Both the position numbers and the translations under genes were made by a program. A model generated the notes under the pieces. That model was not told the DNA's origin. It saw only the letters and a program-made list of their open reading frames with translations, and ran no database searches. This document shows, piece after piece, positions 1-43,700 of a DNA stretch of 43,700 bases. The stretch is from IMG/VR virus record IMGVR_UViG_3300033153_004867, positions 1-43,700 of that record, one strand, 5' to 3'. How positions within the stretch are numbered: the stretch's first letter is position 1; the number at the start of each line of letters is the position of its first letter. Origin of the DNA: a virus.

Positions 1-114
1 CAAGTGGTTAATATAGCGGGTGGTGGCGGAGCAACAAATATAGGCGGAACGCTTGGCGTTACAGGAGTTATTGAAGCGGGTAGTGGTGTAAATATGAATA
101 GTTTAAATTTAATT
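1..114. repeat. Direct terminal repeat, left copy (circular closure)
   Basis: These 114 bases are identical to 43587-43700. Both copies lie in the same reading frame of one fibre gene, so the repeat is best read as the overlap of a circular contig and not as two genomic copies. The unique genome is then 43,586 bp. A real 114-bp terminal repeat inside a coding region is the less likely alternative. Confidence 0.9.
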
Positions 115-969
115 AGGTCTAGCACTCCTATTGAGGGAATATATATAGGTCGAAATTCGGCAAATGCTAGTCCAACAGGGGCAAATAATAATTTCTTTGG
201 TAGTTATTCGGGTTACACAAATTCGTCAGGGGCAAATAATATAGCCATTGGGTATGCCTCATTATTCACAAACCAAACAGGTGGTAATAATTTAGCTGTA
301 GGTACAAATGCTGGTAATTTAGTAACAGGCGGTAACAATGTTTTACTCGGCTATCAAGCTGGAAACTCAATTACCACAGGAGCAGACAATATAATAATCG
401 GCTATGACGAAGATACTCCCACAGCTACAACAAGTAATCATTTGAATATTGGCGGTGTAATATTAGGTGATACATCAACTAATGCTATAAACTTTCCGGG
501 TGCAGTAACGATGGATACTACTTTGGGTGTTACAGGGAATACTACTTTGAGTGGCTCTTTTAGTATAGGTGCAGGAACATATATGACAAGTGGTAATTCA
601 TTTTCTGGGAAATATACAAGTAGGGCAGCAGGTGATAGGGTGCAATTGCAAGGCAGGAGAACCGCGGCAAGTGGATTGCCCTCAGTTAGAATAGATGCTG
701 CATCAGGATTAAATGATGATGATGTCGCAGTTAGTTTAGGCGGAAATTCTATTGTGATGGAAATACAACAAGGCGGAACTGTAGAATTAGTAAAAGGCGG
801 ATTAAAATTATACCAAAGAACCGTCGCACAACTCGGAGCATTAGCCCCTACTGAGGCTGGATTAGATGTAAAGTGTACTGATTGTGCTGTTCCTTATTCA
901 ACTTGCTCAAGCACGGGTACAGGAGTTGGAGCTTGGACATTACTGAATACAGCGGATAATTGCGAATGA
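1..969 (+). CDS. Tail fibre/adhesin, C-terminal part (continues from 43209)
   Basis: This is the 3-prime part of a fibre gene that starts at 43209 and crosses the circular junction in frame; the joined product is 448 aa. Position 1 is a codon boundary. The part seen here carries YadA-like head repeats (codons at 178-411, pattern GxNNxxxGxxA), a region rich in Gly, Thr and Ser typical of beta-structured fibres, and a C-terminal segment (AQLGALAPTEAGLDV, STGTGVGAW) of a kind often seen at the ends of phage fibre proteins. Stop TGA at 967-969 overlaps the ATG of the next gene. Likely role: trimeric host-binding fibre. Family is from repeat pattern; receptor unknown. Confidence 0.8.
   Translation, partial: QVVNIAGGGGATNIGGTLGVTGVIEAGSGVNMNSLNLIRSSTPIEGIYIGRNSANASPTGANNNFFGSYSGYTNSSGANNIAIGYASLFTNQTGGNNLAVGTNAGNLVTGGNNVLLGYQAGNSITTGADNIIIGYDEDTPTATTSNHLNIGGVILGDTSTNAINFPGAVTMDTTLGVTGNTTLSGSFSIGAGTYMTSGNSFSGKYTSRAAGDRVQLQGRRTAASGLPSVRIDAASGLNDDDVAVSLGGNSIVMEIQQGGTVELVKGGLKLYQRTVAQLGALAPTEAGLDVKCTDCAVPYSTCSSTGTGVGAWTLLNTADNCE
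178..411 (+). repeat. YadA-like head repeats within the fibre gene
   Basis: About five imperfect protein repeats with the spacing G-x-N-N-x-hydrophobic-x-G-x-x-A/S-G are visible: GANNNFFG, GANNIAIG, GGNNLAVG, GGNNVLLG and GADNIIIG. This is the left-handed parallel beta-roll head repeat of trimeric autotransporter adhesins (YadA family), also found in phage fibres. The DNA repeats are degenerate, so this is protein-level repetition and not a DNA array. Confidence 0.75.
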
Positions 970-1532
970 TAAAAGCTATACTCATATTGCTATTCTTAAT
1001 CGCTTGGGAATTACCTAAAAGGATAATTTATGCTTTTGTATTTTTATTTGCTTATCCAAATAGGAATAAACTAAGGGTTGAGTATAAGCAAGAAAATATC
1101 CTCACAGAAAGATTATATAAATTCCCGAAGAATGAAATTAAACAATTCCTATATTTTGCTTTGGATGACTCTATAAATATTGAGGGTAGATTGGTTTATA
1201 ATGTTGATGTGGAATATTGTTGGTATGGTAAGAGGTCAGATTGGGTGGAAAGTCTGCATGAGGTGGTATTTAAAGAGTTCTGGCGGTCATTCTATTGGAG
1301 TTGCTGGCGTAATAATTCCATCAATCGCACGAACATAATCGCATATCGCTTAGGTAAGTGTGAGAGCTTTAAGCATTATGGAAATGATAGGTCTTATTTA
1401 GAGATACGGACTTATACAAATGGCAAGGTTAAGCCATATCTGCAATGGTATATTAAGGGCGATTGGAGAATCCAAATTGGATATCTCAAAAATGCTCGCT
1501 ATGAAATCGCCTTAGAAAAGAGGAAAGCATAA
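966..1532 (+). CDS. Hypothetical protein with N-terminal membrane anchor
   Basis: 188 aa. The ATG at 966 overlaps the upstream TGA (ATGA), which is preferred over a TTG six bases earlier. Residues 1-25 are hydrophobic (ILILLFLIAW) followed by a basic segment, consistent with a membrane anchor. The middle is aromatic and basic with WRSFYWSCWRNNSINR, and the end has WRIQIGYL. The Trp-Arg-Asn-rich motif with a Gly-rich end resembles small membrane-associated phage proteins near fibre and lysis genes, but I cannot assign a function. It ends in TAATG overlap with the next gene, so the two are translationally coupled. Confidence 0.75.
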   Translation: MIKAILILLFLIAWELPKRIIYAFVFLFAYPNRNKLRVEYKQENILTERLYKFPKNEIKQFLYFALDDSINIEGRLVYNVDVEYCWYGKRSDWVESLHEVVFKEFWRSFYWSCWRNNSINRTNIIAYRLGKCESFKHYGNDRSYLEIRTYTNGKVKPYLQWYIKGDWRIQIGYLKNARYEIALEKRKA

Positions 1533-1810
1533 TGTCCACAAATAATGAACAAGACGAAATATTGAACGATTGGGATATTAAAATCAAGCGAGCTGTTAAT
1601 GGGATAATAATTAAAGACGAGGATATTATTTCTATTTACGAAGTTGAGGATGATAAAAAAAGGGTAATTGAAATGCTTTACTGCTTACTGGATATGATGT
1701 GCTTGCCTAATCAAAAATACGACAAAGATAATATTGAAATAAGACTTGTTCACGGGCGTGGGTATGAATGTGACGGATGTGGTATTTGTAAAGGCAATGA
1801 CTATGAATAA
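1532..1810 (+). CDS. Hypothetical acidic protein with C-terminal Cys cluster
   Basis: 92 aa. ATG overlaps the previous stop as TAATG. The body is acidic and helical (EDIISIYEVEDDKKR), and the last 15 residues contain CDGCGICKG, a CxxCxxC cluster that could bind zinc or an iron-sulfur centre. No family recognised. The 3-prime end overlaps the start of the downstream HNH gene by 8 bases. Confidence 0.7.
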   Translation: MSTNNEQDEILNDWDIKIKRAVNGIIIKDEDIISIYEVEDDKKRVIEMLYCLLDMMCLPNQKYDKDNIEIRLVHGRGYECDGCGICKGNDYE

Positions 1811-2399
1811 AATAATAAAGTCAAGTGAAAGCAAATTAGCATATATGAAAGAGTATAATAGTAGACCAGAGGTTCTTGAGAGAGCTAGAATTAGAAATAG
1901 AAGACCAGATGTTATGGTAAAAAGATTAGCATATTCTAGGACAGATAAAGCCTTAGAAAAACGGCGTAAATATGAAAAAACACCAGAAAGGATGGAAAGC
2001 TGTAAAAAGCGTGCTAGATTACTTAGAAAAACGCCAGGATATAAAGAGTATATAAAACTACTTAGTAAAAAGAATAGATACACACCTACTACTAAGTTTT
2101 CAGTTTATAGAGCAGGTGCTATTCGTCGCGGATTATCATTTAAAATTAACATGGAACAGTTTATGGAATTATGGAAAAAACCATGTGCATATTGTGGAGC
2201 AGAAATTAAGACTATCGGCATAGATAGAGTAGACAATTCAATAGGATATACGAAAAGCAATATTGTGTCATGTTGTTATGCCTGTAATTGGTCTAAACAT
2301 AATGGTTCAGAAGAAGAATATATCGCAAGATGTAGAATGGTTGTACAAATGCAGACAAGAAATGTGAAATTTGTGGCAAAGAATATGTGTAAAAGGTGA
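1803..2399 (+). CDS. HNH-type endonuclease
   Basis: 198 aa from ATG 1803, chosen because AAGG at 1791-1794 lies 8 bases upstream; an in-frame ATG at 1797 is too close to it. The N-terminal half is highly basic with imperfect repeats of Arg/Lys-rich helices. The C-terminal half has CAYCG, then GIDRVDN, GYTKSNIVSCC and CNWSK: paired CxxC zinc ligands and the Asn of an HNH fold, with Asp-Arg where many relatives have His. Such proteins are free-standing homing-type nucleases in phages. It lies between structural and lysis genes, a common insertion place. Activity is not proven given the altered first HNH residue. Confidence 0.75.
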   Translation: MNKIIKSSESKLAYMKEYNSRPEVLERARIRNRRPDVMVKRLAYSRTDKALEKRRKYEKTPERMESCKKRARLLRKTPGYKEYIKLLSKKNRYTPTTKFSVYRAGAIRRGLSFKINMEQFMELWKKPCAYCGAEIKTIGIDRVDNSIGYTKSNIVSCCYACNWSKHNGSEEEYIARCRMVVQMQTRNVKFVAKNMCKR

Positions 2400-2406
2400 T
2401 ACTACT

Positions 2407-2613
2407 ATGGAAGATTTCAAGGACTTTAGTAAAACAGTTATAGGAAGTTTAGCTAGGATAGAAACTAATCAAGAGAATATTGAAAAGATAGTATTAAAAC
2501 ACGATAAACTCTTATACGGTAACGGCTCTGGTTGGGGGATAAAAGCCCAAACTCGCATACTGTGGACACTTTTAATAGGCGGGCTAGGGTTATTAGGTTT
2601 GAGGATATTTTAA
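2407..2613 (+). CDS. XhlA-like/holin-accessory membrane protein
   Basis: 68 aa from ATG 2407, with AAAGGTGAT just upstream. Residues 1-45 form an amphipathic or coiled-coil region (TNQENIEKIVLKHDKLL), then a single C-terminal transmembrane helix (ILWTLLIGGLGLLGL). This layout matches XhlA-type hemolysin/holin accessory proteins of phage lysis cassettes. It is coupled to the endolysin gene by TAATG at 2611-2615, which supports a lysis role. Sequence-level family membership is a judgement from architecture. Confidence 0.6.
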   Translation: MEDFKDFSKTVIGSLARIETNQENIEKIVLKHDKLLYGNGSGWGIKAQTRILWTLLIGGLGLLGLRIF

Positions 2614-3068
2614 TGCGATTAGACGATTTCCAAATTACAGAGCATTTTTCATTTAAAGAGCTTTCGGTAACCTCACGCCTTAATTACCTTATAGCCAATG
2701 ATTATAAATTTGTGCCATACATAATAAATATGTATTTCTTTCTAATTGAAACCATAGAACCTATGCGAATATTCTTTGATACTCCGTTTAGGATTACTTC
2801 GGGGTTCAGATGTAAAGGGTTAAATGCCCTAGTAAATGGTAGTGGTAAATCCTTACATATGCAAGGGCAAGCGATAGATATAATCTTTGCCGGCTTAACT
2901 TGGAATCAATATATGGATGTTTGCAATTATATAGCTGAATACTTTAGCTTCGGAAAGATGATACTTGAGAAGTCTGAATCGGGGGCTATATGGATACATT
3001 TTTCAGCAGGTTACGCAAGAAAGTTTTATACAGGAATTGAAGGAAAATATACACTTATAAGAGGCTAA
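2613..3068 (+). CDS. Peptidase M15-family endolysin
   Basis: 151 aa from ATG 2613, which overlaps the previous stop. It has the M15A (peptidase M15_3) pattern: HFSFKELSVTSR at the start, FRITSGFRC at 59-67, SLHMQGQAIDI with zinc ligands His82 and Asp89, and WIHFSAG with His129. Family members are D-Ala-D-Ala carboxypeptidases or L-Ala-D-Glu peptidases that cut peptidoglycan cross-bridges. No signal peptide, so release would need a holin; candidates lie at 2407 and 5032. Length is normal for a single-domain member. Confidence 0.85.
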   Translation: MRLDDFQITEHFSFKELSVTSRLNYLIANDYKFVPYIINMYFFLIETIEPMRIFFDTPFRITSGFRCKGLNALVNGSGKSLHMQGQAIDIIFAGLTWNQYMDVCNYIAEYFSFGKMILEKSESGAIWIHFSAGYARKFYTGIEGKYTLIRG

Positions 3069-3070
3069 AC

Positions 3071-3373
3071 ATGAAATTGCCTAAAAAGATATTAGTAGTT
3101 GGAAAAGAGCATAATATAAAAGAAAACCCTAAAAGCAGAAGTGCTTGCCTAGACCTTGTTAAATCTAAAATAGAAATAGGAACATTAAATAAAGAGGATA
3201 TTTCAGAGTTATTAATTCACGAAGTTCTTGAGGGGATAATGGTATATTATGATTTAAGGTTTTCAGTAGACGGTGGCGATGCGGAAAATAGACACAGATT
3301 TGTTTTGACACATGATGATTTTTCACATATATGTAGAGAATTAGCAAATAGTATTAAAGGACTTGAATTTTGA
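3071..3373 (+). CDS. Small phage protein with HExxE motif
   Basis: 100 aa. The core is LLIHEVLEGI (His50, Glu51, Glu54) followed 20-40 residues later by RHRFVLTHDDFSHICRELAN. This resembles small phage proteins with HExxH/HExxE helices annotated as putative metal-dependent hydrolases. The second His of the HExxH motif is replaced by Glu here, so catalysis is uncertain. It lies 3 bases after the endolysin gene in the lysis-region operon. Confidence 0.65.
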   Translation: MKLPKKILVVGKEHNIKENPKSRSACLDLVKSKIEIGTLNKEDISELLIHEVLEGIMVYYDLRFSVDGGDAENRHRFVLTHDDFSHICRELANSIKGLEF

Positions 3374-3395
3374 AAAGGCTATCAAAGGGGATTAG

Positions 3396-4253
3396 ATGAT
3401 AAATAAGACATACGATTTTCAAGTAAACCATTGTGGCAAGTTAATAAATTTGTATATTATAGGCGATATTCACTATGGCAGTGAAGCGTTTTTCAGAGAG
3501 AAATGGGATAGTTTGGCAGAGATAATAAAAAAAGATAGAAATGCCCATACTATTGTACTTGGAGATTTAACAGACGAGGACAGACCTTCAACTCGCATGC
3601 GCCGAAAAACAATGTTCTCTGATAGGCAAGAGGCATTTCAACAAGAAGATTTAGAACACATGAATTATCTTGATAGAACTGTAATACCTGAATTGTTAAA
3701 AGTTATAAATCCTAAAAAGTGCTTTGGCATATTTGACGGCGACCATTATAGGCAATATTCAACAGGCTTAACATCTACGCAATATGTTTGTGCTAAAATC
3801 AAAGCACCTTATTTAGCAGACGGAGAAGCGGATATAGATTTGAATTTTATTTATGGAAAATCGCAAGGTAGGACAATATCAATTAATGCAAGACATGGCA
3901 AGGGTGCTTCAAAGACTCCTGCTCTTAATCTCAGAAGGGTAGAGGATATATCTAAATCATATGAAGGGTTTGATTTATTTTTAAGGGGGCATTGTCATCA
4001 ACCCGGTATAATTTCGGGCGAGAGATATGTGAGAGATAAGCACGCACATATCACAAAGACCAGAAGTATATTGCTTGTCAATACTTGCTCCTTCCGTAAG
4101 GGCAGGGTCGAGGGCAGAACTGATTATGCAGAACAAGCCGAATATCCGCCTACATCTTATTACTTGCCGATTATTAAGTTTGTTGGCAATAAATTAAGTA
4201 AGAATAATGACCATTTTAAGGTTGTAATGGATAATGAGCAAAAATATTTATAA
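3396..4253 (+). CDS. Calcineurin-like metallophosphoesterase
   Basis: 285 aa. All metallophosphoesterase blocks are recognisable: GDIHYG (Asp24, His26), GDLTDE (Asp57), DGDHY in place of the GNHD block, ARHGKG, and a C-terminal GHCHQ (about residue 198). These residues bind the two metals that hydrolyse phosphate mono- or diesters. Length is usual for phage versions. The substrate cannot be read from sequence; nucleic-acid or nucleotide hydrolysis are options. It sits in the plus-strand operon between the HExxE gene and a second HNH gene. Confidence 0.85.
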   Translation: MINKTYDFQVNHCGKLINLYIIGDIHYGSEAFFREKWDSLAEIIKKDRNAHTIVLGDLTDEDRPSTRMRRKTMFSDRQEAFQQEDLEHMNYLDRTVIPELLKVINPKKCFGIFDGDHYRQYSTGLTSTQYVCAKIKAPYLADGEADIDLNFIYGKSQGRTISINARHGKGASKTPALNLRRVEDISKSYEGFDLFLRGHCHQPGIISGERYVRDKHAHITKTRSILLVNTCSFRKGRVEGRTDYAEQAEYPPTSYYLPIIKFVGNKLSKNNDHFKVVMDNEQKYL

Positions 4254-4256
4254 ATT

Positions 4257-4868
4257 ATGATTACAAAAATAAAAAAAATATGCAATATTTGTGGAAATGT
4301 TTTTTTTGTTACTTCATATACTGATAAAATGGGGTGGGGACAATTTTGTTCTCAAAAATGTATGGGTATTGGAAGAACAGGAGAAAAAAGTCCTATATGG
4401 AAAGGTGGTGGAATAAAGAAAATATGTTTAGTTTGTAAGAAAGAGTTTACTGCACCAAAAAAATCAGTAGAAAAAGGATATGGTAAATATTGCTCTCATA
4501 AATGCAAGGGGAAAATTAGGTCTACTAGAATGATGGGAAAAAACAATCAATGCTGGAGAGGTGGAATTTCTAAAGACTCAAATAGATTGAGAACATCTGA
4601 AAAATACATGGCTTGGAAATTAGGAGTATTTGAAAGAGATAATTTTACTTGCCAAAAATGTGGTGATAGATGTGGAAATGGTAATCCTGTTTACTTACAA
4701 GCACATCATATTAAAAAGTTTAGTTATATAGTAAAGTATATTAAGAAAAAACTACCATTAATAGAATTATTTGATGCGTGTATAGCATATCCACCATTAT
4801 GGGACATATCTAATGGAGTAACGCTTTGTAAGAAATGTCATAAATTAAGACATAATAGTATGGTATAA
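4257..4868 (+). CDS. HNH endonuclease with N-terminal zinc fingers
   Basis: 203 aa. Two treble-clef-like zinc motifs open the protein (CNICGN with FCSQKC, then CLVCKK with YCSHKC), each followed by a basic NUMOD3-like segment (SPIWKGG and NQCWRGG). The C-terminal half is an HNH domain: FTCQKCGDRCGNG, QAHHIKKFS, and NGVTLCKKCHKLRH. This matches homing-type HNH nucleases with DNA-binding finger arrays. It starts 3 bases after the phosphoesterase stop and interrupts a lysis-region operon, suggesting insertion by homing. Confidence 0.88.
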   Translation: MITKIKKICNICGNVFFVTSYTDKMGWGQFCSQKCMGIGRTGEKSPIWKGGGIKKICLVCKKEFTAPKKSVEKGYGKYCSHKCKGKIRSTRMMGKNNQCWRGGISKDSNRLRTSEKYMAWKLGVFERDNFTCQKCGDRCGNGNPVYLQAHHIKKFSYIVKYIKKKLPLIELFDACIAYPPLWDISNGVTLCKKCHKLRHNSMV

Positions 4869-4869
4869 T

Positions 4870-5031
4870 ATGAAAAAGATTATATACTTATGGGATAAAA
4901 AATATGGAACAAAGACAACAAGATTGCAGAAGATTGAGATTGAGCAGGACTGTTGTATTTCCAAAGAAACACATAAGCGTAAATCTTGTAAAATTGTGGA
5001 GTTTATTAAAAAAATGTTTAAGGAGAAATAG
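4870..5031 (+). CDS. Small hypothetical protein
   Basis: 53 aa. ATG 4870 follows the HNH stop by one base; the stop TAG at 5029-5031 abuts the ATG of the holin candidate. The product is basic, without a membrane segment, and contains a CC pair and one more Cys (ISKETHKRKSCK). Its 3-prime end carries AAGGAG, the ribosome-binding site of the next gene, supporting a real coupled gene. Function unknown. Confidence 0.55.
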   Translation: MKKIIYLWDKKYGTKTTRLQKIEIEQDCCISKETHKRKSCKIVEFIKKMFKEK

Positions 5032-5313
5032 ATGATAAAGAAAATAGGCAGTTGGTTTATGAAAATAATAGCCAAGAAATATGTTGCTGGCGGTTTGGCA
5101 CAAGTGTATGGAAAACTTACAGGATATAAAACTCAAATAAGCATTGCTCTTTGTGTTATAGTTTATATTCTTCAAGTTAAAGGAATAATGCCTATTGGAA
5201 TGGCTGAACAATTATATCCCATAATCGGAACAGCAGGTTCTTTCGCTTTCTTACAGAAAATTAAGCGATATGTGAAAATGCTTGAAGGTTTTGAAGAAGA
5301 TATTAAGAAATAA
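5032..5313 (+). CDS. Holin candidate (two membrane segments)
   Basis: 93 aa. A basic N-terminus is followed by two hydrophobic stretches, ISIALCVIVYILQV (about 36-50) and a Gly/Ala-rich one (PIIGTAGSFAFL, about 63-75), with a charged C-terminus (LEGFEEDIKK). Size, topology and place as the last gene of the plus-strand lysis region fit a holin. A strong AAGGAG lies 7 bases upstream. No specific holin family recognised. The same frame stays open for 56 codons past the TAA (see next entry). Confidence 0.6.
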   Translation: MIKKIGSWFMKIIAKKYVAGGLAQVYGKLTGYKTQISIALCVIVYILQVKGIMPIGMAEQLYPIIGTAGSFAFLQKIKRYVKMLEGFEEDIKK

Positions 5314-5484
5314 TTGTACTATCTCGGCAATAGTATTGTCGGGCGCGAAACTTATAGAGGGTTTCTGCAAGCAAACAAGGACAAATACGGACTATGGTAT
5401 CATGGGCCGGGACAAACTCTTGCCAAAAACATTTACAATTATCACATTGTCTTAATCTTATTAAAATCTACTAAAACATACTAA
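5314..5484 (+). other. Open in-frame extension after the holin stop
   Basis: Directly after the TAA at 5311-5313 the same frame stays open for 56 codons, starting with TTG and ending at TAA 5482-5484. The reading (for example GRETYRGFLQANKDKYGL, then WYHGPGQTLAKN) looks protein-like and the stretch is richer in GC than its neighbours. There is no good ribosome-binding site. It may be a TTG-start small gene, a read-through tail, a decayed gene or chance. Confidence 0.25.
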
Positions 5485-5492
5485 ATTAGTAT
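5478..5492. promoter_or_regulatory. Perfect 15-bp dyad between converging operons
   Basis: ATACTAA and TTAGTAT flank a single A in the gap (5314-5532) where the plus and minus operons converge. It is too AT-rich and the loop too short for a normal intrinsic terminator, so a protein-binding site is possible. I see no convincing terminator on either strand in this gap. Confidence 0.3.
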
Positions 5493-5532
5493 TAAAATGA
5501 TGATATTTACATATAAACTGTATATATTGGGT

Positions 5533-5937
5533 TTATAATTGTAGTTTTATGGTTTTTGTTTCAAATTCTAGTTTCATTGCCTCTAATTCTGTTCGGTCAT
5601 ATTTTCTAATCTCATAAGATAAAGCTATTATTTCATCTTGTCGCTTTTTTGGCACTTTAATATCTATAATTCTATTCAAATGGTCATACCAAAACCGCCT
5701 CTCGGTTCCACCGTGAACCTTGCCGATATGACAGCTATAACATAGCGTTATTCCGTTATCTTCTAAGAATCTGGTAGAATTACCCTTATTCTTAGGAACA
5801 ATGCAGTGGTGGGCTTGTAGCGTGTCTTGCCGAAAGCACACAGCACACTCTTTATCCCTTGCTCGTATAAATGCCCCCCAAGCGACTTGAACCTTTTTTA
5901 ATAGCTTAGGCATTGGAGTTAGTTTCTTTCTTTTCAT
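5533..5937 (-). CDS. HNH endonuclease, last gene of early operon
   Basis: 134 aa. Contains CAVCFRQDTLQAHHCIVPK (first CxxC and the HH of the HNH motif), NGITLCYSCHIGKVHGG (second CxxC, Asn and His). The N-terminus is basic. The fold fits small phage HNH nucleases; some act in recombination or packaging, but nothing here decides this. It overlaps the preceding small membrane-protein gene by 32 bases and is the promoter-distal gene of the minus-strand operon. Confidence 0.82.
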   Translation of the reverse strand: MKRKKLTPMPKLLKKVQVAWGAFIRARDKECAVCFRQDTLQAHHCIVPKNKGNSTRFLEDNGITLCYSCHIGKVHGGTERRFWYDHLNRIIDIKVPKKRQDEIIALSYEIRKYDRTELEAMKLEFETKTIKLQL

Positions 5938-6043
5938 TTACACCTCTCAATTTATAAATCACACTCTCAACCCCGTGAACAAACAGAACCAGTATTATGT
6001 AATATCCAAACAGTACCGCTAAACCGCCCATTATTTCAGCCAT
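5906..6043 (-). CDS. Small membrane protein
   Basis: 45 aa. Starts at ATG 6043-6041 in a TAATG overlap with the upstream gene, with AGGGAG before it. One transmembrane helix (GGLAVLFGYYIILVLFV, about 6-22) is followed by a short basic tail. Function unknown. The reading frame overlaps the HNH gene start. Confidence 0.65.
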   Translation of the reverse strand: MAEIMGGLAVLFGYYIILVLFVHGVESVIYKLRGVNEKKETNSNA

Positions 6044-6183
6044 TATTTATTCTCCCTTTGCTCCTTCTCTATTTCTAATATTCTAAAATACACAAATAAA
6101 GGAAAAAACAATACCTTAGTCAAAAGTCTTACAGCTTTAATCGCATTATCAATCCATAATATTATTGCTTTTATTATCTTCAT
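6043..6183 (-). CDS. Small amphipathic/membrane protein
   Basis: 46 aa. ATG at 6183 overlaps the upstream TGA (ATGA) and has AAAGGAG upstream. Alternating hydrophobic and basic residues (KAIILWIDNAIKAV, VLFFPLFVYF) suggest membrane association. Its stop forms TAATG with the next gene. No family recognised. Confidence 0.6.
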   Translation of the reverse strand: MKIIKAIILWIDNAIKAVRLLTKVLFFPLFVYFRILEIEKEQRENK

Positions 6184-6353
6184 CCTTTATTCTCCTTTAG
6201 GCACTCTAATAATTCTAGATACAAAACTTCTTCGAGATATGTTGATATTCTCCATTCTTTGTAATTGGGACTATTTAGATTATATGGTCGAGTATCTTTT
6301 ATCATTAGTGTACCATCATCCTTAAATTTAAATTCAAAATATTTTATATTCAT
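6180..6353 (-). CDS. Small hypothetical protein
   Basis: 57 aa with a clear AAAGGAG upstream and an ATGA overlap at the end. The sequence is soluble: a beta-like N-terminus (KYFEFKFKDDGTLMIK) then an acidic helix (LEEVLYLELLECLKEN). Function unknown. Confidence 0.6.
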   Translation of the reverse strand: MNIKYFEFKFKDDGTLMIKDTRPYNLNSPNYKEWRISTYLEEVLYLELLECLKENKG

Positions 6354-6370
6354 CTCAATCTCCTTTTGGG

Positions 6371-6529
6371 TTATTTCCTCTCTAATTTTTCAGCACAAAC
6401 ATCTTGCCTGTACTGTTCGTTTACTGTTTTAAGTTCTTTTATCTCCCTTTGAAGATTTAAAATTCTAAATCCAGAAGCCGCTAAAAATATACAAGCAATT
6501 ATAAGCCATCTTTTAAATTCATCCTCCAT
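6371..6529 (-). CDS. Small membrane protein with coiled-coil tail
   Basis: 52 aa preceded by AAAAGGAGG. A single transmembrane helix (WLIIACIFLAASGF, about 8-21) is followed by a charged helix (LQREIKELKTVNEQYRQDV). The layout recalls an inner-membrane spanin, but its place in the early operon argues against a lysis role. Function unknown. Confidence 0.62.
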   Translation of the reverse strand: MEDEFKRWLIIACIFLAASGFRILNLQREIKELKTVNEQYRQDVCAEKLERK

Positions 6530-6553
6530 AACTACCTCCTTTTAATTTTCTGG

Positions 6554-6781
6554 TTAAGTCCAACTAAATGCTATACAGATTAACTTAGCTAAATTCTTAC
6601 TTGTAAAGGACTGGACGAAATAGTCATCACATCCATCGGATGATTGCCATAATAGATAAGTGCGATTAACATATACAACTGTTGCTCCACTATCCTCTAA
6701 CCAATTTAATCGAAGATAATCTCCTTCTATCATTTTTTCAAGGTTTTCCCTTGCTTCTTTTTGATTATTTATAATTTCCAT
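6554..6781 (-). CDS. Small hypothetical protein
   Basis: 75 aa. N-terminal charged helix (EARENLEKMIEGDYLRL), then a beta-like segment with TVVYVNRTYLLWQSSDGCDDYF. Soluble. It overlaps the upstream signal-peptide-like gene by 17 bases. No family recognised. Confidence 0.6.
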   Translation of the reverse strand: MEIINNQKEARENLEKMIEGDYLRLNWLEDSGATVVYVNRTYLLWQSSDGCDDYFVQSFTSKNLAKLICIAFSWT

Positions 6782-6902
6782 TTATTTCTATCTCCGTTAT
6801 TTCAATTTTCACATCTAAAAATTCACTAGGTATTATAATCCGTTCCGTAGTGTACGAATTTGCTTGTACCGTAAATAAGAGTAGGAATAATAGGTTAATC
6901 AT
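6765..6902 (-). CDS. Small exported or membrane-anchored protein
   Basis: 45 aa. The first 14 residues are strongly hydrophobic (MINLLFLLLFTVQANS) with an AxS-like cleavage region, then a 30-residue polar tail. This looks like a Sec signal peptide or a short anchor, without a lipobox Cys. ATGA overlap with the upstream micro-gene supports translation. Confidence 0.55.
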   Translation of the reverse strand: MINLLFLLLFTVQANSYTTERIIIPSEFLDVKIEITEIEINGNYK

Positions 6903-6973
6903 TTAACTAACCACCAAAAGATAATATTCAATACCAATAGAACTAAAATAGCGTTGGTTTTATCCACATTCAT
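6899..6973 (-). CDS. 24-residue membrane micro-protein
   Basis: 24 aa, mostly one transmembrane helix (AILVLLVLNIIFWWLV). It is linked by ATGA overlaps on both sides and has GAGAGGTGGGAA upstream, which is the reason to call it despite its size. Function unknown. Confidence 0.5.
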   Translation of the reverse strand: MNVDKTNAILVLLVLNIIFWWLVK

Positions 6974-7428
6974 TTCCCACCTCTCGCCTGTTCTTTATAA
7001 TATTTTACTCTTGCTTCCAACTCTAAGGCGTCGCCAGCTAACCCAACGTCGCTGTCGTTTATGGCTGATTTTAAAGCACCCTCTAAGATAGCATTTTCAG
7101 ATTTCTCTTTTGCTAGTTCCTTTTGTAATTTTATTACTTTAGCTTTTTCCGTAAACAATACATTATCTGTTATTACAAATGCTTTTTTAAGATTTTCAAT
7201 CTCCTCTTTGAGTTTTTCCATTGTCTTAAAATATTCTTTAGATTGTTTATCATTACTTTCAGCTAAGTTTGCCCATCTATTCCTTTCAATTTGAGCAATA
7301 GCAAGTTCCTCTTTTAACTTTGAGATTTCTTTCCTGTGGTCATCTTTTACTAATTGATTTTCAGCAATTAATGCATATATTTCGTTGCCTAATTCTTCTT
7401 GCGATTTAAGATTATCTTTAGCGTTCAT
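6970..7428 (-). CDS. Coiled-coil protein, paralogous family member 1
   Basis: 152 aa, almost entirely predicted coiled coil (Glu/Lys-rich heptads). It ends in ALELEARVKYYKEQARGGK, a C-terminal signature shared in pieces with genes at 7425, 9529, 14999 and 15345. The family pattern is a coiled coil, then A-L-E-L, then a variable Cys-containing stretch and HYKEQA. Here the Cys part is lost. ATGA overlaps join it to both neighbours. Function unknown. Confidence 0.7.
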   Translation of the reverse strand: MNAKDNLKSQEELGNEIYALIAENQLVKDDHRKEISKLKEELAIAQIERNRWANLAESNDKQSKEYFKTMEKLKEEIENLKKAFVITDNVLFTEKAKVIKLQKELAKEKSENAILEGALKSAINDSDVGLAGDALELEARVKYYKEQARGGK

Positions 7429-7820
7429 TTCCCACCTCTCTTTGCTTGGTCTAAATAATGATTTTGCCTTTGCCCTAAAGTGAATCCGTCACTCATACCT
7501 AAAGTGCAACATATAAAAGCCTTTTTAAAAATAAGTCTTTCTTTGTCTTTTTCCTCTATATCCTCTTTGAGCTTTGCGTTTTCTTTTTCGAGTTCTGTAA
7601 TTGCTATTGCATTTTGAGTATTAACTGCAAGGCTATTCTTATCTTTTTTTATCCAAGCCTCATCTCTTTTGTTTAGCTTTGCTATTTCGCCTGTTCTTTC
7701 TGCTATATTTATCCCTTCTTCTTCAAGAATTTTTTTAGCTTTCTCCCAAAGAGAATCTGTAAAACTATATTTTGCCTCTTTCATTAATCGATACAGACCT
7801 GTTAGTTTTTTCTCGTTCAT
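7425..7820 (-). CDS. Coiled-coil protein, paralogous family member 2
   Basis: 131 aa from ATG 7820, which has AAAGGGGGT upstream and overlaps the preceding stop; a longer reading from 7868 would overlap that gene more and lacks a ribosome-binding site. The N-terminal 50 residues form a helical domain, followed by a coiled coil and a C-terminus (KKAFICCTLGMSDG, NHYLDQAKRGGK) related to the other coiled-coil paralogues. Confidence 0.68.
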   Translation of the reverse strand: MNEKKLTGLYRLMKEAKYSFTDSLWEKAKKILEEEGINIAERTGEIAKLNKRDEAWIKKDKNSLAVNTQNAIAITELEKENAKLKEDIEEKDKERLIFKKAFICCTLGMSDGFTLGQRQNHYLDQAKRGGK

Positions 7821-8194
7821 TCTACCCCCTTTAAGGTTTTTAAATATGCTATGGCTTTGGCTTCGCACTCTGCGAAATCTTTATCTGTAATAACATAATT
7901 TCCATCCATCGTCAAGTTGCCAAATATAGTGATTTTTCTTATGTCGATACACCAATTTCCTCTATATTTATATGGACTAGCAGTATAACCTTTCTCATCA
8001 GCCAATACCGCTAGTGGTTTCTGTTTATTGCCGTCATATTTCCCAGACATATAAGCCACAGTAAGAGAGTCGTCTTGCTCTTTCTTTTCTTTGTCTAGGA
8101 TTTCTTGTGCCTTATTGCTTATATCAGCAAATTGAGTGTAAGATAATCTATGCTCTTTTTGGATATAATTCATTAATTCCTCTAATCCAGTCAT
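7817..8194 (-). CDS. Hypothetical protein
   Basis: 125 aa. N-terminal helical half (EELMNYIQKEHRLSYTQF), C-terminal half beta-rich with GNWCIDIRKITIFGN and a final helix (FAECEAKAIAYLKTL) reminiscent of small phage proteins ending in an A-x-A-Y-L helix. No function assigned. Its stop overlaps the next start as ATGA. Confidence 0.65.
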   Translation of the reverse strand: MTGLEELMNYIQKEHRLSYTQFADISNKAQEILDKEKKEQDDSLTVAYMSGKYDGNKQKPLAVLADEKGYTASPYKYRGNWCIDIRKITIFGNLTMDGNYVITDKDFAECEAKAIAYLKTLKGVE

Positions 8195-8195
8195 T

Positions 8196-8315
8196 TTAAA
8201 TCTCCCTCTTTTCTAATAATCTTATTAAAACATTTATTACTTTCAATAAACTTTCTTTAGTATCACAATTTAGTAATTCTTTTTTTATAATAATTAACTT
8301 TGATAATTCATTCAT
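8196..8315 (-). CDS. Small helical protein
   Basis: 39 aa with AAAGGAG upstream. Pure helical, Leu/Ile/Lys-rich (LIIIKKELL, SLLKVINVLIRLLEKRE). It lies 2 bases from the upstream gene and 1 base from the next, within the tightly packed operon. Function unknown. Confidence 0.5.
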   Translation of the reverse strand: MNELSKLIIIKKELLNCDTKESLLKVINVLIRLLEKREI

Positions 8316-8317
8316 AA

Positions 8318-8698
8318 TCAATCTCCTTTGAATTTAATATATCCGTTCTTCTCAAGCCACATAATCATTAAAGCCAGTGCGTCTTGGAGTGTCTTTTTTT
8401 GTATGGATTTCAATGTGTAGACTTCGCCATTTCTGTAAGCTACACACCAATAATCATCCCCTACAGGATGTATTTCAAGTAAACAAAGCCACCCTTTACT
8501 TATATATCTTGGCAACTCGGATAGTAGCTCGTTGACTTGATAGGCAGGAACATGACAGACATTATCTATATCCTCTAATTTATAACTTATATTTCCTTCA
8601 AAATCAGAAAGTAATACCCATCCCCATTTTGAATATTTCCCAAAATTCGCTTTTTCTAATTTCTTAGATATTCCCAAACTGGTGACATTCTTTTCCAT
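8318..8698 (-). CDS. Hypothetical protein, phage Trp-rich type
   Basis: 126 aa. Contains KWGWVLLSDFEGN, WLCLLEIHPVGDDYWCVAYRNG and a C-terminal ALALMIMWLEKNGYIK helix. The ending is a recurring feature of small phage proteins of unknown function. It abuts the Lar-like gene. No catalytic motif seen. Confidence 0.65.
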   Translation of the reverse strand: MEKNVTSLGISKKLEKANFGKYSKWGWVLLSDFEGNISYKLEDIDNVCHVPAYQVNELLSELPRYISKGWLCLLEIHPVGDDYWCVAYRNGEVYTLKSIQKKTLQDALALMIMWLEKNGYIKFKGD

Positions 8699-8959
8699 TT
8701 ACTCCTCCTCTTTTAAAAGTCCTTCAACCCATTCTTCTATCACTGACCTAGGCAGTATTTTTTTATTATCCACATCTAAACAGGTTTTTAACTTCGCCAA
8801 ACCTGTTTCAGGGCGCTTATTCCATGAGTCTAGGGCTTGCTGTCTATTTGGAACTGAATATATCCCAGCACCAGAAGCTCCGCATTCACACAGTATTTCA
8901 TGTCCAGTATTTTCTAATTCATTACTCCCACAAAAAGGACACTTTTTCAGCTTATCCAT
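8699..8959 (-). CDS. Lar-like restriction alleviation protein
   Basis: 86 aa from ATG 8959 (AAGGAG upstream). The N-terminus is CPFCGSNEL (Cys7, Cys10) and CECGA (Cys24, Cys26), then QALDSWNKRP, the usual zinc-ribbon plus W-N-x-R signature of Lar-family proteins (restriction alleviation, Rac prophage Lar). The last 36 residues are an extra helical tail. Lar in E. coli moderates type I restriction; many phage members are only assigned by this motif. The context (C5 methyltransferase and Mom-like enzyme in the same genome) suits an anti-restriction role. Confidence 0.72.
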   Translation of the reverse strand: MDKLKKCPFCGSNELENTGHEILCECGASGAGIYSVPNRQQALDSWNKRPETGLAKLKTCLDVDNKKILPRSVIEEWVEGLLKEEE

Positions 8960-9050
8960 TGTCTTTCTCCTTCGCCCCTGCAATCTCCCAAGCTATAGCC
9001 ACACCTGCCAATACAAAACAAACTACTCCGATACATCCTATTATTTGCAT
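8952..9050 (-). CDS. 32-residue membrane micro-protein
   Basis: 32 aa: one transmembrane helix (IIGCIGVVCFVLAGVAIAW) and a short charged tail. ATG is in a TAATG overlap with the zinc-ribbon gene, and its 3-prime end overlaps the Lar-like gene start. Function unknown. Confidence 0.55.
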   Translation of the reverse strand: MQIIGCIGVVCFVLAGVAIAWEIAGAKEKDNG

Positions 9051-9214
9051 TATTCTACCTCCAATCCACAGTTTGAACAAACTTCTTGTTCTTCTTCATC
9101 ATCTTCAAAACAAGTTTCGTCATTTCCGCAAGCCGGACATACCCAAAATCTAGCTTGATATTCTTTTTCTTCTGATTGCGCCATTGAATTGCCACTCATG
9201 GTATCTATGAACAT
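9050..9214 (-). CDS. Small zinc-ribbon protein
   Basis: 54 aa with AAGGAG upstream. WVCPACGNDETC and VCSNCGLEVE give a CxxC...CxxC zinc ribbon separated by a very acidic stretch (FEDDEEEQE). Ends in TAATG with the next gene. Such ribbons can bind nucleic acid or protein; the target is unknown. Confidence 0.65.
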   Translation of the reverse strand: MFIDTMSGNSMAQSEEKEYQARFWVCPACGNDETCFEDDEEEQEVCSNCGLEVE

Positions 9215-9223
9215 TTGTTCTCC

Positions 9224-9532
9224 TTAAAATAAAACACCAGATTGGTAGCATTTTGGTGTTATCTGCCAAATAATCTCTGAACTTGTGGCAGGCTTTCCCT
9301 CTCGGTCAGTATAGTTAAATGTCTTTCTGGCACATGAATCTTGTATCTTTCCAGCCTGTTGAAGTTCGCTTATCCGGGGCCTAAAAGTATATTTCTGAAC
9401 TCCCAGTCTTTCCGCCATATCCCTAGCGCATAAATCCTCTTTTTCAAGCATTTGAATAGCCATCTCTTTTTGGTAATTTGAGAATCCCGAATGTTTTACT
9501 TTATCGTAGGCTAAAAGTGAAGTATCTCTCAT
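9224..9532 (-). CDS. Winged-helix DNA-binding protein
   Basis: 102 aa from ATG 9532, which overlaps the upstream TGA; a longer reading lacks support. The segment EMAIQMLEKEDLCARDMAERLGVQKYTFRPRISELQQAGKI is a helix-turn-helix with wing of the kind found in small phage regulators (A-x-x-L-G-V and R-I-x-E-L-x-x-x-G). Likely a transcription regulator or an accessory DNA-binding protein. Target site not identified. Confidence 0.7.
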   Translation of the reverse strand: MRDTSLLAYDKVKHSGFSNYQKEMAIQMLEKEDLCARDMAERLGVQKYTFRPRISELQQAGKIQDSCARKTFNYTDREGKPATSSEIIWQITPKCYQSGVLF

Positions 9533-9849
9533 GATTTTCTCGCTTGTTCTTTGTAGTGGGTGACCTGCTCTTTTATGCAAACATCGTGAGGACACTTAAA
9601 AGATAGTTTATTACATATTTTGTGTGGGACATGGCATAAGTTAGTATTTTTAATAATATCCTCACAAGCCAATTCCAAAGCCTTATCCGCTATTTTAGCC
9701 TCATTTCTTTTTTGAATAAAATCACATTTATACTTATCTGCTTTTTCTGTTGCTTTGGCAAGTTCCTCTTTTAATTTTGATATCTCATTGTGTAATCTAA
9801 TCATTTTTCTTTCTTGTTGAATACGAAATATTTGTGATGGCTTATTCAT
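9529..9849 (-). CDS. Coiled-coil/Cys protein, paralogous family member 3
   Basis: 106 aa. N-terminal coiled coil (ISKLKEELAKATEKADKYK), then ADKALELACEDI, a Cys-rich segment (CHVPHKICNKLSFKCPHDVC) and HYKEQARKS. This is the fullest example of the family signature: coiled coil, ALELAC, Cys cluster, HYKEQA. The Cys/His set could bind zinc. Related pieces are at 6970, 7425, 14999 and 15345. Confidence 0.72.
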   Translation of the reverse strand: MNKPSQIFRIQQERKMIRLHNEISKLKEELAKATEKADKYKCDFIQKRNEAKIADKALELACEDIIKNTNLCHVPHKICNKLSFKCPHDVCIKEQVTHYKEQARKS

Positions 9850-10030
9850 AAATTCCCCCTATAATTTTATGTATCTGCCTAAAAGATTTAGCACAAAACT
9901 TATAATCATTCTCCCTGCATTTTACCATTATCTTTCTAATCTCTGCAAAAGCCTTAATAGTGTTCTTTTTATTCTCGGCTTGCATTTTATTCTTCCGCGC
10001 TAAGATGTTTAATTTTTCTAGTGATGTCAT
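9842..10030 (-). CDS. Small basic helical protein
   Basis: 62 aa, Lys/Arg-rich and helical (NKKNTIKAFAEIRKIMVK). ATGA overlap with the upstream gene and an 8-base overlap with the next. Possibly nucleic-acid binding from its charge; no family recognised. Confidence 0.58.
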   Translation of the reverse strand: MTSLEKLNILARKNKMQAENKKNTIKAFAEIRKIMVKCRENDYKFCAKSFRQIHKIIGGIYE

Positions 10031-10278
10031 TGTTTTAATCCCCTTTTTTTAGCTTCGTTTAATAAATCGTAATAGCCTAAATAATCAAGTGCCGCTTTGC
10101 CTTTTAATTCTTCACTTTCATAATCAGGAACATTATTTTCCCATGCAGGCATTGAATACTCTATCAAAATTCCTTCGTTTGCTTTTTTACCGCAAAATTT
10201 AAGTATATTGAGTAGATGGTTATCTTTTAAGTCTTTTATCGGTATTTCCTTACCGTCCTTAGTAATCCAAGTTTCCAT
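10027..10278 (-). CDS. Small hypothetical protein
   Basis: 83 aa. Starts METWITKDGKEIPIKDLKDNH and has an N-terminal half typical of small phage proteins with a W-x-T-x-D-G-x-x-I-x-I-x-D-(L/M) opening, followed by NILKFCGKKANEG. Function unknown. It is preceded by a structured 75-base gap. Confidence 0.65.
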   Translation of the reverse strand: METWITKDGKEIPIKDLKDNHLLNILKFCGKKANEGILIEYSMPAWENNVPDYESEELKGKAALDYLGYYDLLNEAKKRGLKQ

Positions 10279-10299
10279 TTATTTATCCCTTGTGGCTTC

Positions 10300-10336
10300 G
10301 GGCCGGATTGAACCGGTAGCAAAGCGGCTCCGGCCC
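10300..10336 (-). promoter_or_regulatory. GC-rich hairpin in the leader of the 10278 gene
   Basis: GGGCCGGA at 10300-10307 and TCCGGCCC at 10329-10336 form a perfect 8-bp stem. A second, competing stem CCGG/CCGG (10303-10306 with 10313-10316) closes on ATTGAA. No U-run follows on either strand, so it is not an ordinary terminator. It may be an RNA-processing or protein-binding element. It stands out as GC-rich in AT-rich DNA. Confidence 0.5.
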
Positions 10337-10353
10337 TTGCCAATACTATTATT

Positions 10354-11136
10354 TTAAACTCTCTGCGTAGTTACATTTTTTTTCTTAAAAGTTACATACG
10401 GATACGGGCTAATACATTTCATTGCTATCGCCATTTTATTAAATGCTGGCATATTTGCGATTACAAGATTAACGCTAGCTTTCCCGTCAGCGATTGCTCT
10501 ACACAACAATTTAACATTAACATCGTCTGCATACCATTTATCGGTATAAGAGGTGTTTTTTGGTGCGGCAACTTCCGCAACAACTTGTTGAGGGATTACT
10601 TTTTCAACGGCAATTTGTTTAACTATTTCTTTTTCAACTGCGGTTGATACTTTTCCTTTGGCTTCGGCTTCGGCTTGTAAATCAGCGACTCTTTCCCTCT
10701 CCGCTTCTTGTTTCTTTTCAAATGCTTCATCCAATTTTCTTTGCTTTTCTTCTACTCTTTTTCTTTCGGTTTCTTGCTTTCTTTCAAATTCTTCATCAAG
10801 TTGCCTTTGCTTTGCCTTTCTTTTTTCTTTTTCAGCTTCAAGCCATGTATTTGATTTATTTGTTCCTATTTTAATTACCTCATCTAAAGGGTTTAAGAAA
10901 CTACTTATAAGTTCGATACATTCCTTTCTATTCTCTTTTGTAAGTTTATCCATCTTTGCAAACTTAGCATTTACAATTTTCTTACCTTTTTTTGCCTCGC
11001 CAACTATATTCAACATTGTGTTATTTTCCACCTCTGTAGTAACTGGCAAAGTATTAACATTATTTAACAAACCATTACCTGCTTGCGTTAATTCCTGTTT
11101 TGTTTCTGTACTTACTATTTCTGTAATTTCATTCAT
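10354..11136 (-). CDS. Coiled-coil protein of recombination cassette
   Basis: 260 aa. A helical N-terminal domain, then a long charged coiled coil with an internal duplication (QRQLDEEFERKQETERKRV against QRKLDEAFEKKQEAERERV, about residues 112-150), then a C-terminal 60-residue domain (WYADDVNVKLLCRAIADG, NMPAFNKMA) that recurs in phage proteins beside exonuclease and annealing genes. It lies 5 bases from the PD-(D/E)XK nuclease gene, so a role as a partner in recombination is likely. The biochemical role is unknown. Confidence 0.68.
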   Translation of the reverse strand: MNEITEIVSTETKQELTQAGNGLLNNVNTLPVTTEVENNTMLNIVGEAKKGKKIVNAKFAKMDKLTKENRKECIELISSFLNPLDEVIKIGTNKSNTWLEAEKEKRKAKQRQLDEEFERKQETERKRVEEKQRKLDEAFEKKQEAERERVADLQAEAEAKGKVSTAVEKEIVKQIAVEKVIPQQVVAEVAAPKNTSYTDKWYADDVNVKLLCRAIADGKASVNLVIANMPAFNKMAIAMKCISPYPYVTFKKKNVTTQRV

Positions 11137-11141
11137 TTAGT

Positions 11142-11753
11142 TTATCTCCTTGTTTTTGTGTAGCCAAGATTGACTTTAATTGTGTGGCTTGCGATAAGAG
11201 CAGTGAAGTATCTAAATCCCTTTTTACCGTCATGCTTTACAAATTTATAATGGTCTGGCTTTAAATACAGGCAATAGTATTCATCTACTTTAAACTCTGG
11301 TCTAACTAGTTCGCCATAAGCCCCTATCTGCATGAAGTGCCACTTTTCCTCTTGACCTGACTTAATGTCTATGATTACATTTTTATTAGCTATTCTCGCC
11401 AGTTTATCAACACTGCCGGCAAATAAATATTTAGGGGAATATCGCCTGACTTCATTTTGCAATATTTCTATATTCTCATTTTTTAAAGCTAGTTTGTATT
11501 GCTCAAGATAAGGCTTTATTTCTTCGTCTAAATCTTTCTCATCTAAATCGTTTTTATCCCATAACTCGCAAGCGGAATGAATATGCGTGCCTCTCGTTGA
11601 AGCATAATTTTGATTAGCATAATTATATGTATTTAATTCTGATTTTAGGATTTGAGTTACAGAATTTAAAATATTACCTTTATCATCCTGATACAAATGC
11701 TCTTTTGGCTCAAAACTAGGTATAAATATTCTTTGTTTAAATTTCTTTATCAT
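11142..11753 (-). CDS. PD-(D/E)XK exonuclease (RecB/lambda-exo type)
   Basis: 203 aa from ATG 11753 (AAAAGG 7 bases upstream); an in-frame ATG at 11780 lies inside a hairpin loop. Motifs in order: RGTHIHSACELWD (His57, His59), Glu101, AGSVDKL (Asp116), VIIDIKSG (Asp129, Lys131) and QIGAYGEL (Gln142, Tyr146). This is the catalytic set of the RecB/Cas4/lambda-exonuclease-like group. With the upstream annealing-protein candidate it would form a two-component recombination system that resects DNA ends. Confidence 0.82.
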   Translation of the reverse strand: MIKKFKQRIFIPSFEPKEHLYQDDKGNILNSVTQILKSELNTYNYANQNYASTRGTHIHSACELWDKNDLDEKDLDEEIKPYLEQYKLALKNENIEILQNEVRRYSPKYLFAGSVDKLARIANKNVIIDIKSGQEEKWHFMQIGAYGELVRPEFKVDEYYCLYLKPDHYKFVKHDGKKGFRYFTALIASHTIKVNLGYTKTRR

Positions 11754-11764
11754 TATTTGCCTTT

Positions 11765-11800
11765 TAGGGGAGCAATCCATTTGACTACTCCCCTATTTTT
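11765..11800 (+). terminator. Plus-direction intrinsic terminator-like hairpin
   Basis: TAGGGGAG (11765-11772) and CTCCCCTA (11788-11795) make a perfect 8-bp stem with a 15-base loop, followed by TTTTT on the plus strand. In the minus direction no U-run follows. It lies in the gap between the annealing-protein and nuclease genes, so it would stop antisense transcription; on the minus mRNA it would hide the GGGGAG of the alternative start at 11780. Confidence 0.6.
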
Positions 11801-11804
11801 AGTT

Positions 11805-12689
11805 TTAATCTTCGCTAATACTAAGGCTATCAATCATGTTGTTTGAATATTGCCCTTTAGTTTCTACATGGAACGAAATGTTTAACTTTGTTTTACTGTC
11901 AATAGCGTCCTGCAATGACATTTCAATATCTTCATCAAAAGACTTATAATATCCGTCTTGCTCTTCAAATGTTGCCGAGCAGGGGGCTTTATCTTTTTTT
12001 GGATATATATGTTTGACAAGAGCAGTAAATCCTTGGGGCTTGTCATCTTTGTCTTTTGATTTGCTTCTAGGTTGTTTTGTGGTTTGTTTTTGATTTCCAG
12101 CGAAGTGAGATTTATCCATGTCCTCAATGTCTTGAGTGAACATATCTGAAATTCCTCCTCCGGTTACAGTTAAAACTGCGTCAACTAAACTGCGTTTTTT
12201 AGCCATTTTCAAAACTGTATTGGCAATGTCTGCGGGATTGGCTTTTACTTGTTGCGTTTTGGTTACTTTACCATTCCAATTAGAATAATGAATTTGCCTC
12301 ATATTCTCTGGCGTATTATCAAATTCTTCTTCGCATACAGCCTTGCGCCATTTATACTTTTTTTCATTGGTTGACGCTTCACCTACGCCAGAACCCAAAA
12401 ACGAACCGGTGGGCGCATATGTTATCCTTGTTGTTATCCTGTATCGCATTTCATCAAGATTTGACATATCCTCTGTTTGATATTCAGCGGCCAACCTAAA
12501 TGTTGCCATAAGCATCTCCGCTCCCGGCTTAAACAATGCTGGCTTATCTCCACAGCCGGGGATTTTCCCATAATGTACACCCTCAATCATTACCGATTTA
12601 ATCACTTTTTTGATTGTGGTTATTTGTGTCTGCAAATCCTCAACTGTTAATTGTCTTTGTTGGGGTAATTCCATTATTTCATTTTCCAT
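11805..12689 (-). CDS. Phage recombination protein, KPGAE family (annealase candidate)
   Basis: 294 aa with AAAAGGAGG upstream. Conserved blocks known from many phage genomes are plain: GVHYGKIPGCGDKP, KPGAEML (54-60), RYRITTRI, SGVGEAST, KYKWRKAVC, ANTVLKMAKKRSLVDAVL and SDMFTQDIEDM. These proteins usually lie beside an exonuclease. The C-terminal third is variable and charged. Function as a single-strand annealing or ssDNA-handling protein is inferred from position beside the PD-(D/E)XK nuclease; the family itself is commonly left unnamed. Confidence 0.7.
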   Translation of the reverse strand: MENEIMELPQQRQLTVEDLQTQITTIKKVIKSVMIEGVHYGKIPGCGDKPALFKPGAEMLMATFRLAAEYQTEDMSNLDEMRYRITTRITYAPTGSFLGSGVGEASTNEKKYKWRKAVCEEEFDNTPENMRQIHYSNWNGKVTKTQQVKANPADIANTVLKMAKKRSLVDAVLTVTGGGISDMFTQDIEDMDKSHFAGNQKQTTKQPRSKSKDKDDKPQGFTALVKHIYPKKDKAPCSATFEEQDGYYKSFDEDIEMSLQDAIDSKTKLNISFHVETKGQYSNNMIDSLSISED

Positions 12690-12701
12690 ATACTCCTCCT
12701 T

Positions 12702-12875
12702 TTATTTACATTTATGCCAAACAAATGAAGTTCTACCAACTATAGTCGTTTGACAAAAACTTTTATCTGCCATATTTGCTTCGTGATTAAAGTTCATATT
12801 CATGCAGAGCATTACAGCTCCACAAATAATTATTATCAAACTCACACCTGTTATTTCTATAATCCAATCGTTCAT
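12702..12875 (-). CDS. Small membrane protein with Cys residues
   Basis: 57 aa with AAAAAGGAG upstream and an ATGA overlap with the upstream gene. One transmembrane helix (VSLIIIICGAVMLCM, about 11-25), then a polar tail with two Cys. Topology could place the tail outside. Function unknown. Confidence 0.6.
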   Translation of the reverse strand: MNDWIIEITGVSLIIIICGAVMLCMNMNFNHEANMADKSFCQTTIVGRTSFVWHKCK

Positions 12876-13261
12876 TTTACTTCTCCTTTTTCTTTTAATA
12901 TTTCAAATATATCCTTTTTAATGTCAGAATATACGGTTTTTGTTATATCTCCTGCTTTGTCTAATTTCTCATAGGTTACTTTGTCTGCTATAATCATAGA
13001 AATTAAAGTATTTCTACTTGGTAAAAAAATTCCAATGAAACAAATAACAATAGACAGAACAAAAGCAACTACAATATGCGGGGTATATTTTTTTGCTGTT
13101 CCATTCTCAAATGCTTCCCCCTCTGTTGCTACACCCAAAACACCCATCCCTACCAAAAATGCGAGCAAAACAAGTATTGGCATAATTGAAAATAGGTGTT
13201 TTACTTGCCCTCCTATCCCTATAGCATACACCAACCACGGGCTAATTATTTGTGTTTCCAT
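12872..13261 (-). CDS. Two-span phage membrane protein
   Basis: 129 aa. Hydrophobic segments at about 27-45 (MPILVLLAFLVGMGVLGV) and 64-80 (IVVAFVLSIVICFIGIF), then FLPSRNTLISMIIADKVT and a charged tail. The P-S/T-x-x-T-x-x-x-I-I-A-x-x-V-T pattern after the second span recurs in small membrane proteins of many siphoviruses; their function is not known. It has a strong AAAAAAGGAGG upstream. Confidence 0.7.
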   Translation of the reverse strand: METQIISPWLVYAIGIGGQVKHLFSIMPILVLLAFLVGMGVLGVATEGEAFENGTAKKYTPHIVVAFVLSIVICFIGIFLPSRNTLISMIIADKVTYEKLDKAGDITKTVYSDIKKDIFEILKEKGEVK

Positions 13262-13276
13262 TACTTTCCTCCTTTT

Positions 13277-13387
13277 TTAGTTTAAAAAATACGCTACAAA
13301 TCCTATAGTCCACAATAAAACTATTAAATATATTACATTCCAGTTTATAGCTTTTTTCTTTCTCTTTTCTATTTTCACTCGTTTCAC
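13277..13387 (-). CDS. Small membrane protein, GTG start
   Basis: 36 aa from GTG 13387, which overlaps the stop of a 10-codon leader (GTGA). A basic N-terminus (VKRVKIEKRKKKA) precedes one transmembrane helix (VIYLIVLLWTIGFVAYFL). Without the leader it has no good ribosome-binding site, so coupling to the leader is probably needed for its synthesis. Confidence 0.5.
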   Translation of the reverse strand: MKRVKIEKRKKKAINWNVIYLIVLLWTIGFVAYFLN

Positions 13388-13416
13388 TTGATTTTAATGC
13401 CTATTATTTTTGTCAT
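13384..13416 (-). CDS. Ten-residue leader peptide
   Basis: MTKIIGIKIK, starting at ATG 13416 with GAGG 7 bases upstream and ending in TGA that overlaps the GTG of the next gene. It lies 10 bases after the U-run of the attenuator-like element. A leader peptide for translational coupling is the simplest reading; chance is possible for so short a frame. Confidence 0.4.
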   Translation of the reverse strand: MTKIIGIKIK

Positions 13417-13426
13417 TTTATCCTCT

Positions 13427-13507
13427 AAAAAAGACCACCTACATTGTCAGTATCGGGATTGATAGGGAGTGCAGGTGGTCATTAAGTTTTTTAAATTTTC
13501 CCGATAC
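13427..13507 (-). ncRNA. Attenuator-like RNA with pseudoknot topology
   Basis: Read on the minus strand the order is GTATCGGGA (13507-13499), A-rich loop, GACCACCT (13480-13473), loop containing CCCTATC, TCCCGATAC (13458-13450), loop, AGGTGGTC (13440-13433), then TTTTTT (13432-13427). The two perfect stems of 9 and 8 bp interleave, giving an H-type pseudoknot, and the second stem plus U-run is an intrinsic terminator shape. It lies just after the 13549-13707 gene and upstream of the membrane-protein and recombination genes, so it could control entry into them. Confidence 0.6.
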
Positions 13508-13548
13508 TTTTTTCACTTCTATTATTCTTGCAAATTTTGCAAAGCGTG

Positions 13549-13707
13549 TCAAGATTTATTTTCTCCGACGGTTAAATCCCTCGTATTCCTATTAATAAAT
13601 TTCCTAGCTTGTGATTTTAACTTAAATGCTCGTACTGGTACTCCGTTTTTCATTACGATATATTCTTCTGAATTATAGATACTGGAATAGCGTTTTATTA
13701 TTTTCAT
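13549..13707 (-). CDS. Small basic protein after the methyltransferase
   Basis: 52 aa from ATG 13707, in ATGA overlap with the methyltransferase stop and with AAAGGA upstream; the longer reading from 13824 is not supported. Contains EEYIVMKNGVPVRAFKLKSQARKFI, a short beta-hairpin-helix pattern found in small phage proteins. Positive charge suggests nucleic-acid contact. Function unknown. Confidence 0.6.
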   Translation of the reverse strand: MKIIKRYSSIYNSEEYIVMKNGVPVRAFKLKSQARKFINRNTRDLTVGENKS

Positions 13708-14543
13708 TGTTTTAGTCCTTTTAATATATGGCATATTATATCGATTGTCCACCCGTCGCCTAAAAGACTTGCCGCGGCATTTCTTTTTAAGATACTTGTA
13801 TATCCTTTTGCAACAGTTTGGCAAGCCTCTAACTCTAGTTGATTTAAGTATCTACAAGAATCTTTATCGTTTTTATCTTCAAAAACAATAGTTGTAAATC
13901 CTGTATCATAGTATCTGTGTCGCATATTTTTTTTAGTTACTAATGGCCTACTATCACTTTCAAGCAAACACCTTGATTTTTCCCTATCAGCGAACCCACT
14001 TGTTAAGATGTCCTGTAATTTAATGCCATTATCTTTAGGTTGAGTTATTACGCTATTCCCAAATAAGTCAATATCACTGCCTGGAATATTTGTCCAGTAA
14101 AGTCTATCCCTTAATTGCGCAGAAACCAAGCTTGAGTTAATCCTATAAGGCATACAATTTAATGCTTCATTAATTAATCTGCATTGACTTGCTTCCATAA
14201 TTACATTTTCAAGTAAAAAATATTTAGGTTTACAAATATCCAATGCCTTTAAATAGAAATAAAACAAAGATGATTTATTTCCTCTTAATCCTAGCCTTTT
14301 TGAATTTCCCCGGCTAAAATCTTGGCAAGGACTACCACCCATAAGTAAATCTATTTTAGGTAACTTTGAAAAGTCTATTTTAGTAATATCGCCTAATTGT
14401 ATAGTATTAGGGTAATTATGTTGAGTTACTTTAATAGCGTGAGGCTTAATTTCGGATGCAAAATAATTATCGTATTTTATGTCTAAGCGATTTAAGGCTA
14501 TTTGTCCTCCCGATAATCCGTCGAACAATGATAAAACATTCAT
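13704..14543 (-). CDS. DNA cytosine-5 methyltransferase
   Basis: 279 aa from ATG 14543, fixed by the ATGA overlap with the upstream micro-gene. Motif I FDGLSGGQIAL (7-17), motif IV GGSPCQDFS with catalytic Cys73, motif VI LENV (111-114), motif VIII QLRDRLYW (143-150) and motif X GDGWTIDIICHIL are all present. The target-recognition region between VIII and X is short, so recognition probably covers a short site. No cognate restriction enzyme lies nearby, so protection of phage DNA from host restriction is the likely role. Confidence 0.93.
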   Translation of the reverse strand: MNVLSLFDGLSGGQIALNRLDIKYDNYFASEIKPHAIKVTQHNYPNTIQLGDITKIDFSKLPKIDLLMGGSPCQDFSRGNSKRLGLRGNKSSLFYFYLKALDICKPKYFLLENVIMEASQCRLINEALNCMPYRINSSLVSAQLRDRLYWTNIPGSDIDLFGNSVITQPKDNGIKLQDILTSGFADREKSRCLLESDSRPLVTKKNMRHRYYDTGFTTIVFEDKNDKDSCRYLNQLELEACQTVAKGYTSILKRNAAASLLGDGWTIDIICHILKGLKQ

Positions 14544-14650
14544 AAAACCACCCAAACCATTAAGCTAAAACCAAGTATACAAGCCATGAATATTATATCC
14601 TTAATGGCTTGTATTCGCTTTTCTCGCTTATATATTCTTGAGTATGTCAT
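14540..14650 (-). CDS. 36-residue membrane micro-protein
   Basis: 36 aa. A basic N-terminal half (RIYKREKRIQAIKD) and one transmembrane helix (IIFMACILGFSLMVWVVL). ATGA overlaps on both sides tie it to the neighbours and fix the methyltransferase start. Function unknown. Confidence 0.55.
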   Translation of the reverse strand: MTYSRIYKREKRIQAIKDIIFMACILGFSLMVWVVL

Positions 14651-14967
14651 GATTTTTTATCCAGTATTTCAAGTATTTTTTTCATATCTTCTATGCTATA
14701 TTTAGCCCAATCGATTATTTCCATTTTTACGACAAATCTATTTCTAAATATTCTATTGTAAAAAGCAGTTTCAAGTTCGGTAGTTAATATTTCAGCACGC
14801 CTTCTCCTCCATATAGAACAGCCTCTTATTTTTCCATCAGGATAAATAATATCATTCTTAGTTTTAAAGTTTCCTGTTTTTGTTTTACTAATTATTTTGG
14901 CAATACTGTTACCATATTCACCGCCACTTATATAAACTCTATCACCTATTTTAAATTTACTTTCCAT
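14647..14967 (-). CDS. Hypothetical protein with SH3-like N-terminus
   Basis: 106 aa with GGAGATAA upstream. The N-terminus KFKIGDRVYISGGEYGNSIAKI resembles KOW/SH3-like beta-barrels; a basic RRRRAE patch follows, then a helical C-terminus. May bind nucleic acid or protein. No firm family. Confidence 0.6.
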   Translation of the reverse strand: MESKFKIGDRVYISGGEYGNSIAKIISKTKTGNFKTKNDIIYPDGKIRGCSIWRRRRAEILTTELETAFYNRIFRNRFVVKMEIIDWAKYSIEDMKKILEILDKKS

Positions 14968-14998
14968 CTTATTTATCTCCTTTTATACCCCAAGTGGG

Positions 14999-15361
14999 TT
15001 ATTTCTTTCTCGCTTCTTCTAAAAGCCTTTTTTTAGTTTTTTCAACTTCTTCTATTAGAACAAATTCAGATTTATTGGCATTTACAATTTCAAAACAAGC
15101 CAATTCTAAAGCTTCATCCGCTATTTTAAGTTCTTTTTCCAATTTCGCTATAACCCCACCTTTAATCATTTTTCTTTCGGCTAATCTTTTTATTTCTATA
15201 AATCTATCTTCAGCAACCTGTTTCAATTCCTTGTTTTCATCTTTGAGCTTTGCGTTTTCTTTTTCTGTTTCAACTAATTTATACTGTAATTGCAAATTAA
15301 CTTCTTCAGTTTTTTTTGCTTCTGCCCTTAAACTATCCATAAATTTATCTTTCTCGTTCAT
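14999..15361 (-). CDS. Coiled-coil protein, paralogous family member 4
   Basis: 120 aa, dominated by a long coiled coil (Glu/Lys-rich, residues 10-85), then IADEALELACFEIVNAN and a C-terminal helix ending EEARKK. The ALELAC block matches the members at 9529 and 15345, but the Cys cluster is reduced. Overlaps the upstream paralogue by 17 bases, suggesting tandem duplication. Confidence 0.7.
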   Translation of the reverse strand: MNEKDKFMDSLRAEAKKTEEVNLQLQYKLVETEKENAKLKDENKELKQVAEDRFIEIKRLAERKMIKGGVIAKLEKELKIADEALELACFEIVNANKSEFVLIEEVEKTKKRLLEEARKK

Positions 15362-15653
15362 TTAATCCCCCCTTGTGAGCTTGTTCTTTGTAGTGGTTTA
15401 CTTTCAAATCTATAGATGAGCTACAATACTTCATTTTATCGCACTTGTCGCAAGTTGGATAAACAACACAGTTGAACCTTAAATCTTTTGCCATTAATTC
15501 CAAAGCCTTTTCAATGTCTTTGTATTGCTCAACTATTTCTTCCTTAATAATTTTCTCATTAACAATTTCCTCTTTGAGCTTTGCGATTTCTTGTTTTTGA
15601 GTTTCGATTACGTCATATGCTTCTGTAGTTACTATCTTTGTTTTATCTTTCAT
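15345..15653 (-). CDS. Coiled-coil/Cys protein, paralogous family member 5
   Basis: 102 aa from ATG 15653, 7 bases after AAAGGAG; an ATG at 15659 overlaps the previous stop but is too close to that site. Coiled coil, then DIEKALELMAKDL, a Cys cluster (CVVYPTCDKCDKMKYC) and NHYKEQAHKGG. Five Cys in 25 residues suggest a zinc site. The closest relative here is the 9529 gene. Confidence 0.7.
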   Translation of the reverse strand: MKDKTKIVTTEAYDVIETQKQEIAKLKEEIVNEKIIKEEIVEQYKDIEKALELMAKDLRFNCVVYPTCDKCDKMKYCSSSIDLKVNHYKEQAHKGGLNERER

Positions 15654-15655
15654 CT

Positions 15656-15829
15656 TCATTCTCCTTTGAAACAAGCTCTTACATCTTTTTCAATTTGCTC
15701 TGGTGTGTCATTTGGAAAGTTCTTTTTTAATGCCTTACGATAGCAATCAGCCGAACAATATCCATGACTTGCCATTCCATTGCCTTTTTTCGTTCCAGTT
15801 TTTCCACATTCTAGGCATATAGTACGCAT
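15656..15829 (-). CDS. Small zinc-finger protein
   Basis: 57 aa. CLECGKTG followed by HGYCSADC gives a CxxC...CxxxC zinc knuckle; the rest is a basic helix with RKALKKNFPNDTPEQIEKDV. It starts in a TAATG overlap and ends in an ATGA overlap. Likely nucleic-acid or protein binding. Function unknown. Confidence 0.62.
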   Translation of the reverse strand: MRTICLECGKTGTKKGNGMASHGYCSADCYRKALKKNFPNDTPEQIEKDVRACFKGE

Positions 15830-16011
15830 TATAATCCTCGTTTATATTGCTTTTTTCTCAAATCTAGCAATTGTTTTTTTATTATCGTGGCAAATTTAAC
15901 TAAATCATAATCAGGAGAACATCCCAACGCGTCAGCAATTTTGCAATGCTCCTCAATTAATTTAGTTTCAAGTATGCTATGCCTTTTGCCTTTGATTATT
16001 TCAATTTTCAT
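15829..16011 (-). CDS. Small helical protein
   Basis: 60 aa, charged and helical (SILETKLIEEHCKIADALGC, VKFATIIKKQLLDLRKK). Upstream has the operon-typical leader GAGAGGCAAGACAATG. Stop overlaps the next start as TAATG. Function unknown. Confidence 0.58.
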   Translation of the reverse strand: MKIEIIKGKRHSILETKLIEEHCKIADALGCSPDYDLVKFATIIKKQLLDLRKKQYKRGL

Positions 16012-16031
16012 TGTCTTGCCTCTCTTTCCTT

Positions 16032-16247
16032 TTATTTTATAAACGCTAAATAATCTTTCTGATATAATACTTTAGTTTTGAATCCTAAAGTATTACATAA
16101 TTCCTTAATCTCTGCCTTTTCTTTTGGATTAAAAAAGTATGCGTCCTTTGCATTTAAGCCCATTTCAATTTTATTTGAATCTGACTCAAAAAAATATCTT
16201 CCTTTGGTTCTGCAAATTTCTTTTATTTTTTCTTTTAAGTTTTTCAT
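16032..16247 (-). CDS. Small basic hypothetical protein
   Basis: 71 aa from ATG 16247, 8 bases after GAGAGG; an upstream in-frame ATG at 16277 has no ribosome-binding site. Basic and mixed alpha/beta (EIKELCNTLGFKTKVLYQ). The leader is nearly the same as at three other genes of the operon. Function unknown. Confidence 0.58.
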   Translation of the reverse strand: MKNLKEKIKEICRTKGRYFFESDSNKIEMGLNAKDAYFFNPKEKAEIKELCNTLGFKTKVLYQKDYLAFIK

Positions 16248-16298
16248 TTTGTTTTCCTCTCTTTTTTTGTTGCTCATTTTTATTATAATATGAACATC

Positions 16299-16323
16299 AA
16301 CATAGTTATAACATCACTATGTT
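16299..16323. promoter_or_regulatory. Operator-like dyad inside the early operon
   Basis: AACATAG (16299-16305) and CTATGTT (16317-16323) form a 7-bp inverted repeat, with a second palindrome GTTATAAC nested at 16305-16312. It lies in the only sizeable gap near the operon start, next to a TATAAT-like string on the minus strand, so it may be an internal control site. Confidence 0.35.
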
Positions 16324-16326
16324 ATA

Positions 16327-16533
16327 TTAAAATATTATTTTTTCATCAAACCCCGTTTTGTTAAATATGGTTTTAACAATTCGAAAGTTTTTATCTGGGT
16401 TTGCTTTTCGATAAAGTTTAACCAATTTTTTCATTTTGGATAATGGGAGTAATTGATTGTCATATTTATCGTTTAGCCAATTGCCAGCGTTTGTTGTGTA
16501 TTTGATTTGCAAAGTGTATTCTTTTTTATTCAT
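16327..16533 (-). CDS. Small basic hypothetical protein
   Basis: 68 aa. Lys/Asn-rich, with YTLQIKYTTNAGNWLNDKYD and KLVKLYRKANPDKNFRIVK, a pattern of small phage proteins of unknown function. Preceded by the GAGAGGCAAGACAATG leader, overlapping the upstream stop (ATGA). Confidence 0.6.
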   Translation of the reverse strand: MNKKEYTLQIKYTTNAGNWLNDKYDNQLLPLSKMKKLVKLYRKANPDKNFRIVKTIFNKTGFDEKIIF

Positions 16534-16907
16534 TGTCTTGCCTCTCTCTCTTCTATTTTTATTTTAAGTCCCGGCTGATTTCGATAGACTTGAAAACGTT
16601 TATCGTCTGCTTCTTGAAACGTATCAAAACTAATAACCTCGCCCACGGTATTTTTTAAGGGTTTGTTGTTTATGGCTAATATATATTTTTTCATTTTGTT
16701 TGCCTCTCTTTTTAATCTAAAATTATCAATCATCCCCTCTGATGTGTAAATTTGAATTGATATTCCATTATTTAAGATTTCTTCAAATTTATAAGCGTCA
16801 TCTATCATAACTTTTTTGCTCGGCGTTCTATAAGATATTTCTGTGCAATCTATATATTTTGAAAATAGGCTTTTGCCCTCATATTTTGTTATTTTTCTTT
16901 GTTTCAT
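16530..16907 (-). CDS. First early gene, hypothetical
   Basis: 125 aa. Promoter-proximal gene of the minus operon, about 120 bases from the predicted start of transcription, with GAGAGAGG upstream. An in-frame internal ATG at 16694 carries the same GAGAGGCAAACAAAATG leader as other genes, so a separate 54-aa product (opening MKKYILAINNK) could also be made, or two small genes may have fused. First position suggests early host takeover or regulation, but no family is recognised. Confidence 0.6.
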   Translation of the reverse strand: MKQRKITKYEGKSLFSKYIDCTEISYRTPSKKVMIDDAYKFEEILNNGISIQIYTSEGMIDNFRLKREANKMKKYILAINNKPLKNTVGEVISFDTFQEADDKRFQVYRNQPGLKIKIEEREARQ

Positions 16908-16955
16908 AATTTTTCCTCTCTCTTATTAAATCAGCCCCGAACCCTTTTTCTTCTT

Positions 16956-17026
16956 GTGAGAGAGAGAAACGCTTTGGATTCGAGGCTTAGATTGTTTGAT
17001 AAAAAATGCGTCTCTCGTTCTCTCAC
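16956..17026 (-). promoter_or_regulatory. Stem-loop at the 5-prime end of the early mRNA
   Basis: GTGAGAGA (16956-16963) pairs with TCTCTCAC (17019-17026), continued inward after a small internal loop by ACGC with GCGT. The outer arm falls at the predicted start of transcription from the minus promoter, so the early mRNA would begin in a stem, a feature that can protect transcripts from decay. Confidence 0.45.
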
Positions 17027-17032
17027 ATACAT

Positions 17033-17060
17033 ATTATAGCACACTGGCAGGAATTGTCAA
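17033..17060 (-). promoter_or_regulatory. Sigma70-type promoter for the early operon
   Basis: On the minus strand TTGACA (17060-17055), a 16-base spacer and TATAAT (17038-17033): both hexamers match the consensus exactly. It faces the 38-gene minus operon and is the strongest promoter seen in the window. Confidence 0.88.
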
Positions 17061-17068
17061 GGCTTTAT

Positions 17069-17096
17069 TTCAAATTTGAATGTAACTTTGGTTACA
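17069..17096. promoter_or_regulatory. Two adjacent dyads between divergent promoters
   Basis: A perfect 12-bp palindrome TTCAAATTTGAA (17069-17080) abuts a 16-bp dyad TGTAAC-TTTG-GTTACA (17081-17096). They lie between the -35 elements of the divergent promoters, where a repressor or activator could govern both. The binding protein is unknown; the HTH gene at 22786 and the winged-helix gene at 9224 are candidates. Confidence 0.6.
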
Positions 17097-17109
17097 CTTT
17101 GGAAAACGC

Positions 17110-17138
17110 TTGACATGGGTTTAAAAATTTGTAAGAAT
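17110..17138 (+). promoter_or_regulatory. Plus-strand promoter candidate
   Basis: TTGACA at 17110-17115 is a perfect -35; 17 bases later AAGAAT is a weak -10 (4 of 6). It would start RNA just upstream of the pseudoknot element and the Mom-like gene. The poor -10 suggests dependence on an activator. Confidence 0.5.
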
Positions 17139-17145
17139 TAAGGCA

Positions 17146-17227
17146 TGAATCTTGGCTGCTTCGAAAAATATAAAAAATAAAATTTGACCGAGGGCGTATT
17201 CCTATCTGCCAAGATTCAAATGCGCCC
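17146..17227 (+). ncRNA. Leader RNA with pseudoknot topology
   Basis: Order: TGAATCTTGGC (17146-17156), A-rich loop of 35 bases, GGGCGTATT (17192-17200), CCTATCT, GCCAAGATTCA (17208-17218), AATGCGCCC (17219-17227). The first and third segments pair over 11 bp and the second and fourth over 9 bp (one G-U), so the stems interleave and the two 3-prime arms abut, allowing coaxial stacking. It ends 18 bases before the Mom-like ATG and close to its ribosome-binding site (AAAGAGG). Candidate riboswitch, thermosensor or protein-bound leader. Confidence 0.6.
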
Positions 17228-17245
17228 GAAGTCTAAAGAGGTATT

Positions 17246-17950
17246 ATGAATTTAAAAAAATATATATATTCAAAACAAGATATGCTTTTTGGACATTCAG
17301 AAGTAATCGGTTTTGGAACTGATGAATTTTATGTCAAAGAAATTGATAGAAAGGTAGCAAATAAAATGGTAATTGAAAATCATTATTCAAAGAAATTTTA
17401 TAGCGCAACCTATATTCATCTTGGTGTATATATAAAAGATGAATTGATTGGAGTATTGCAATATGGTTATGCCATGAATCCTGCAAGCTGTGGAAGCGTT
17501 GTAAAAGGCACGGAGATGAATCAATATTTAGAATTAAATAGAATGTGGCTTGACAATAAAGCCGAAAGAAATAGCGAAAGCAAAGCTATTGGATATTCAA
17601 TTAAATATATAAAAAATAAATTTCCAAAGATAAAATGGATTCAATCATTTGCAGATGAAAGATGTGGCTGCTTTGGAATAGTTTATCAGGCTTGTAGTTT
17701 TAGTTATTACGGAGAACATAAAAGCGATTTTTGGGAGCTTGGAAATGTTGTGTATCACAATATACAAATGACCGTTAGTAAGGATTCTAAAAGATATGGG
17801 GGGGAAGCTAAACACTTGCAAGAGAACAAAGACAAGGCAAAGAGAATGAATTTAAGACAATTTAGATATATAAAATTTATTGATAGTAAATGGGAAAAGA
17901 GATGTTTATTAAAAAAACAAACATATCTAAAATATTACAATAACGATTAA
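17246..17950 (+). CDS. Mom-like DNA adenine modification enzyme
   Basis: 234 aa. Matches the Mu Mom group (GNAT-like fold): NHYSKKF, HLGVYIKDELIGVLQYG, ELNRMWL, then IKWIQSFADERCGCFGIVYQACSF. Mu Mom converts adenine in DNA to a carbamoylmethyl form and blocks many restriction enzymes. Length is close to that of Mu Mom. First gene of the plus-strand operon, behind the pseudoknot leader; Mu mom is also tightly controlled because the enzyme is toxic. No Com-like regulator beside it. Confidence 0.8.
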   Translation: MNLKKYIYSKQDMLFGHSEVIGFGTDEFYVKEIDRKVANKMVIENHYSKKFYSATYIHLGVYIKDELIGVLQYGYAMNPASCGSVVKGTEMNQYLELNRMWLDNKAERNSESKAIGYSIKYIKNKFPKIKWIQSFADERCGCFGIVYQACSFSYYGEHKSDFWELGNVVYHNIQMTVSKDSKRYGGEAKHLQENKDKAKRMNLRQFRYIKFIDSKWEKRCLLKKQTYLKYYNND

Positions 17951-17971
17951 ATATGTTTTAAGGAGATAATA

Positions 17972-18739
17972 ATGCACAATGGCTATATAAAACTTTTTAG
18001 GAAATTTATAGAAACATCATTCTTTACTAATTCGGCTTGCGTTCATTTGGCTATTTATTTTTTGCTCAAATGCAACCACGAAGAAAAGAAAATTGTATTT
18101 AACGGAAAAGAACTTATAATAAAAAAAGGCCAATGTATTACAGGGTTACATGAAACAATGGTTAAAACAGGGTTATCTATCCAACAAATACGCACAGCAA
18201 AAAAAACTCTTGAGAATATCAAATTTCTAACAAGCAAATCAACAAACAAATTTAGCATAATTTGTATTGACAATTATAAGGATTATCAGGGCAACGATAA
18301 CAAGCAAACTAACAAACCAATAACAAGCCAGCAACAAACCAATAACAAACCAATAACAACAAACAAACACTATAAGAATGATAAGAATGAAAAGAATACT
18401 ACTATTGGCGACAAAATCGCCAAAGTGAATTGGGATAATTGCAAAACTCCACAACAATTAATAATGCGGTTTTGGGTTAAGAACTATCTCCCTGCTCTTT
18501 ATGTTGGTTATACAAATGGCGAATACAAGGCTTTTATAACAAAACATGGTAAAGCTATCACAGGAATATTAAATCAATGTAGGGGCGATGTAGAACTTGC
18601 CTATAAAGCTATTAAAATGACAGGAAATAATTTATCTGGTAAGGGGTTAGATTGGACATTGTTCGCGGTAGATAGAAATTGTAGCGATTATGTCAATGAA
18701 ATAAGGAGAAAGCAAAATGCCTATACAAACAGACCGTAA
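17972..18739 (+). CDS. Replication initiator/replisome organiser
   Basis: 255 aa. N-terminal 100 residues look like the winged-helix domain of phage O/DnaD-type initiators (GYIKLFRKFIE, KKGQCITGLHETMVKTGLS). Residues about 105-145 are an Asn/Thr/Lys/Gln-rich linker encoded by DNA repeats. The C-terminal domain has LPALYVGYTNGEYKAF, GITGILNQCRGD-like helices and LDWTLFAVD. In lambda the origin lies inside gene O, and the linker repeats here fit that plan. No helicase or loader gene was found, so host factors are probably recruited. Confidence 0.68.
   Translation: MHNGYIKLFRKFIETSFFTNSACVHLAIYFLLKCNHEEKKIVFNGKELIIKKGQCITGLHETMVKTGLSIQQIRTAKKTLENIKFLTSKSTNKFSIICIDNYKDYQGNDNKQTNKPITSQQQTNNKPITTNKHYKNDKNEKNTTIGDKIAKVNWDNCKTPQQLIMRFWVKNYLPALYVGYTNGEYKAFITKHGKAITGILNQCRGDVELAYKAIKMTGNNLSGKGLDWTLFAVDRNCSDYVNEIRRKQNAYTNRP
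18311..18358. repeat. Iteron-like repeats, candidate replication origin
   Basis: The 15-mer AACAAACCAATAACA occurs exactly three times (18311, 18333, 18344; the last two overlap by 4 bases), with further degenerate copies around them and an AT-rich tract just downstream. Position inside the initiator gene matches lambdoid origins. Confidence 0.5.
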
Positions 18740-19172
18740 TGATGAAGAAAAAAATCAAGATATTGAGAGGGTTAAGTATTATCAATGCTGGCAGGGGCAA
18801 TTATCGTGGCAAGATATATGCGAGAAAAATGGTGATAGATTAAAGGTTGTTGGCAGGTTTTTGGTTTGTTACAGGCGAACACTGCCGAAATCATTGGGCT
18901 GTACTGATATGAACGCTTTGGAATCGCTTAAATTCCGGCATAATAATTGCGAGGGATGTTTATTTGAAATTACAGGCAAATGGGAAAACTCAATAAGACT
19001 AAAAACTAAGCAAGATGAAAATGGAAAATCTAAGCCTATCGCTAATTTGTCAAAGAGTGATATTTTAACCGCGATAAGAAAATATATTGATGGCGGATGT
19101 TCCGGTGAGGTTATTGCGAAGAAAGAAAACCAAGTAAATGAAGGGCAAGATTTAGACGAAGTGCCATTTTAA
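18717..19172 (+). CDS. Hypothetical protein with SSB-like C-terminal tail
   Basis: 151 aa, overlapping the initiator gene by 23 bases, with AAGGAG upstream. Middle part has four Cys (CYRRTLPKSLGC, NNCEGC), a possible metal site, and an acidic C-terminus ending DLDEVPF. This tail matches the D/E-x-x-P-F tip of bacterial SSB, which recruits replication and repair proteins. The rest does not look like an OB-fold that I can recognise. A replication-linked role is inferred from the tail and position. Confidence 0.6.
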   Translation: MPIQTDRNDEEKNQDIERVKYYQCWQGQLSWQDICEKNGDRLKVVGRFLVCYRRTLPKSLGCTDMNALESLKFRHNNCEGCLFEITGKWENSIRLKTKQDENGKSKPIANLSKSDILTAIRKYIDGGCSGEVIAKKENQVNEGQDLDEVPF

Positions 19173-19185
19173 AAACGGAGGAGTA

Positions 19186-19458
19186 ATGGAAATTAGAATT
19201 TCTTACGGTAAAATGACGGAATGTGAAATAAAAAGAAATAAAGGGATTTTAGAATATCTAAATAAATCAATACAGGAAAATGAAAAATCTTTAAAATACT
19301 ATAGTGATTTTAGGAGTATAGTAGAAAAAAAAGACTCAAGATATAATTATTTGTGCGGTATGGAATTTGGCCTTAGCGAAACAATTAAATATATTAAGGA
19401 TTTGAAAAATGAAATATTCCCTTTTGGGTTTGCAACATGTTTAAGAAAGGAGAAATAA
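19186..19458 (+). CDS. Hypothetical helical protein
   Basis: 90 aa with GGAGG 7 bases upstream. Helical and charged (KGILEYLNKSIQENEKSLKY, SETIKYIKDLKNEI). No family recognised. Its last codons carry AAAGGAG, the ribosome-binding site for the short leader frame that follows. Confidence 0.62.
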   Translation: MEIRISYGKMTECEIKRNKGILEYLNKSIQENEKSLKYYSDFRSIVEKKDSRYNYLCGMEFGLSETIKYIKDLKNEIFPFGFATCLRKEK

Positions 19459-19460
19459 AA

Positions 19461-19475
19461 ATGCTTGACAAATAA
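19461..19475 (+). other. Four-codon frame ahead of the radical SAM gene
   Basis: ATG CTT GAC AAA TAA lies at the right distance from a strong AAAGGAG and is in frame with the radical SAM gene, whose own ATG (19500) comes nine codons after this stop and has no ribosome-binding site. It may be a leader peptide, a nonsense mutation near the true start, or a read-through control. Confidence 0.4.
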
Positions 19476-19499
19476 AAAATAATTTGCAAAACTTATTTC

Positions 19500-20396
19500 A
19501 TGTTTAAAAGCTATCAAGAATATCGCAACACTTGGGATAACGCCTCGACCACAAAACCTATAGTGCCTCTTAATATAGACATAGAGCTTTCAACAACCTG
19601 TAACCTAAAGTGTCCATTTTGTTTCCTTCAAAAAAAAGATTATAAAGTAAAAAATAAATTCATGAATTTGTCTTTGGCAAAGGAAATAATTGATACTACT
19701 TCAATTTATGGAGTTCCGGCGATTAAGTTTAATTGGCGCGGTGAATCAACTATGCATCCTCATTTTTCTACTATCCTTGAATATGCGAAAAGTAAAAATA
19801 CATTCTTTGATTTACTCGTTAATACAAATGGTAATTATAACGAGAAAGCAGTAGATGGATTAATGGCGGCGACAAAAGTCATATTCTCATTAGATAGCAC
19901 GAAACCAAATATATATGCGAAGATGAGAAAGGGTGGTGATTTACTAAAGGTATTAAGTAATATAAACCAATTAATTAAATTAGGCCATAAAGGCATTGTA
20001 GTTCGCAGAGTAATTACCGAAGATAATAAGCACGAAGATTTTAAGACTAATGTTAAAAATATATTCGGTGATGTTTCTGTAAGTGAACATTATGTTTTTG
20101 AAAGAGGTAAGGAATTTAAATTGCAGAATATAAAAAGAGCATATTGTGGATACCCATCTGTGCGATTAGTGGTTTCGGTTTCAGGCGACATTATGCCCTG
20201 TTGCGTGGACTACCACGAGGATATGATATTAGGAAACATTTATAAAGACAAGTTAATTGATATATGGAATGGCGATAAATTAAATAATTTGGTAAGCGAA
20301 TTAAAGCAAAACATCTTCAAGTCTAAGCAGTGTGAAAATTGCACAAGTTGGCTTTCTTATTCTGATAAAATTAAGAGGGAGGCAGTTAAATTATGA
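19500..20396 (+). CDS. Radical SAM/SPASM-type protein
   Basis: 298 aa. The 4Fe-4S site that cleaves SAM is CNLKCPFC (Cys34, Cys38, Cys41), followed by the GxE-like FNWRGEST and a TIM-barrel pattern (LLVNTNGNY, VIFSLDS). The C-terminal part has YCGYPS, a VSGDIMPCC block and CENC, typical of a SPASM/twitch auxiliary cluster. MoaA/SPASM relatives modify peptides or small molecules and also appear in sugar and LPS loci. It opens the accessory block and is coupled to the next gene (ATGA). Substrate unknown; QueE is unlikely. Confidence 0.83.
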   Translation: MFKSYQEYRNTWDNASTTKPIVPLNIDIELSTTCNLKCPFCFLQKKDYKVKNKFMNLSLAKEIIDTTSIYGVPAIKFNWRGESTMHPHFSTILEYAKSKNTFFDLLVNTNGNYNEKAVDGLMAATKVIFSLDSTKPNIYAKMRKGGDLLKVLSNINQLIKLGHKGIVVRRVITEDNKHEDFKTNVKNIFGDVSVSEHYVFERGKEFKLQNIKRAYCGYPSVRLVVSVSGDIMPCCVDYHEDMILGNIYKDKLIDIWNGDKLNNLVSELKQNIFKSKQCENCTSWLSYSDKIKREAVKL

Positions 20397-20581
20397 CTTG
20401 TTTAAACTGTAAAAATCTACAATTTGAGAAATCTAAAATATTACAAGATTGCTTTCATAGTAATATGGAATTATATTGCAAGAAACATAGGTGGTCGTTT
20501 GATTGTGAAATGAATAGTAAAAAAGAATTAATAGCAATGCTAGAAACTGCCAATAATTGTAAGGAGCTTATAAATGAGTGA
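20393..20581 (+). CDS. Small Cys-rich protein
   Basis: 62 aa with six Cys (3, 6, 20, 29, 38, 56): CLNCKNL then spaced single Cys, consistent with a small zinc-binding protein. ATGA overlap with the radical SAM gene. A peptide substrate of that enzyme is a conceivable alternative, because the genes are coupled, but there is no leader-core pattern. Confidence 0.58.
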   Translation: MTCLNCKNLQFEKSKILQDCFHSNMELYCKKHRWSFDCEMNSKKELIAMLETANNCKELINE

Positions 20582-21899
20582 TACTGTTATTATTATTTCC
20601 GCTAGAGTAAAATCTTCTAGGATTCCAAATAAAGTTCTTAAAAAAATAAACGGAGTTGAAATTATAGAGCATATTTTAAAAAGAGTTACAAGATTAGGCA
20701 TACCTACAATATTGGCAATACCTCATGGAGAAAAAAATCACTATAGCAATCTTTCGCATTATCAATTTAGAATATTTGAAGGCGATTCCCTTTCTCCACT
20801 TCATAGAATTTGCGACTATTTGAAACAAAATCCTAAAGTTAAATATGTGGTTAGGGTTACTTGTGATGACCCGATAATTGACGGTCAAACAGTATCGGAA
20901 TTATTGGCAGAAGTTAAGAAACAAGATGCAGGGCATGGTTGTACTCCTGATATAATCGGGGGTGCAGGTATAGAGGTAATGCACCGGGATAATTTAATAG
21001 AAGCGTCAAAGCGAAAAGAGAATACAGAGTTTATAAGCTATTTTGTTAAGGGTAGCAATATGCCTAAGCCGGGAACAATTAGAATGAACCCTAGACATCA
21101 AATTAATAGACCTTATAGATTGTGTGTTGACTACCCAGAAGATGCGAATTTACTTGAAATAGTATTAAGGGCTTTGGGGAATGATTGCTCGGTAGATGAA
21201 ATATGCAAATACTTAGATTTAAACCAACATTTATTGAAGATTAATAAATTGCCACTATTGACAATTTACACATGCGTTCATAACGCTGAAAAATACATTT
21301 ATACAACAATGCAAAGCGTTTTAAATACGGATATAGATATGGAGTATATAATTGTTGATGATAAATCTAGTGATAATTCGATACAGGAGATGACGAAGTT
21401 TTGCCATGATAAGCGAGTTAATTTTATCTTTAATGATAAAAACTTGGGTTTGGCTTCGTCATCAAATCGAGCTATCGATAAAGCTAAGGGCAAATATATA
21501 ATGCGTGTAGACGCAGACGATTTATTGATGACTAAAAATTTTGACACAGGATTTTACGAGGCAATAAATATGCTTAACGGGAAAGCTGAAATCGTTTACC
21601 CTGCTTATTATTCTTATTTTGAAGAAACAGGGGAGTATGAGTATACAAAGCCAGAAGTCAAACATCATGCTGGCTCTGCGATAATGAAAACCAGAATTAT
21701 TAATGAGCTAAGATTTAAAGAGGGGATAAGGCATTGGGATGGACTAGAGTTGTATCATAGAATGTTAAAAGACGGGGTATCGTATTACAATAAGCCTACT
21801 TGGTTTTATCGGGTTAGGAAAGATAGCATGAGTCATAGCGATTTAACTAAAAGGGCGAGCATGAAATTGACTATAGATGAAAGGGGGATGATTAAATGA
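20574..21899 (+). CDS. Cytidylyltransferase-glycosyltransferase (GT2) fusion
   Basis: 441 aa, two domains. Residues 1-226 match SpsF/NeuA-type cytidylyltransferases: ISARVKSSRIPNKVLKKI (nucleotide loop, 8-25), VRVTCDDPIIDG (93-104, metal Asp) and RLCVDYPED. Residues 228-441 are a GT2 glycosyltransferase: LLTIYTCVHNAEKYI, EYIIVDDKSSDNS (261-263 VDD), NLGLASSSNRAI and the metal-binding VDADD (312-316), with HWDGLELYHRM near the end. The fusion would activate a sugar with CTP and pass it on. Junction about 226-230 is clean. Overlaps the previous gene by 8 bases. Confidence 0.85.
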   Translation: MSDTVIIISARVKSSRIPNKVLKKINGVEIIEHILKRVTRLGIPTILAIPHGEKNHYSNLSHYQFRIFEGDSLSPLHRICDYLKQNPKVKYVVRVTCDDPIIDGQTVSELLAEVKKQDAGHGCTPDIIGGAGIEVMHRDNLIEASKRKENTEFISYFVKGSNMPKPGTIRMNPRHQINRPYRLCVDYPEDANLLEIVLRALGNDCSVDEICKYLDLNQHLLKINKLPLLTIYTCVHNAEKYIYTTMQSVLNTDIDMEYIIVDDKSSDNSIQEMTKFCHDKRVNFIFNDKNLGLASSSNRAIDKAKGKYIMRVDADDLLMTKNFDTGFYEAINMLNGKAEIVYPAYYSYFEETGEYEYTKPEVKHHAGSAIMKTRIINELRFKEGIRHWDGLELYHRMLKDGVSYYNKPTWFYRVRKDSMSHSDLTKRASMKLTIDERGMIK

Positions 21900-22210
21900 T
21901 TATGTCATTAAGTATAGCAGTTTTTTGTTTCGTTATAGTATCATTTCTGGCTTCTATAAAAGCAGAAAGAAATAAAGAGCAGATAGAAGAACTTAAAAAG
22001 ATAGTTGGGAAAATAGATGATGAATTATATCCCATTGAAATGAAATCAAATGGACCTGGAATATCTTTGGTTACTGCGAATAAAATAAAAGAATTGATTG
22101 AAGAAATAGATAGACTTAAATTAGTTATAAAAGAACTTGGCTACGAGTGGAAGGAAAAAGAAACAAAGACTAAAACAAAAGAAGCACATTGGGAAAATAT
22201 TAAAAAATGA
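21896..22210 (+). CDS. Membrane-anchored coiled-coil protein
   Basis: 104 aa. Residues 1-21 form a transmembrane helix (LSIAVFCFVIVSFLASI), followed by a charged helical cytoplasmic region ending in KETKTKTKEAHWENIKK. ATGA overlap with the fusion gene. Function unknown; it could tether the pathway at the membrane. Confidence 0.6.
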   Translation: MIMSLSIAVFCFVIVSFLASIKAERNKEQIEELKKIVGKIDDELYPIEMKSNGPGISLVTANKIKELIEEIDRLKLVIKELGYEWKEKETKTKTKEAHWENIKK

Positions 22211-22545
22211 TAACCCAAAGCGAACTCATAACCCTATCTGGTCTAACACATAAAGAGATTAATTTATTGTGTTGTGGTAGAAAGTGGGAGAGGGTTTTTG
22301 CTTGGTTGTGTGCTATGAAAAAGGCCCTAGCTGAATACTCAAAGAAAAAGAAATTTGATGATGTTCAATTAAATATAGTGGGTCATATAGCTTGGATAGA
22401 AACTTATTTATGGAACGCTTATTATTTATATCAACTCCCCGGCTTCTTGAGAAATAATGCTGATTATGTTTTTAAGCCTAAACAGTATGCGAAAATGAAA
22501 ATAAGAAAGGAATTTGATACTGTAATGCGCCGAGGCTATCATTGA
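22207..22545 (+). CDS. Hypothetical protein
   Basis: 112 aa. Helical, with TLSGLTHKEINLLCCGRKWERVFAWLC and an aromatic segment (WIETYLWNAYYLYQLPGF). ATGA overlap with the upstream gene. No family recognised. Confidence 0.6.
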   Translation: MITQSELITLSGLTHKEINLLCCGRKWERVFAWLCAMKKALAEYSKKKKFDDVQLNIVGHIAWIETYLWNAYYLYQLPGFLRNNADYVFKPKQYAKMKIRKEFDTVMRRGYH

Positions 22546-22564
22546 TGACTATTGAAGGTAAAAA

Positions 22565-22786
22565 ATGAAAATATATTGTAATAATTGTAAATGGTTTGAT
22601 TTTATGTACAATTATGCCACTAATGAATATGATGAGTGTTTAAATAATAATAATATGATAAAACATATAGAAAAAGAAAATCACGAACATCCTGAATATA
22701 CTTGGAAAAAGAAAGGGAAACCTTATATATTAAATAAAAACAATGTTTGTAAGAATAAAAAAAAAAAAAGATGGTGGAATTTTTAA
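22565..22786 (+). CDS. Small Cys/Lys-rich protein
   Basis: 73 aa. N-terminus YCNNCKWF, later single Cys (DECLNN, NVCKNK): a small zinc-binding type. It ends in a run of Lys codons read from a 13-base A tract (22757-22769) and WWNF. The tract is a possible slippage site next to the HTH gene. Function unknown. Confidence 0.55.
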   Translation: MKIYCNNCKWFDFMYNYATNEYDECLNNNNMIKHIEKENHEHPEYTWKKKGKPYILNKNNVCKNKKKKRWWNF

Positions 22787-23025
22787 TGAAAATATATCTC
22801 AACGGAAGAGAGATTAGATTTGTAATGATGATAAGAAATATGTCGCAGAATAAAATGGCGACAAAAATAGGAATAACAAGACCTCATTTTAATAAATTAT
22901 TAATGGGCTATGCTAATCCGACAAGCGAAACAAGAAAGAAAATAACAAATGCTTTTAAAGGCATTGCATGGGATAGATTGTACACTATAGTAGACTTAAA
23001 TCTAACAACAGGAAGTAAATTATGA
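22786..23025 (+). CDS. XRE-family helix-turn-helix protein
   Basis: 79 aa from ATG 22786 (GGTGGA 8 bases upstream); an ATG at 22771 has no such site. The HTH is MSQNKMATKIGITRPHFNKLLMGYANP (about 19-45), the Cro/CI helix-turn-helix type, followed by a short helix. A repressor or Cro-like regulator is likely; the dyads at 17069-17096 are a possible target. Odd place between sugar genes. Overlaps the next gene by ATGA. Confidence 0.72.
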   Translation: MKIYLNGREIRFVMMIRNMSQNKMATKIGITRPHFNKLLMGYANPTSETRKKITNAFKGIAWDRLYTIVDLNLTTGSKL

Positions 23026-23801
23026 ACTTATGTCCGACACCAAATTATCCATTAACACTTAAGGCGAAGAAACGAAAATTAAAGAAACCTATAATTTTAG
23101 CCGGGATGTGTTATGCTCAATCCGAATACTTAGAAAAAACTGCTAAATTCTTAAAGAAATTTGACATCAGTTATATGCGAGGAGGAGTGTTCAGAGCAGG
23201 AACATATCCACCAGTAGACGGATTCGGTTTAAGTAAAAAGACATTAGCAGATTTTTCATATCAAGCACATAAGCAAGGATTAAAGATAATCATTGAGGTA
23301 TTGGATTTAAGGGATATAGATTATATATTGCAATTCGCTGATGCCCTCCAAATAGGGGCAAGACATAGCCAAGATTACGCTTTGCTCAAGGAAGTCAAGC
23401 AGTTTAGTGGTGATGTGACTATTAAGCGTGGTATGCACCAAAACATGGATGAATTTCTAGGCTCTGTTGAGTATCTAATGGGCGGAAAGTGCAAGCCGAT
23501 AATGATAGAACGAGGAGGAGTCAGCTATCATAATCATGTTCGTTGGGATTTAAGTATCTCAATGATTCCGGCGATTAAAATAAGAACGAATATTCCTATA
23601 ATAGTAGACGCTTCACATGGCACAGGGCGCAGTGATTTGGTGTTGCCTATGACTATGGCGGGTATTGCTTCGGGAGCAGATGGGTATTTAGTCGAGTGTC
23701 ATCCTGAACCTAAAAAGTCATTAAGCGACCCATTACAAGCAATAGGTTTAAAAGAGTTCAGAATATTGTATAATAAAGTTAATAATTTAATGAGGAGATA
23801 A
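23022..23801 (+). CDS. DAHP synthase-family (type I-beta-like) aldolase
   Basis: 259 aa. Aligns with the DAHP/KDO8P synthase superfamily: AGMCYAQSE with metal-ligand Cys30, RGGVFRAGTYPP (53-64), LQIGARHSQDYALLKEV, TIKRGM (134-138), VDASHGTGR with His199, VECHPEP with Glu225 and LSD with Asp236. All metal ligands are present. These enzymes add phosphoenolpyruvate to a sugar phosphate. The usual KPRTS loop that holds the substrate is replaced by FRAGT, so the acceptor may differ from erythrose 4-phosphate. Neighbours suggest ulosonic-acid synthesis. Confidence 0.83.
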   Translation: MNLCPTPNYPLTLKAKKRKLKKPIILAGMCYAQSEYLEKTAKFLKKFDISYMRGGVFRAGTYPPVDGFGLSKKTLADFSYQAHKQGLKIIIEVLDLRDIDYILQFADALQIGARHSQDYALLKEVKQFSGDVTIKRGMHQNMDEFLGSVEYLMGGKCKPIMIERGGVSYHNHVRWDLSISMIPAIKIRTNIPIIVDASHGTGRSDLVLPMTMAGIASGADGYLVECHPEPKKSLSDPLQAIGLKEFRILYNKVNNLMRR

Positions 23802-23803
23802 TA

Positions 23804-25219
23804 ATGACCGAAACTAAAGAAGAAACCAAAGAAATAAAAGAAACTATGCATTGCTCAATATGCGATACAACGGATTTCCACCACACAGGAAAGCTACACA
23901 AAGAGAGTGAGATATTACTTTGTAAGAACTGTGGCGCAGTATGGCATAATGTTGATTACTCCAAGGAAGAAACGATAAAAGAGTATTACAGGAATAATTA
24001 TCGCTCAAATATATCTCATAGAAACCTACAAACTACAAATAATAAACTCCAATGGATTAAAGAGTTTTTAATGGATTTCCTGAAAGACAAGAAAGGGCTT
24101 ATTATAGGAGATGTCGGTTGTGCGACCGGATATATACCCAGTTTCTTTCGTAAGATAGGTCATAAGTCTACCGGGTGTGAATTAACTCCCTCATTTCGTA
24201 GATTCTCTGAACATTTTTACGGGATACCACTTACAGAAGAATTAATCAATAAATATGACAATGTGAAAGGCGAAGATGGGAAAATAACTAAGGTCAACAA
24301 ACCTTACTTTGATTTAATTATCTACAATCATGTCCTAGAACATATAATGAACCCCGATAAAGAGTTAAAGAAAGCTATTGATTTAATCAAAGATAGCGGA
24401 CACTTACATATATCAGTGCCACAATTCTTAAATGATATTGATGAGCCAAGTGGTGTTGCCATTCGCTCATTTGAGACATTCTTTCATAAAGACCATATTA
24501 ACTTATTCACTAAACAAGCGATACAGAATTTATTTAGAAAGAATGGGCTTAAAATAGTTAAAGAGAATTACAGTAATTACGGTCAAACTTATTTACTCCA
24601 AAAAACAGGCGAAACTCAAGAGATAATCAAAGAGGATTGGAAAAAGAATCTCACTATAATTGAGAATCACAAAGAGGCTATAGTACACTTCTCTAAGGGC
24701 GACTTTGAAAAGGCAATAGAAACTAATCCTAGATTTCCCGATGCGTGGACTGGCTTAATAATGGGAACGAAAGGAAAGGATGAATCCGAACAACAAGACC
24801 TATGGGATAAGATGAAAACCGAACATCCGGTAATATTTAATAATAAAAAATGCAAACTTGTTTATGCGATATGGTTATTCCAAAGAGGATTACGTGAGCA
24901 AGCTGACAAAGCCTTTAATGAGGCTCTTTCGGTTAGATTATGTTCAGAAACATTATTCCATAAAGCGCAGAATCTATACTTAATGGGCAAGAAGAAACAA
25001 AGTATAGGATTATTTCACATGGCGGCAAGTATCAATCCTGATAAGTGGTCTTTGTGTATGGATTGGGCTTGCAAAGCGAGTAGTGAGTGTGAGTCTTGGG
25101 ATGAAGTGGCTAAGAAACAAGCCTTAGAGCAGGTATGGCAAAAGAATAAACATCTTATGAAAGACAATACTCCGAATGACCCTGTAATGGAAGAAAAAAA
25201 AGAAGTGGCGAAAACTTAA
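23804..25219 (+). CDS. Zinc-ribbon SAM methyltransferase with TPR-like tail
   Basis: 471 aa. Zinc ribbon CSIC...CKNC (Cys17, 20, 40, 43); class I methyltransferase with GDVGCATGY (102-110), DLIIYNHVLEHI and HLHISVPQF; then DHINLFTKQAIQNLFRKNG. Ribbon plus methyltransferase is the layout of sugar and LPS-locus methyltransferases. Residues 290-440 are helical with TPR-like repeats (KGDFEKAIETNPRFPDAW, ADKAFNEAL, AASINPDKW). Last gene of the accessory block. Substrate could be the activated sugar or a glycosylated target. Confidence 0.78.
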   Translation: MTETKEETKEIKETMHCSICDTTDFHHTGKLHKESEILLCKNCGAVWHNVDYSKEETIKEYYRNNYRSNISHRNLQTTNNKLQWIKEFLMDFLKDKKGLIIGDVGCATGYIPSFFRKIGHKSTGCELTPSFRRFSEHFYGIPLTEELINKYDNVKGEDGKITKVNKPYFDLIIYNHVLEHIMNPDKELKKAIDLIKDSGHLHISVPQFLNDIDEPSGVAIRSFETFFHKDHINLFTKQAIQNLFRKNGLKIVKENYSNYGQTYLLQKTGETQEIIKEDWKKNLTIIENHKEAIVHFSKGDFEKAIETNPRFPDAWTGLIMGTKGKDESEQQDLWDKMKTEHPVIFNNKKCKLVYAIWLFQRGLREQADKAFNEALSVRLCSETLFHKAQNLYLMGKKKQSIGLFHMAASINPDKWSLCMDWACKASSECESWDEVAKKQALEQVWQKNKHLMKDNTPNDPVMEEKKEVAKT

Positions 25220-25225
25220 TTTGTC

Positions 25226-25234
25226 TGCTATACT
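25226..25234 (+). promoter_or_regulatory. Extended -10 promoter candidate before terminase
   Basis: TGCTATACT, an extended -10 (TGnTATACT), lies 31 bases before the terminase small subunit start and after AATTTG. The same AATTTG...CTATACTAT string recurs at 27610. No clear -35, so an activator or phage factor may be needed. Confidence 0.45.
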
Positions 25235-25264
25235 ATATAATTATATTATATTACAAGTTAAATT

Positions 25265-25669
25265 ATGAGACCAAAAAGAAGAAGTAATAAAAATCAGTTA
25301 CAACCCAAAGATTATATTAAGGCACTTGTTCAATGTGGTGGTTTCCAAACTTATGCCGCTAAGAAGTTAGGAGTTAGTTTTGTCGCAGTAAATAAGGCAA
25401 TCCAAAACTGGCCGGAAGTAAAAGAGGCTTACGATTCAATACTTGAAAATAGATTAGATATTACAGAAGATGAATTAACCAAAGCTATTAAGAAAGGAGA
25501 GCAGTGGGCCGTAGCTTTAATGATTCGTTACAAGGGGCGCAATAGAGGCTATGCAGAGAAACAAATAATAGAGGCTACCAATACTAACAAGCCAATAGAT
25601 TTATCAAGGTTAAGCGATAAAGATTTAAAGTCTATTCAAGATATAATGTTGAAACAGGAGAAGAAATGA
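25265..25669 (+). CDS. Terminase small subunit
   Basis: 134 aa. N-terminal helix-turn-helix (ALVQCGGFQTYAAKKLGVSFVAVNKAIQNWPEV) with the G-x-x-T-A-A-x-x-L-G-V pattern of small terminases, then EAYDSILENRLDITEDELTKAI and MIRYKGRNRGYAEK, the usual tail. It recognises phage DNA for packaging and hands it to the large subunit at 26058. First gene of the late block, behind a candidate promoter. Confidence 0.8.
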   Translation: MRPKRRSNKNQLQPKDYIKALVQCGGFQTYAAKKLGVSFVAVNKAIQNWPEVKEAYDSILENRLDITEDELTKAIKKGEQWAVALMIRYKGRNRGYAEKQIIEATNTNKPIDLSRLSDKDLKSIQDIMLKQEKK

Positions 25670-25761
25670 ACTTAGAACATGCCGAATTATTTATGTTTAT
25701 GGGAGCAGTTGGACTTATGATAGTTATTTATATTTTAATACAAGATAAGGGGATTGAATGA
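25666..25761 (+). CDS. 31-residue membrane micro-protein
   Basis: 31 aa, one transmembrane helix (FMFMGAVGLMIVIYILI). GGAG upstream, ATGA overlaps with the genes on both sides. Position directly before the lipoprotein suggests a membrane pair. Function unknown. Confidence 0.5.
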   Translation: MNLEHAELFMFMGAVGLMIVIYILIQDKGIE

Positions 25762-25922
25762 AACTATATCTACTAATCCTACTATTGCTCTTTACTGGAT
25801 GTGCTAGTATGCCTGAAAGCGATTTAAAATATAATTACTATGAGAAGAAATGGGAACAGGCTAAACCAGATAGTGAACTTAAATATAACTATCAAGAGAA
25901 AGAATGGGGCTTTGCGTGGTAA
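25758..25922 (+). CDS. Small lipoprotein
   Basis: 54 aa. Signal peptide MKLYLLILLLLFTGC with lipobox F-T-G-C (Cys15), then SMPESD, and two copies of a 10-residue unit: LKYNYYEKKW and LKYNYQEKEW. Mature product would be a 40-residue lipid-anchored peptide. It sits between the terminase subunits. Phage lipoproteins of this size can block superinfection or act as outer spanins; early-late position and lack of a partner leave this open. Confidence 0.65.
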   Translation: MKLYLLILLLLFTGCASMPESDLKYNYYEKKWEQAKPDSELKYNYQEKEWGFAW

Positions 25923-26086
25923 TAAAGGGAACAGAGATTAGAGTGTTAGGGATATGGCGAGAGTCTGATTTGAAGAAGGGCATAGTTAAAAACATAGCCA
26001 TGACAAAAAGCCAACGAGAAAAATATTACCCTACTGGAAAATTAATTAATAAGTTTAATGAATCTACCAACCCTAAATCAGATTGA
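25904..26086 (+). CDS. Small basic hypothetical protein
   Basis: 60 aa, overlapping the lipoprotein gene end (19 bases) and the large terminase start (29 bases). Contains TEIRVLGIWRESDLKKGIVKN and a basic C-terminus. Overlap on both sides lowers certainty, but frame and AGAAAG upstream are acceptable. Function unknown. Confidence 0.45.
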   Translation: MGLCVVIKGTEIRVLGIWRESDLKKGIVKNIAMTKSQREKYYPTGKLINKFNESTNPKSD

Positions 26087-27506
26087 AAAAGAAATTTGTG
26101 AACGAAACTACTACGAGTTCTTTAAGCAGGCATGGAAAATAGTTGAAGAAGATACTCCATTACAGGAAAACTGGCATTTAAAATATATATGCGACATCTT
26201 AGAAATAGAGGCCCGCAGAATAATAGCCGGCAAACCTAAAACCAAAGATATAATATTTAATGTCCCACCTAGAAGCCTAAAATCAAGCCTAGTAACGATA
26301 TTCTTGAATCCTTGGGCTTGGACTATCTGTCCCGGCATGAAATTCATTACACCTAGTTACGGCGCAGAGTTAGGGACATCGCTATCAATTAAATCAAGGC
26401 GCATAATTGAGAGTGACTGGTATCAATCTAAATGGCCTATTAAATTACAAGATGACCAAAATGTTAAATCCCACTACGAAAATACTAAGGGAGGTATGCG
26501 TAAGAGTGTTGGCGTTGGGGGAGCTGTGACAGGCAGTGGGGCTGACATCATAGGAATTGATGACCCCTTGAATCCTCTTGACGCTAATAGCGAGGCCGCA
26601 AGAAAGGAATGTATAACTTGGTTCAGGGAAACCATGTCATCACGATTAAATAATAAAAAGATAGGTGTTAGAATATTAATAATGCAGAGATTGCATGAGG
26701 ATGATTTAACTGGGTGGATTCTAGCTAATCAAAAAGAGAAATGGAAGCATATATGCCTACCTGTTAATAATGATTACCACATCTCACCGCCCGAATTAGA
26801 GAAAAAGTATATAGATGGACTATTCTTTCCCGATAGATTCACTAAAGAGATAATCGAAAGTGATAAATCTGAATATGGCTCTTATGGATTCGCCGGACAG
26901 ATGGGGCAGAATCCTGTTCCTGCAGGTGGTGGTATCTTTCAAAGGGATTGGTTTAAGTTCTATGATGAATTACCTGATAAAATGAGAGGTTCTTTTTGGT
27001 CTTGGGATTGCGCCGCCAAAGACAAAGAGATAAACGATTACACAGTTGGACAGTATTGGGGTATATTCGATAGTGGGTATTGTTTGATTAAGCAAGTGAG
27101 GATAAGGCTATTATACCCTGCTATGAAACGAACACTAGAGGTAGAGTTCAATTCTAGGCCCTCAAAATGCGTACTACTAGAAGATAAGTCAACAGGTGAA
27201 GCATTGATACCCGATTTAAAAGATTCGACTAATCTGCCTATTGTTGGGGTTATTCCTGTTAAGGATAAAACAACTAGGGCGCACTTAGCCTCGCCAACAG
27301 TAGAAGCCGGAAAGATATACCTACCTAAAAACGCATCATGGACAAGCGACTACCTATCAGAACTTACGGCCTTTCCTAATTCTAAAAATGACGACCAAGT
27401 AGATGCGACCACCCAATTCATAAACTATATCTCACCCAAGAAAAGCCTTAAATCACTCATTGGAAATATGCAACAGGGTGGTAGAATGGAAGCAGATAAT
27501 ATATAA
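26058..27506 (+). CDS. Terminase large subunit
   Basis: 482 aa. ATPase motor: Walker A variant NVPPRSLKSSL (68-78), Walker B DIIGIDDP (163-170) and the coupling segment ILIMQRLHEDDL. RNase H-like nuclease: WSWDCAAKD (about 312-320) and NDDQVDATTQF near the C-terminus give the acidic metal ligands. It translocates DNA into the procapsid and cuts concatemers. Length is usual. The P-P-R-S-x-K-S Walker A form is typical of a large group of phage terminases. Confidence 0.93.
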   Translation: MNLPTLNQIEKEICERNYYEFFKQAWKIVEEDTPLQENWHLKYICDILEIEARRIIAGKPKTKDIIFNVPPRSLKSSLVTIFLNPWAWTICPGMKFITPSYGAELGTSLSIKSRRIIESDWYQSKWPIKLQDDQNVKSHYENTKGGMRKSVGVGGAVTGSGADIIGIDDPLNPLDANSEAARKECITWFRETMSSRLNNKKIGVRILIMQRLHEDDLTGWILANQKEKWKHICLPVNNDYHISPPELEKKYIDGLFFPDRFTKEIIESDKSEYGSYGFAGQMGQNPVPAGGGIFQRDWFKFYDELPDKMRGSFWSWDCAAKDKEINDYTVGQYWGIFDSGYCLIKQVRIRLLYPAMKRTLEVEFNSRPSKCVLLEDKSTGEALIPDLKDSTNLPIVGVIPVKDKTTRAHLASPTVEAGKIYLPKNASWTSDYLSELTAFPNSKNDDQVDATTQFINYISPKKSLKSLIGNMQQGGRMEADNI

Positions 27507-27513
27507 TATTGGT

Positions 27514-27597
27514 ATGGAAATATATTTCTTTTTGGGTATGATTGTTGGTTCATTAATAATCATATTGATTATGTCTAATAAAAACGAAAGAATGTAA
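27514..27597 (+). CDS. 27-residue membrane micro-protein
   Basis: 27 aa: a single transmembrane helix (YFFLGMIVGSLIIILIM) with a charged tail (SNKNERM). No clear ribosome-binding site, so the call rests on composition and fit between the terminase and the next promoter. Confidence 0.35.
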   Translation: MEIYFFLGMIVGSLIIILIMSNKNERM

Positions 27598-27609
27598 TAG
27601 CATATAATT

Positions 27610-27618
27610 TGCTATACT
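27610..27618 (+). promoter_or_regulatory. Extended -10 promoter candidate
   Basis: TGCTATACT following AATT, 20 bases before the 27638 start. Shares AATTTG-CTATACTAT with the site at 25226, and a weaker relative (AATTTACTATATTT) lies at 28086-28099, before the portal gene. Together they suggest a repeated late-promoter motif. Confidence 0.45.
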
Positions 27619-27637
27619 ATTCTAAACAGGAGGGAGT

Positions 27638-28015
27638 ATGGAAGATTATGAAATAGCCACGATTGTAATTGCAATATTAATGTTGGGTGTATTCGCATTA
27701 AAATATAAGTTTGAATGTGATGAGGATGCCAGAGAAAATTCTTTTGATATGCAGTTATTAAAACAGAGTAATGTTTTGACGCAAGACGGCAAAATCTATA
27801 GATTAAACAGATTGAAATATCTTTTTAAATACTTTACTCAATCAATGGAAACAGAAACTACATACGAAAACAGAGTCTATGTTTACGCCAATAAGGAAAT
27901 AATATCTATTCAAGGTGGCAACAGAATAAATTATTGGTTTGATTTAGACAGATTTATAACTTACTCTAAAAATAATAGCTTCGACTTTGAGCCATACGTG
28001 AAATACTTTAAATAG
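27638..28015 (+). CDS. Membrane-anchored hypothetical protein
   Basis: 125 aa with GGAGGGAG upstream. One N-terminal transmembrane helix (IATIVIAILMLGVFALKY), then a soluble part with QDGKIYRLNRLKYLFKYF and aromatic strands. Function unknown. It lies between terminase and portal as a separate unit with its own candidate promoter. Confidence 0.6.
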   Translation: MEDYEIATIVIAILMLGVFALKYKFECDEDARENSFDMQLLKQSNVLTQDGKIYRLNRLKYLFKYFTQSMETETTYENRVYVYANKEIISIQGGNRINYWFDLDRFITYSKNNSFDFEPYVKYFK

Positions 28016-28131
28016 AAATAAATAGGACTTTACATCCTATATACTTTAAAATTACACTATCCCCCTCGACAAAACACGATTAGCAAATTTACTATATTTA
28101 AAGCCTGATAATATTAAACTATATTATTAAT

Positions 28132-30258
28132 GTGCCTAAGAAACTATCCCCCCAAGACAAGTTTCAATCAGGTGGTAAGCTAGACGACGAAATGGAGTCT
28201 TTGTTTATTTCATCTTACTACGATAAATCATACCAATTCCCATATAACCCCGACCACCTTTGCCCCTCAAATAATTATTCTATCTACGATGAGATGCGGA
28301 GAGACGACCAGATTAAGGCTGTTCTTAGAATTAAGAAATCGCTCATAACTGGCAACGGGTATAAGATTGTATGCGAGAACGAAGAAATCAAAGAGTATGT
28401 AGAGGAAAATCTTAGAACACTTAACGAAGATTCGATAGAAGAGACATTTGAAGAAACTGTTTACGATATGTTATCGGCATTTGATTACGGATTTTCGCTT
28501 ACGGAAGCGATTTATAAAATAGAACATGGAAAGTATTTGCTTGATAAGTTAAGAGTGCGCCCACCTCACTCATTCACATTTGAAATAGATAAATACGGAA
28601 CAGTAACCGAAATTACACAGCAAGGCGATGATTTACTTAAATTTGAACCTAGTAAGTTTGTTCATTATGCGCATCAAATGGAGTTTGGCAATCCTTATGG
28701 GCTTAGCGATTTACAATCTGCTTATCTGCCTTGGAAGATTAAGAAATTCTTTGTCAAGATGTGGGCTAAATATGGTGAGAGATTTGGCACGCCTACGGTT
28801 CATGGTAAATTCGAAGATAATGCTAATAAAGAAGATATAAAAGCATTTTTAGACATAATGAGGTCAATGCAGAATAATACTGTATTGGCGACTCCCAAGA
28901 GTGCAGAAATAGAGTTTATCTTTGCCGGGAAAGAAGCAAGCGATTTATATGATAACGCTATTGATAAATTTAATCTATGGATTGCAAGGTCTGTTCTTGT
29001 TCCTGACTTGCTTGGCTTATCTGGCAGTAAAACAGAGGGTGGCTCTTACGCATTAGGTGATAAACAATTTAAATTATTCTTTGGTACAGTTAGGAAAGAG
29101 TCGCAATTACTATCTAAGAAAATAACACGGCGTATAATTCAACCAATGGTTAAAGCTAATTGGGGCGATATTAAATGTGAGTTTGAGTTCTTGCCTTATT
29201 CAGATGAAGATGAAAACGAGTTATCTAAAATGTGGCTAGAGGCTTTAAAGGTAGGGGCGTGGCAACCTACTGATGATGAGATTAACAATTTTAGGCGGAT
29301 AGTTAAATATCCAGAGGGTGAGATAATTAGAATTGAAAAGCAACCCATGATAGAGGCCAAAGAAGATAACCCTCTCCCACATAAGAAAAAAGAAGAGAAA
29401 GAAGAAAAGAAGTTTGTTAAGAAAGACGAAATGACATCTTACGAAAAGAAGATGGATTTTAAGCGAATAGAAAGTGATTTAAACAAAGCCGATAAATCCA
29501 TAACCGCTAAATTGACTAAAGTTACAGATAAGATGATTAATAGTCTTAGTAAACAAATTGAAAGTAAAGATATAATAACAGATTTTAAACCTAAAGAGAT
29601 AAACAAATTAAAAGTGCCTTATCAGAAAGAAATGAACAAGGTATTTACTAATTCCTATACCGAGTTGTTTCATGATGCTTTTAATACTGCACAGAAAGAG
29701 TTGTTTCCTAATGGCGATAAGAATTTCACAGATGCCGAGTTACTGCCGGAAGAATTTATCGAGATTATAGAAATAGAGAGTTTTACAAATGTAGGTGATT
29801 ATTCTACGGGGTTAATAAAAAAAGCCACTAACGCCTTAAATACGGGCATTAAAAACGGTGTCTCGCAATCTGTCATAGTAGCCGATATAATGAAAATATC
29901 CAAAGCGTATTCATCCACTTGGGTCAATGCTGTTGTCAGAACTAGGACAAATAGCGTTTATAACTCTGCTAGAAAAATATATTGGGAGACAGACCCTCTC
30001 GCTAGTCAGATAGTAGAGGCTTATCAATTCTCTGCGATACTTGATTCAAGAACTTCGGTGGTATGTGATGACCTTAATGGCAATAAATATAAAAAAGGCG
30101 ATTATATAGATAGAATAACACCTCCGCTTCATATTAATTGTAGAAGCCAATTGGTACCTATTACAAAATTTGAAGATTACAAAGTAGACAAGCAAATACC
30201 CATTTCTAAATTACAGAAAGAAGGTGGAATGTTGATATATGAGGAGAAAGACAAATGA
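28132..30258 (+). CDS. Portal (DUF935) fused to MuF head morphogenesis domain
   Basis: 708 aa, GTG start at 28132. Residues 1-420 are a DUF935 (Mu gp29-like) portal: MRRDDQIKAVLRIKKSLITGNGY, FDYGFSLTEAIYKI, RPPHSFTF, KFVHYAH and NPYGLSDLQSAY. A charged linker (about 405-450) leads to a C-terminal MuF/SPP1 gp7-like domain: RTRTNSVYNSARKIYW, AILDSRTSVVCDDLNG and ITPPLHINCRSQLVP. In Mu these are separate genes (29 and 30). The portal forms the DNA entry pore; MuF acts in early head assembly. Confidence 0.88.
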   Translation: MPKKLSPQDKFQSGGKLDDEMESLFISSYYDKSYQFPYNPDHLCPSNNYSIYDEMRRDDQIKAVLRIKKSLITGNGYKIVCENEEIKEYVEENLRTLNEDSIEETFEETVYDMLSAFDYGFSLTEAIYKIEHGKYLLDKLRVRPPHSFTFEIDKYGTVTEITQQGDDLLKFEPSKFVHYAHQMEFGNPYGLSDLQSAYLPWKIKKFFVKMWAKYGERFGTPTVHGKFEDNANKEDIKAFLDIMRSMQNNTVLATPKSAEIEFIFAGKEASDLYDNAIDKFNLWIARSVLVPDLLGLSGSKTEGGSYALGDKQFKLFFGTVRKESQLLSKKITRRIIQPMVKANWGDIKCEFEFLPYSDEDENELSKMWLEALKVGAWQPTDDEINNFRRIVKYPEGEIIRIEKQPMIEAKEDNPLPHKKKEEKEEKKFVKKDEMTSYEKKMDFKRIESDLNKADKSITAKLTKVTDKMINSLSKQIESKDIITDFKPKEINKLKVPYQKEMNKVFTNSYTELFHDAFNTAQKELFPNGDKNFTDAELLPEEFIEIIEIESFTNVGDYSTGLIKKATNALNTGIKNGVSQSVIVADIMKISKAYSSTWVNAVVRTRTNSVYNSARKIYWETDPLASQIVEAYQFSAILDSRTSVVCDDLNGNKYKKGDYIDRITPPLHINCRSQLVPITKFEDYKVDKQIPISKLQKEGGMLIYEEKDK

Positions 30259-30653
30259 AAAAAATATTAGCTTTTATGATTTTAATGGTAGCGATTACGA
30301 GTGTGTCTCGTTCGGCTCCATTGCAAAGTAGGGCAACGATTCAAGGTGTGAATGAGACTTTAGGTGTAAGTGCTTCTACTTCATCTTGGACAGCTGTTCC
30401 CTCTACCTCTACGGTTGACACTTCACGAGGTGGGTTATTTTTATTTAATCCAACTGGAAACAATGCTACTTTTAATGTGGTTATGTCTACGAACACATCT
30501 GTTTCATCCTCGACCAATACTGTAACGGTTGAATTAACGACTGGCGCAGGTGTTTATCTCGACATAAGTGGATATACTTATGCGTTTGTTGTATCTAAAC
30601 ACACCTCGGCAGAAACAATCTACTATCAAGAAATTAAACTAGAGAGGGATTAA
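30255..30653 (+). CDS. Secreted-type Ser/Thr-rich protein
   Basis: 132 aa. Sec-like signal peptide (MKKILAFMILMVAITSVSRSAP) followed by a beta-rich Ser/Thr/Asn domain (STVDTSRGGLFLFNPTGNNA, VVMSTNTSVSSSTNTVTVEL). ATGA overlap with the portal gene. A signal peptide on a gene inside the head module is unusual. Could be a surface or capsid decoration protein; no family assigned. Confidence 0.65.
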   Translation: MKKILAFMILMVAITSVSRSAPLQSRATIQGVNETLGVSASTSSWTAVPSTSTVDTSRGGLFLFNPTGNNATFNVVMSTNTSVSSSTNTVTVELTTGAGVYLDISGYTYAFVVSKHTSAETIYYQEIKLERD

Positions 30654-30654
30654 C

Positions 30655-31536
30655 ATGAAATTATTATTGCCAATCCTTTTATTTTTAGCATCAACTACAT
30701 CGGCAGTCGAGCCAATAATTTATTATAACAGTTACGATACTAGATTTATCAATGCATCTGGTGATGAAACTAAGACTGGCAAATTAACCATTGAAGGGCA
30801 GTTAAAAGTTGAAACGACTATTTATCCCGTTGGGCATTTTGTAAGAAATACTGCTTTAACAGGTGGGGCCTTTGGAACTAATACAGGAGTAGCTTCCGGG
30901 TTTTTACTTGAAACAGTGTCATCCGGTGATATGACCGATGGTTTTGGTGGTGGGTTTGTTTTTGCCATAAAAGACAATGCCGCAGTTCAGAGAGTCATTG
31001 CGAAAATGTATGCCCGTAGAGATGGTGCAGATGCCGCTGGTATGCTTGAATTTTGGACCGGAACAAGCGGTTTAACTCCTACAATGGCATTAAGAGCAAG
31101 TGGAAAAATTGGAATTGGAACATCTGCACCATCAGCGTATTTCCATATACAAACACCATCCGGAATAGACAGCAAAACTGAATATTCTCTTAAAATATCA
31201 AGTGGTGATGAAACATCTGTTTTTGGTATACATCCCGACGGACATATTTCAATATATGGAGCAGATGCAACACTCGGAACTTGCACAAATGGAACAATCG
31301 TGGGGCATGATACTGCAGGAAAAATAACTTTTAGCGGAGCGAATAATTCTTGTGCAGTTGTATTTGGAACTGAATTTGATAATGTTCCTGTTTGTGTTTT
31401 AACAGGAAAATTGACCGCTTTTAATGAAACACCAACATTATCAGCAGAGGCGACGACTGGCATAACAATAGAACCAGCAACAGGTTCTTGGGAAAGTGGA
31501 GATGCTATTAATTTTATTTGTTTAGGTTCTCACTAG
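30655..31536 (+). CDS. Secreted-type fibre-like protein
   Basis: 293 aa. Signal peptide (MKLLLPILLFLASTTSAVE), then ETKTGKLTIEGQLKV, a Gly-rich middle, and LRASGKIGIGTSAPSAYFHI, the G-I-G-T-x-x-P block found in phage fibres and bacterial surface proteins. The C-terminal part (VPVCVLTGKL, ESGDAINFICLGSH) is beta-rich. Likely a surface-exposed fibre or adhesin; the head-module position and export signal are odd. Confidence 0.68.
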   Translation: MKLLLPILLFLASTTSAVEPIIYYNSYDTRFINASGDETKTGKLTIEGQLKVETTIYPVGHFVRNTALTGGAFGTNTGVASGFLLETVSSGDMTDGFGGGFVFAIKDNAAVQRVIAKMYARRDGADAAGMLEFWTGTSGLTPTMALRASGKIGIGTSAPSAYFHIQTPSGIDSKTEYSLKISSGDETSVFGIHPDGHISIYGADATLGTCTNGTIVGHDTAGKITFSGANNSCAVVFGTEFDNVPVCVLTGKLTAFNETPTLSAEATTGITIEPATGSWESGDAINFICLGSH

Positions 31537-31545
31537 GAGATAATC

Positions 31546-32595
31546 ATGAAAACATTTGACATTTTAGATAAAGTTATATTTTCAGTTGGTACTTGGAACG
31601 GCGATAAGTACACCGAAGCTATGCTTGACGATATTATCAAGGCTTATAATGATACGAGGGGTATCCTTCGCCCGCCAATCAAACTAGGGCATAGTGCCGA
31701 CCAGAAATTAACTAAAGGCATGCCTGCCATAGGTTGGGTTGATAATCTTAGAAAAGTAGGCAATGACATAGTAGCAGATTTTAAAAAAATACCTAAGAAA
31801 ATATATGACTTAGTTGATGTCGGGGCGTATAGAACTGTATCATCTGAATTTTGGAAAAATGCGACAATAAACGGAAAGAAATATGCCTATATATTTAAGG
31901 GATTAGCCTTTCTTGGTGCAGAGTTGCCGGGCGTTGATACTGTAGATGATATTATAAATATGTACGAAGTTGACGATAAAACAGAAGTCAAGATTTATGA
32001 AGTAGAAGTAAAAAACGAAACAAAACCCGAAGTAAAAAATAACGAGAAATCGGAGGACAAGGAAATGAACGAAAAAGAAATAGAGGAGTTGAACAAAAGA
32101 GTAGCCGATTTGGAAGCGACAAATAAAACCGCCTCCGAAAAATATGCTACGGATAAAGAAGTTTGGGGAAATGAAAAGAAAGAACTTGAAACTAAGAACA
32201 CCGAAACGGAAACTAAGTATCAAGAACTTGAAAATGAGAAGAAAGAGGTTGAGGCTGAAAAAGTCAAAGCTGATTTTACTTCTAAAATAGACAAACTTAT
32301 TGAGGATAAAAAAGTATTACCAGCTCATAAAGAGAAAATACTTACTTTTATGCTTGATATGCCCGTAGGAAAAAACTTTAAAGAGGGCGACGAAGAAGTA
32401 TCTTACAGCGATATGCTTGTAAAGATATTTTCTGAAATGCCTGAATTAAATATAAATACTGACGAGAATAGCGAAGCCGGAAAGAATCAAGTTAAAGATG
32501 AAGAAGCTATGATTGTTGAGTATGCAAAAGAAAATAAGATGACTTATAAAAAAGCTCTTATTGAACTTGCAAAAGATAAAAAAATAAAAGGATAG
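31546..32595 (+). CDS. Mu I-like prohead protease/scaffold
   Basis: 349 aa. N-terminal 150 residues match Mu gpI-type proteases: RPPIKLGHSADQKL, PAIGWVDNLRKVGNDIVADF, VGAYRTVSSEFW. A Glu/Lys-rich coiled-coil linker follows (about 150-245), then a C-terminal scaffold part (VLPAHKEKILTFMLDMP, KALIELAKDKKIKG). The protease matures the procapsid and the C-terminal half guides shell assembly. An internal start at 32065 probably makes the scaffold alone. Confidence 0.85.
   Translation: MKTFDILDKVIFSVGTWNGDKYTEAMLDDIIKAYNDTRGILRPPIKLGHSADQKLTKGMPAIGWVDNLRKVGNDIVADFKKIPKKIYDLVDVGAYRTVSSEFWKNATINGKKYAYIFKGLAFLGAELPGVDTVDDIINMYEVDDKTEVKIYEVEVKNETKPEVKNNEKSEDKEMNEKEIEELNKRVADLEATNKTASEKYATDKEVWGNEKKELETKNTETETKYQELENEKKEVEAEKVKADFTSKIDKLIEDKKVLPAHKEKILTFMLDMPVGKNFKEGDEEVSYSDMLVKIFSEMPELNINTDENSEAGKNQVKDEEAMIVEYAKENKMTYKKALIELAKDKKIKG
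32065..32595 (+). CDS. Nested scaffold protein (internal start)
   Basis: 176 aa in frame within the protease gene. ATG 32065 is preceded by CGGAGGACAAGGAA, the best ribosome-binding site in this region, and opens with MNEKEIEELNKRVADLE, the start of the coiled coil. This mirrors Mu I/Z and lambda C/Nu3, where the scaffold is made from an internal start of the protease gene. Confidence 0.6.
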   Translation: MNEKEIEELNKRVADLEATNKTASEKYATDKEVWGNEKKELETKNTETETKYQELENEKKEVEAEKVKADFTSKIDKLIEDKKVLPAHKEKILTFMLDMPVGKNFKEGDEEVSYSDMLVKIFSEMPELNINTDENSEAGKNQVKDEEAMIVEYAKENKMTYKKALIELAKDKKIKG

Positions 32596-32630
32596 TTGAG
32601 TAACCCTCACTAACTTACAAGGAGAAATAT

Positions 32631-33023
32631 ATGGCTTATGCAGACGAAGGAAAAGTAATTTCCCTAAAAGCGGGGGATACTATAACATCAGGAATAGCCC
32701 TTTACATGTCAGCCGCAAATACTGTGGCTATCGCAGTCACTTCTAGTGTTGCGATTATCGGTATTTCAGGTAATTATGCTGACTCAGGTGCGAGTGTTCC
32801 TGTTATCGTAGATGGTGTTGCAAAATGTGTGTGCAACGCATCTATTGGTTTTGGTGATTTGGTCGGACTTGCCACGGATGCCGCTGGCAAAGTTAAATCC
32901 CTTAACGGAATCAACAATACCGCTTCCACAATGATACCTTTAATCGGTATCGCTTTGGAAACTGGTACATCTACATCACTAATCCCTGTTGCCCTTCAAT
33001 TGGGCAATTCGGTGTTAAGGTAA
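32631..33023 (+). CDS. Capsid decoration protein, DUF2190-like
   Basis: 130 aa, small beta-rich protein: EGKVISLKAGDTITSGIALYM, GDLVGLATDAAGKVKSL and IGIALETGTSTSLIPVAL. Pattern and position (between scaffold and capsid genes) fit DUF2190/head-decoration proteins that cap the capsid surface. AAGGAG upstream. Confidence 0.72.
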   Translation: MAYADEGKVISLKAGDTITSGIALYMSAANTVAIAVTSSVAIIGISGNYADSGASVPVIVDGVAKCVCNASIGFGDLVGLATDAAGKVKSLNGINNTASTMIPLIGIALETGTSTSLIPVALQLGNSVLR

Positions 33024-33035
33024 AGGAGATAACTA

Positions 33036-33959
33036 ATGCCTGATTCAAATAAACTACATCAAAATAAAGTACTTGAAGGTGTGAGTGTTCGATACAAAAA
33101 TAGCGATTTTATTGCTGATAAAGTATCTCCCACCTTAAATGTAAAAAAAGACTCTGACGATTATTTTGTTTATTCAAAAGATAATTTCAGAATAGATGAG
33201 ACGGCTCGTGCCAATGGTGCGGAAGCTCACAGAACTACTTGGGATGTGAGTACAGCTTCCTATGTATTAAAAGACCATGCTCTTAAAGACATTGTAACTG
33301 ATAAAGACAGAAGTAATGCGGATGTTCCTTTAAGTTTGGACGCTGACACGACCGAGTATCTTACGGAAAAAGTCAAACTCAAACAAGAGTATGATTTAAT
33401 TGAGAAAATCCACACTAATGGTAACTGGTCGAATGAAAGTTCACTCGCCGCCACTGGTGCGTGGAGTGCTAATACGACTGTATCAAATCCCATACTTGCC
33501 ATAGATAGCGCAACCTCAACGATTCTTAAATCATGTGGTAAAATGCCTAATATGGCAGTTATGAACTTTGAGACTTTCTTAGCCGCTAAAGAGCATGTCT
33601 CAATAGTGGATAAGTATAAGTATACTTCTGCGGAGTCAATCACAGAAAATATGCTTGCTAAAGCGTTCAGCATTGATGAGGTTCATGTTTCTAAAGCTGT
33701 CTATGATAGCTCTTTAGAAGGCATCGCCGCTTCGATGGCGTTCTTAATGACCGATGTTTGTTTTGTCGGTTATGTGGATAAATCACCCGGTAAGAAGAAA
33801 ATCTCTGCCTTCATGACTTTCGAGAACAACAATGTTCCTAAAGTTAAAAAATGGAGAGAAGAAAGAAATGCTGGTGATATGATTGAAGTCGCTCGCAAAT
33901 ATTCACATGTAGTGCCTGCTAGTGACGCAGGTTACTTGATAGTAGACACAATTCAGTAA
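33036..33959 (+). CDS. Major capsid protein
   Basis: 307 aa. Position after decoration protein and before DUF1320 plus the motif set (FIADKVSPTLNVKKDSDDY, YSKDNFRIDETARANGAEA, DVPLSLDADTTEYL, KSPGKKKISAFMTFE) match Mu/related HK97-fold capsid proteins of the E/T type. No cleaved delta domain is apparent. AAAGGAG upstream. A strong hairpin lies after the gene. Confidence 0.83.
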   Translation: MPDSNKLHQNKVLEGVSVRYKNSDFIADKVSPTLNVKKDSDDYFVYSKDNFRIDETARANGAEAHRTTWDVSTASYVLKDHALKDIVTDKDRSNADVPLSLDADTTEYLTEKVKLKQEYDLIEKIHTNGNWSNESSLAATGAWSANTTVSNPILAIDSATSTILKSCGKMPNMAVMNFETFLAAKEHVSIVDKYKYTSAESITENMLAKAFSIDEVHVSKAVYDSSLEGIAASMAFLMTDVCFVGYVDKSPGKKKISAFMTFENNNVPKVKKWREERNAGDMIEVARKYSHVVPASDAGYLIVDTIQ

Positions 33960-33972
33960 AAATTAACATATA

Positions 33973-34004
33973 GGGGGGGAGTAGGTTCCTGTTCTTGCTC
34001 CCCC
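33973..34004 (+). promoter_or_regulatory. GC-rich hairpin after capsid gene
   Basis: A G7 run plus AG (33973-33981) pairs with CTCCCCC (33998-34004) as a 7-bp stem over a 16-base loop. No U-run follows, so it is more likely an mRNA-stabilising or partial attenuation hairpin that keeps capsid message abundant relative to genes downstream. Confidence 0.45.
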
Positions 34005-34025
34005 GCCTAAATCACAGGAGGATGT

Positions 34026-34349
34026 ATGCCAAGATGGCCCGGAAAAGGAGAAGAAGCAGAAGCAAAGAAAGTATCAGGTCTTAACAAAATGGTTGGATTC
34101 ACGACAACAAAAGAATTGCCAGAGTGTAAGACAAGAGTAAATAAGCAAGGAGTAAAGATGTTTGCAAAGTACGGAGAACCTAGATATTTACTTCAAAGAA
34201 TAGATGGTGGGTTTTCATTCAGGAAGATATATAAAAAGGTAAATTCTGTTGTAACAAGAGGAATAATAGTTTACAAGAGAAAACTACCTAAACACATGAA
34301 AGAAGTACAAAGGTTAAAAGCCGCAGGAATACCGATAATAGGAGATTAA
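34026..34349 (+). CDS. Hypothetical head-region protein
   Basis: 107 aa with CAGGAGG upstream. Basic, N-terminal PRWPGKGEEAEAKK, middle AKYGEPRYLLQRIDGGFSF, C-terminus RLKAAGIPIIGD. No family recognised; position between capsid and DUF1320 suggests a head or connector role. Confidence 0.6.
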   Translation: MPRWPGKGEEAEAKKVSGLNKMVGFTTTKELPECKTRVNKQGVKMFAKYGEPRYLLQRIDGGFSFRKIYKKVNSVVTRGIIVYKRKLPKHMKEVQRLKAAGIPIIGD

Positions 34350-34353
34350 GACT

Positions 34354-34839
34354 ATGGGAGAATTTGCCACCACAACATCACTAAGTGAATTAATGCCTTT
34401 TACATTAAAGGGCAATACGACATCTGCTGATGCTGTTGGCACAGCGATATTCTCTCGACATATAGATAGGGCGGAGGCGGTCATCAATGGTTATATTGCA
34501 TCACGATATGCGCTTCCGCTCTCTCCTGTTCCGCCTGCAATACGCACAATAGCCGAGGACATAGCGTGTTACAATTATATTCGTGCTGTCTATGTTCAAG
34601 ACGGCGAAAGGGAAAACAACTACCTGCAGGCATTTAAAGACGGAATAGATATGCTCAAAGATATTCAGAAAGGAGATATTCAATTAAGCAATACTGATGG
34701 TTCATTAGTAACACCTCTTTCTTCTTCGAGGTATAAATCAAGCACAGAAGATTACACGCCTATATTTGATTTAGACGATGATAAGAATTGGGATTTAGGT
34801 TCTACAAGGGCCGATGATATTGCGGATGGCAGGGGATAA
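34354..34839 (+). CDS. DUF1320-like head-tail adaptor
   Basis: 161 aa. HIDRAEAVINGYIASRYALPLSPVPPAIRTIAEDIACYNYIRA is the DUF1320 (Mu gp36) signature; such proteins form the adaptor ring on the portal. Last residues are acidic and variable. Its stop overlaps the next ATG by one base. Confidence 0.85.
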   Translation: MGEFATTTSLSELMPFTLKGNTTSADAVGTAIFSRHIDRAEAVINGYIASRYALPLSPVPPAIRTIAEDIACYNYIRAVYVQDGERENNYLQAFKDGIDMLKDIQKGDIQLSNTDGSLVTPLSSSRYKSSTEDYTPIFDLDDDKNWDLGSTRADDIADGRG

Positions 34840-35354
34840 TGGCTAAAGCATTAATAAAATTTGATAGCTTACCTTGGAAACACTTTATAAAAAGGGCTTT
34901 TGATAGAAGCATAAATAATGCTTCATTATTAAAATTAGCATTTATGACTTATGGTTTCGCTGATATAGACGACCATTTTGAGAAACAAATGGGGCCTAAA
35001 AAAAAGTGGAAAAAAAGAACGCCCGCAACAAATAAACAATATGACAGAATTAGAAGTGGAAAAGGGAAAGCACCGCTCACATCAAGGGCGCAATATAATT
35101 CTTCAAATAAGATTCTACAAATGACAGGAAAATTAAGGCAGTCTATTTTGCCAGAAAGTATAAGGCAAGTTGGAAGAAATAGTATTAGGATATTTTCAAA
35201 CGACGACCATTCAAAGATACACGATATGGGTGGAAAATTTAAAGCATGGGGGCATGAAGCAAAAATGCCTAAAAGGAAATTCATGTGGGCTAGTAAATCA
35301 GCAAAAGAAAAAATGCAAGATATGATGGTAAGGATTATATTACATGGGGCTTGA
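34839..35354 (+). CDS. Phage virion morphogenesis protein (Mu gpG-like)
   Basis: 171 aa. Contains KKKWKKRTPATNKQYD, ILQMTGKLRQSILP, IRIFSNDDHSKIHDMGG and PKRKFMWAS, the pattern of Phage_tail_S/Mu gpG virion-morphogenesis proteins that join tail to head. Overlaps the next gene by 11 bases. Confidence 0.8.
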   Translation: MAKALIKFDSLPWKHFIKRAFDRSINNASLLKLAFMTYGFADIDDHFEKQMGPKKKWKKRTPATNKQYDRIRSGKGKAPLTSRAQYNSSNKILQMTGKLRQSILPESIRQVGRNSIRIFSNDDHSKIHDMGGKFKAWGHEAKMPKRKFMWASKSAKEKMQDMMVRIILHGA

Positions 35355-35847
35355 TTATAACGCAAATTTAAAAGCTATTCAGGATATATTTATTGCCGCC
35401 AATACAACGACTGCTACAGTAGATTTAAGTGGTGGTTTATCGACTAGAATAGACAATTTGAATATAAGAGTAGCAGATATAGACACCGTTTCACTTCGGG
35501 CGCAAGATTTCCCCTTATTATTTATAAGGGTATCGGACAAAGAAGAAAGTTTTGAAACACTAGGCAGGACTGGATTAAGCCGAAACACTAAATCAGCAGT
35601 TGTAAGATATGATTTGGTCGGAATGGCTAGGAAAGACGGCGCACATACCACTAATGACGATTTAAGCACAGAGGTAAATCAATTCGCACAAAATATAGAA
35701 GGAGTAATGCGAGAGAATGATACTTTATCAGGCACAGCATTATGGGCTAATACACCATCAACCACATTCACAGGTGCATTTGAGAATGGTGGAATTTGGA
35801 TAAAGGGGGTGCTCGTAAATTTAGAAGCGAAGCATTTTTTTAAGTAA
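35344..35847 (+). CDS. Tail terminator-like protein
   Basis: 167 aa. N-terminal LKAIQDIFIAANTTT, middle RAQDFPLLFIRVSDKEES and a C-terminal beta segment (NGGIWIKGVLVNLEAKHF). Size and position between head-tail joining and tail-tube genes match tail-completion/terminator proteins of siphoviruses. No unique motif. Confidence 0.65.
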   Translation: MGLDYNANLKAIQDIFIAANTTTATVDLSGGLSTRIDNLNIRVADIDTVSLRAQDFPLLFIRVSDKEESFETLGRTGLSRNTKSAVVRYDLVGMARKDGAHTTNDDLSTEVNQFAQNIEGVMRENDTLSGTALWANTPSTTFTGAFENGGIWIKGVLVNLEAKHFFK

Positions 35848-35883
35848 GAAGTAAATAACAGGAAAACAGGAGAGTAAAAAATT

Positions 35884-36852
35884 ATGAAGAAATTGAATTA
35901 TTCAGATGTCAAAAAGCAAAGCGAGGCTGTCTATAAGCAGTTTGGCGAATCTATGTGGAAACCTTACGCTAATGAGAATCACAGGCTTAAAAGATGTGAT
36001 TGTAAAGAGTTTGAGAATAGCGGATTAGGCAAGACACTAGTATTAGTCGCTATGGGAGCGAGTCTTGAGAACGATATAGAAGAACTTAAAAAAAATAGGG
36101 AGAAATACGATATTTTAACTTGTGACAAAGGATTCGGTGTTTTATTGGAACATGGAATAAAGGCGGATTTTGTTAATATAGCCGATTGCCAGATACCTTA
36201 TAAATGGCTTGAGAAATATATAGACGAAACCGAAGATGTCGCCTTAATTTCTACTATATATGCTAATCCCGACTGGACATCTCGCTGGAAAGGCAAAAGA
36301 TATTTCTACATGAACAAAGATGCTATTAAAAGCGAGAAGCATTTTAGCCACTTATTCCCAAATGCAAGAACAATCCCTGCTTCCAGTAATGTCGGTAATG
36401 CGATGTTAGTTTTTATGACTGGTTGTGATAACGGTCAAGCAAATTGGGCTGGGTATGATAGATATGTACTTTTAGGATATGATTTTTGTTGGTTGCCGGA
36501 AGGAAATTATTACGCTTTTAATAACCCGAAACCCAAAAGGTCATATATGCACCATTTAACTAGGATTTTATCAGACGGAACAGTAATTTTCAGCTCGCAA
36601 AACCTTAATTTCTCAGCTGATTGGTTGAGAATGTATATCAAGGGATATAAACTACCTGTTATAGATTGTTCGGGTGGGATGTTAGAGATTAACCAGAAAG
36701 TTAAATTTAGCGAAGTAGTTAGTAAAATTAATTCAAATTATAAGGCGATTGAACTTGTTAGAAATAAATATGACAAATTAAAATTGTCTTTTATAAATCA
36801 TAATAAATATATGCAAGACTTTAATAAGTCAAGGGAGGCGTTATGGCAATAG
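35884..36852 (+). CDS. DUF115/Maf-like glycosyltransferase-type protein
   Basis: 322 aa. LVLVAMGASLENDIEEL (53-67), DILTCDKGFGVLLEHGIKADFVNIADCQ (76-103), ASSNVGNAM and YVLLGYDFCW follow the DUF115/MptE-like pattern shared by motility-associated (Maf) glycosyltransferases, which attach CMP-pseudaminic or CMP-legionaminic acid to flagellin. It lies between the tail terminator and tail tube genes and overlaps the tube gene by 10 bases, so it is made together with the tube. A virion-protein target is the natural guess. The broader DUF115 family also has other enzymes. Confidence 0.75.
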   Translation: MKKLNYSDVKKQSEAVYKQFGESMWKPYANENHRLKRCDCKEFENSGLGKTLVLVAMGASLENDIEELKKNREKYDILTCDKGFGVLLEHGIKADFVNIADCQIPYKWLEKYIDETEDVALISTIYANPDWTSRWKGKRYFYMNKDAIKSEKHFSHLFPNARTIPASSNVGNAMLVFMTGCDNGQANWAGYDRYVLLGYDFCWLPEGNYYAFNNPKPKRSYMHHLTRILSDGTVIFSSQNLNFSADWLRMYIKGYKLPVIDCSGGMLEINQKVKFSEVVSKINSNYKAIELVRNKYDKLKLSFINHNKYMQDFNKSREALWQ

Positions 36853-37841
36853 GTGATGGAGCAAAAGCGACAGTAAGAAGTTATGTGGCAATGGATAGGG
36901 AAACGGCGTACGGAACATATACAACGAATACCACAGCTCTATTGGCTGTTGAAGCGATGTCTTGTTCTTTTAAAACAATTAGGACTAAGCAAAAGATAAA
37001 TGCGCTAAGCACTAATAGAGGTTTTAATCGCAGAGTATTACTCAATAAGGAAGTATCTGGAACATTAGAAGTCAATGGACATCCTAACGAAAGTGTTTGG
37101 ATTCTCCAATCTGCTCTTGGTGGGGCGATGTCTACTACGGCATTAAGCACAGGTGCGTATAGTCATGTTCTCCATGCAGGGAACTTTGACGCTTCTGCTC
37201 CTTCGGTGTGTTTCAATGTCCGGAAAGGCGATGAGCATGAATGGCATTATACTGGTGGCAGGGTTAATTCCTTGAAGATGTCGGCAGAGGTAGGGGATGT
37301 TCTTAAAATCTCGGCTGATTATATCTTTCAAGATTCAACTCAATTAAGCGATGACCAAAGTGCTACTCTTACTTTATCCTCTTATATTCCGTTCACATTT
37401 GAGAATGGCTCATTCGCCTATTCAGGTGTTAGCGAGAAAATAACTGGATTTGAATTGACGATTAACAATAACCTCAAATCTGATAAAGACGCTAGAGCAT
37501 TAGGGCAGAATACTATTGTTGCCTTACCCTCAACTCGTAGAGATATTGAGTTTAAGATTACTCAAAGATTCGATACTACTACTACTTATGATAGATTCGT
37601 TGCGGGTGCTAATGCGGCGGTTCAATTAGTGTTTTCGGCACAATCTCTTACAAGCGATGAAAATAACAAACTTACGATTGACTTGCCGAAAGTGTTTTAT
37701 AACTCGCCTGATGTGGAATTATCGTCAGCGGATGATATTTTAATAAGCGACATTGACTTCGATGTAGTTGTTGATACCCCTCATACATCGACGGGCTATG
37801 ATGTTCAAATGACAATGATTAACGATGTGTCAGCTTATTAA
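36843..37841 (+). CDS. Tail tube (major tail) protein
   Basis: 332 aa. Starts MAIGDGAKATVRSYVAMDRETAYGTY and continues with VSGTLEVNGHP, GGAMSTTALSTGAYSH, FNVRKGDEHEWHYTGGRVNSLK, the layout of large siphovirus tail-tube proteins (Phage_TTP-like). Long Ser/Thr-rich strands give many possible O-glycosylation residues. Position before the frameshift chaperone fits. Confidence 0.82.
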   Translation: MAIGDGAKATVRSYVAMDRETAYGTYTTNTTALLAVEAMSCSFKTIRTKQKINALSTNRGFNRRVLLNKEVSGTLEVNGHPNESVWILQSALGGAMSTTALSTGAYSHVLHAGNFDASAPSVCFNVRKGDEHEWHYTGGRVNSLKMSAEVGDVLKISADYIFQDSTQLSDDQSATLTLSSYIPFTFENGSFAYSGVSEKITGFELTINNNLKSDKDARALGQNTIVALPSTRRDIEFKITQRFDTTTTYDRFVAGANAAVQLVFSAQSLTSDENNKLTIDLPKVFYNSPDVELSSADDILISDIDFDVVVDTPHTSTGYDVQMTMINDVSAY

Positions 37842-37853
37842 TGGAGAATTGTA

Positions 37854-38294
37854 ATGACAAAACAGGAACTACAAGGACACAAGAAGATTAAAATATGCGG
37901 GATGAAGTTTATTATAAAAAGAATAAACCCATTACTCGACTTTGAGTCGGCTAACATTCCGCAAATCTTCACTACATTTATTAGTCGCAGAAAAACCGAA
38001 GCATTACCAGATGAAAGAAAATTATTAAATCAAATGATACCTATAATTGAGGCAGGTGTAGTATCGCCTGAACTCATAGAGATAGGTATAGGCGAAAAAG
38101 CCGGTAAAGAGGATGGCATAACAGCTAAAGATTTATTCTCTAACCCTGAAATGGGAAGTAAATTATTTCAAGAGATAATGTTTCATTCTTTAAATAGATT
38201 TAGTGGTATTAAAGGGGTTTTTTTTTCGATAAAGATAAGGCTCTCATTTTACATAGATTATCTAAAGAATATGGAAAACTACCGTCAGAAATAG
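37854..38294 (+). CDS. Tail assembly chaperone, short form
   Basis: 146 aa. Lies between tail tube and tape measure like gpG of lambda. Includes RINPLLDFESANIPQIFTTF, a helical body and, near the end, codons GTT TTT TTT TCG where a shift can occur. The last 22 residues after the shift site are probably not conserved. The longer form is the next entry. Confidence 0.78.
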   Translation: MTKQELQGHKKIKICGMKFIIKRINPLLDFESANIPQIFTTFISRRKTEALPDERKLLNQMIPIIEAGVVSPELIEIGIGEKAGKEDGITAKDLFSNPEMGSKLFQEIMFHSLNRFSGIKGVFFSIKIRLSFYIDYLKNMENYRQK

Positions 38295-38404
38295 CATTTG
38301 AAAATGAATTAACAATAGCAGAGAAACAGATGTTTGATTTGTTTATTTTAAATCAAGGTATAGAAGAAGAAAATAGACAGGCAAGGAAAAATAATGGCAG
38401 ATAA
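37854..38404 (+). CDS. Tail assembly chaperone, -1 frameshift form
   Basis: A 9-base T run (38218-38226) contains the slippery heptamer T TTT TTT (38219-38225) in frame. Slipping -1 joins codon 124 to FDKDKALILHRLSKEYG and further helical sequence (LTIAEKQMFDLFILN) ending at TAA 38402-38404, 183 aa in all. The downstream frame reads like a typical G-T extension and overlaps the tape-measure start by 11 bases. Confidence 0.82.
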
Positions 38405-40337
38405 AAAAGCTACCTTATGGCTACAACTTAAAGACGATATATCTAATGGACTTCTTAAAGTTGGTACAAACTTTGATAAATTAGCAAATAATTTACGCAA
38501 GGGTGGTATTGTGTTTGGTGCAATAGCCGCAGGCATAGGTTTCGTTGGTTCTGCCATGATTACTGCTTCTGGTAAAATGGAACAATGGACTATTTCATTT
38601 GAAACAATGCTAGGTAGTGCTGAAAAAGCACAATTATTAATGACTCAAATTCGTGAGTTCGCAGTAAAGACACCTTTTGAACTTCCCGGACTTGTAATGG
38701 CGGCTAAACAATTATTAGCTGTAGGTTTCAGTGCAAGAGAGATAATCCCCACACTTAAAGCTGTTGGTGATGTCGCCGCTGGTCTTAGTATTCCTATTGA
38801 TAGATTAATATTAAATTTAGGGCAGGTTAAAACACAAGGCAAATTAACAGGCAGAGAGTTAAGAGATTTCGCAGTCGCAGGTGTTCCTGTTTTAGCTGAA
38901 CTTGCTAAGAATATGTTTAATGTTGCCGAGGCTAGTGGGGCACAAAAAAAACAAATAGCCGATATGGTGTCAAAGGGTAAGATAGGATTTGAGCAAGTCG
39001 CAGAGGCGTTTCAAACAATGGCTGGCGAGGGTGGGACTTTTTACGATTTAATGGATAAACAAAGTAAATCGTTCTTGGGTATTGTTTCAAATATTAATGA
39101 CGAGATATTTCAAATGGCAGAGGGTTTTGGTAAATTTTTACTGCCTTCCGCTAAGAAAGTTGCTTTAATTATTGCCGATTTAGTAGGAACTTTAAAAGCA
39201 TTATCTACACCTGTTAAAATTGCAATAATAGTTGTGGCTGGTTTAACATTTGCATTTACAGGATTACTGGCAGGGGCGGCGGCGTTTATTGTTATTGCTC
39301 CTACTTTGGCGGCGGCTTGGGCGGTAGCGGCTGGGCCTATTGGATTAGCGACTCTAGCCGTTATAGGGTTGTCGACCGCGTTAGTTGGATTAAGCATGTT
39401 AGAGAAAAACTTAATTTCTGTTAATAACGAGCTTTTTAAAACTAAGAAAATATTAGACGCATTAAGAAGAAATGAACAACAAGACACTGAAAGATATAAA
39501 AAAGCGGCTCAAAAATATTCTAATTTAACAAAGGCAAAATTAAGGCTTGAGAAAGAGTTTCAAAAACAAAAATCAGAGATAGTAAAAGGGGATGTTGGAG
39601 AAGATAATAAAACAGAAGAAATTGACCAAAAAGAATTAGATAAATTAAAAGCTAAAGTAGAAGAAAGATTAGAGATTGCAAGAAATAGTGAGGAGCAATT
39701 AGCAAATATAAAAACTAATGCAATGGCAGATGAGTTAATAGCCAAAGGCGAACATGATTTAGCTATTCAATTATTAGAACTTCAACATAATGAAAATTTA
39801 GTAAATCAAAATAAGAAAAGAACACTAGAAGAAAAAAAACAAAACAAATTAAGAGCAGGTAATTTTAAATCATCATTAGCTTTTATCGCTAGTATGTCAG
39901 GAAGTCATAATAAGACTTTAGCGGCTATTGGCAAGGCTTCCGCTATCTCTATGGCAACGATAGACACTTATTCGGGTATAGGCAAGGCTTGGGCTTTAGG
40001 GCCTATTGTTGGGCCTCCTATGGCGGCTTTAGTAGCGGCGGCAGGTTTTGCAAATGTTGCGGCTATATCAGGCGTTAAATTGGCACAGGGTGGCATAGTA
40101 ATGCCTACTCACGGCGGAACATCGGCTATTATCGGAGAAGCCGGAAAATCCGAAGCTGTTATACCATTGGAAGATGAAGCCACAAAAGAAAAACTACAAG
40201 ATACTCTAGGTGGTGGCGATAAAATTATATTTGAGATAGGAACATTAGTCGCAAGTGACGACGGATTAGACGCACTTGCTGAAAAAATGGATGAGAAACT
40301 ATTTGAGTTAGGCAGGAATAGAGGGAGTGTGCAATGA
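38394..40337 (+). CDS. Tape measure protein
   Basis: 647 aa. N-terminal domain with GIVFGAIAAGIGFVGSAM, FETMLGSAEKAQLLMTQIREFAVKTPFELP, KLTGRELRDFAVAGVPVLAEL (the conserved tape-measure N-terminus), a hydrophobic Gly/Ala stretch (about 272-335), a long coiled coil (350-470), and a C-terminus with GGIVMPTHGGTSAIIGEAGKSE. Length sets tail length; about 650 residues imply a fairly short siphovirus tail. Overlaps its neighbours slightly. Confidence 0.9.
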   Translation: MADKKATLWLQLKDDISNGLLKVGTNFDKLANNLRKGGIVFGAIAAGIGFVGSAMITASGKMEQWTISFETMLGSAEKAQLLMTQIREFAVKTPFELPGLVMAAKQLLAVGFSAREIIPTLKAVGDVAAGLSIPIDRLILNLGQVKTQGKLTGRELRDFAVAGVPVLAELAKNMFNVAEASGAQKKQIADMVSKGKIGFEQVAEAFQTMAGEGGTFYDLMDKQSKSFLGIVSNINDEIFQMAEGFGKFLLPSAKKVALIIADLVGTLKALSTPVKIAIIVVAGLTFAFTGLLAGAAAFIVIAPTLAAAWAVAAGPIGLATLAVIGLSTALVGLSMLEKNLISVNNELFKTKKILDALRRNEQQDTERYKKAAQKYSNLTKAKLRLEKEFQKQKSEIVKGDVGEDNKTEEIDQKELDKLKAKVEERLEIARNSEEQLANIKTNAMADELIAKGEHDLAIQLLELQHNENLVNQNKKRTLEEKKQNKLRAGNFKSSLAFIASMSGSHNKTLAAIGKASAISMATIDTYSGIGKAWALGPIVGPPMAALVAAAGFANVAAISGVKLAQGGIVMPTHGGTSAIIGEAGKSEAVIPLEDEATKEKLQDTLGGGDKIIFEIGTLVASDDGLDALAEKMDEKLFELGRNRGSVQ

Positions 40338-41095
40338 GAACATTTGAATTTATGAATAAGAATTTAGTTAATTCTACCGGCATGATAACAGGCGATAGTG
40401 GTTCGGGTACAATGTCATATTTATTTGATAGGAATTTATCGCTTGATTATCAATCTTCGGGCTATGTTGGTACTTCCGACACTACTTTAAATATAAATTT
40501 CCCATCCCCGACGGTAGTTTCAAGAATATTAATACAAAATCATAATCTTAAAGAGTTCGATATGTATTATAATTCAAATCCTGCCAATACATTCAGTAAT
40601 GATATAACTATTTCAGGAAATGCGACTACCGACCATTATTTTTATTTCAATTCGGTTACAGTTTCCAGTGTACAATTAAAAATGAAAGACACTATTGACT
40701 CTAACCAAGAAAAACAAGTAGGGGAATTGGTAATAAGCGATAATCTTGTATCGTTTGACGATAACCCGTCAGCCAAGAATTACGAATTTAGAACAAAGAA
40801 GAAGAAAATTATACATCGTATGCCAGACGGTGGTGTTTCAATGTTTAATATAGACAATAAATTTTACGCAAAAATTAAACTTAAATTCATAGCTGATAGT
40901 TTCAAATCAAGTTTGTTAGATGTTTTTAACGATAGTGAGCAGTTTTATTTTGTGCCAAATGCTACTACGACATCTTGGGACGGAAACGGTATCGAGGTAG
41001 TGTGGACTAGCGACTGGAATTTTAAATATGCAGACGATTCGAAAACACAAGGATATGACGGAGAGATAGTTATAGAGGAAACACCGTCAAGCTGA
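40334..41095 (+). CDS. Distal tail protein candidate
   Basis: 253 aa. Beta-rich with a discoidin-like segment (SRILIQNHNLKEFDMYYN, SVQLKMKDTIDS), then HRMPDGGVSMFNIDNKFYAKIKLKF. Position directly after tape measure is that of the distal tail protein. ATGA overlap on the left. Assigned by position and beta pattern. Confidence 0.62.
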   Translation: MRTFEFMNKNLVNSTGMITGDSGSGTMSYLFDRNLSLDYQSSGYVGTSDTTLNINFPSPTVVSRILIQNHNLKEFDMYYNSNPANTFSNDITISGNATTDHYFYFNSVTVSSVQLKMKDTIDSNQEKQVGELVISDNLVSFDDNPSAKNYEFRTKKKKIIHRMPDGGVSMFNIDNKFYAKIKLKFIADSFKSSLLDVFNDSEQFYFVPNATTTSWDGNGIEVVWTSDWNFKYADDSKTQGYDGEIVIEETPSS

Positions 41096-41097
41096 TT

Positions 41098-42408
41098 ATG
41101 GCATTAACTGAACTTATAAATTCGCCCTCAAGCAATGTATTTAGACGGGCATATATCAAGCGTAAGAGTGCCACTACAGGACTTTACGAGAGTGATTGGC
41201 AATCTATTTCGCCTTATGTAATTAAATGGGGTTCTATTCGTTCAGGCGTGGATGATGTCAGATTAAATCGCTTTGTACAATCAGGTATTAATTTAACCGT
41301 TAATAATAATGACGGTAAATTTAACGATGAAAATAACCGTAATTCACTTTGGAGTGGTTATTTAACTCGTGTGGGAACATTGGTAAAAATTGAAGCCGGA
41401 TATGAAACTAATGAGAATAGTATAGGTTGGGGTTTCCCTTGGGGGCAGGCATGGGGTGCAACTACCGAATACCCGACAGATTCAAGTCAAGGCATATTTA
41501 TAATGAACCAAGAAATGCCCATAAGTACGGATAATAAGATAAAGCTACCATGCTCGTCGCTTAAAAGTGTATTTGACGGGGTTAAGGCGAATGAAATTAC
41601 AGGATTAGGGGCAACAAACACAGCTTCGGGATTAGTCGAGATTATTAAAAATCATACAGACGGTTCGGGTAATTTTATATTCCGGCAATATATATCAGAC
41701 ACTTCTTGGGATATTCAAGCTACAACAAATAATTATAATGTCGCTACTTCTACCTCTTTAGATAACAAGGGCAGTGCTTGGGATTTTATGGTTAAATTAA
41801 GTGAAGCCGAGGGCTATGTTTTATATATTGATAGATTCGGACACATACATTTTTCAGATAGAACCGAGAATACAACAGCGAGTCAATTCTCTTTCTTCGG
41901 ACAGGGATTCCCTAAACAGAATGTTATAAAACTTGACGCTTATCGAGAGGCACTTAATAAAGTTTATTCATCCATTAGATTAAAACACCTACAAGCCGAT
42001 ACAAATACAAGTTATGTTACAGCAGGAACAACAACAGTCATATCGCCTGATAATGTTCAATGGAAATATGGCGCGGATATATATAATTTTGAAAATACAT
42101 TCATTCAAGATACTGCTACGGCTCAAACAATAGCGGATAATTTATTTGATGAATTTTCGGAAGTAAAAAACGAGTTAGATTTTAAAGCTAAATTTCATCC
42201 GTCAATAGATATTTTAGATAGAGTGGATATGAATTATTACTCTTACGATTTAGCAGGTAAAACTTTATGGGATGGTTTTAATTGGGATGAAGCTAATTGG
42301 GCGGTAGAGGGCGATAATTTTGACTGGGATAATAAGCAATTTAAAATATTAAGTAAGAATTTGAATTTAGACAATTTTTCAGAAACTTTTAAGGTTAGGG
42401 AGATTTAA
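41098..42408 (+). CDS. Baseplate hub/tail-tip protein
   Basis: 436 aa. Contains SDWQSISPYVIKWGSIRSGVDDVRLNRFVQSGINLTVNNNDGKF, KIEAGYETNE, GSAWDFMVKLSEAEGYVLYIDRFGHIHF: the first block resembles N-terminal parts of siphovirus tail-tip proteins and the second the hub-type LSEAEGYxLYxDxxG pattern. Aromatic C-terminal DGFNWDEANWAVEGDNFDWD. Position fits. Confidence 0.7.
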   Translation: MALTELINSPSSNVFRRAYIKRKSATTGLYESDWQSISPYVIKWGSIRSGVDDVRLNRFVQSGINLTVNNNDGKFNDENNRNSLWSGYLTRVGTLVKIEAGYETNENSIGWGFPWGQAWGATTEYPTDSSQGIFIMNQEMPISTDNKIKLPCSSLKSVFDGVKANEITGLGATNTASGLVEIIKNHTDGSGNFIFRQYISDTSWDIQATTNNYNVATSTSLDNKGSAWDFMVKLSEAEGYVLYIDRFGHIHFSDRTENTTASQFSFFGQGFPKQNVIKLDAYREALNKVYSSIRLKHLQADTNTSYVTAGTTTVISPDNVQWKYGADIYNFENTFIQDTATAQTIADNLFDEFSEVKNELDFKAKFHPSIDILDRVDMNYYSYDLAGKTLWDGFNWDEANWAVEGDNFDWDNKQFKILSKNLNLDNFSETFKVREI

Positions 42409-42410
42409 TT

Positions 42411-43196
42411 ATGCCATTATCTACAGGCGCAAATTGGAACGATTTAACACAGGGAAAAAAAGCAAAAGCAAGTCAAGTATTAGAGAATATGGCTTGGGGT
42501 GGGGAGGGGCATTTATTCCCGCACTTTTCGGGTACTACAGCTGATAATACTTATGACTTGGGTGGAGCAACAGAACAATGGAGAACAGGATATTTCGGAA
42601 CAGGATTATATTCGCCTAATATAAATCCGTCTACTTCGGCAGGTGGCGTAGCAATAGGTCAAGCGAGTGCAAATGCTAATACTTGTTTTGATATGTCGGC
42701 ATTTCCTAAAGCTATGTACTTGCCAATTCTTACAACTACAGAAAGAAATAATTTAACACCGTCAGCAGGATTTATACTTTACAATTCTACCAATAGTAGA
42801 ATGGAACGATACGAGGGAGGTCAGTGGTTAGCTATGAATAATCCAATAGGCTTAAAAGCAAAAGCACCAATAACACATATTCAGGGGGCGACACAAACAG
42901 TAGCAGATTTAACGGGTTCGGGGAGAATATTATCGTTAAAATCTTGGTTTGAAACAGCGGGAACTACACATTTGAAAATAGTTTTAGATAGTGATGTTTA
43001 TGATTTAAACCCTTCCCCTCTAACAGGCACTCGTAATTTATTTGTTGTTCCGTCATTAGGCGACACATCCACTACATTTGAATTTACAACCTCTGTAGAA
43101 AAACTTGATATACAATTTAAGGAAAGTTTACAAGTGTATGTATGGAGAACTGGGGGAACAGTCGGTACTGCTTATATGTTATATGAATTATCTTAA
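42411..43196 (+). CDS. Tail fibre protein
   Basis: 261 aa. N-terminal attachment-like part (TGANWNDLTQGKKAKASQ, NTYDLGGATEQWRTGYFG), then MYLPILTTTERNNLTPSAGFILYNSTNSRMERYEGGQW, a pattern found in many phage fibres, and a beta C-terminal domain ending YVWRTGGTVGTAYMLYEL. No signal peptide, unlike the next fibre. Likely host contact. Confidence 0.75.
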   Translation: MPLSTGANWNDLTQGKKAKASQVLENMAWGGEGHLFPHFSGTTADNTYDLGGATEQWRTGYFGTGLYSPNINPSTSAGGVAIGQASANANTCFDMSAFPKAMYLPILTTTERNNLTPSAGFILYNSTNSRMERYEGGQWLAMNNPIGLKAKAPITHIQGATQTVADLTGSGRILSLKSWFETAGTTHLKIVLDSDVYDLNPSPLTGTRNLFVVPSLGDTSTTFEFTTSVEKLDIQFKESLQVYVWRTGGTVGTAYMLYELS

Positions 43197-43208
43197 ACGA
43201 GGTCTAAA

Positions 43209-43700
43209 ATGAAAACACTATTATCGATATTATTATTTGCCGGAAATTTGAGTGCTGGAAGTTACTCAACGCATTTTAATCTCTATAAGCCAGTAAAGGG
43301 GGATGCTGATTATATAACACCATTTGCAACTGGCATGGACACTATAGATAGTCAATTATTTCAAGTTATTTCCGATACTAATACATTGGTTGGATTAACA
43401 GAAACTTCATCCGTAACAATCCACAATGACCTAAACGCAGACAATGTAATCTTTGACGGGACTTTGGATGTAACTGGAAAAGCCTCTGTAAGTTGGCTTG
43501 AAATCGGTGGTGGGAGTGTTTTGAATTTTACTGGAACTGGATATATTAGAAGTGCAGGAATAATGTATTTGAATGACAACAATGCGCAAGTGGTTAATAT
43601 AGCGGGTGGTGGCGGAGCAACAAATATAGGCGGAACGCTTGGCGTTACAGGAGTTATTGAAGCGGGTAGTGGTGTAAATATGAATAGTTTAAATTTAATT
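43209..43700 (+). CDS. Tail fibre/adhesin, N-terminal part (continues at 1)
   Basis: ATG 43209, 12 bases after the previous gene. Reads in frame to the window end and, after removal of the 114-base overlap, through position 1 to the stop at 969 (448 aa). The N-terminus looks like a signal peptide (MKTLLSILLFAGNLSA). Next comes HFNLYKPVKGDADYITPF then DTIDSQLFQV, a pattern of phage fibre N-termini that count from a stem. YadA-like repeats follow in the other part. Confidence 0.8.
   Translation, partial: MKTLLSILLFAGNLSAGSYSTHFNLYKPVKGDADYITPFATGMDTIDSQLFQVISDTNTLVGLTETSSVTIHNDLNADNVIFDGTLDVTGKASVSWLEIGGGSVLNFTGTGYIRSAGIMYLNDNNAQVVNIAGGGGATNIGGTLGVTGVIEAGSGVNMNSLNLI
43587..43700. repeat. Direct terminal repeat, right copy
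   Basis: Exact copy of 1-114; see the left copy. The join falls inside the fibre gene and preserves its reading frame, which supports a circular or circularly permuted genome. Confidence 0.9.

Follow-up and report, generated by a model that had tools for sequence, protein, structure and literature searches.

A core phage cassette with an exchangeable PEP-condensing synthase and a predicted Maf-like transferase: a candidate system for virion glycosylation

Maf transferases accept CMP-nonulosonic acids and CMP-KDO (PMC11339370), and a NeuB-NeuA-Maf1 route has been described in Aeromonas caviae (PMC3426422). Maf-dependent flagellin glycosylation, as in the A. caviae Flm/NeuB/NeuA/Maf1 system, Campylobacter and Clostridium, follows a three-step logic of synthase, cytidylyltransferase and Maf-fold transferase (PMC3426422, PMC11339370) that is common to the phage locus reported here. 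In mycobacteriophages, glycans occur on capsid and tail-tube subunits, as related in PMC12619734 citing Freeman 2023. That system likewise uses phage-encoded glycosyltransferases with capsid and tail-tube targets, whereas at our locus the target is predicted. The available part of the same account (PMC12619734) reports no ulosonic-acid synthesis or CMP activation by the phage, whereas here the phage appears to make the donor.

The locus lies in a viral stretch of 43,700 nucleotides (IMG/VR record IMGVR_UViG_3300033153_004867), referred to below as the window. The cassette genes, DUF115 and the tail tube gene are all on the + strand. Family assignments are Pfam matches above gathering cut-offs, except for a sub-threshold TPR match.

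19500..20396 (+): radical SAM/SPASM enzyme, 298 aa (PF04055 and PF13186); putative sugar-modifying role
20574..21899 (+): SpsF-type cytidylyltransferase (about residues 1-215; PF02348, 6.1e-14) fused to a GT2 (about 225-440; PF00535, 3.2e-24)
21896..22210 (+): small ORF, 104 aa, with a weak phrog_6664 match (8e-4) as its sole basis
22207..22545 (+): small all-helical conserved protein, 112 aa
22771..23025 (+): HTH_3 regulator-like protein (PF01381, 1.3e-5)
23022..23801 (+): PEP-condensing synthase of the DAHP/KDO8P superfamily (PF00793, DAHP_synth_1, 1.7e-34)
23804..25219 (+): class I methyltransferase, 471 aa (PF13489, Methyltransf_23, 1.2e-18)
35884..36852 (+): DUF115/MptE-like protein, 322 aa (PF01973, 3.9e-20); predicted Maf-like glycosyltransferase
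36843..37841 (+): tail tube protein (PF18906, 5.9e-28), adjoining DUF115; candidate acceptor

Pfam matches and intact active-site residues confirmed the five enzymes claimed in an initial annotation of this DNA, at the positions given there. Compared with the Maf flagellin systems, the phage set lacks precursor genes of the PseB/C/H/G type, its activator is SpsF-type and fused to a GT2, its Maf-like protein is short and single-domain, a radical SAM enzyme and a methyltransferase are added, and the partner gene encodes a tail tube rather than flagellin.

We consider it probable that the block and DUF115 form a phage-encoded protein-glycosylation system, in which an ulosonic acid is made, CMP-activated and moved to a virion protein. 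The synthase would join PEP to an aldehyde sugar taken from the host, yielding a 3-deoxy-2-ulosonic acid (nonulosonate-like), a step that a NeuB- or KDO8P-type synthase would perform in other phages. The N-terminal half of the fusion would convert this acid to a CMP-sugar, and DUF115, the Maf-like product of a gene in the late structural operon, would attach the sugar (O-linked) to Ser/Thr residues of a virion protein. The acceptor would probably be the tail tube, or else some other protein of the tail or head. The GT2 of the fusion probably extends the glycan or adds a further sugar; its role is uncertain because, to our knowledge, none of the known CMP-ulosonate transferases is a GT2. The radical SAM/SPASM enzyme and the zinc-ribbon methyltransferase may tailor the sugar or the glycan. 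In this outline we infer the substrate, the exact sugar and product, the order of steps, the acceptor protein and the benefit.

The order radical SAM/SPASM, cytidylyltransferase-GT2 fusion, small helical protein, synthase, methyltransferase is kept in about 40 diverged uncultivated phage contigs (25-50% identity), which rules out a chance gathering of the block in one phage. A second, unrelated lineage with another capsid family (L079) carries the enzymes unfused within its structural block, with DUF115 about 4 kb downstream. The linkage is therefore not explained by descent in a single lineage. The search for the same gene set in other phages, proposed at the outset, was thus successful, and it showed that the cassette is core to this phage lineage. 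The functional link first suggested between synthase, cytidylyltransferase and DUF115 passed the genomic tests, while two descriptions attached to it had to be dropped: the block is not "accessory", since the set belongs to the lineage core, and the route is not "self-contained", as no precursor-making genes are present in the window. The sugar precursor must be supplied by the host.

Beyond these lineages, cultured phages gave no match to DUF115 and the set was not found among them; the synthase matched only unannotated Listeria, Staphylococcus, Enterococcus and metagenomic records (26-46% identity). Plasmids gave only AroF/KdsA-like entries among the matches listed, and the one match in genome contigs was a phage contig in an Endomicrobiia MAG. 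The full-length SpsF-GT2 fusion occurs in about 40 viral contigs and in 1 of 295 Elusimicrobiota genomes, there on that phage contig; many of the 295 have AroF-like genes. The Elusimicrobiota scan relied on a pair of narrow peptide patterns and therefore under-samples bacterial relatives such as the polysaccharide locus discussed below. Literature searches returned no description of this gene set.

At 55 of 55 loci, DUF115 is found just upstream of the tail-tube gene, at a median distance of 10 bp. These loci were chosen by capsid protein alone, which frees the count from the bias of synthase-selected records; many contigs in the capsid-based scan end before the cassette. The initial annotation had held that loss of DUF115 or of the synthase from an otherwise retained set would speak against the pathway. 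For DUF115, no such loss was seen: wherever a record was long enough to be informative, the gene was present with the cassette, although part of these records had been selected by their synthase and are a biased sample. The inspected DUF115 loci lacking a fusion match (G021, G025-G029) are on contigs that stop short of the cassette, are truncated within it or do not clearly extend to it, so none is a decided counter-example to the coupling. A single-sequence scan of viral contigs with DUF115 returned no relatives, and an alignment scan returned 114. Ser and Thr make up 20% of the tail tube.

The same enzymes could instead supply a CMP-sugar that is put on a host surface glycan (O-antigen or capsule), blocking superinfection as in serotype conversion. 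Polysaccharide loci typically hold GT2 and methyltransferase genes, and in one bacterial-looking polysaccharide locus (L029) a radical SAM gene, a synthase with the RAGT motif described below, SpsF and GT2 are adjacent, as in the phage, and are surrounded by genes resembling sugar-nucleotide epimerases and other transferases. Compared with the phage cassette, however, the L029 set is unfused and in another order, and DUF115 is not in the record. Family scans of the cassette found no flippase, polymerase or polyprenyl-phosphate transferase. Furthermore, DUF115 adjoins the tail tube in the late structural operon, the L079 set is wholly inside a block of virion genes, and the nearest fold to DUF115 is that of Maf, a protein modifier. 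Decoration of a host glycan is therefore unlikely.

Modification of phage DNA, by glycosylation or hypermodification, would be another use for the cassette. Phages glycosylate DNA with GT enzymes, and radical SAM enzymes occur in DNA-modification pathways; the same phage also has a Mom-like DNA modification gene (17246-17950). Yet DUF115 is Maf/sialyltransferase-like, unlike a DNA glycosyltransferase, its gene is linked to the tail tube, and we know of no use of CMP-ulosonic acids as donors in DNA modification, all of which makes a DNA target very improbable.

Active-site residues are conserved in the remaining enzymes. In the radical SAM/SPASM enzyme, for which the closest match of solved structure is the aminocyclitol dehydrogenase BtrN (4.7e-15), the CxxxCxxC motif (C34, C38, C41) and the auxiliary-cluster cysteines are invariant in relatives. 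So are R94 and D98 of the cytidylyltransferase (nucleotide/Mg residues), the acidic (DxD-type) motif of the GT2 (D262/D263, D313/D315/D316), and C17, C20, C40, C43 and the SAM-site glycines of the methyltransferase, which has a zinc ribbon (CxxC...CxxC) at its N terminus and a TPR-like region (the sub-threshold match) at its C terminus. The solved relatives of the cytidylyltransferase domain are the cytidylyltransferase 6OEW (1.1e-22) and KdsB, and it scores below the KdsB curated cut-offs. On domain and conserved residues, the N-terminal half of the fusion is assigned to the CMP-sugar cytidylyltransferase type (CTP_transf_3/SpsF-KdsB) and is predicted to activate an ulosonic acid.

The small helical protein directly precedes the synthase in nearly all relatives and has an aromatic last residue in most copies, as might be expected of a modified product or dedicated carrier that the enzymes decorate. 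This is a very doubtful explanation, given that Ser and Thr account for just 7% of its residues, that its sequences are very variable (alignment of 30), and that it is missing from that place in the unfused lineage (L079). The AF2 model (pLDDT 93.6) gave no meaningful fold match (best Z 7.0, chance level for helices), and there was no family match.

The window synthase has a DAHP synthetase I domain in which, as first claimed, all metal ligands are kept (C30, H199, E225, D236), along with the PEP-site residues R114, K135, R136 and R164. Fold family, ligands and PEP-site residues are common to class I-beta DAHP synthases (AroF/PRK08673), but the AroF sugar-phosphate motifs are gone: RAGT replaces the erythrose-4-phosphate motif KPRTS, and the arginine of ERG(I/V)R is replaced in the DAHP-like form (ERGG/ERGS). 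Both arginines are kept in 16 of 16 Elusimicrobiota AroF proteins with the region aligned. DAHP synthase was the best curated family, yet the scores are far under its cut-offs (210.7 against 335, and 193 against 267.75 bits). Comparison with KdsA gave 58.9 bits against a cut-off of 242, and the KANRSS motif is absent. The score for NeuB (PF03102) was 22.0, just below the gathering score of 22.1; unlike NeuB, the window synthase belongs to PF00793. Loss of both sugar-phosphate arginines argues against a shikimate role, which we reject on the motifs, the family cut-offs and the slot swapping shown next. DAHP synthases are an established category of phage proteins (phrog_5045), and DAHP synthase is the top curated family here; even so, with NeuB taking the same slot in relatives, we give hardly any credence to the idea that the enzyme is a standard DAHP synthase, carried as an auxiliary gene to raise aromatic amino-acid production in the host, with unrelated morons as neighbours.

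We surveyed the synthase slot in 41 fusion-bearing cassettes. The slot holds a DAHPS-like synthase in 20, NeuB (the family of sialic, pseudaminic and legionaminic acid synthases) in 10 and both in 2; a DAHPS/KDO8PS-family enzyme with GGTRPDR in 5, a DAHPS-like enzyme with KYRS in 1 and an epimerase without a synthase in 1, and in 2 its content was unseen. Synthase loss thus literally occurs (n = 17), yet 16 of the 17 carry a different PEP-condensing synthase in the slot, which strengthens the pathway idea. The epimerase-bearing cassette (L066), with no synthase visible, was counted against it. The NeuB proteins of these phages are short, at about 220-260 aa, and slot homologues in L043, L044, L053 and L074 reach the PF03102 gathering score (53.7-88.3). 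On the tree, well-supported branches force at least 5 changes of NeuB state, and in one pair of cassettes the DNA is collinear on either side of the swapped synthase gene. Within one phage group, the synthase has been exchanged repeatedly with the remaining cassette genes in place.

The AF2 model of DUF115 (pLDDT 89.8) superposed best on Maf 5MU5 (VIA Z 22.4, rmsd 3.2, 253 residues), followed by archaeal HPPK (Z 16.5) and CMP-sialyltransferases (Z 9-11), and 5MU5 was also the sole significant PDB profile match (6.5e-8 versus 0.05). Bacterial Maf exceeds 600 aa and carries an additional domain region at either end; the 322-aa phage protein, which aligns only to 231-520 of 5MU5, has neither, and we class it as a predicted Maf-like transferase. 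The Pfam name (MptE-like) and the second-ranked HPPK match would suit a pterin diphosphokinase with no tie to the cassette, a role so improbable that we reject it on the fold ranking and the PDB profile match, DUF115 also co-occurring strictly with the CMP-sugar cassette in two lineages.

If the protein-glycosylation reading is true, these phages produce sialic-acid-like donor sugars for themselves and use them to decorate their particles. This would be a new class of virion glycosylation, with the sugar made and activated by the phage itself, and would place a Maf-type transferase outside flagella, the only setting of Maf in the papers cited here. It would also account for DUF115, a core gene next to the tail-tube gene in a large lineage of uncultivated tailed phages, and would supply a family of PEP-condensing synthases whose substrates are putative. 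The repeated synthase exchange would then be evidence of diversifying selection on glycan identity, perhaps for recognition escape or receptor interaction. More tentatively, and at slightly less than an even chance, the cassette may represent a widespread phage-owned virion-glycosylation machine whose synthase module is exchangeable (at least two enzyme families) around a constant transferase, activator and tailoring enzymes, so that the ulosonic acid is changed much like a bacterial serotype; the RAGT enzyme would then catalyse a new kind of PEP condensation, on a substrate that is not erythrose 4-phosphate.

The helical protein, the HTH protein and the TPR-like region of the methyltransferase are additions to the initial annotation. 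No counterpart of the 104-aa ORF was recognised in relatives. HTH-like small ORFs occupy the position of the HTH_3 protein in five related cassettes (L040, L041, L043-L045).

Family scans of the 43.7-kb IMG/VR virus record bore out the gene identities proposed in the initial annotation:

19500-20396, radical SAM protein with SPASM domain
20574-21899, CTP_transf_3 fused to Glycos_transf_2 (SpsF-GT2 fusion)
23022-23801, DAHP_synth_1 (PEP-condensing synthase)
23804-25219, Methyltransf_23 with a TPR-like tail
35884-36852, MptE-like/DUF115 protein, with the tail tube gene directly after it

The terminase, portal, protease, capsid, tail tube, tape measure and tail genes in the window identify a tailed phage, and alignments reveal intact active sites in the cassette enzymes of the window and its relatives. 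The genes had been described as accessory; instead, they form a conserved unit. A search of viral contigs with the synthase alone returned 10 relatives (45–62% identity), profile searches added others, and a fusion profile recovered some 36 full-length SpsF-GT2 fusion loci. All sufficiently long relatives from the synthase search share one gene order on one strand: radical SAM, SpsF-GT2, a ~120-aa small ORF, synthase, methyltransferase. The cassette is placed directly before the terminase and portal genes in the window's branch and after the tail genes in another. The gene set is a core, modular one in uncultivated phages. No description of it was found in the open-access literature.

The small ORF (22207-22545 in the window) encodes an all-helical protein that precedes the synthase in nearly all relatives and had no family or fold match. 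Its position is kept while its sequence is highly diverged, and most copies have an aromatic last residue (..KSSY, ..KKSY, ..KVF). Two relatives have an extra ORF separating fusion and small ORF, judged by eye to be NAD-binding-dehydrogenase-like (L040:6560-7357) and endolysin-like (L024:9144-9632).

The earlier interpretation, a route for making and transferring a CMP-activated ulosonic-type sugar, is supported in part, and its core is strengthened. The synthase would condense a host aldehyde sugar with PEP to an ulosonic acid, which would be converted to a CMP-sugar and transferred by DUF115 to Ser/Thr of a virion protein. Extension or tailoring of the sugar may fall to GT2, radical SAM and methyltransferase. 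In profile comparison the radical SAM protein most resembles BtrN, an aminocyclitol dehydrogenase; this likeness is compatible with sugar chemistry without proving it.

DAHP synthases bind erythrose 4-phosphate via KPRTS. In an alignment of 19 bacterial loci, KP(or KH)R[TS] and ERG[IV]R were kept in all 16 in which the region was readable. All viral proteins of the window's type (RAGT type), and L029, have R/S-A-G-T at this motif, and a marine lineage has YGT. The RAGT type has Ser or Gly after ERG; the metal and PEP residues are retained throughout these proteins. The window synthase widely misses the curated DAHP and KDO8P cut-offs. The replaced motifs and missed DAHP cut-offs argue against a shikimate pathway role and suggest that the enzyme's substrate is not erythrose 4-phosphate.

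Of the genomic observations, the one that most strongly supports the proposed chemistry is the mutual replacement, beside a cytidylyltransferase, of enzymes from different families that make 3-deoxy-ulosonates from PEP and an aldehyde. Among the 41 cassettes in the fusion-protein tree, 20 have a RAGT-type synthase and 17 lack one. Ten of the latter have a short NeuB-family protein in its place; five have another DAHP/KDO8P-family protein, whose motif is GGTRPDR or closely similar (4/5 with an SDR epimerase alongside), one a KYRS form accompanied by a UDP-glucose dehydrogenase-like protein, and one an epimerase only. In two further cassettes a NeuB-like and a RAGT gene are neighbours, and in another two the contig stops short of the slot. 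The NeuB state involves at least five changes on well-supported branches. DNA of two loci (L052 and L076) aligns at 67–75% from the tail genes through radical SAM, fusion and small ORF and resumes in the methyltransferase, with no DNA alignment across the synthase. NeuB-like and RAGT synthases adjoin each other at L010:9292-9975 and L023:8794-9480; the NeuB-like copy of L023, whose catalytic motifs are altered, may be decaying, as if replacement were under way.

The DUF115 AlphaFold2 model (pLDDT 89.8) matched the Magnetospirillum Maf glycosyltransferase 5MU5 (Z 22.4, 253 residues), followed by an archaeal pterin kinase (16.5) and CMP-sialyltransferases (~9–11). 5MU5 was also its sole significant PDB profile match (6.5e-8). 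Maf enzymes place CMP-nonulosonic acids on flagellin Ser/Thr and also accept KDO (PMC11339370), and in Aeromonas caviae the order of action is NeuB, NeuA, Maf1 (PMC3426422). The outer domains of bacterial Maf are missing from the phage protein. The most fitting interpretation of the gene set is a new variation on known protein-glycosylation systems.

DUF115 was present in 9/10 and 9/10 records behind two sets of synthase loci, the exceptions being G010, which is a fragment of 15 kb, and the bacterial-looking polysaccharide locus L029. Fusion-locus records gave the same pattern, with absences only in short contigs (up to 27 kb). We also used the major capsid protein as query, so that phages were not picked via the cassette. 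The tail tube gene was present in 55 of the best 80 capsid loci, and DUF115 adjoined it in 55/55 (median gap 10 bp). Of the remaining 25, four still had DUF115 and most others end shortly past the capsid gene; a few, whose capsid proteins are more distantly related, have neither gene, and in one of these (G023, 34 kb) the cassette was not seen either. Several DUF115 contigs lack the fusion; those inspected stop short of the cassette region, break off within it or give no clear coverage of it. No record examined combined DUF115 and a demonstrably full genome with absence of the cassette, and no cultured phage in the searched collection had a DUF115 protein. By position only, the tail tube is the favoured candidate acceptor. 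In mycobacteriophages, both tail tubes and capsids carry glycans, according to PMC12619734, which cites Freeman 2023.

A second phage lineage (L079 and kin) has different capsid (phrog_14242 vs phrog_1005 in the window lineage) and portal (phrog_156 vs phrog_113) families. Its structural gene block contains methyltransferase, radical SAM/SPASM, separate SpsF and GT2, and synthase, with DUF115 ~4 kb downstream. Therefore, descent within a single phage lineage cannot explain the sharing of this enzyme set. Just upstream of DUF115, L079:11958-13511 encodes a highly repetitive Ser/Thr-rich protein (SGTATLGN-type repeats), a possible O-glycosylation acceptor.

An unfused set of radical SAM, synthase, SpsF and GT2 also occurs at L029:8923-12108 (IMG/VR 3300035698_026448), which is filed as viral yet resembles a bacterial polysaccharide locus, with iron-sulfur and transporter-like genes adjoining. 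It should also be noted that the window encodes a Mom-like DNA modification protein (17246-17950; phrog_1384, 8.7e-54), suggesting that this phage modifies its DNA as well. A phage contig with the whole cassette and DUF115 (L030, JASEHK010000003.1) lies in an Endomicrobiia MAG, a possible host clue that could be a binning error.
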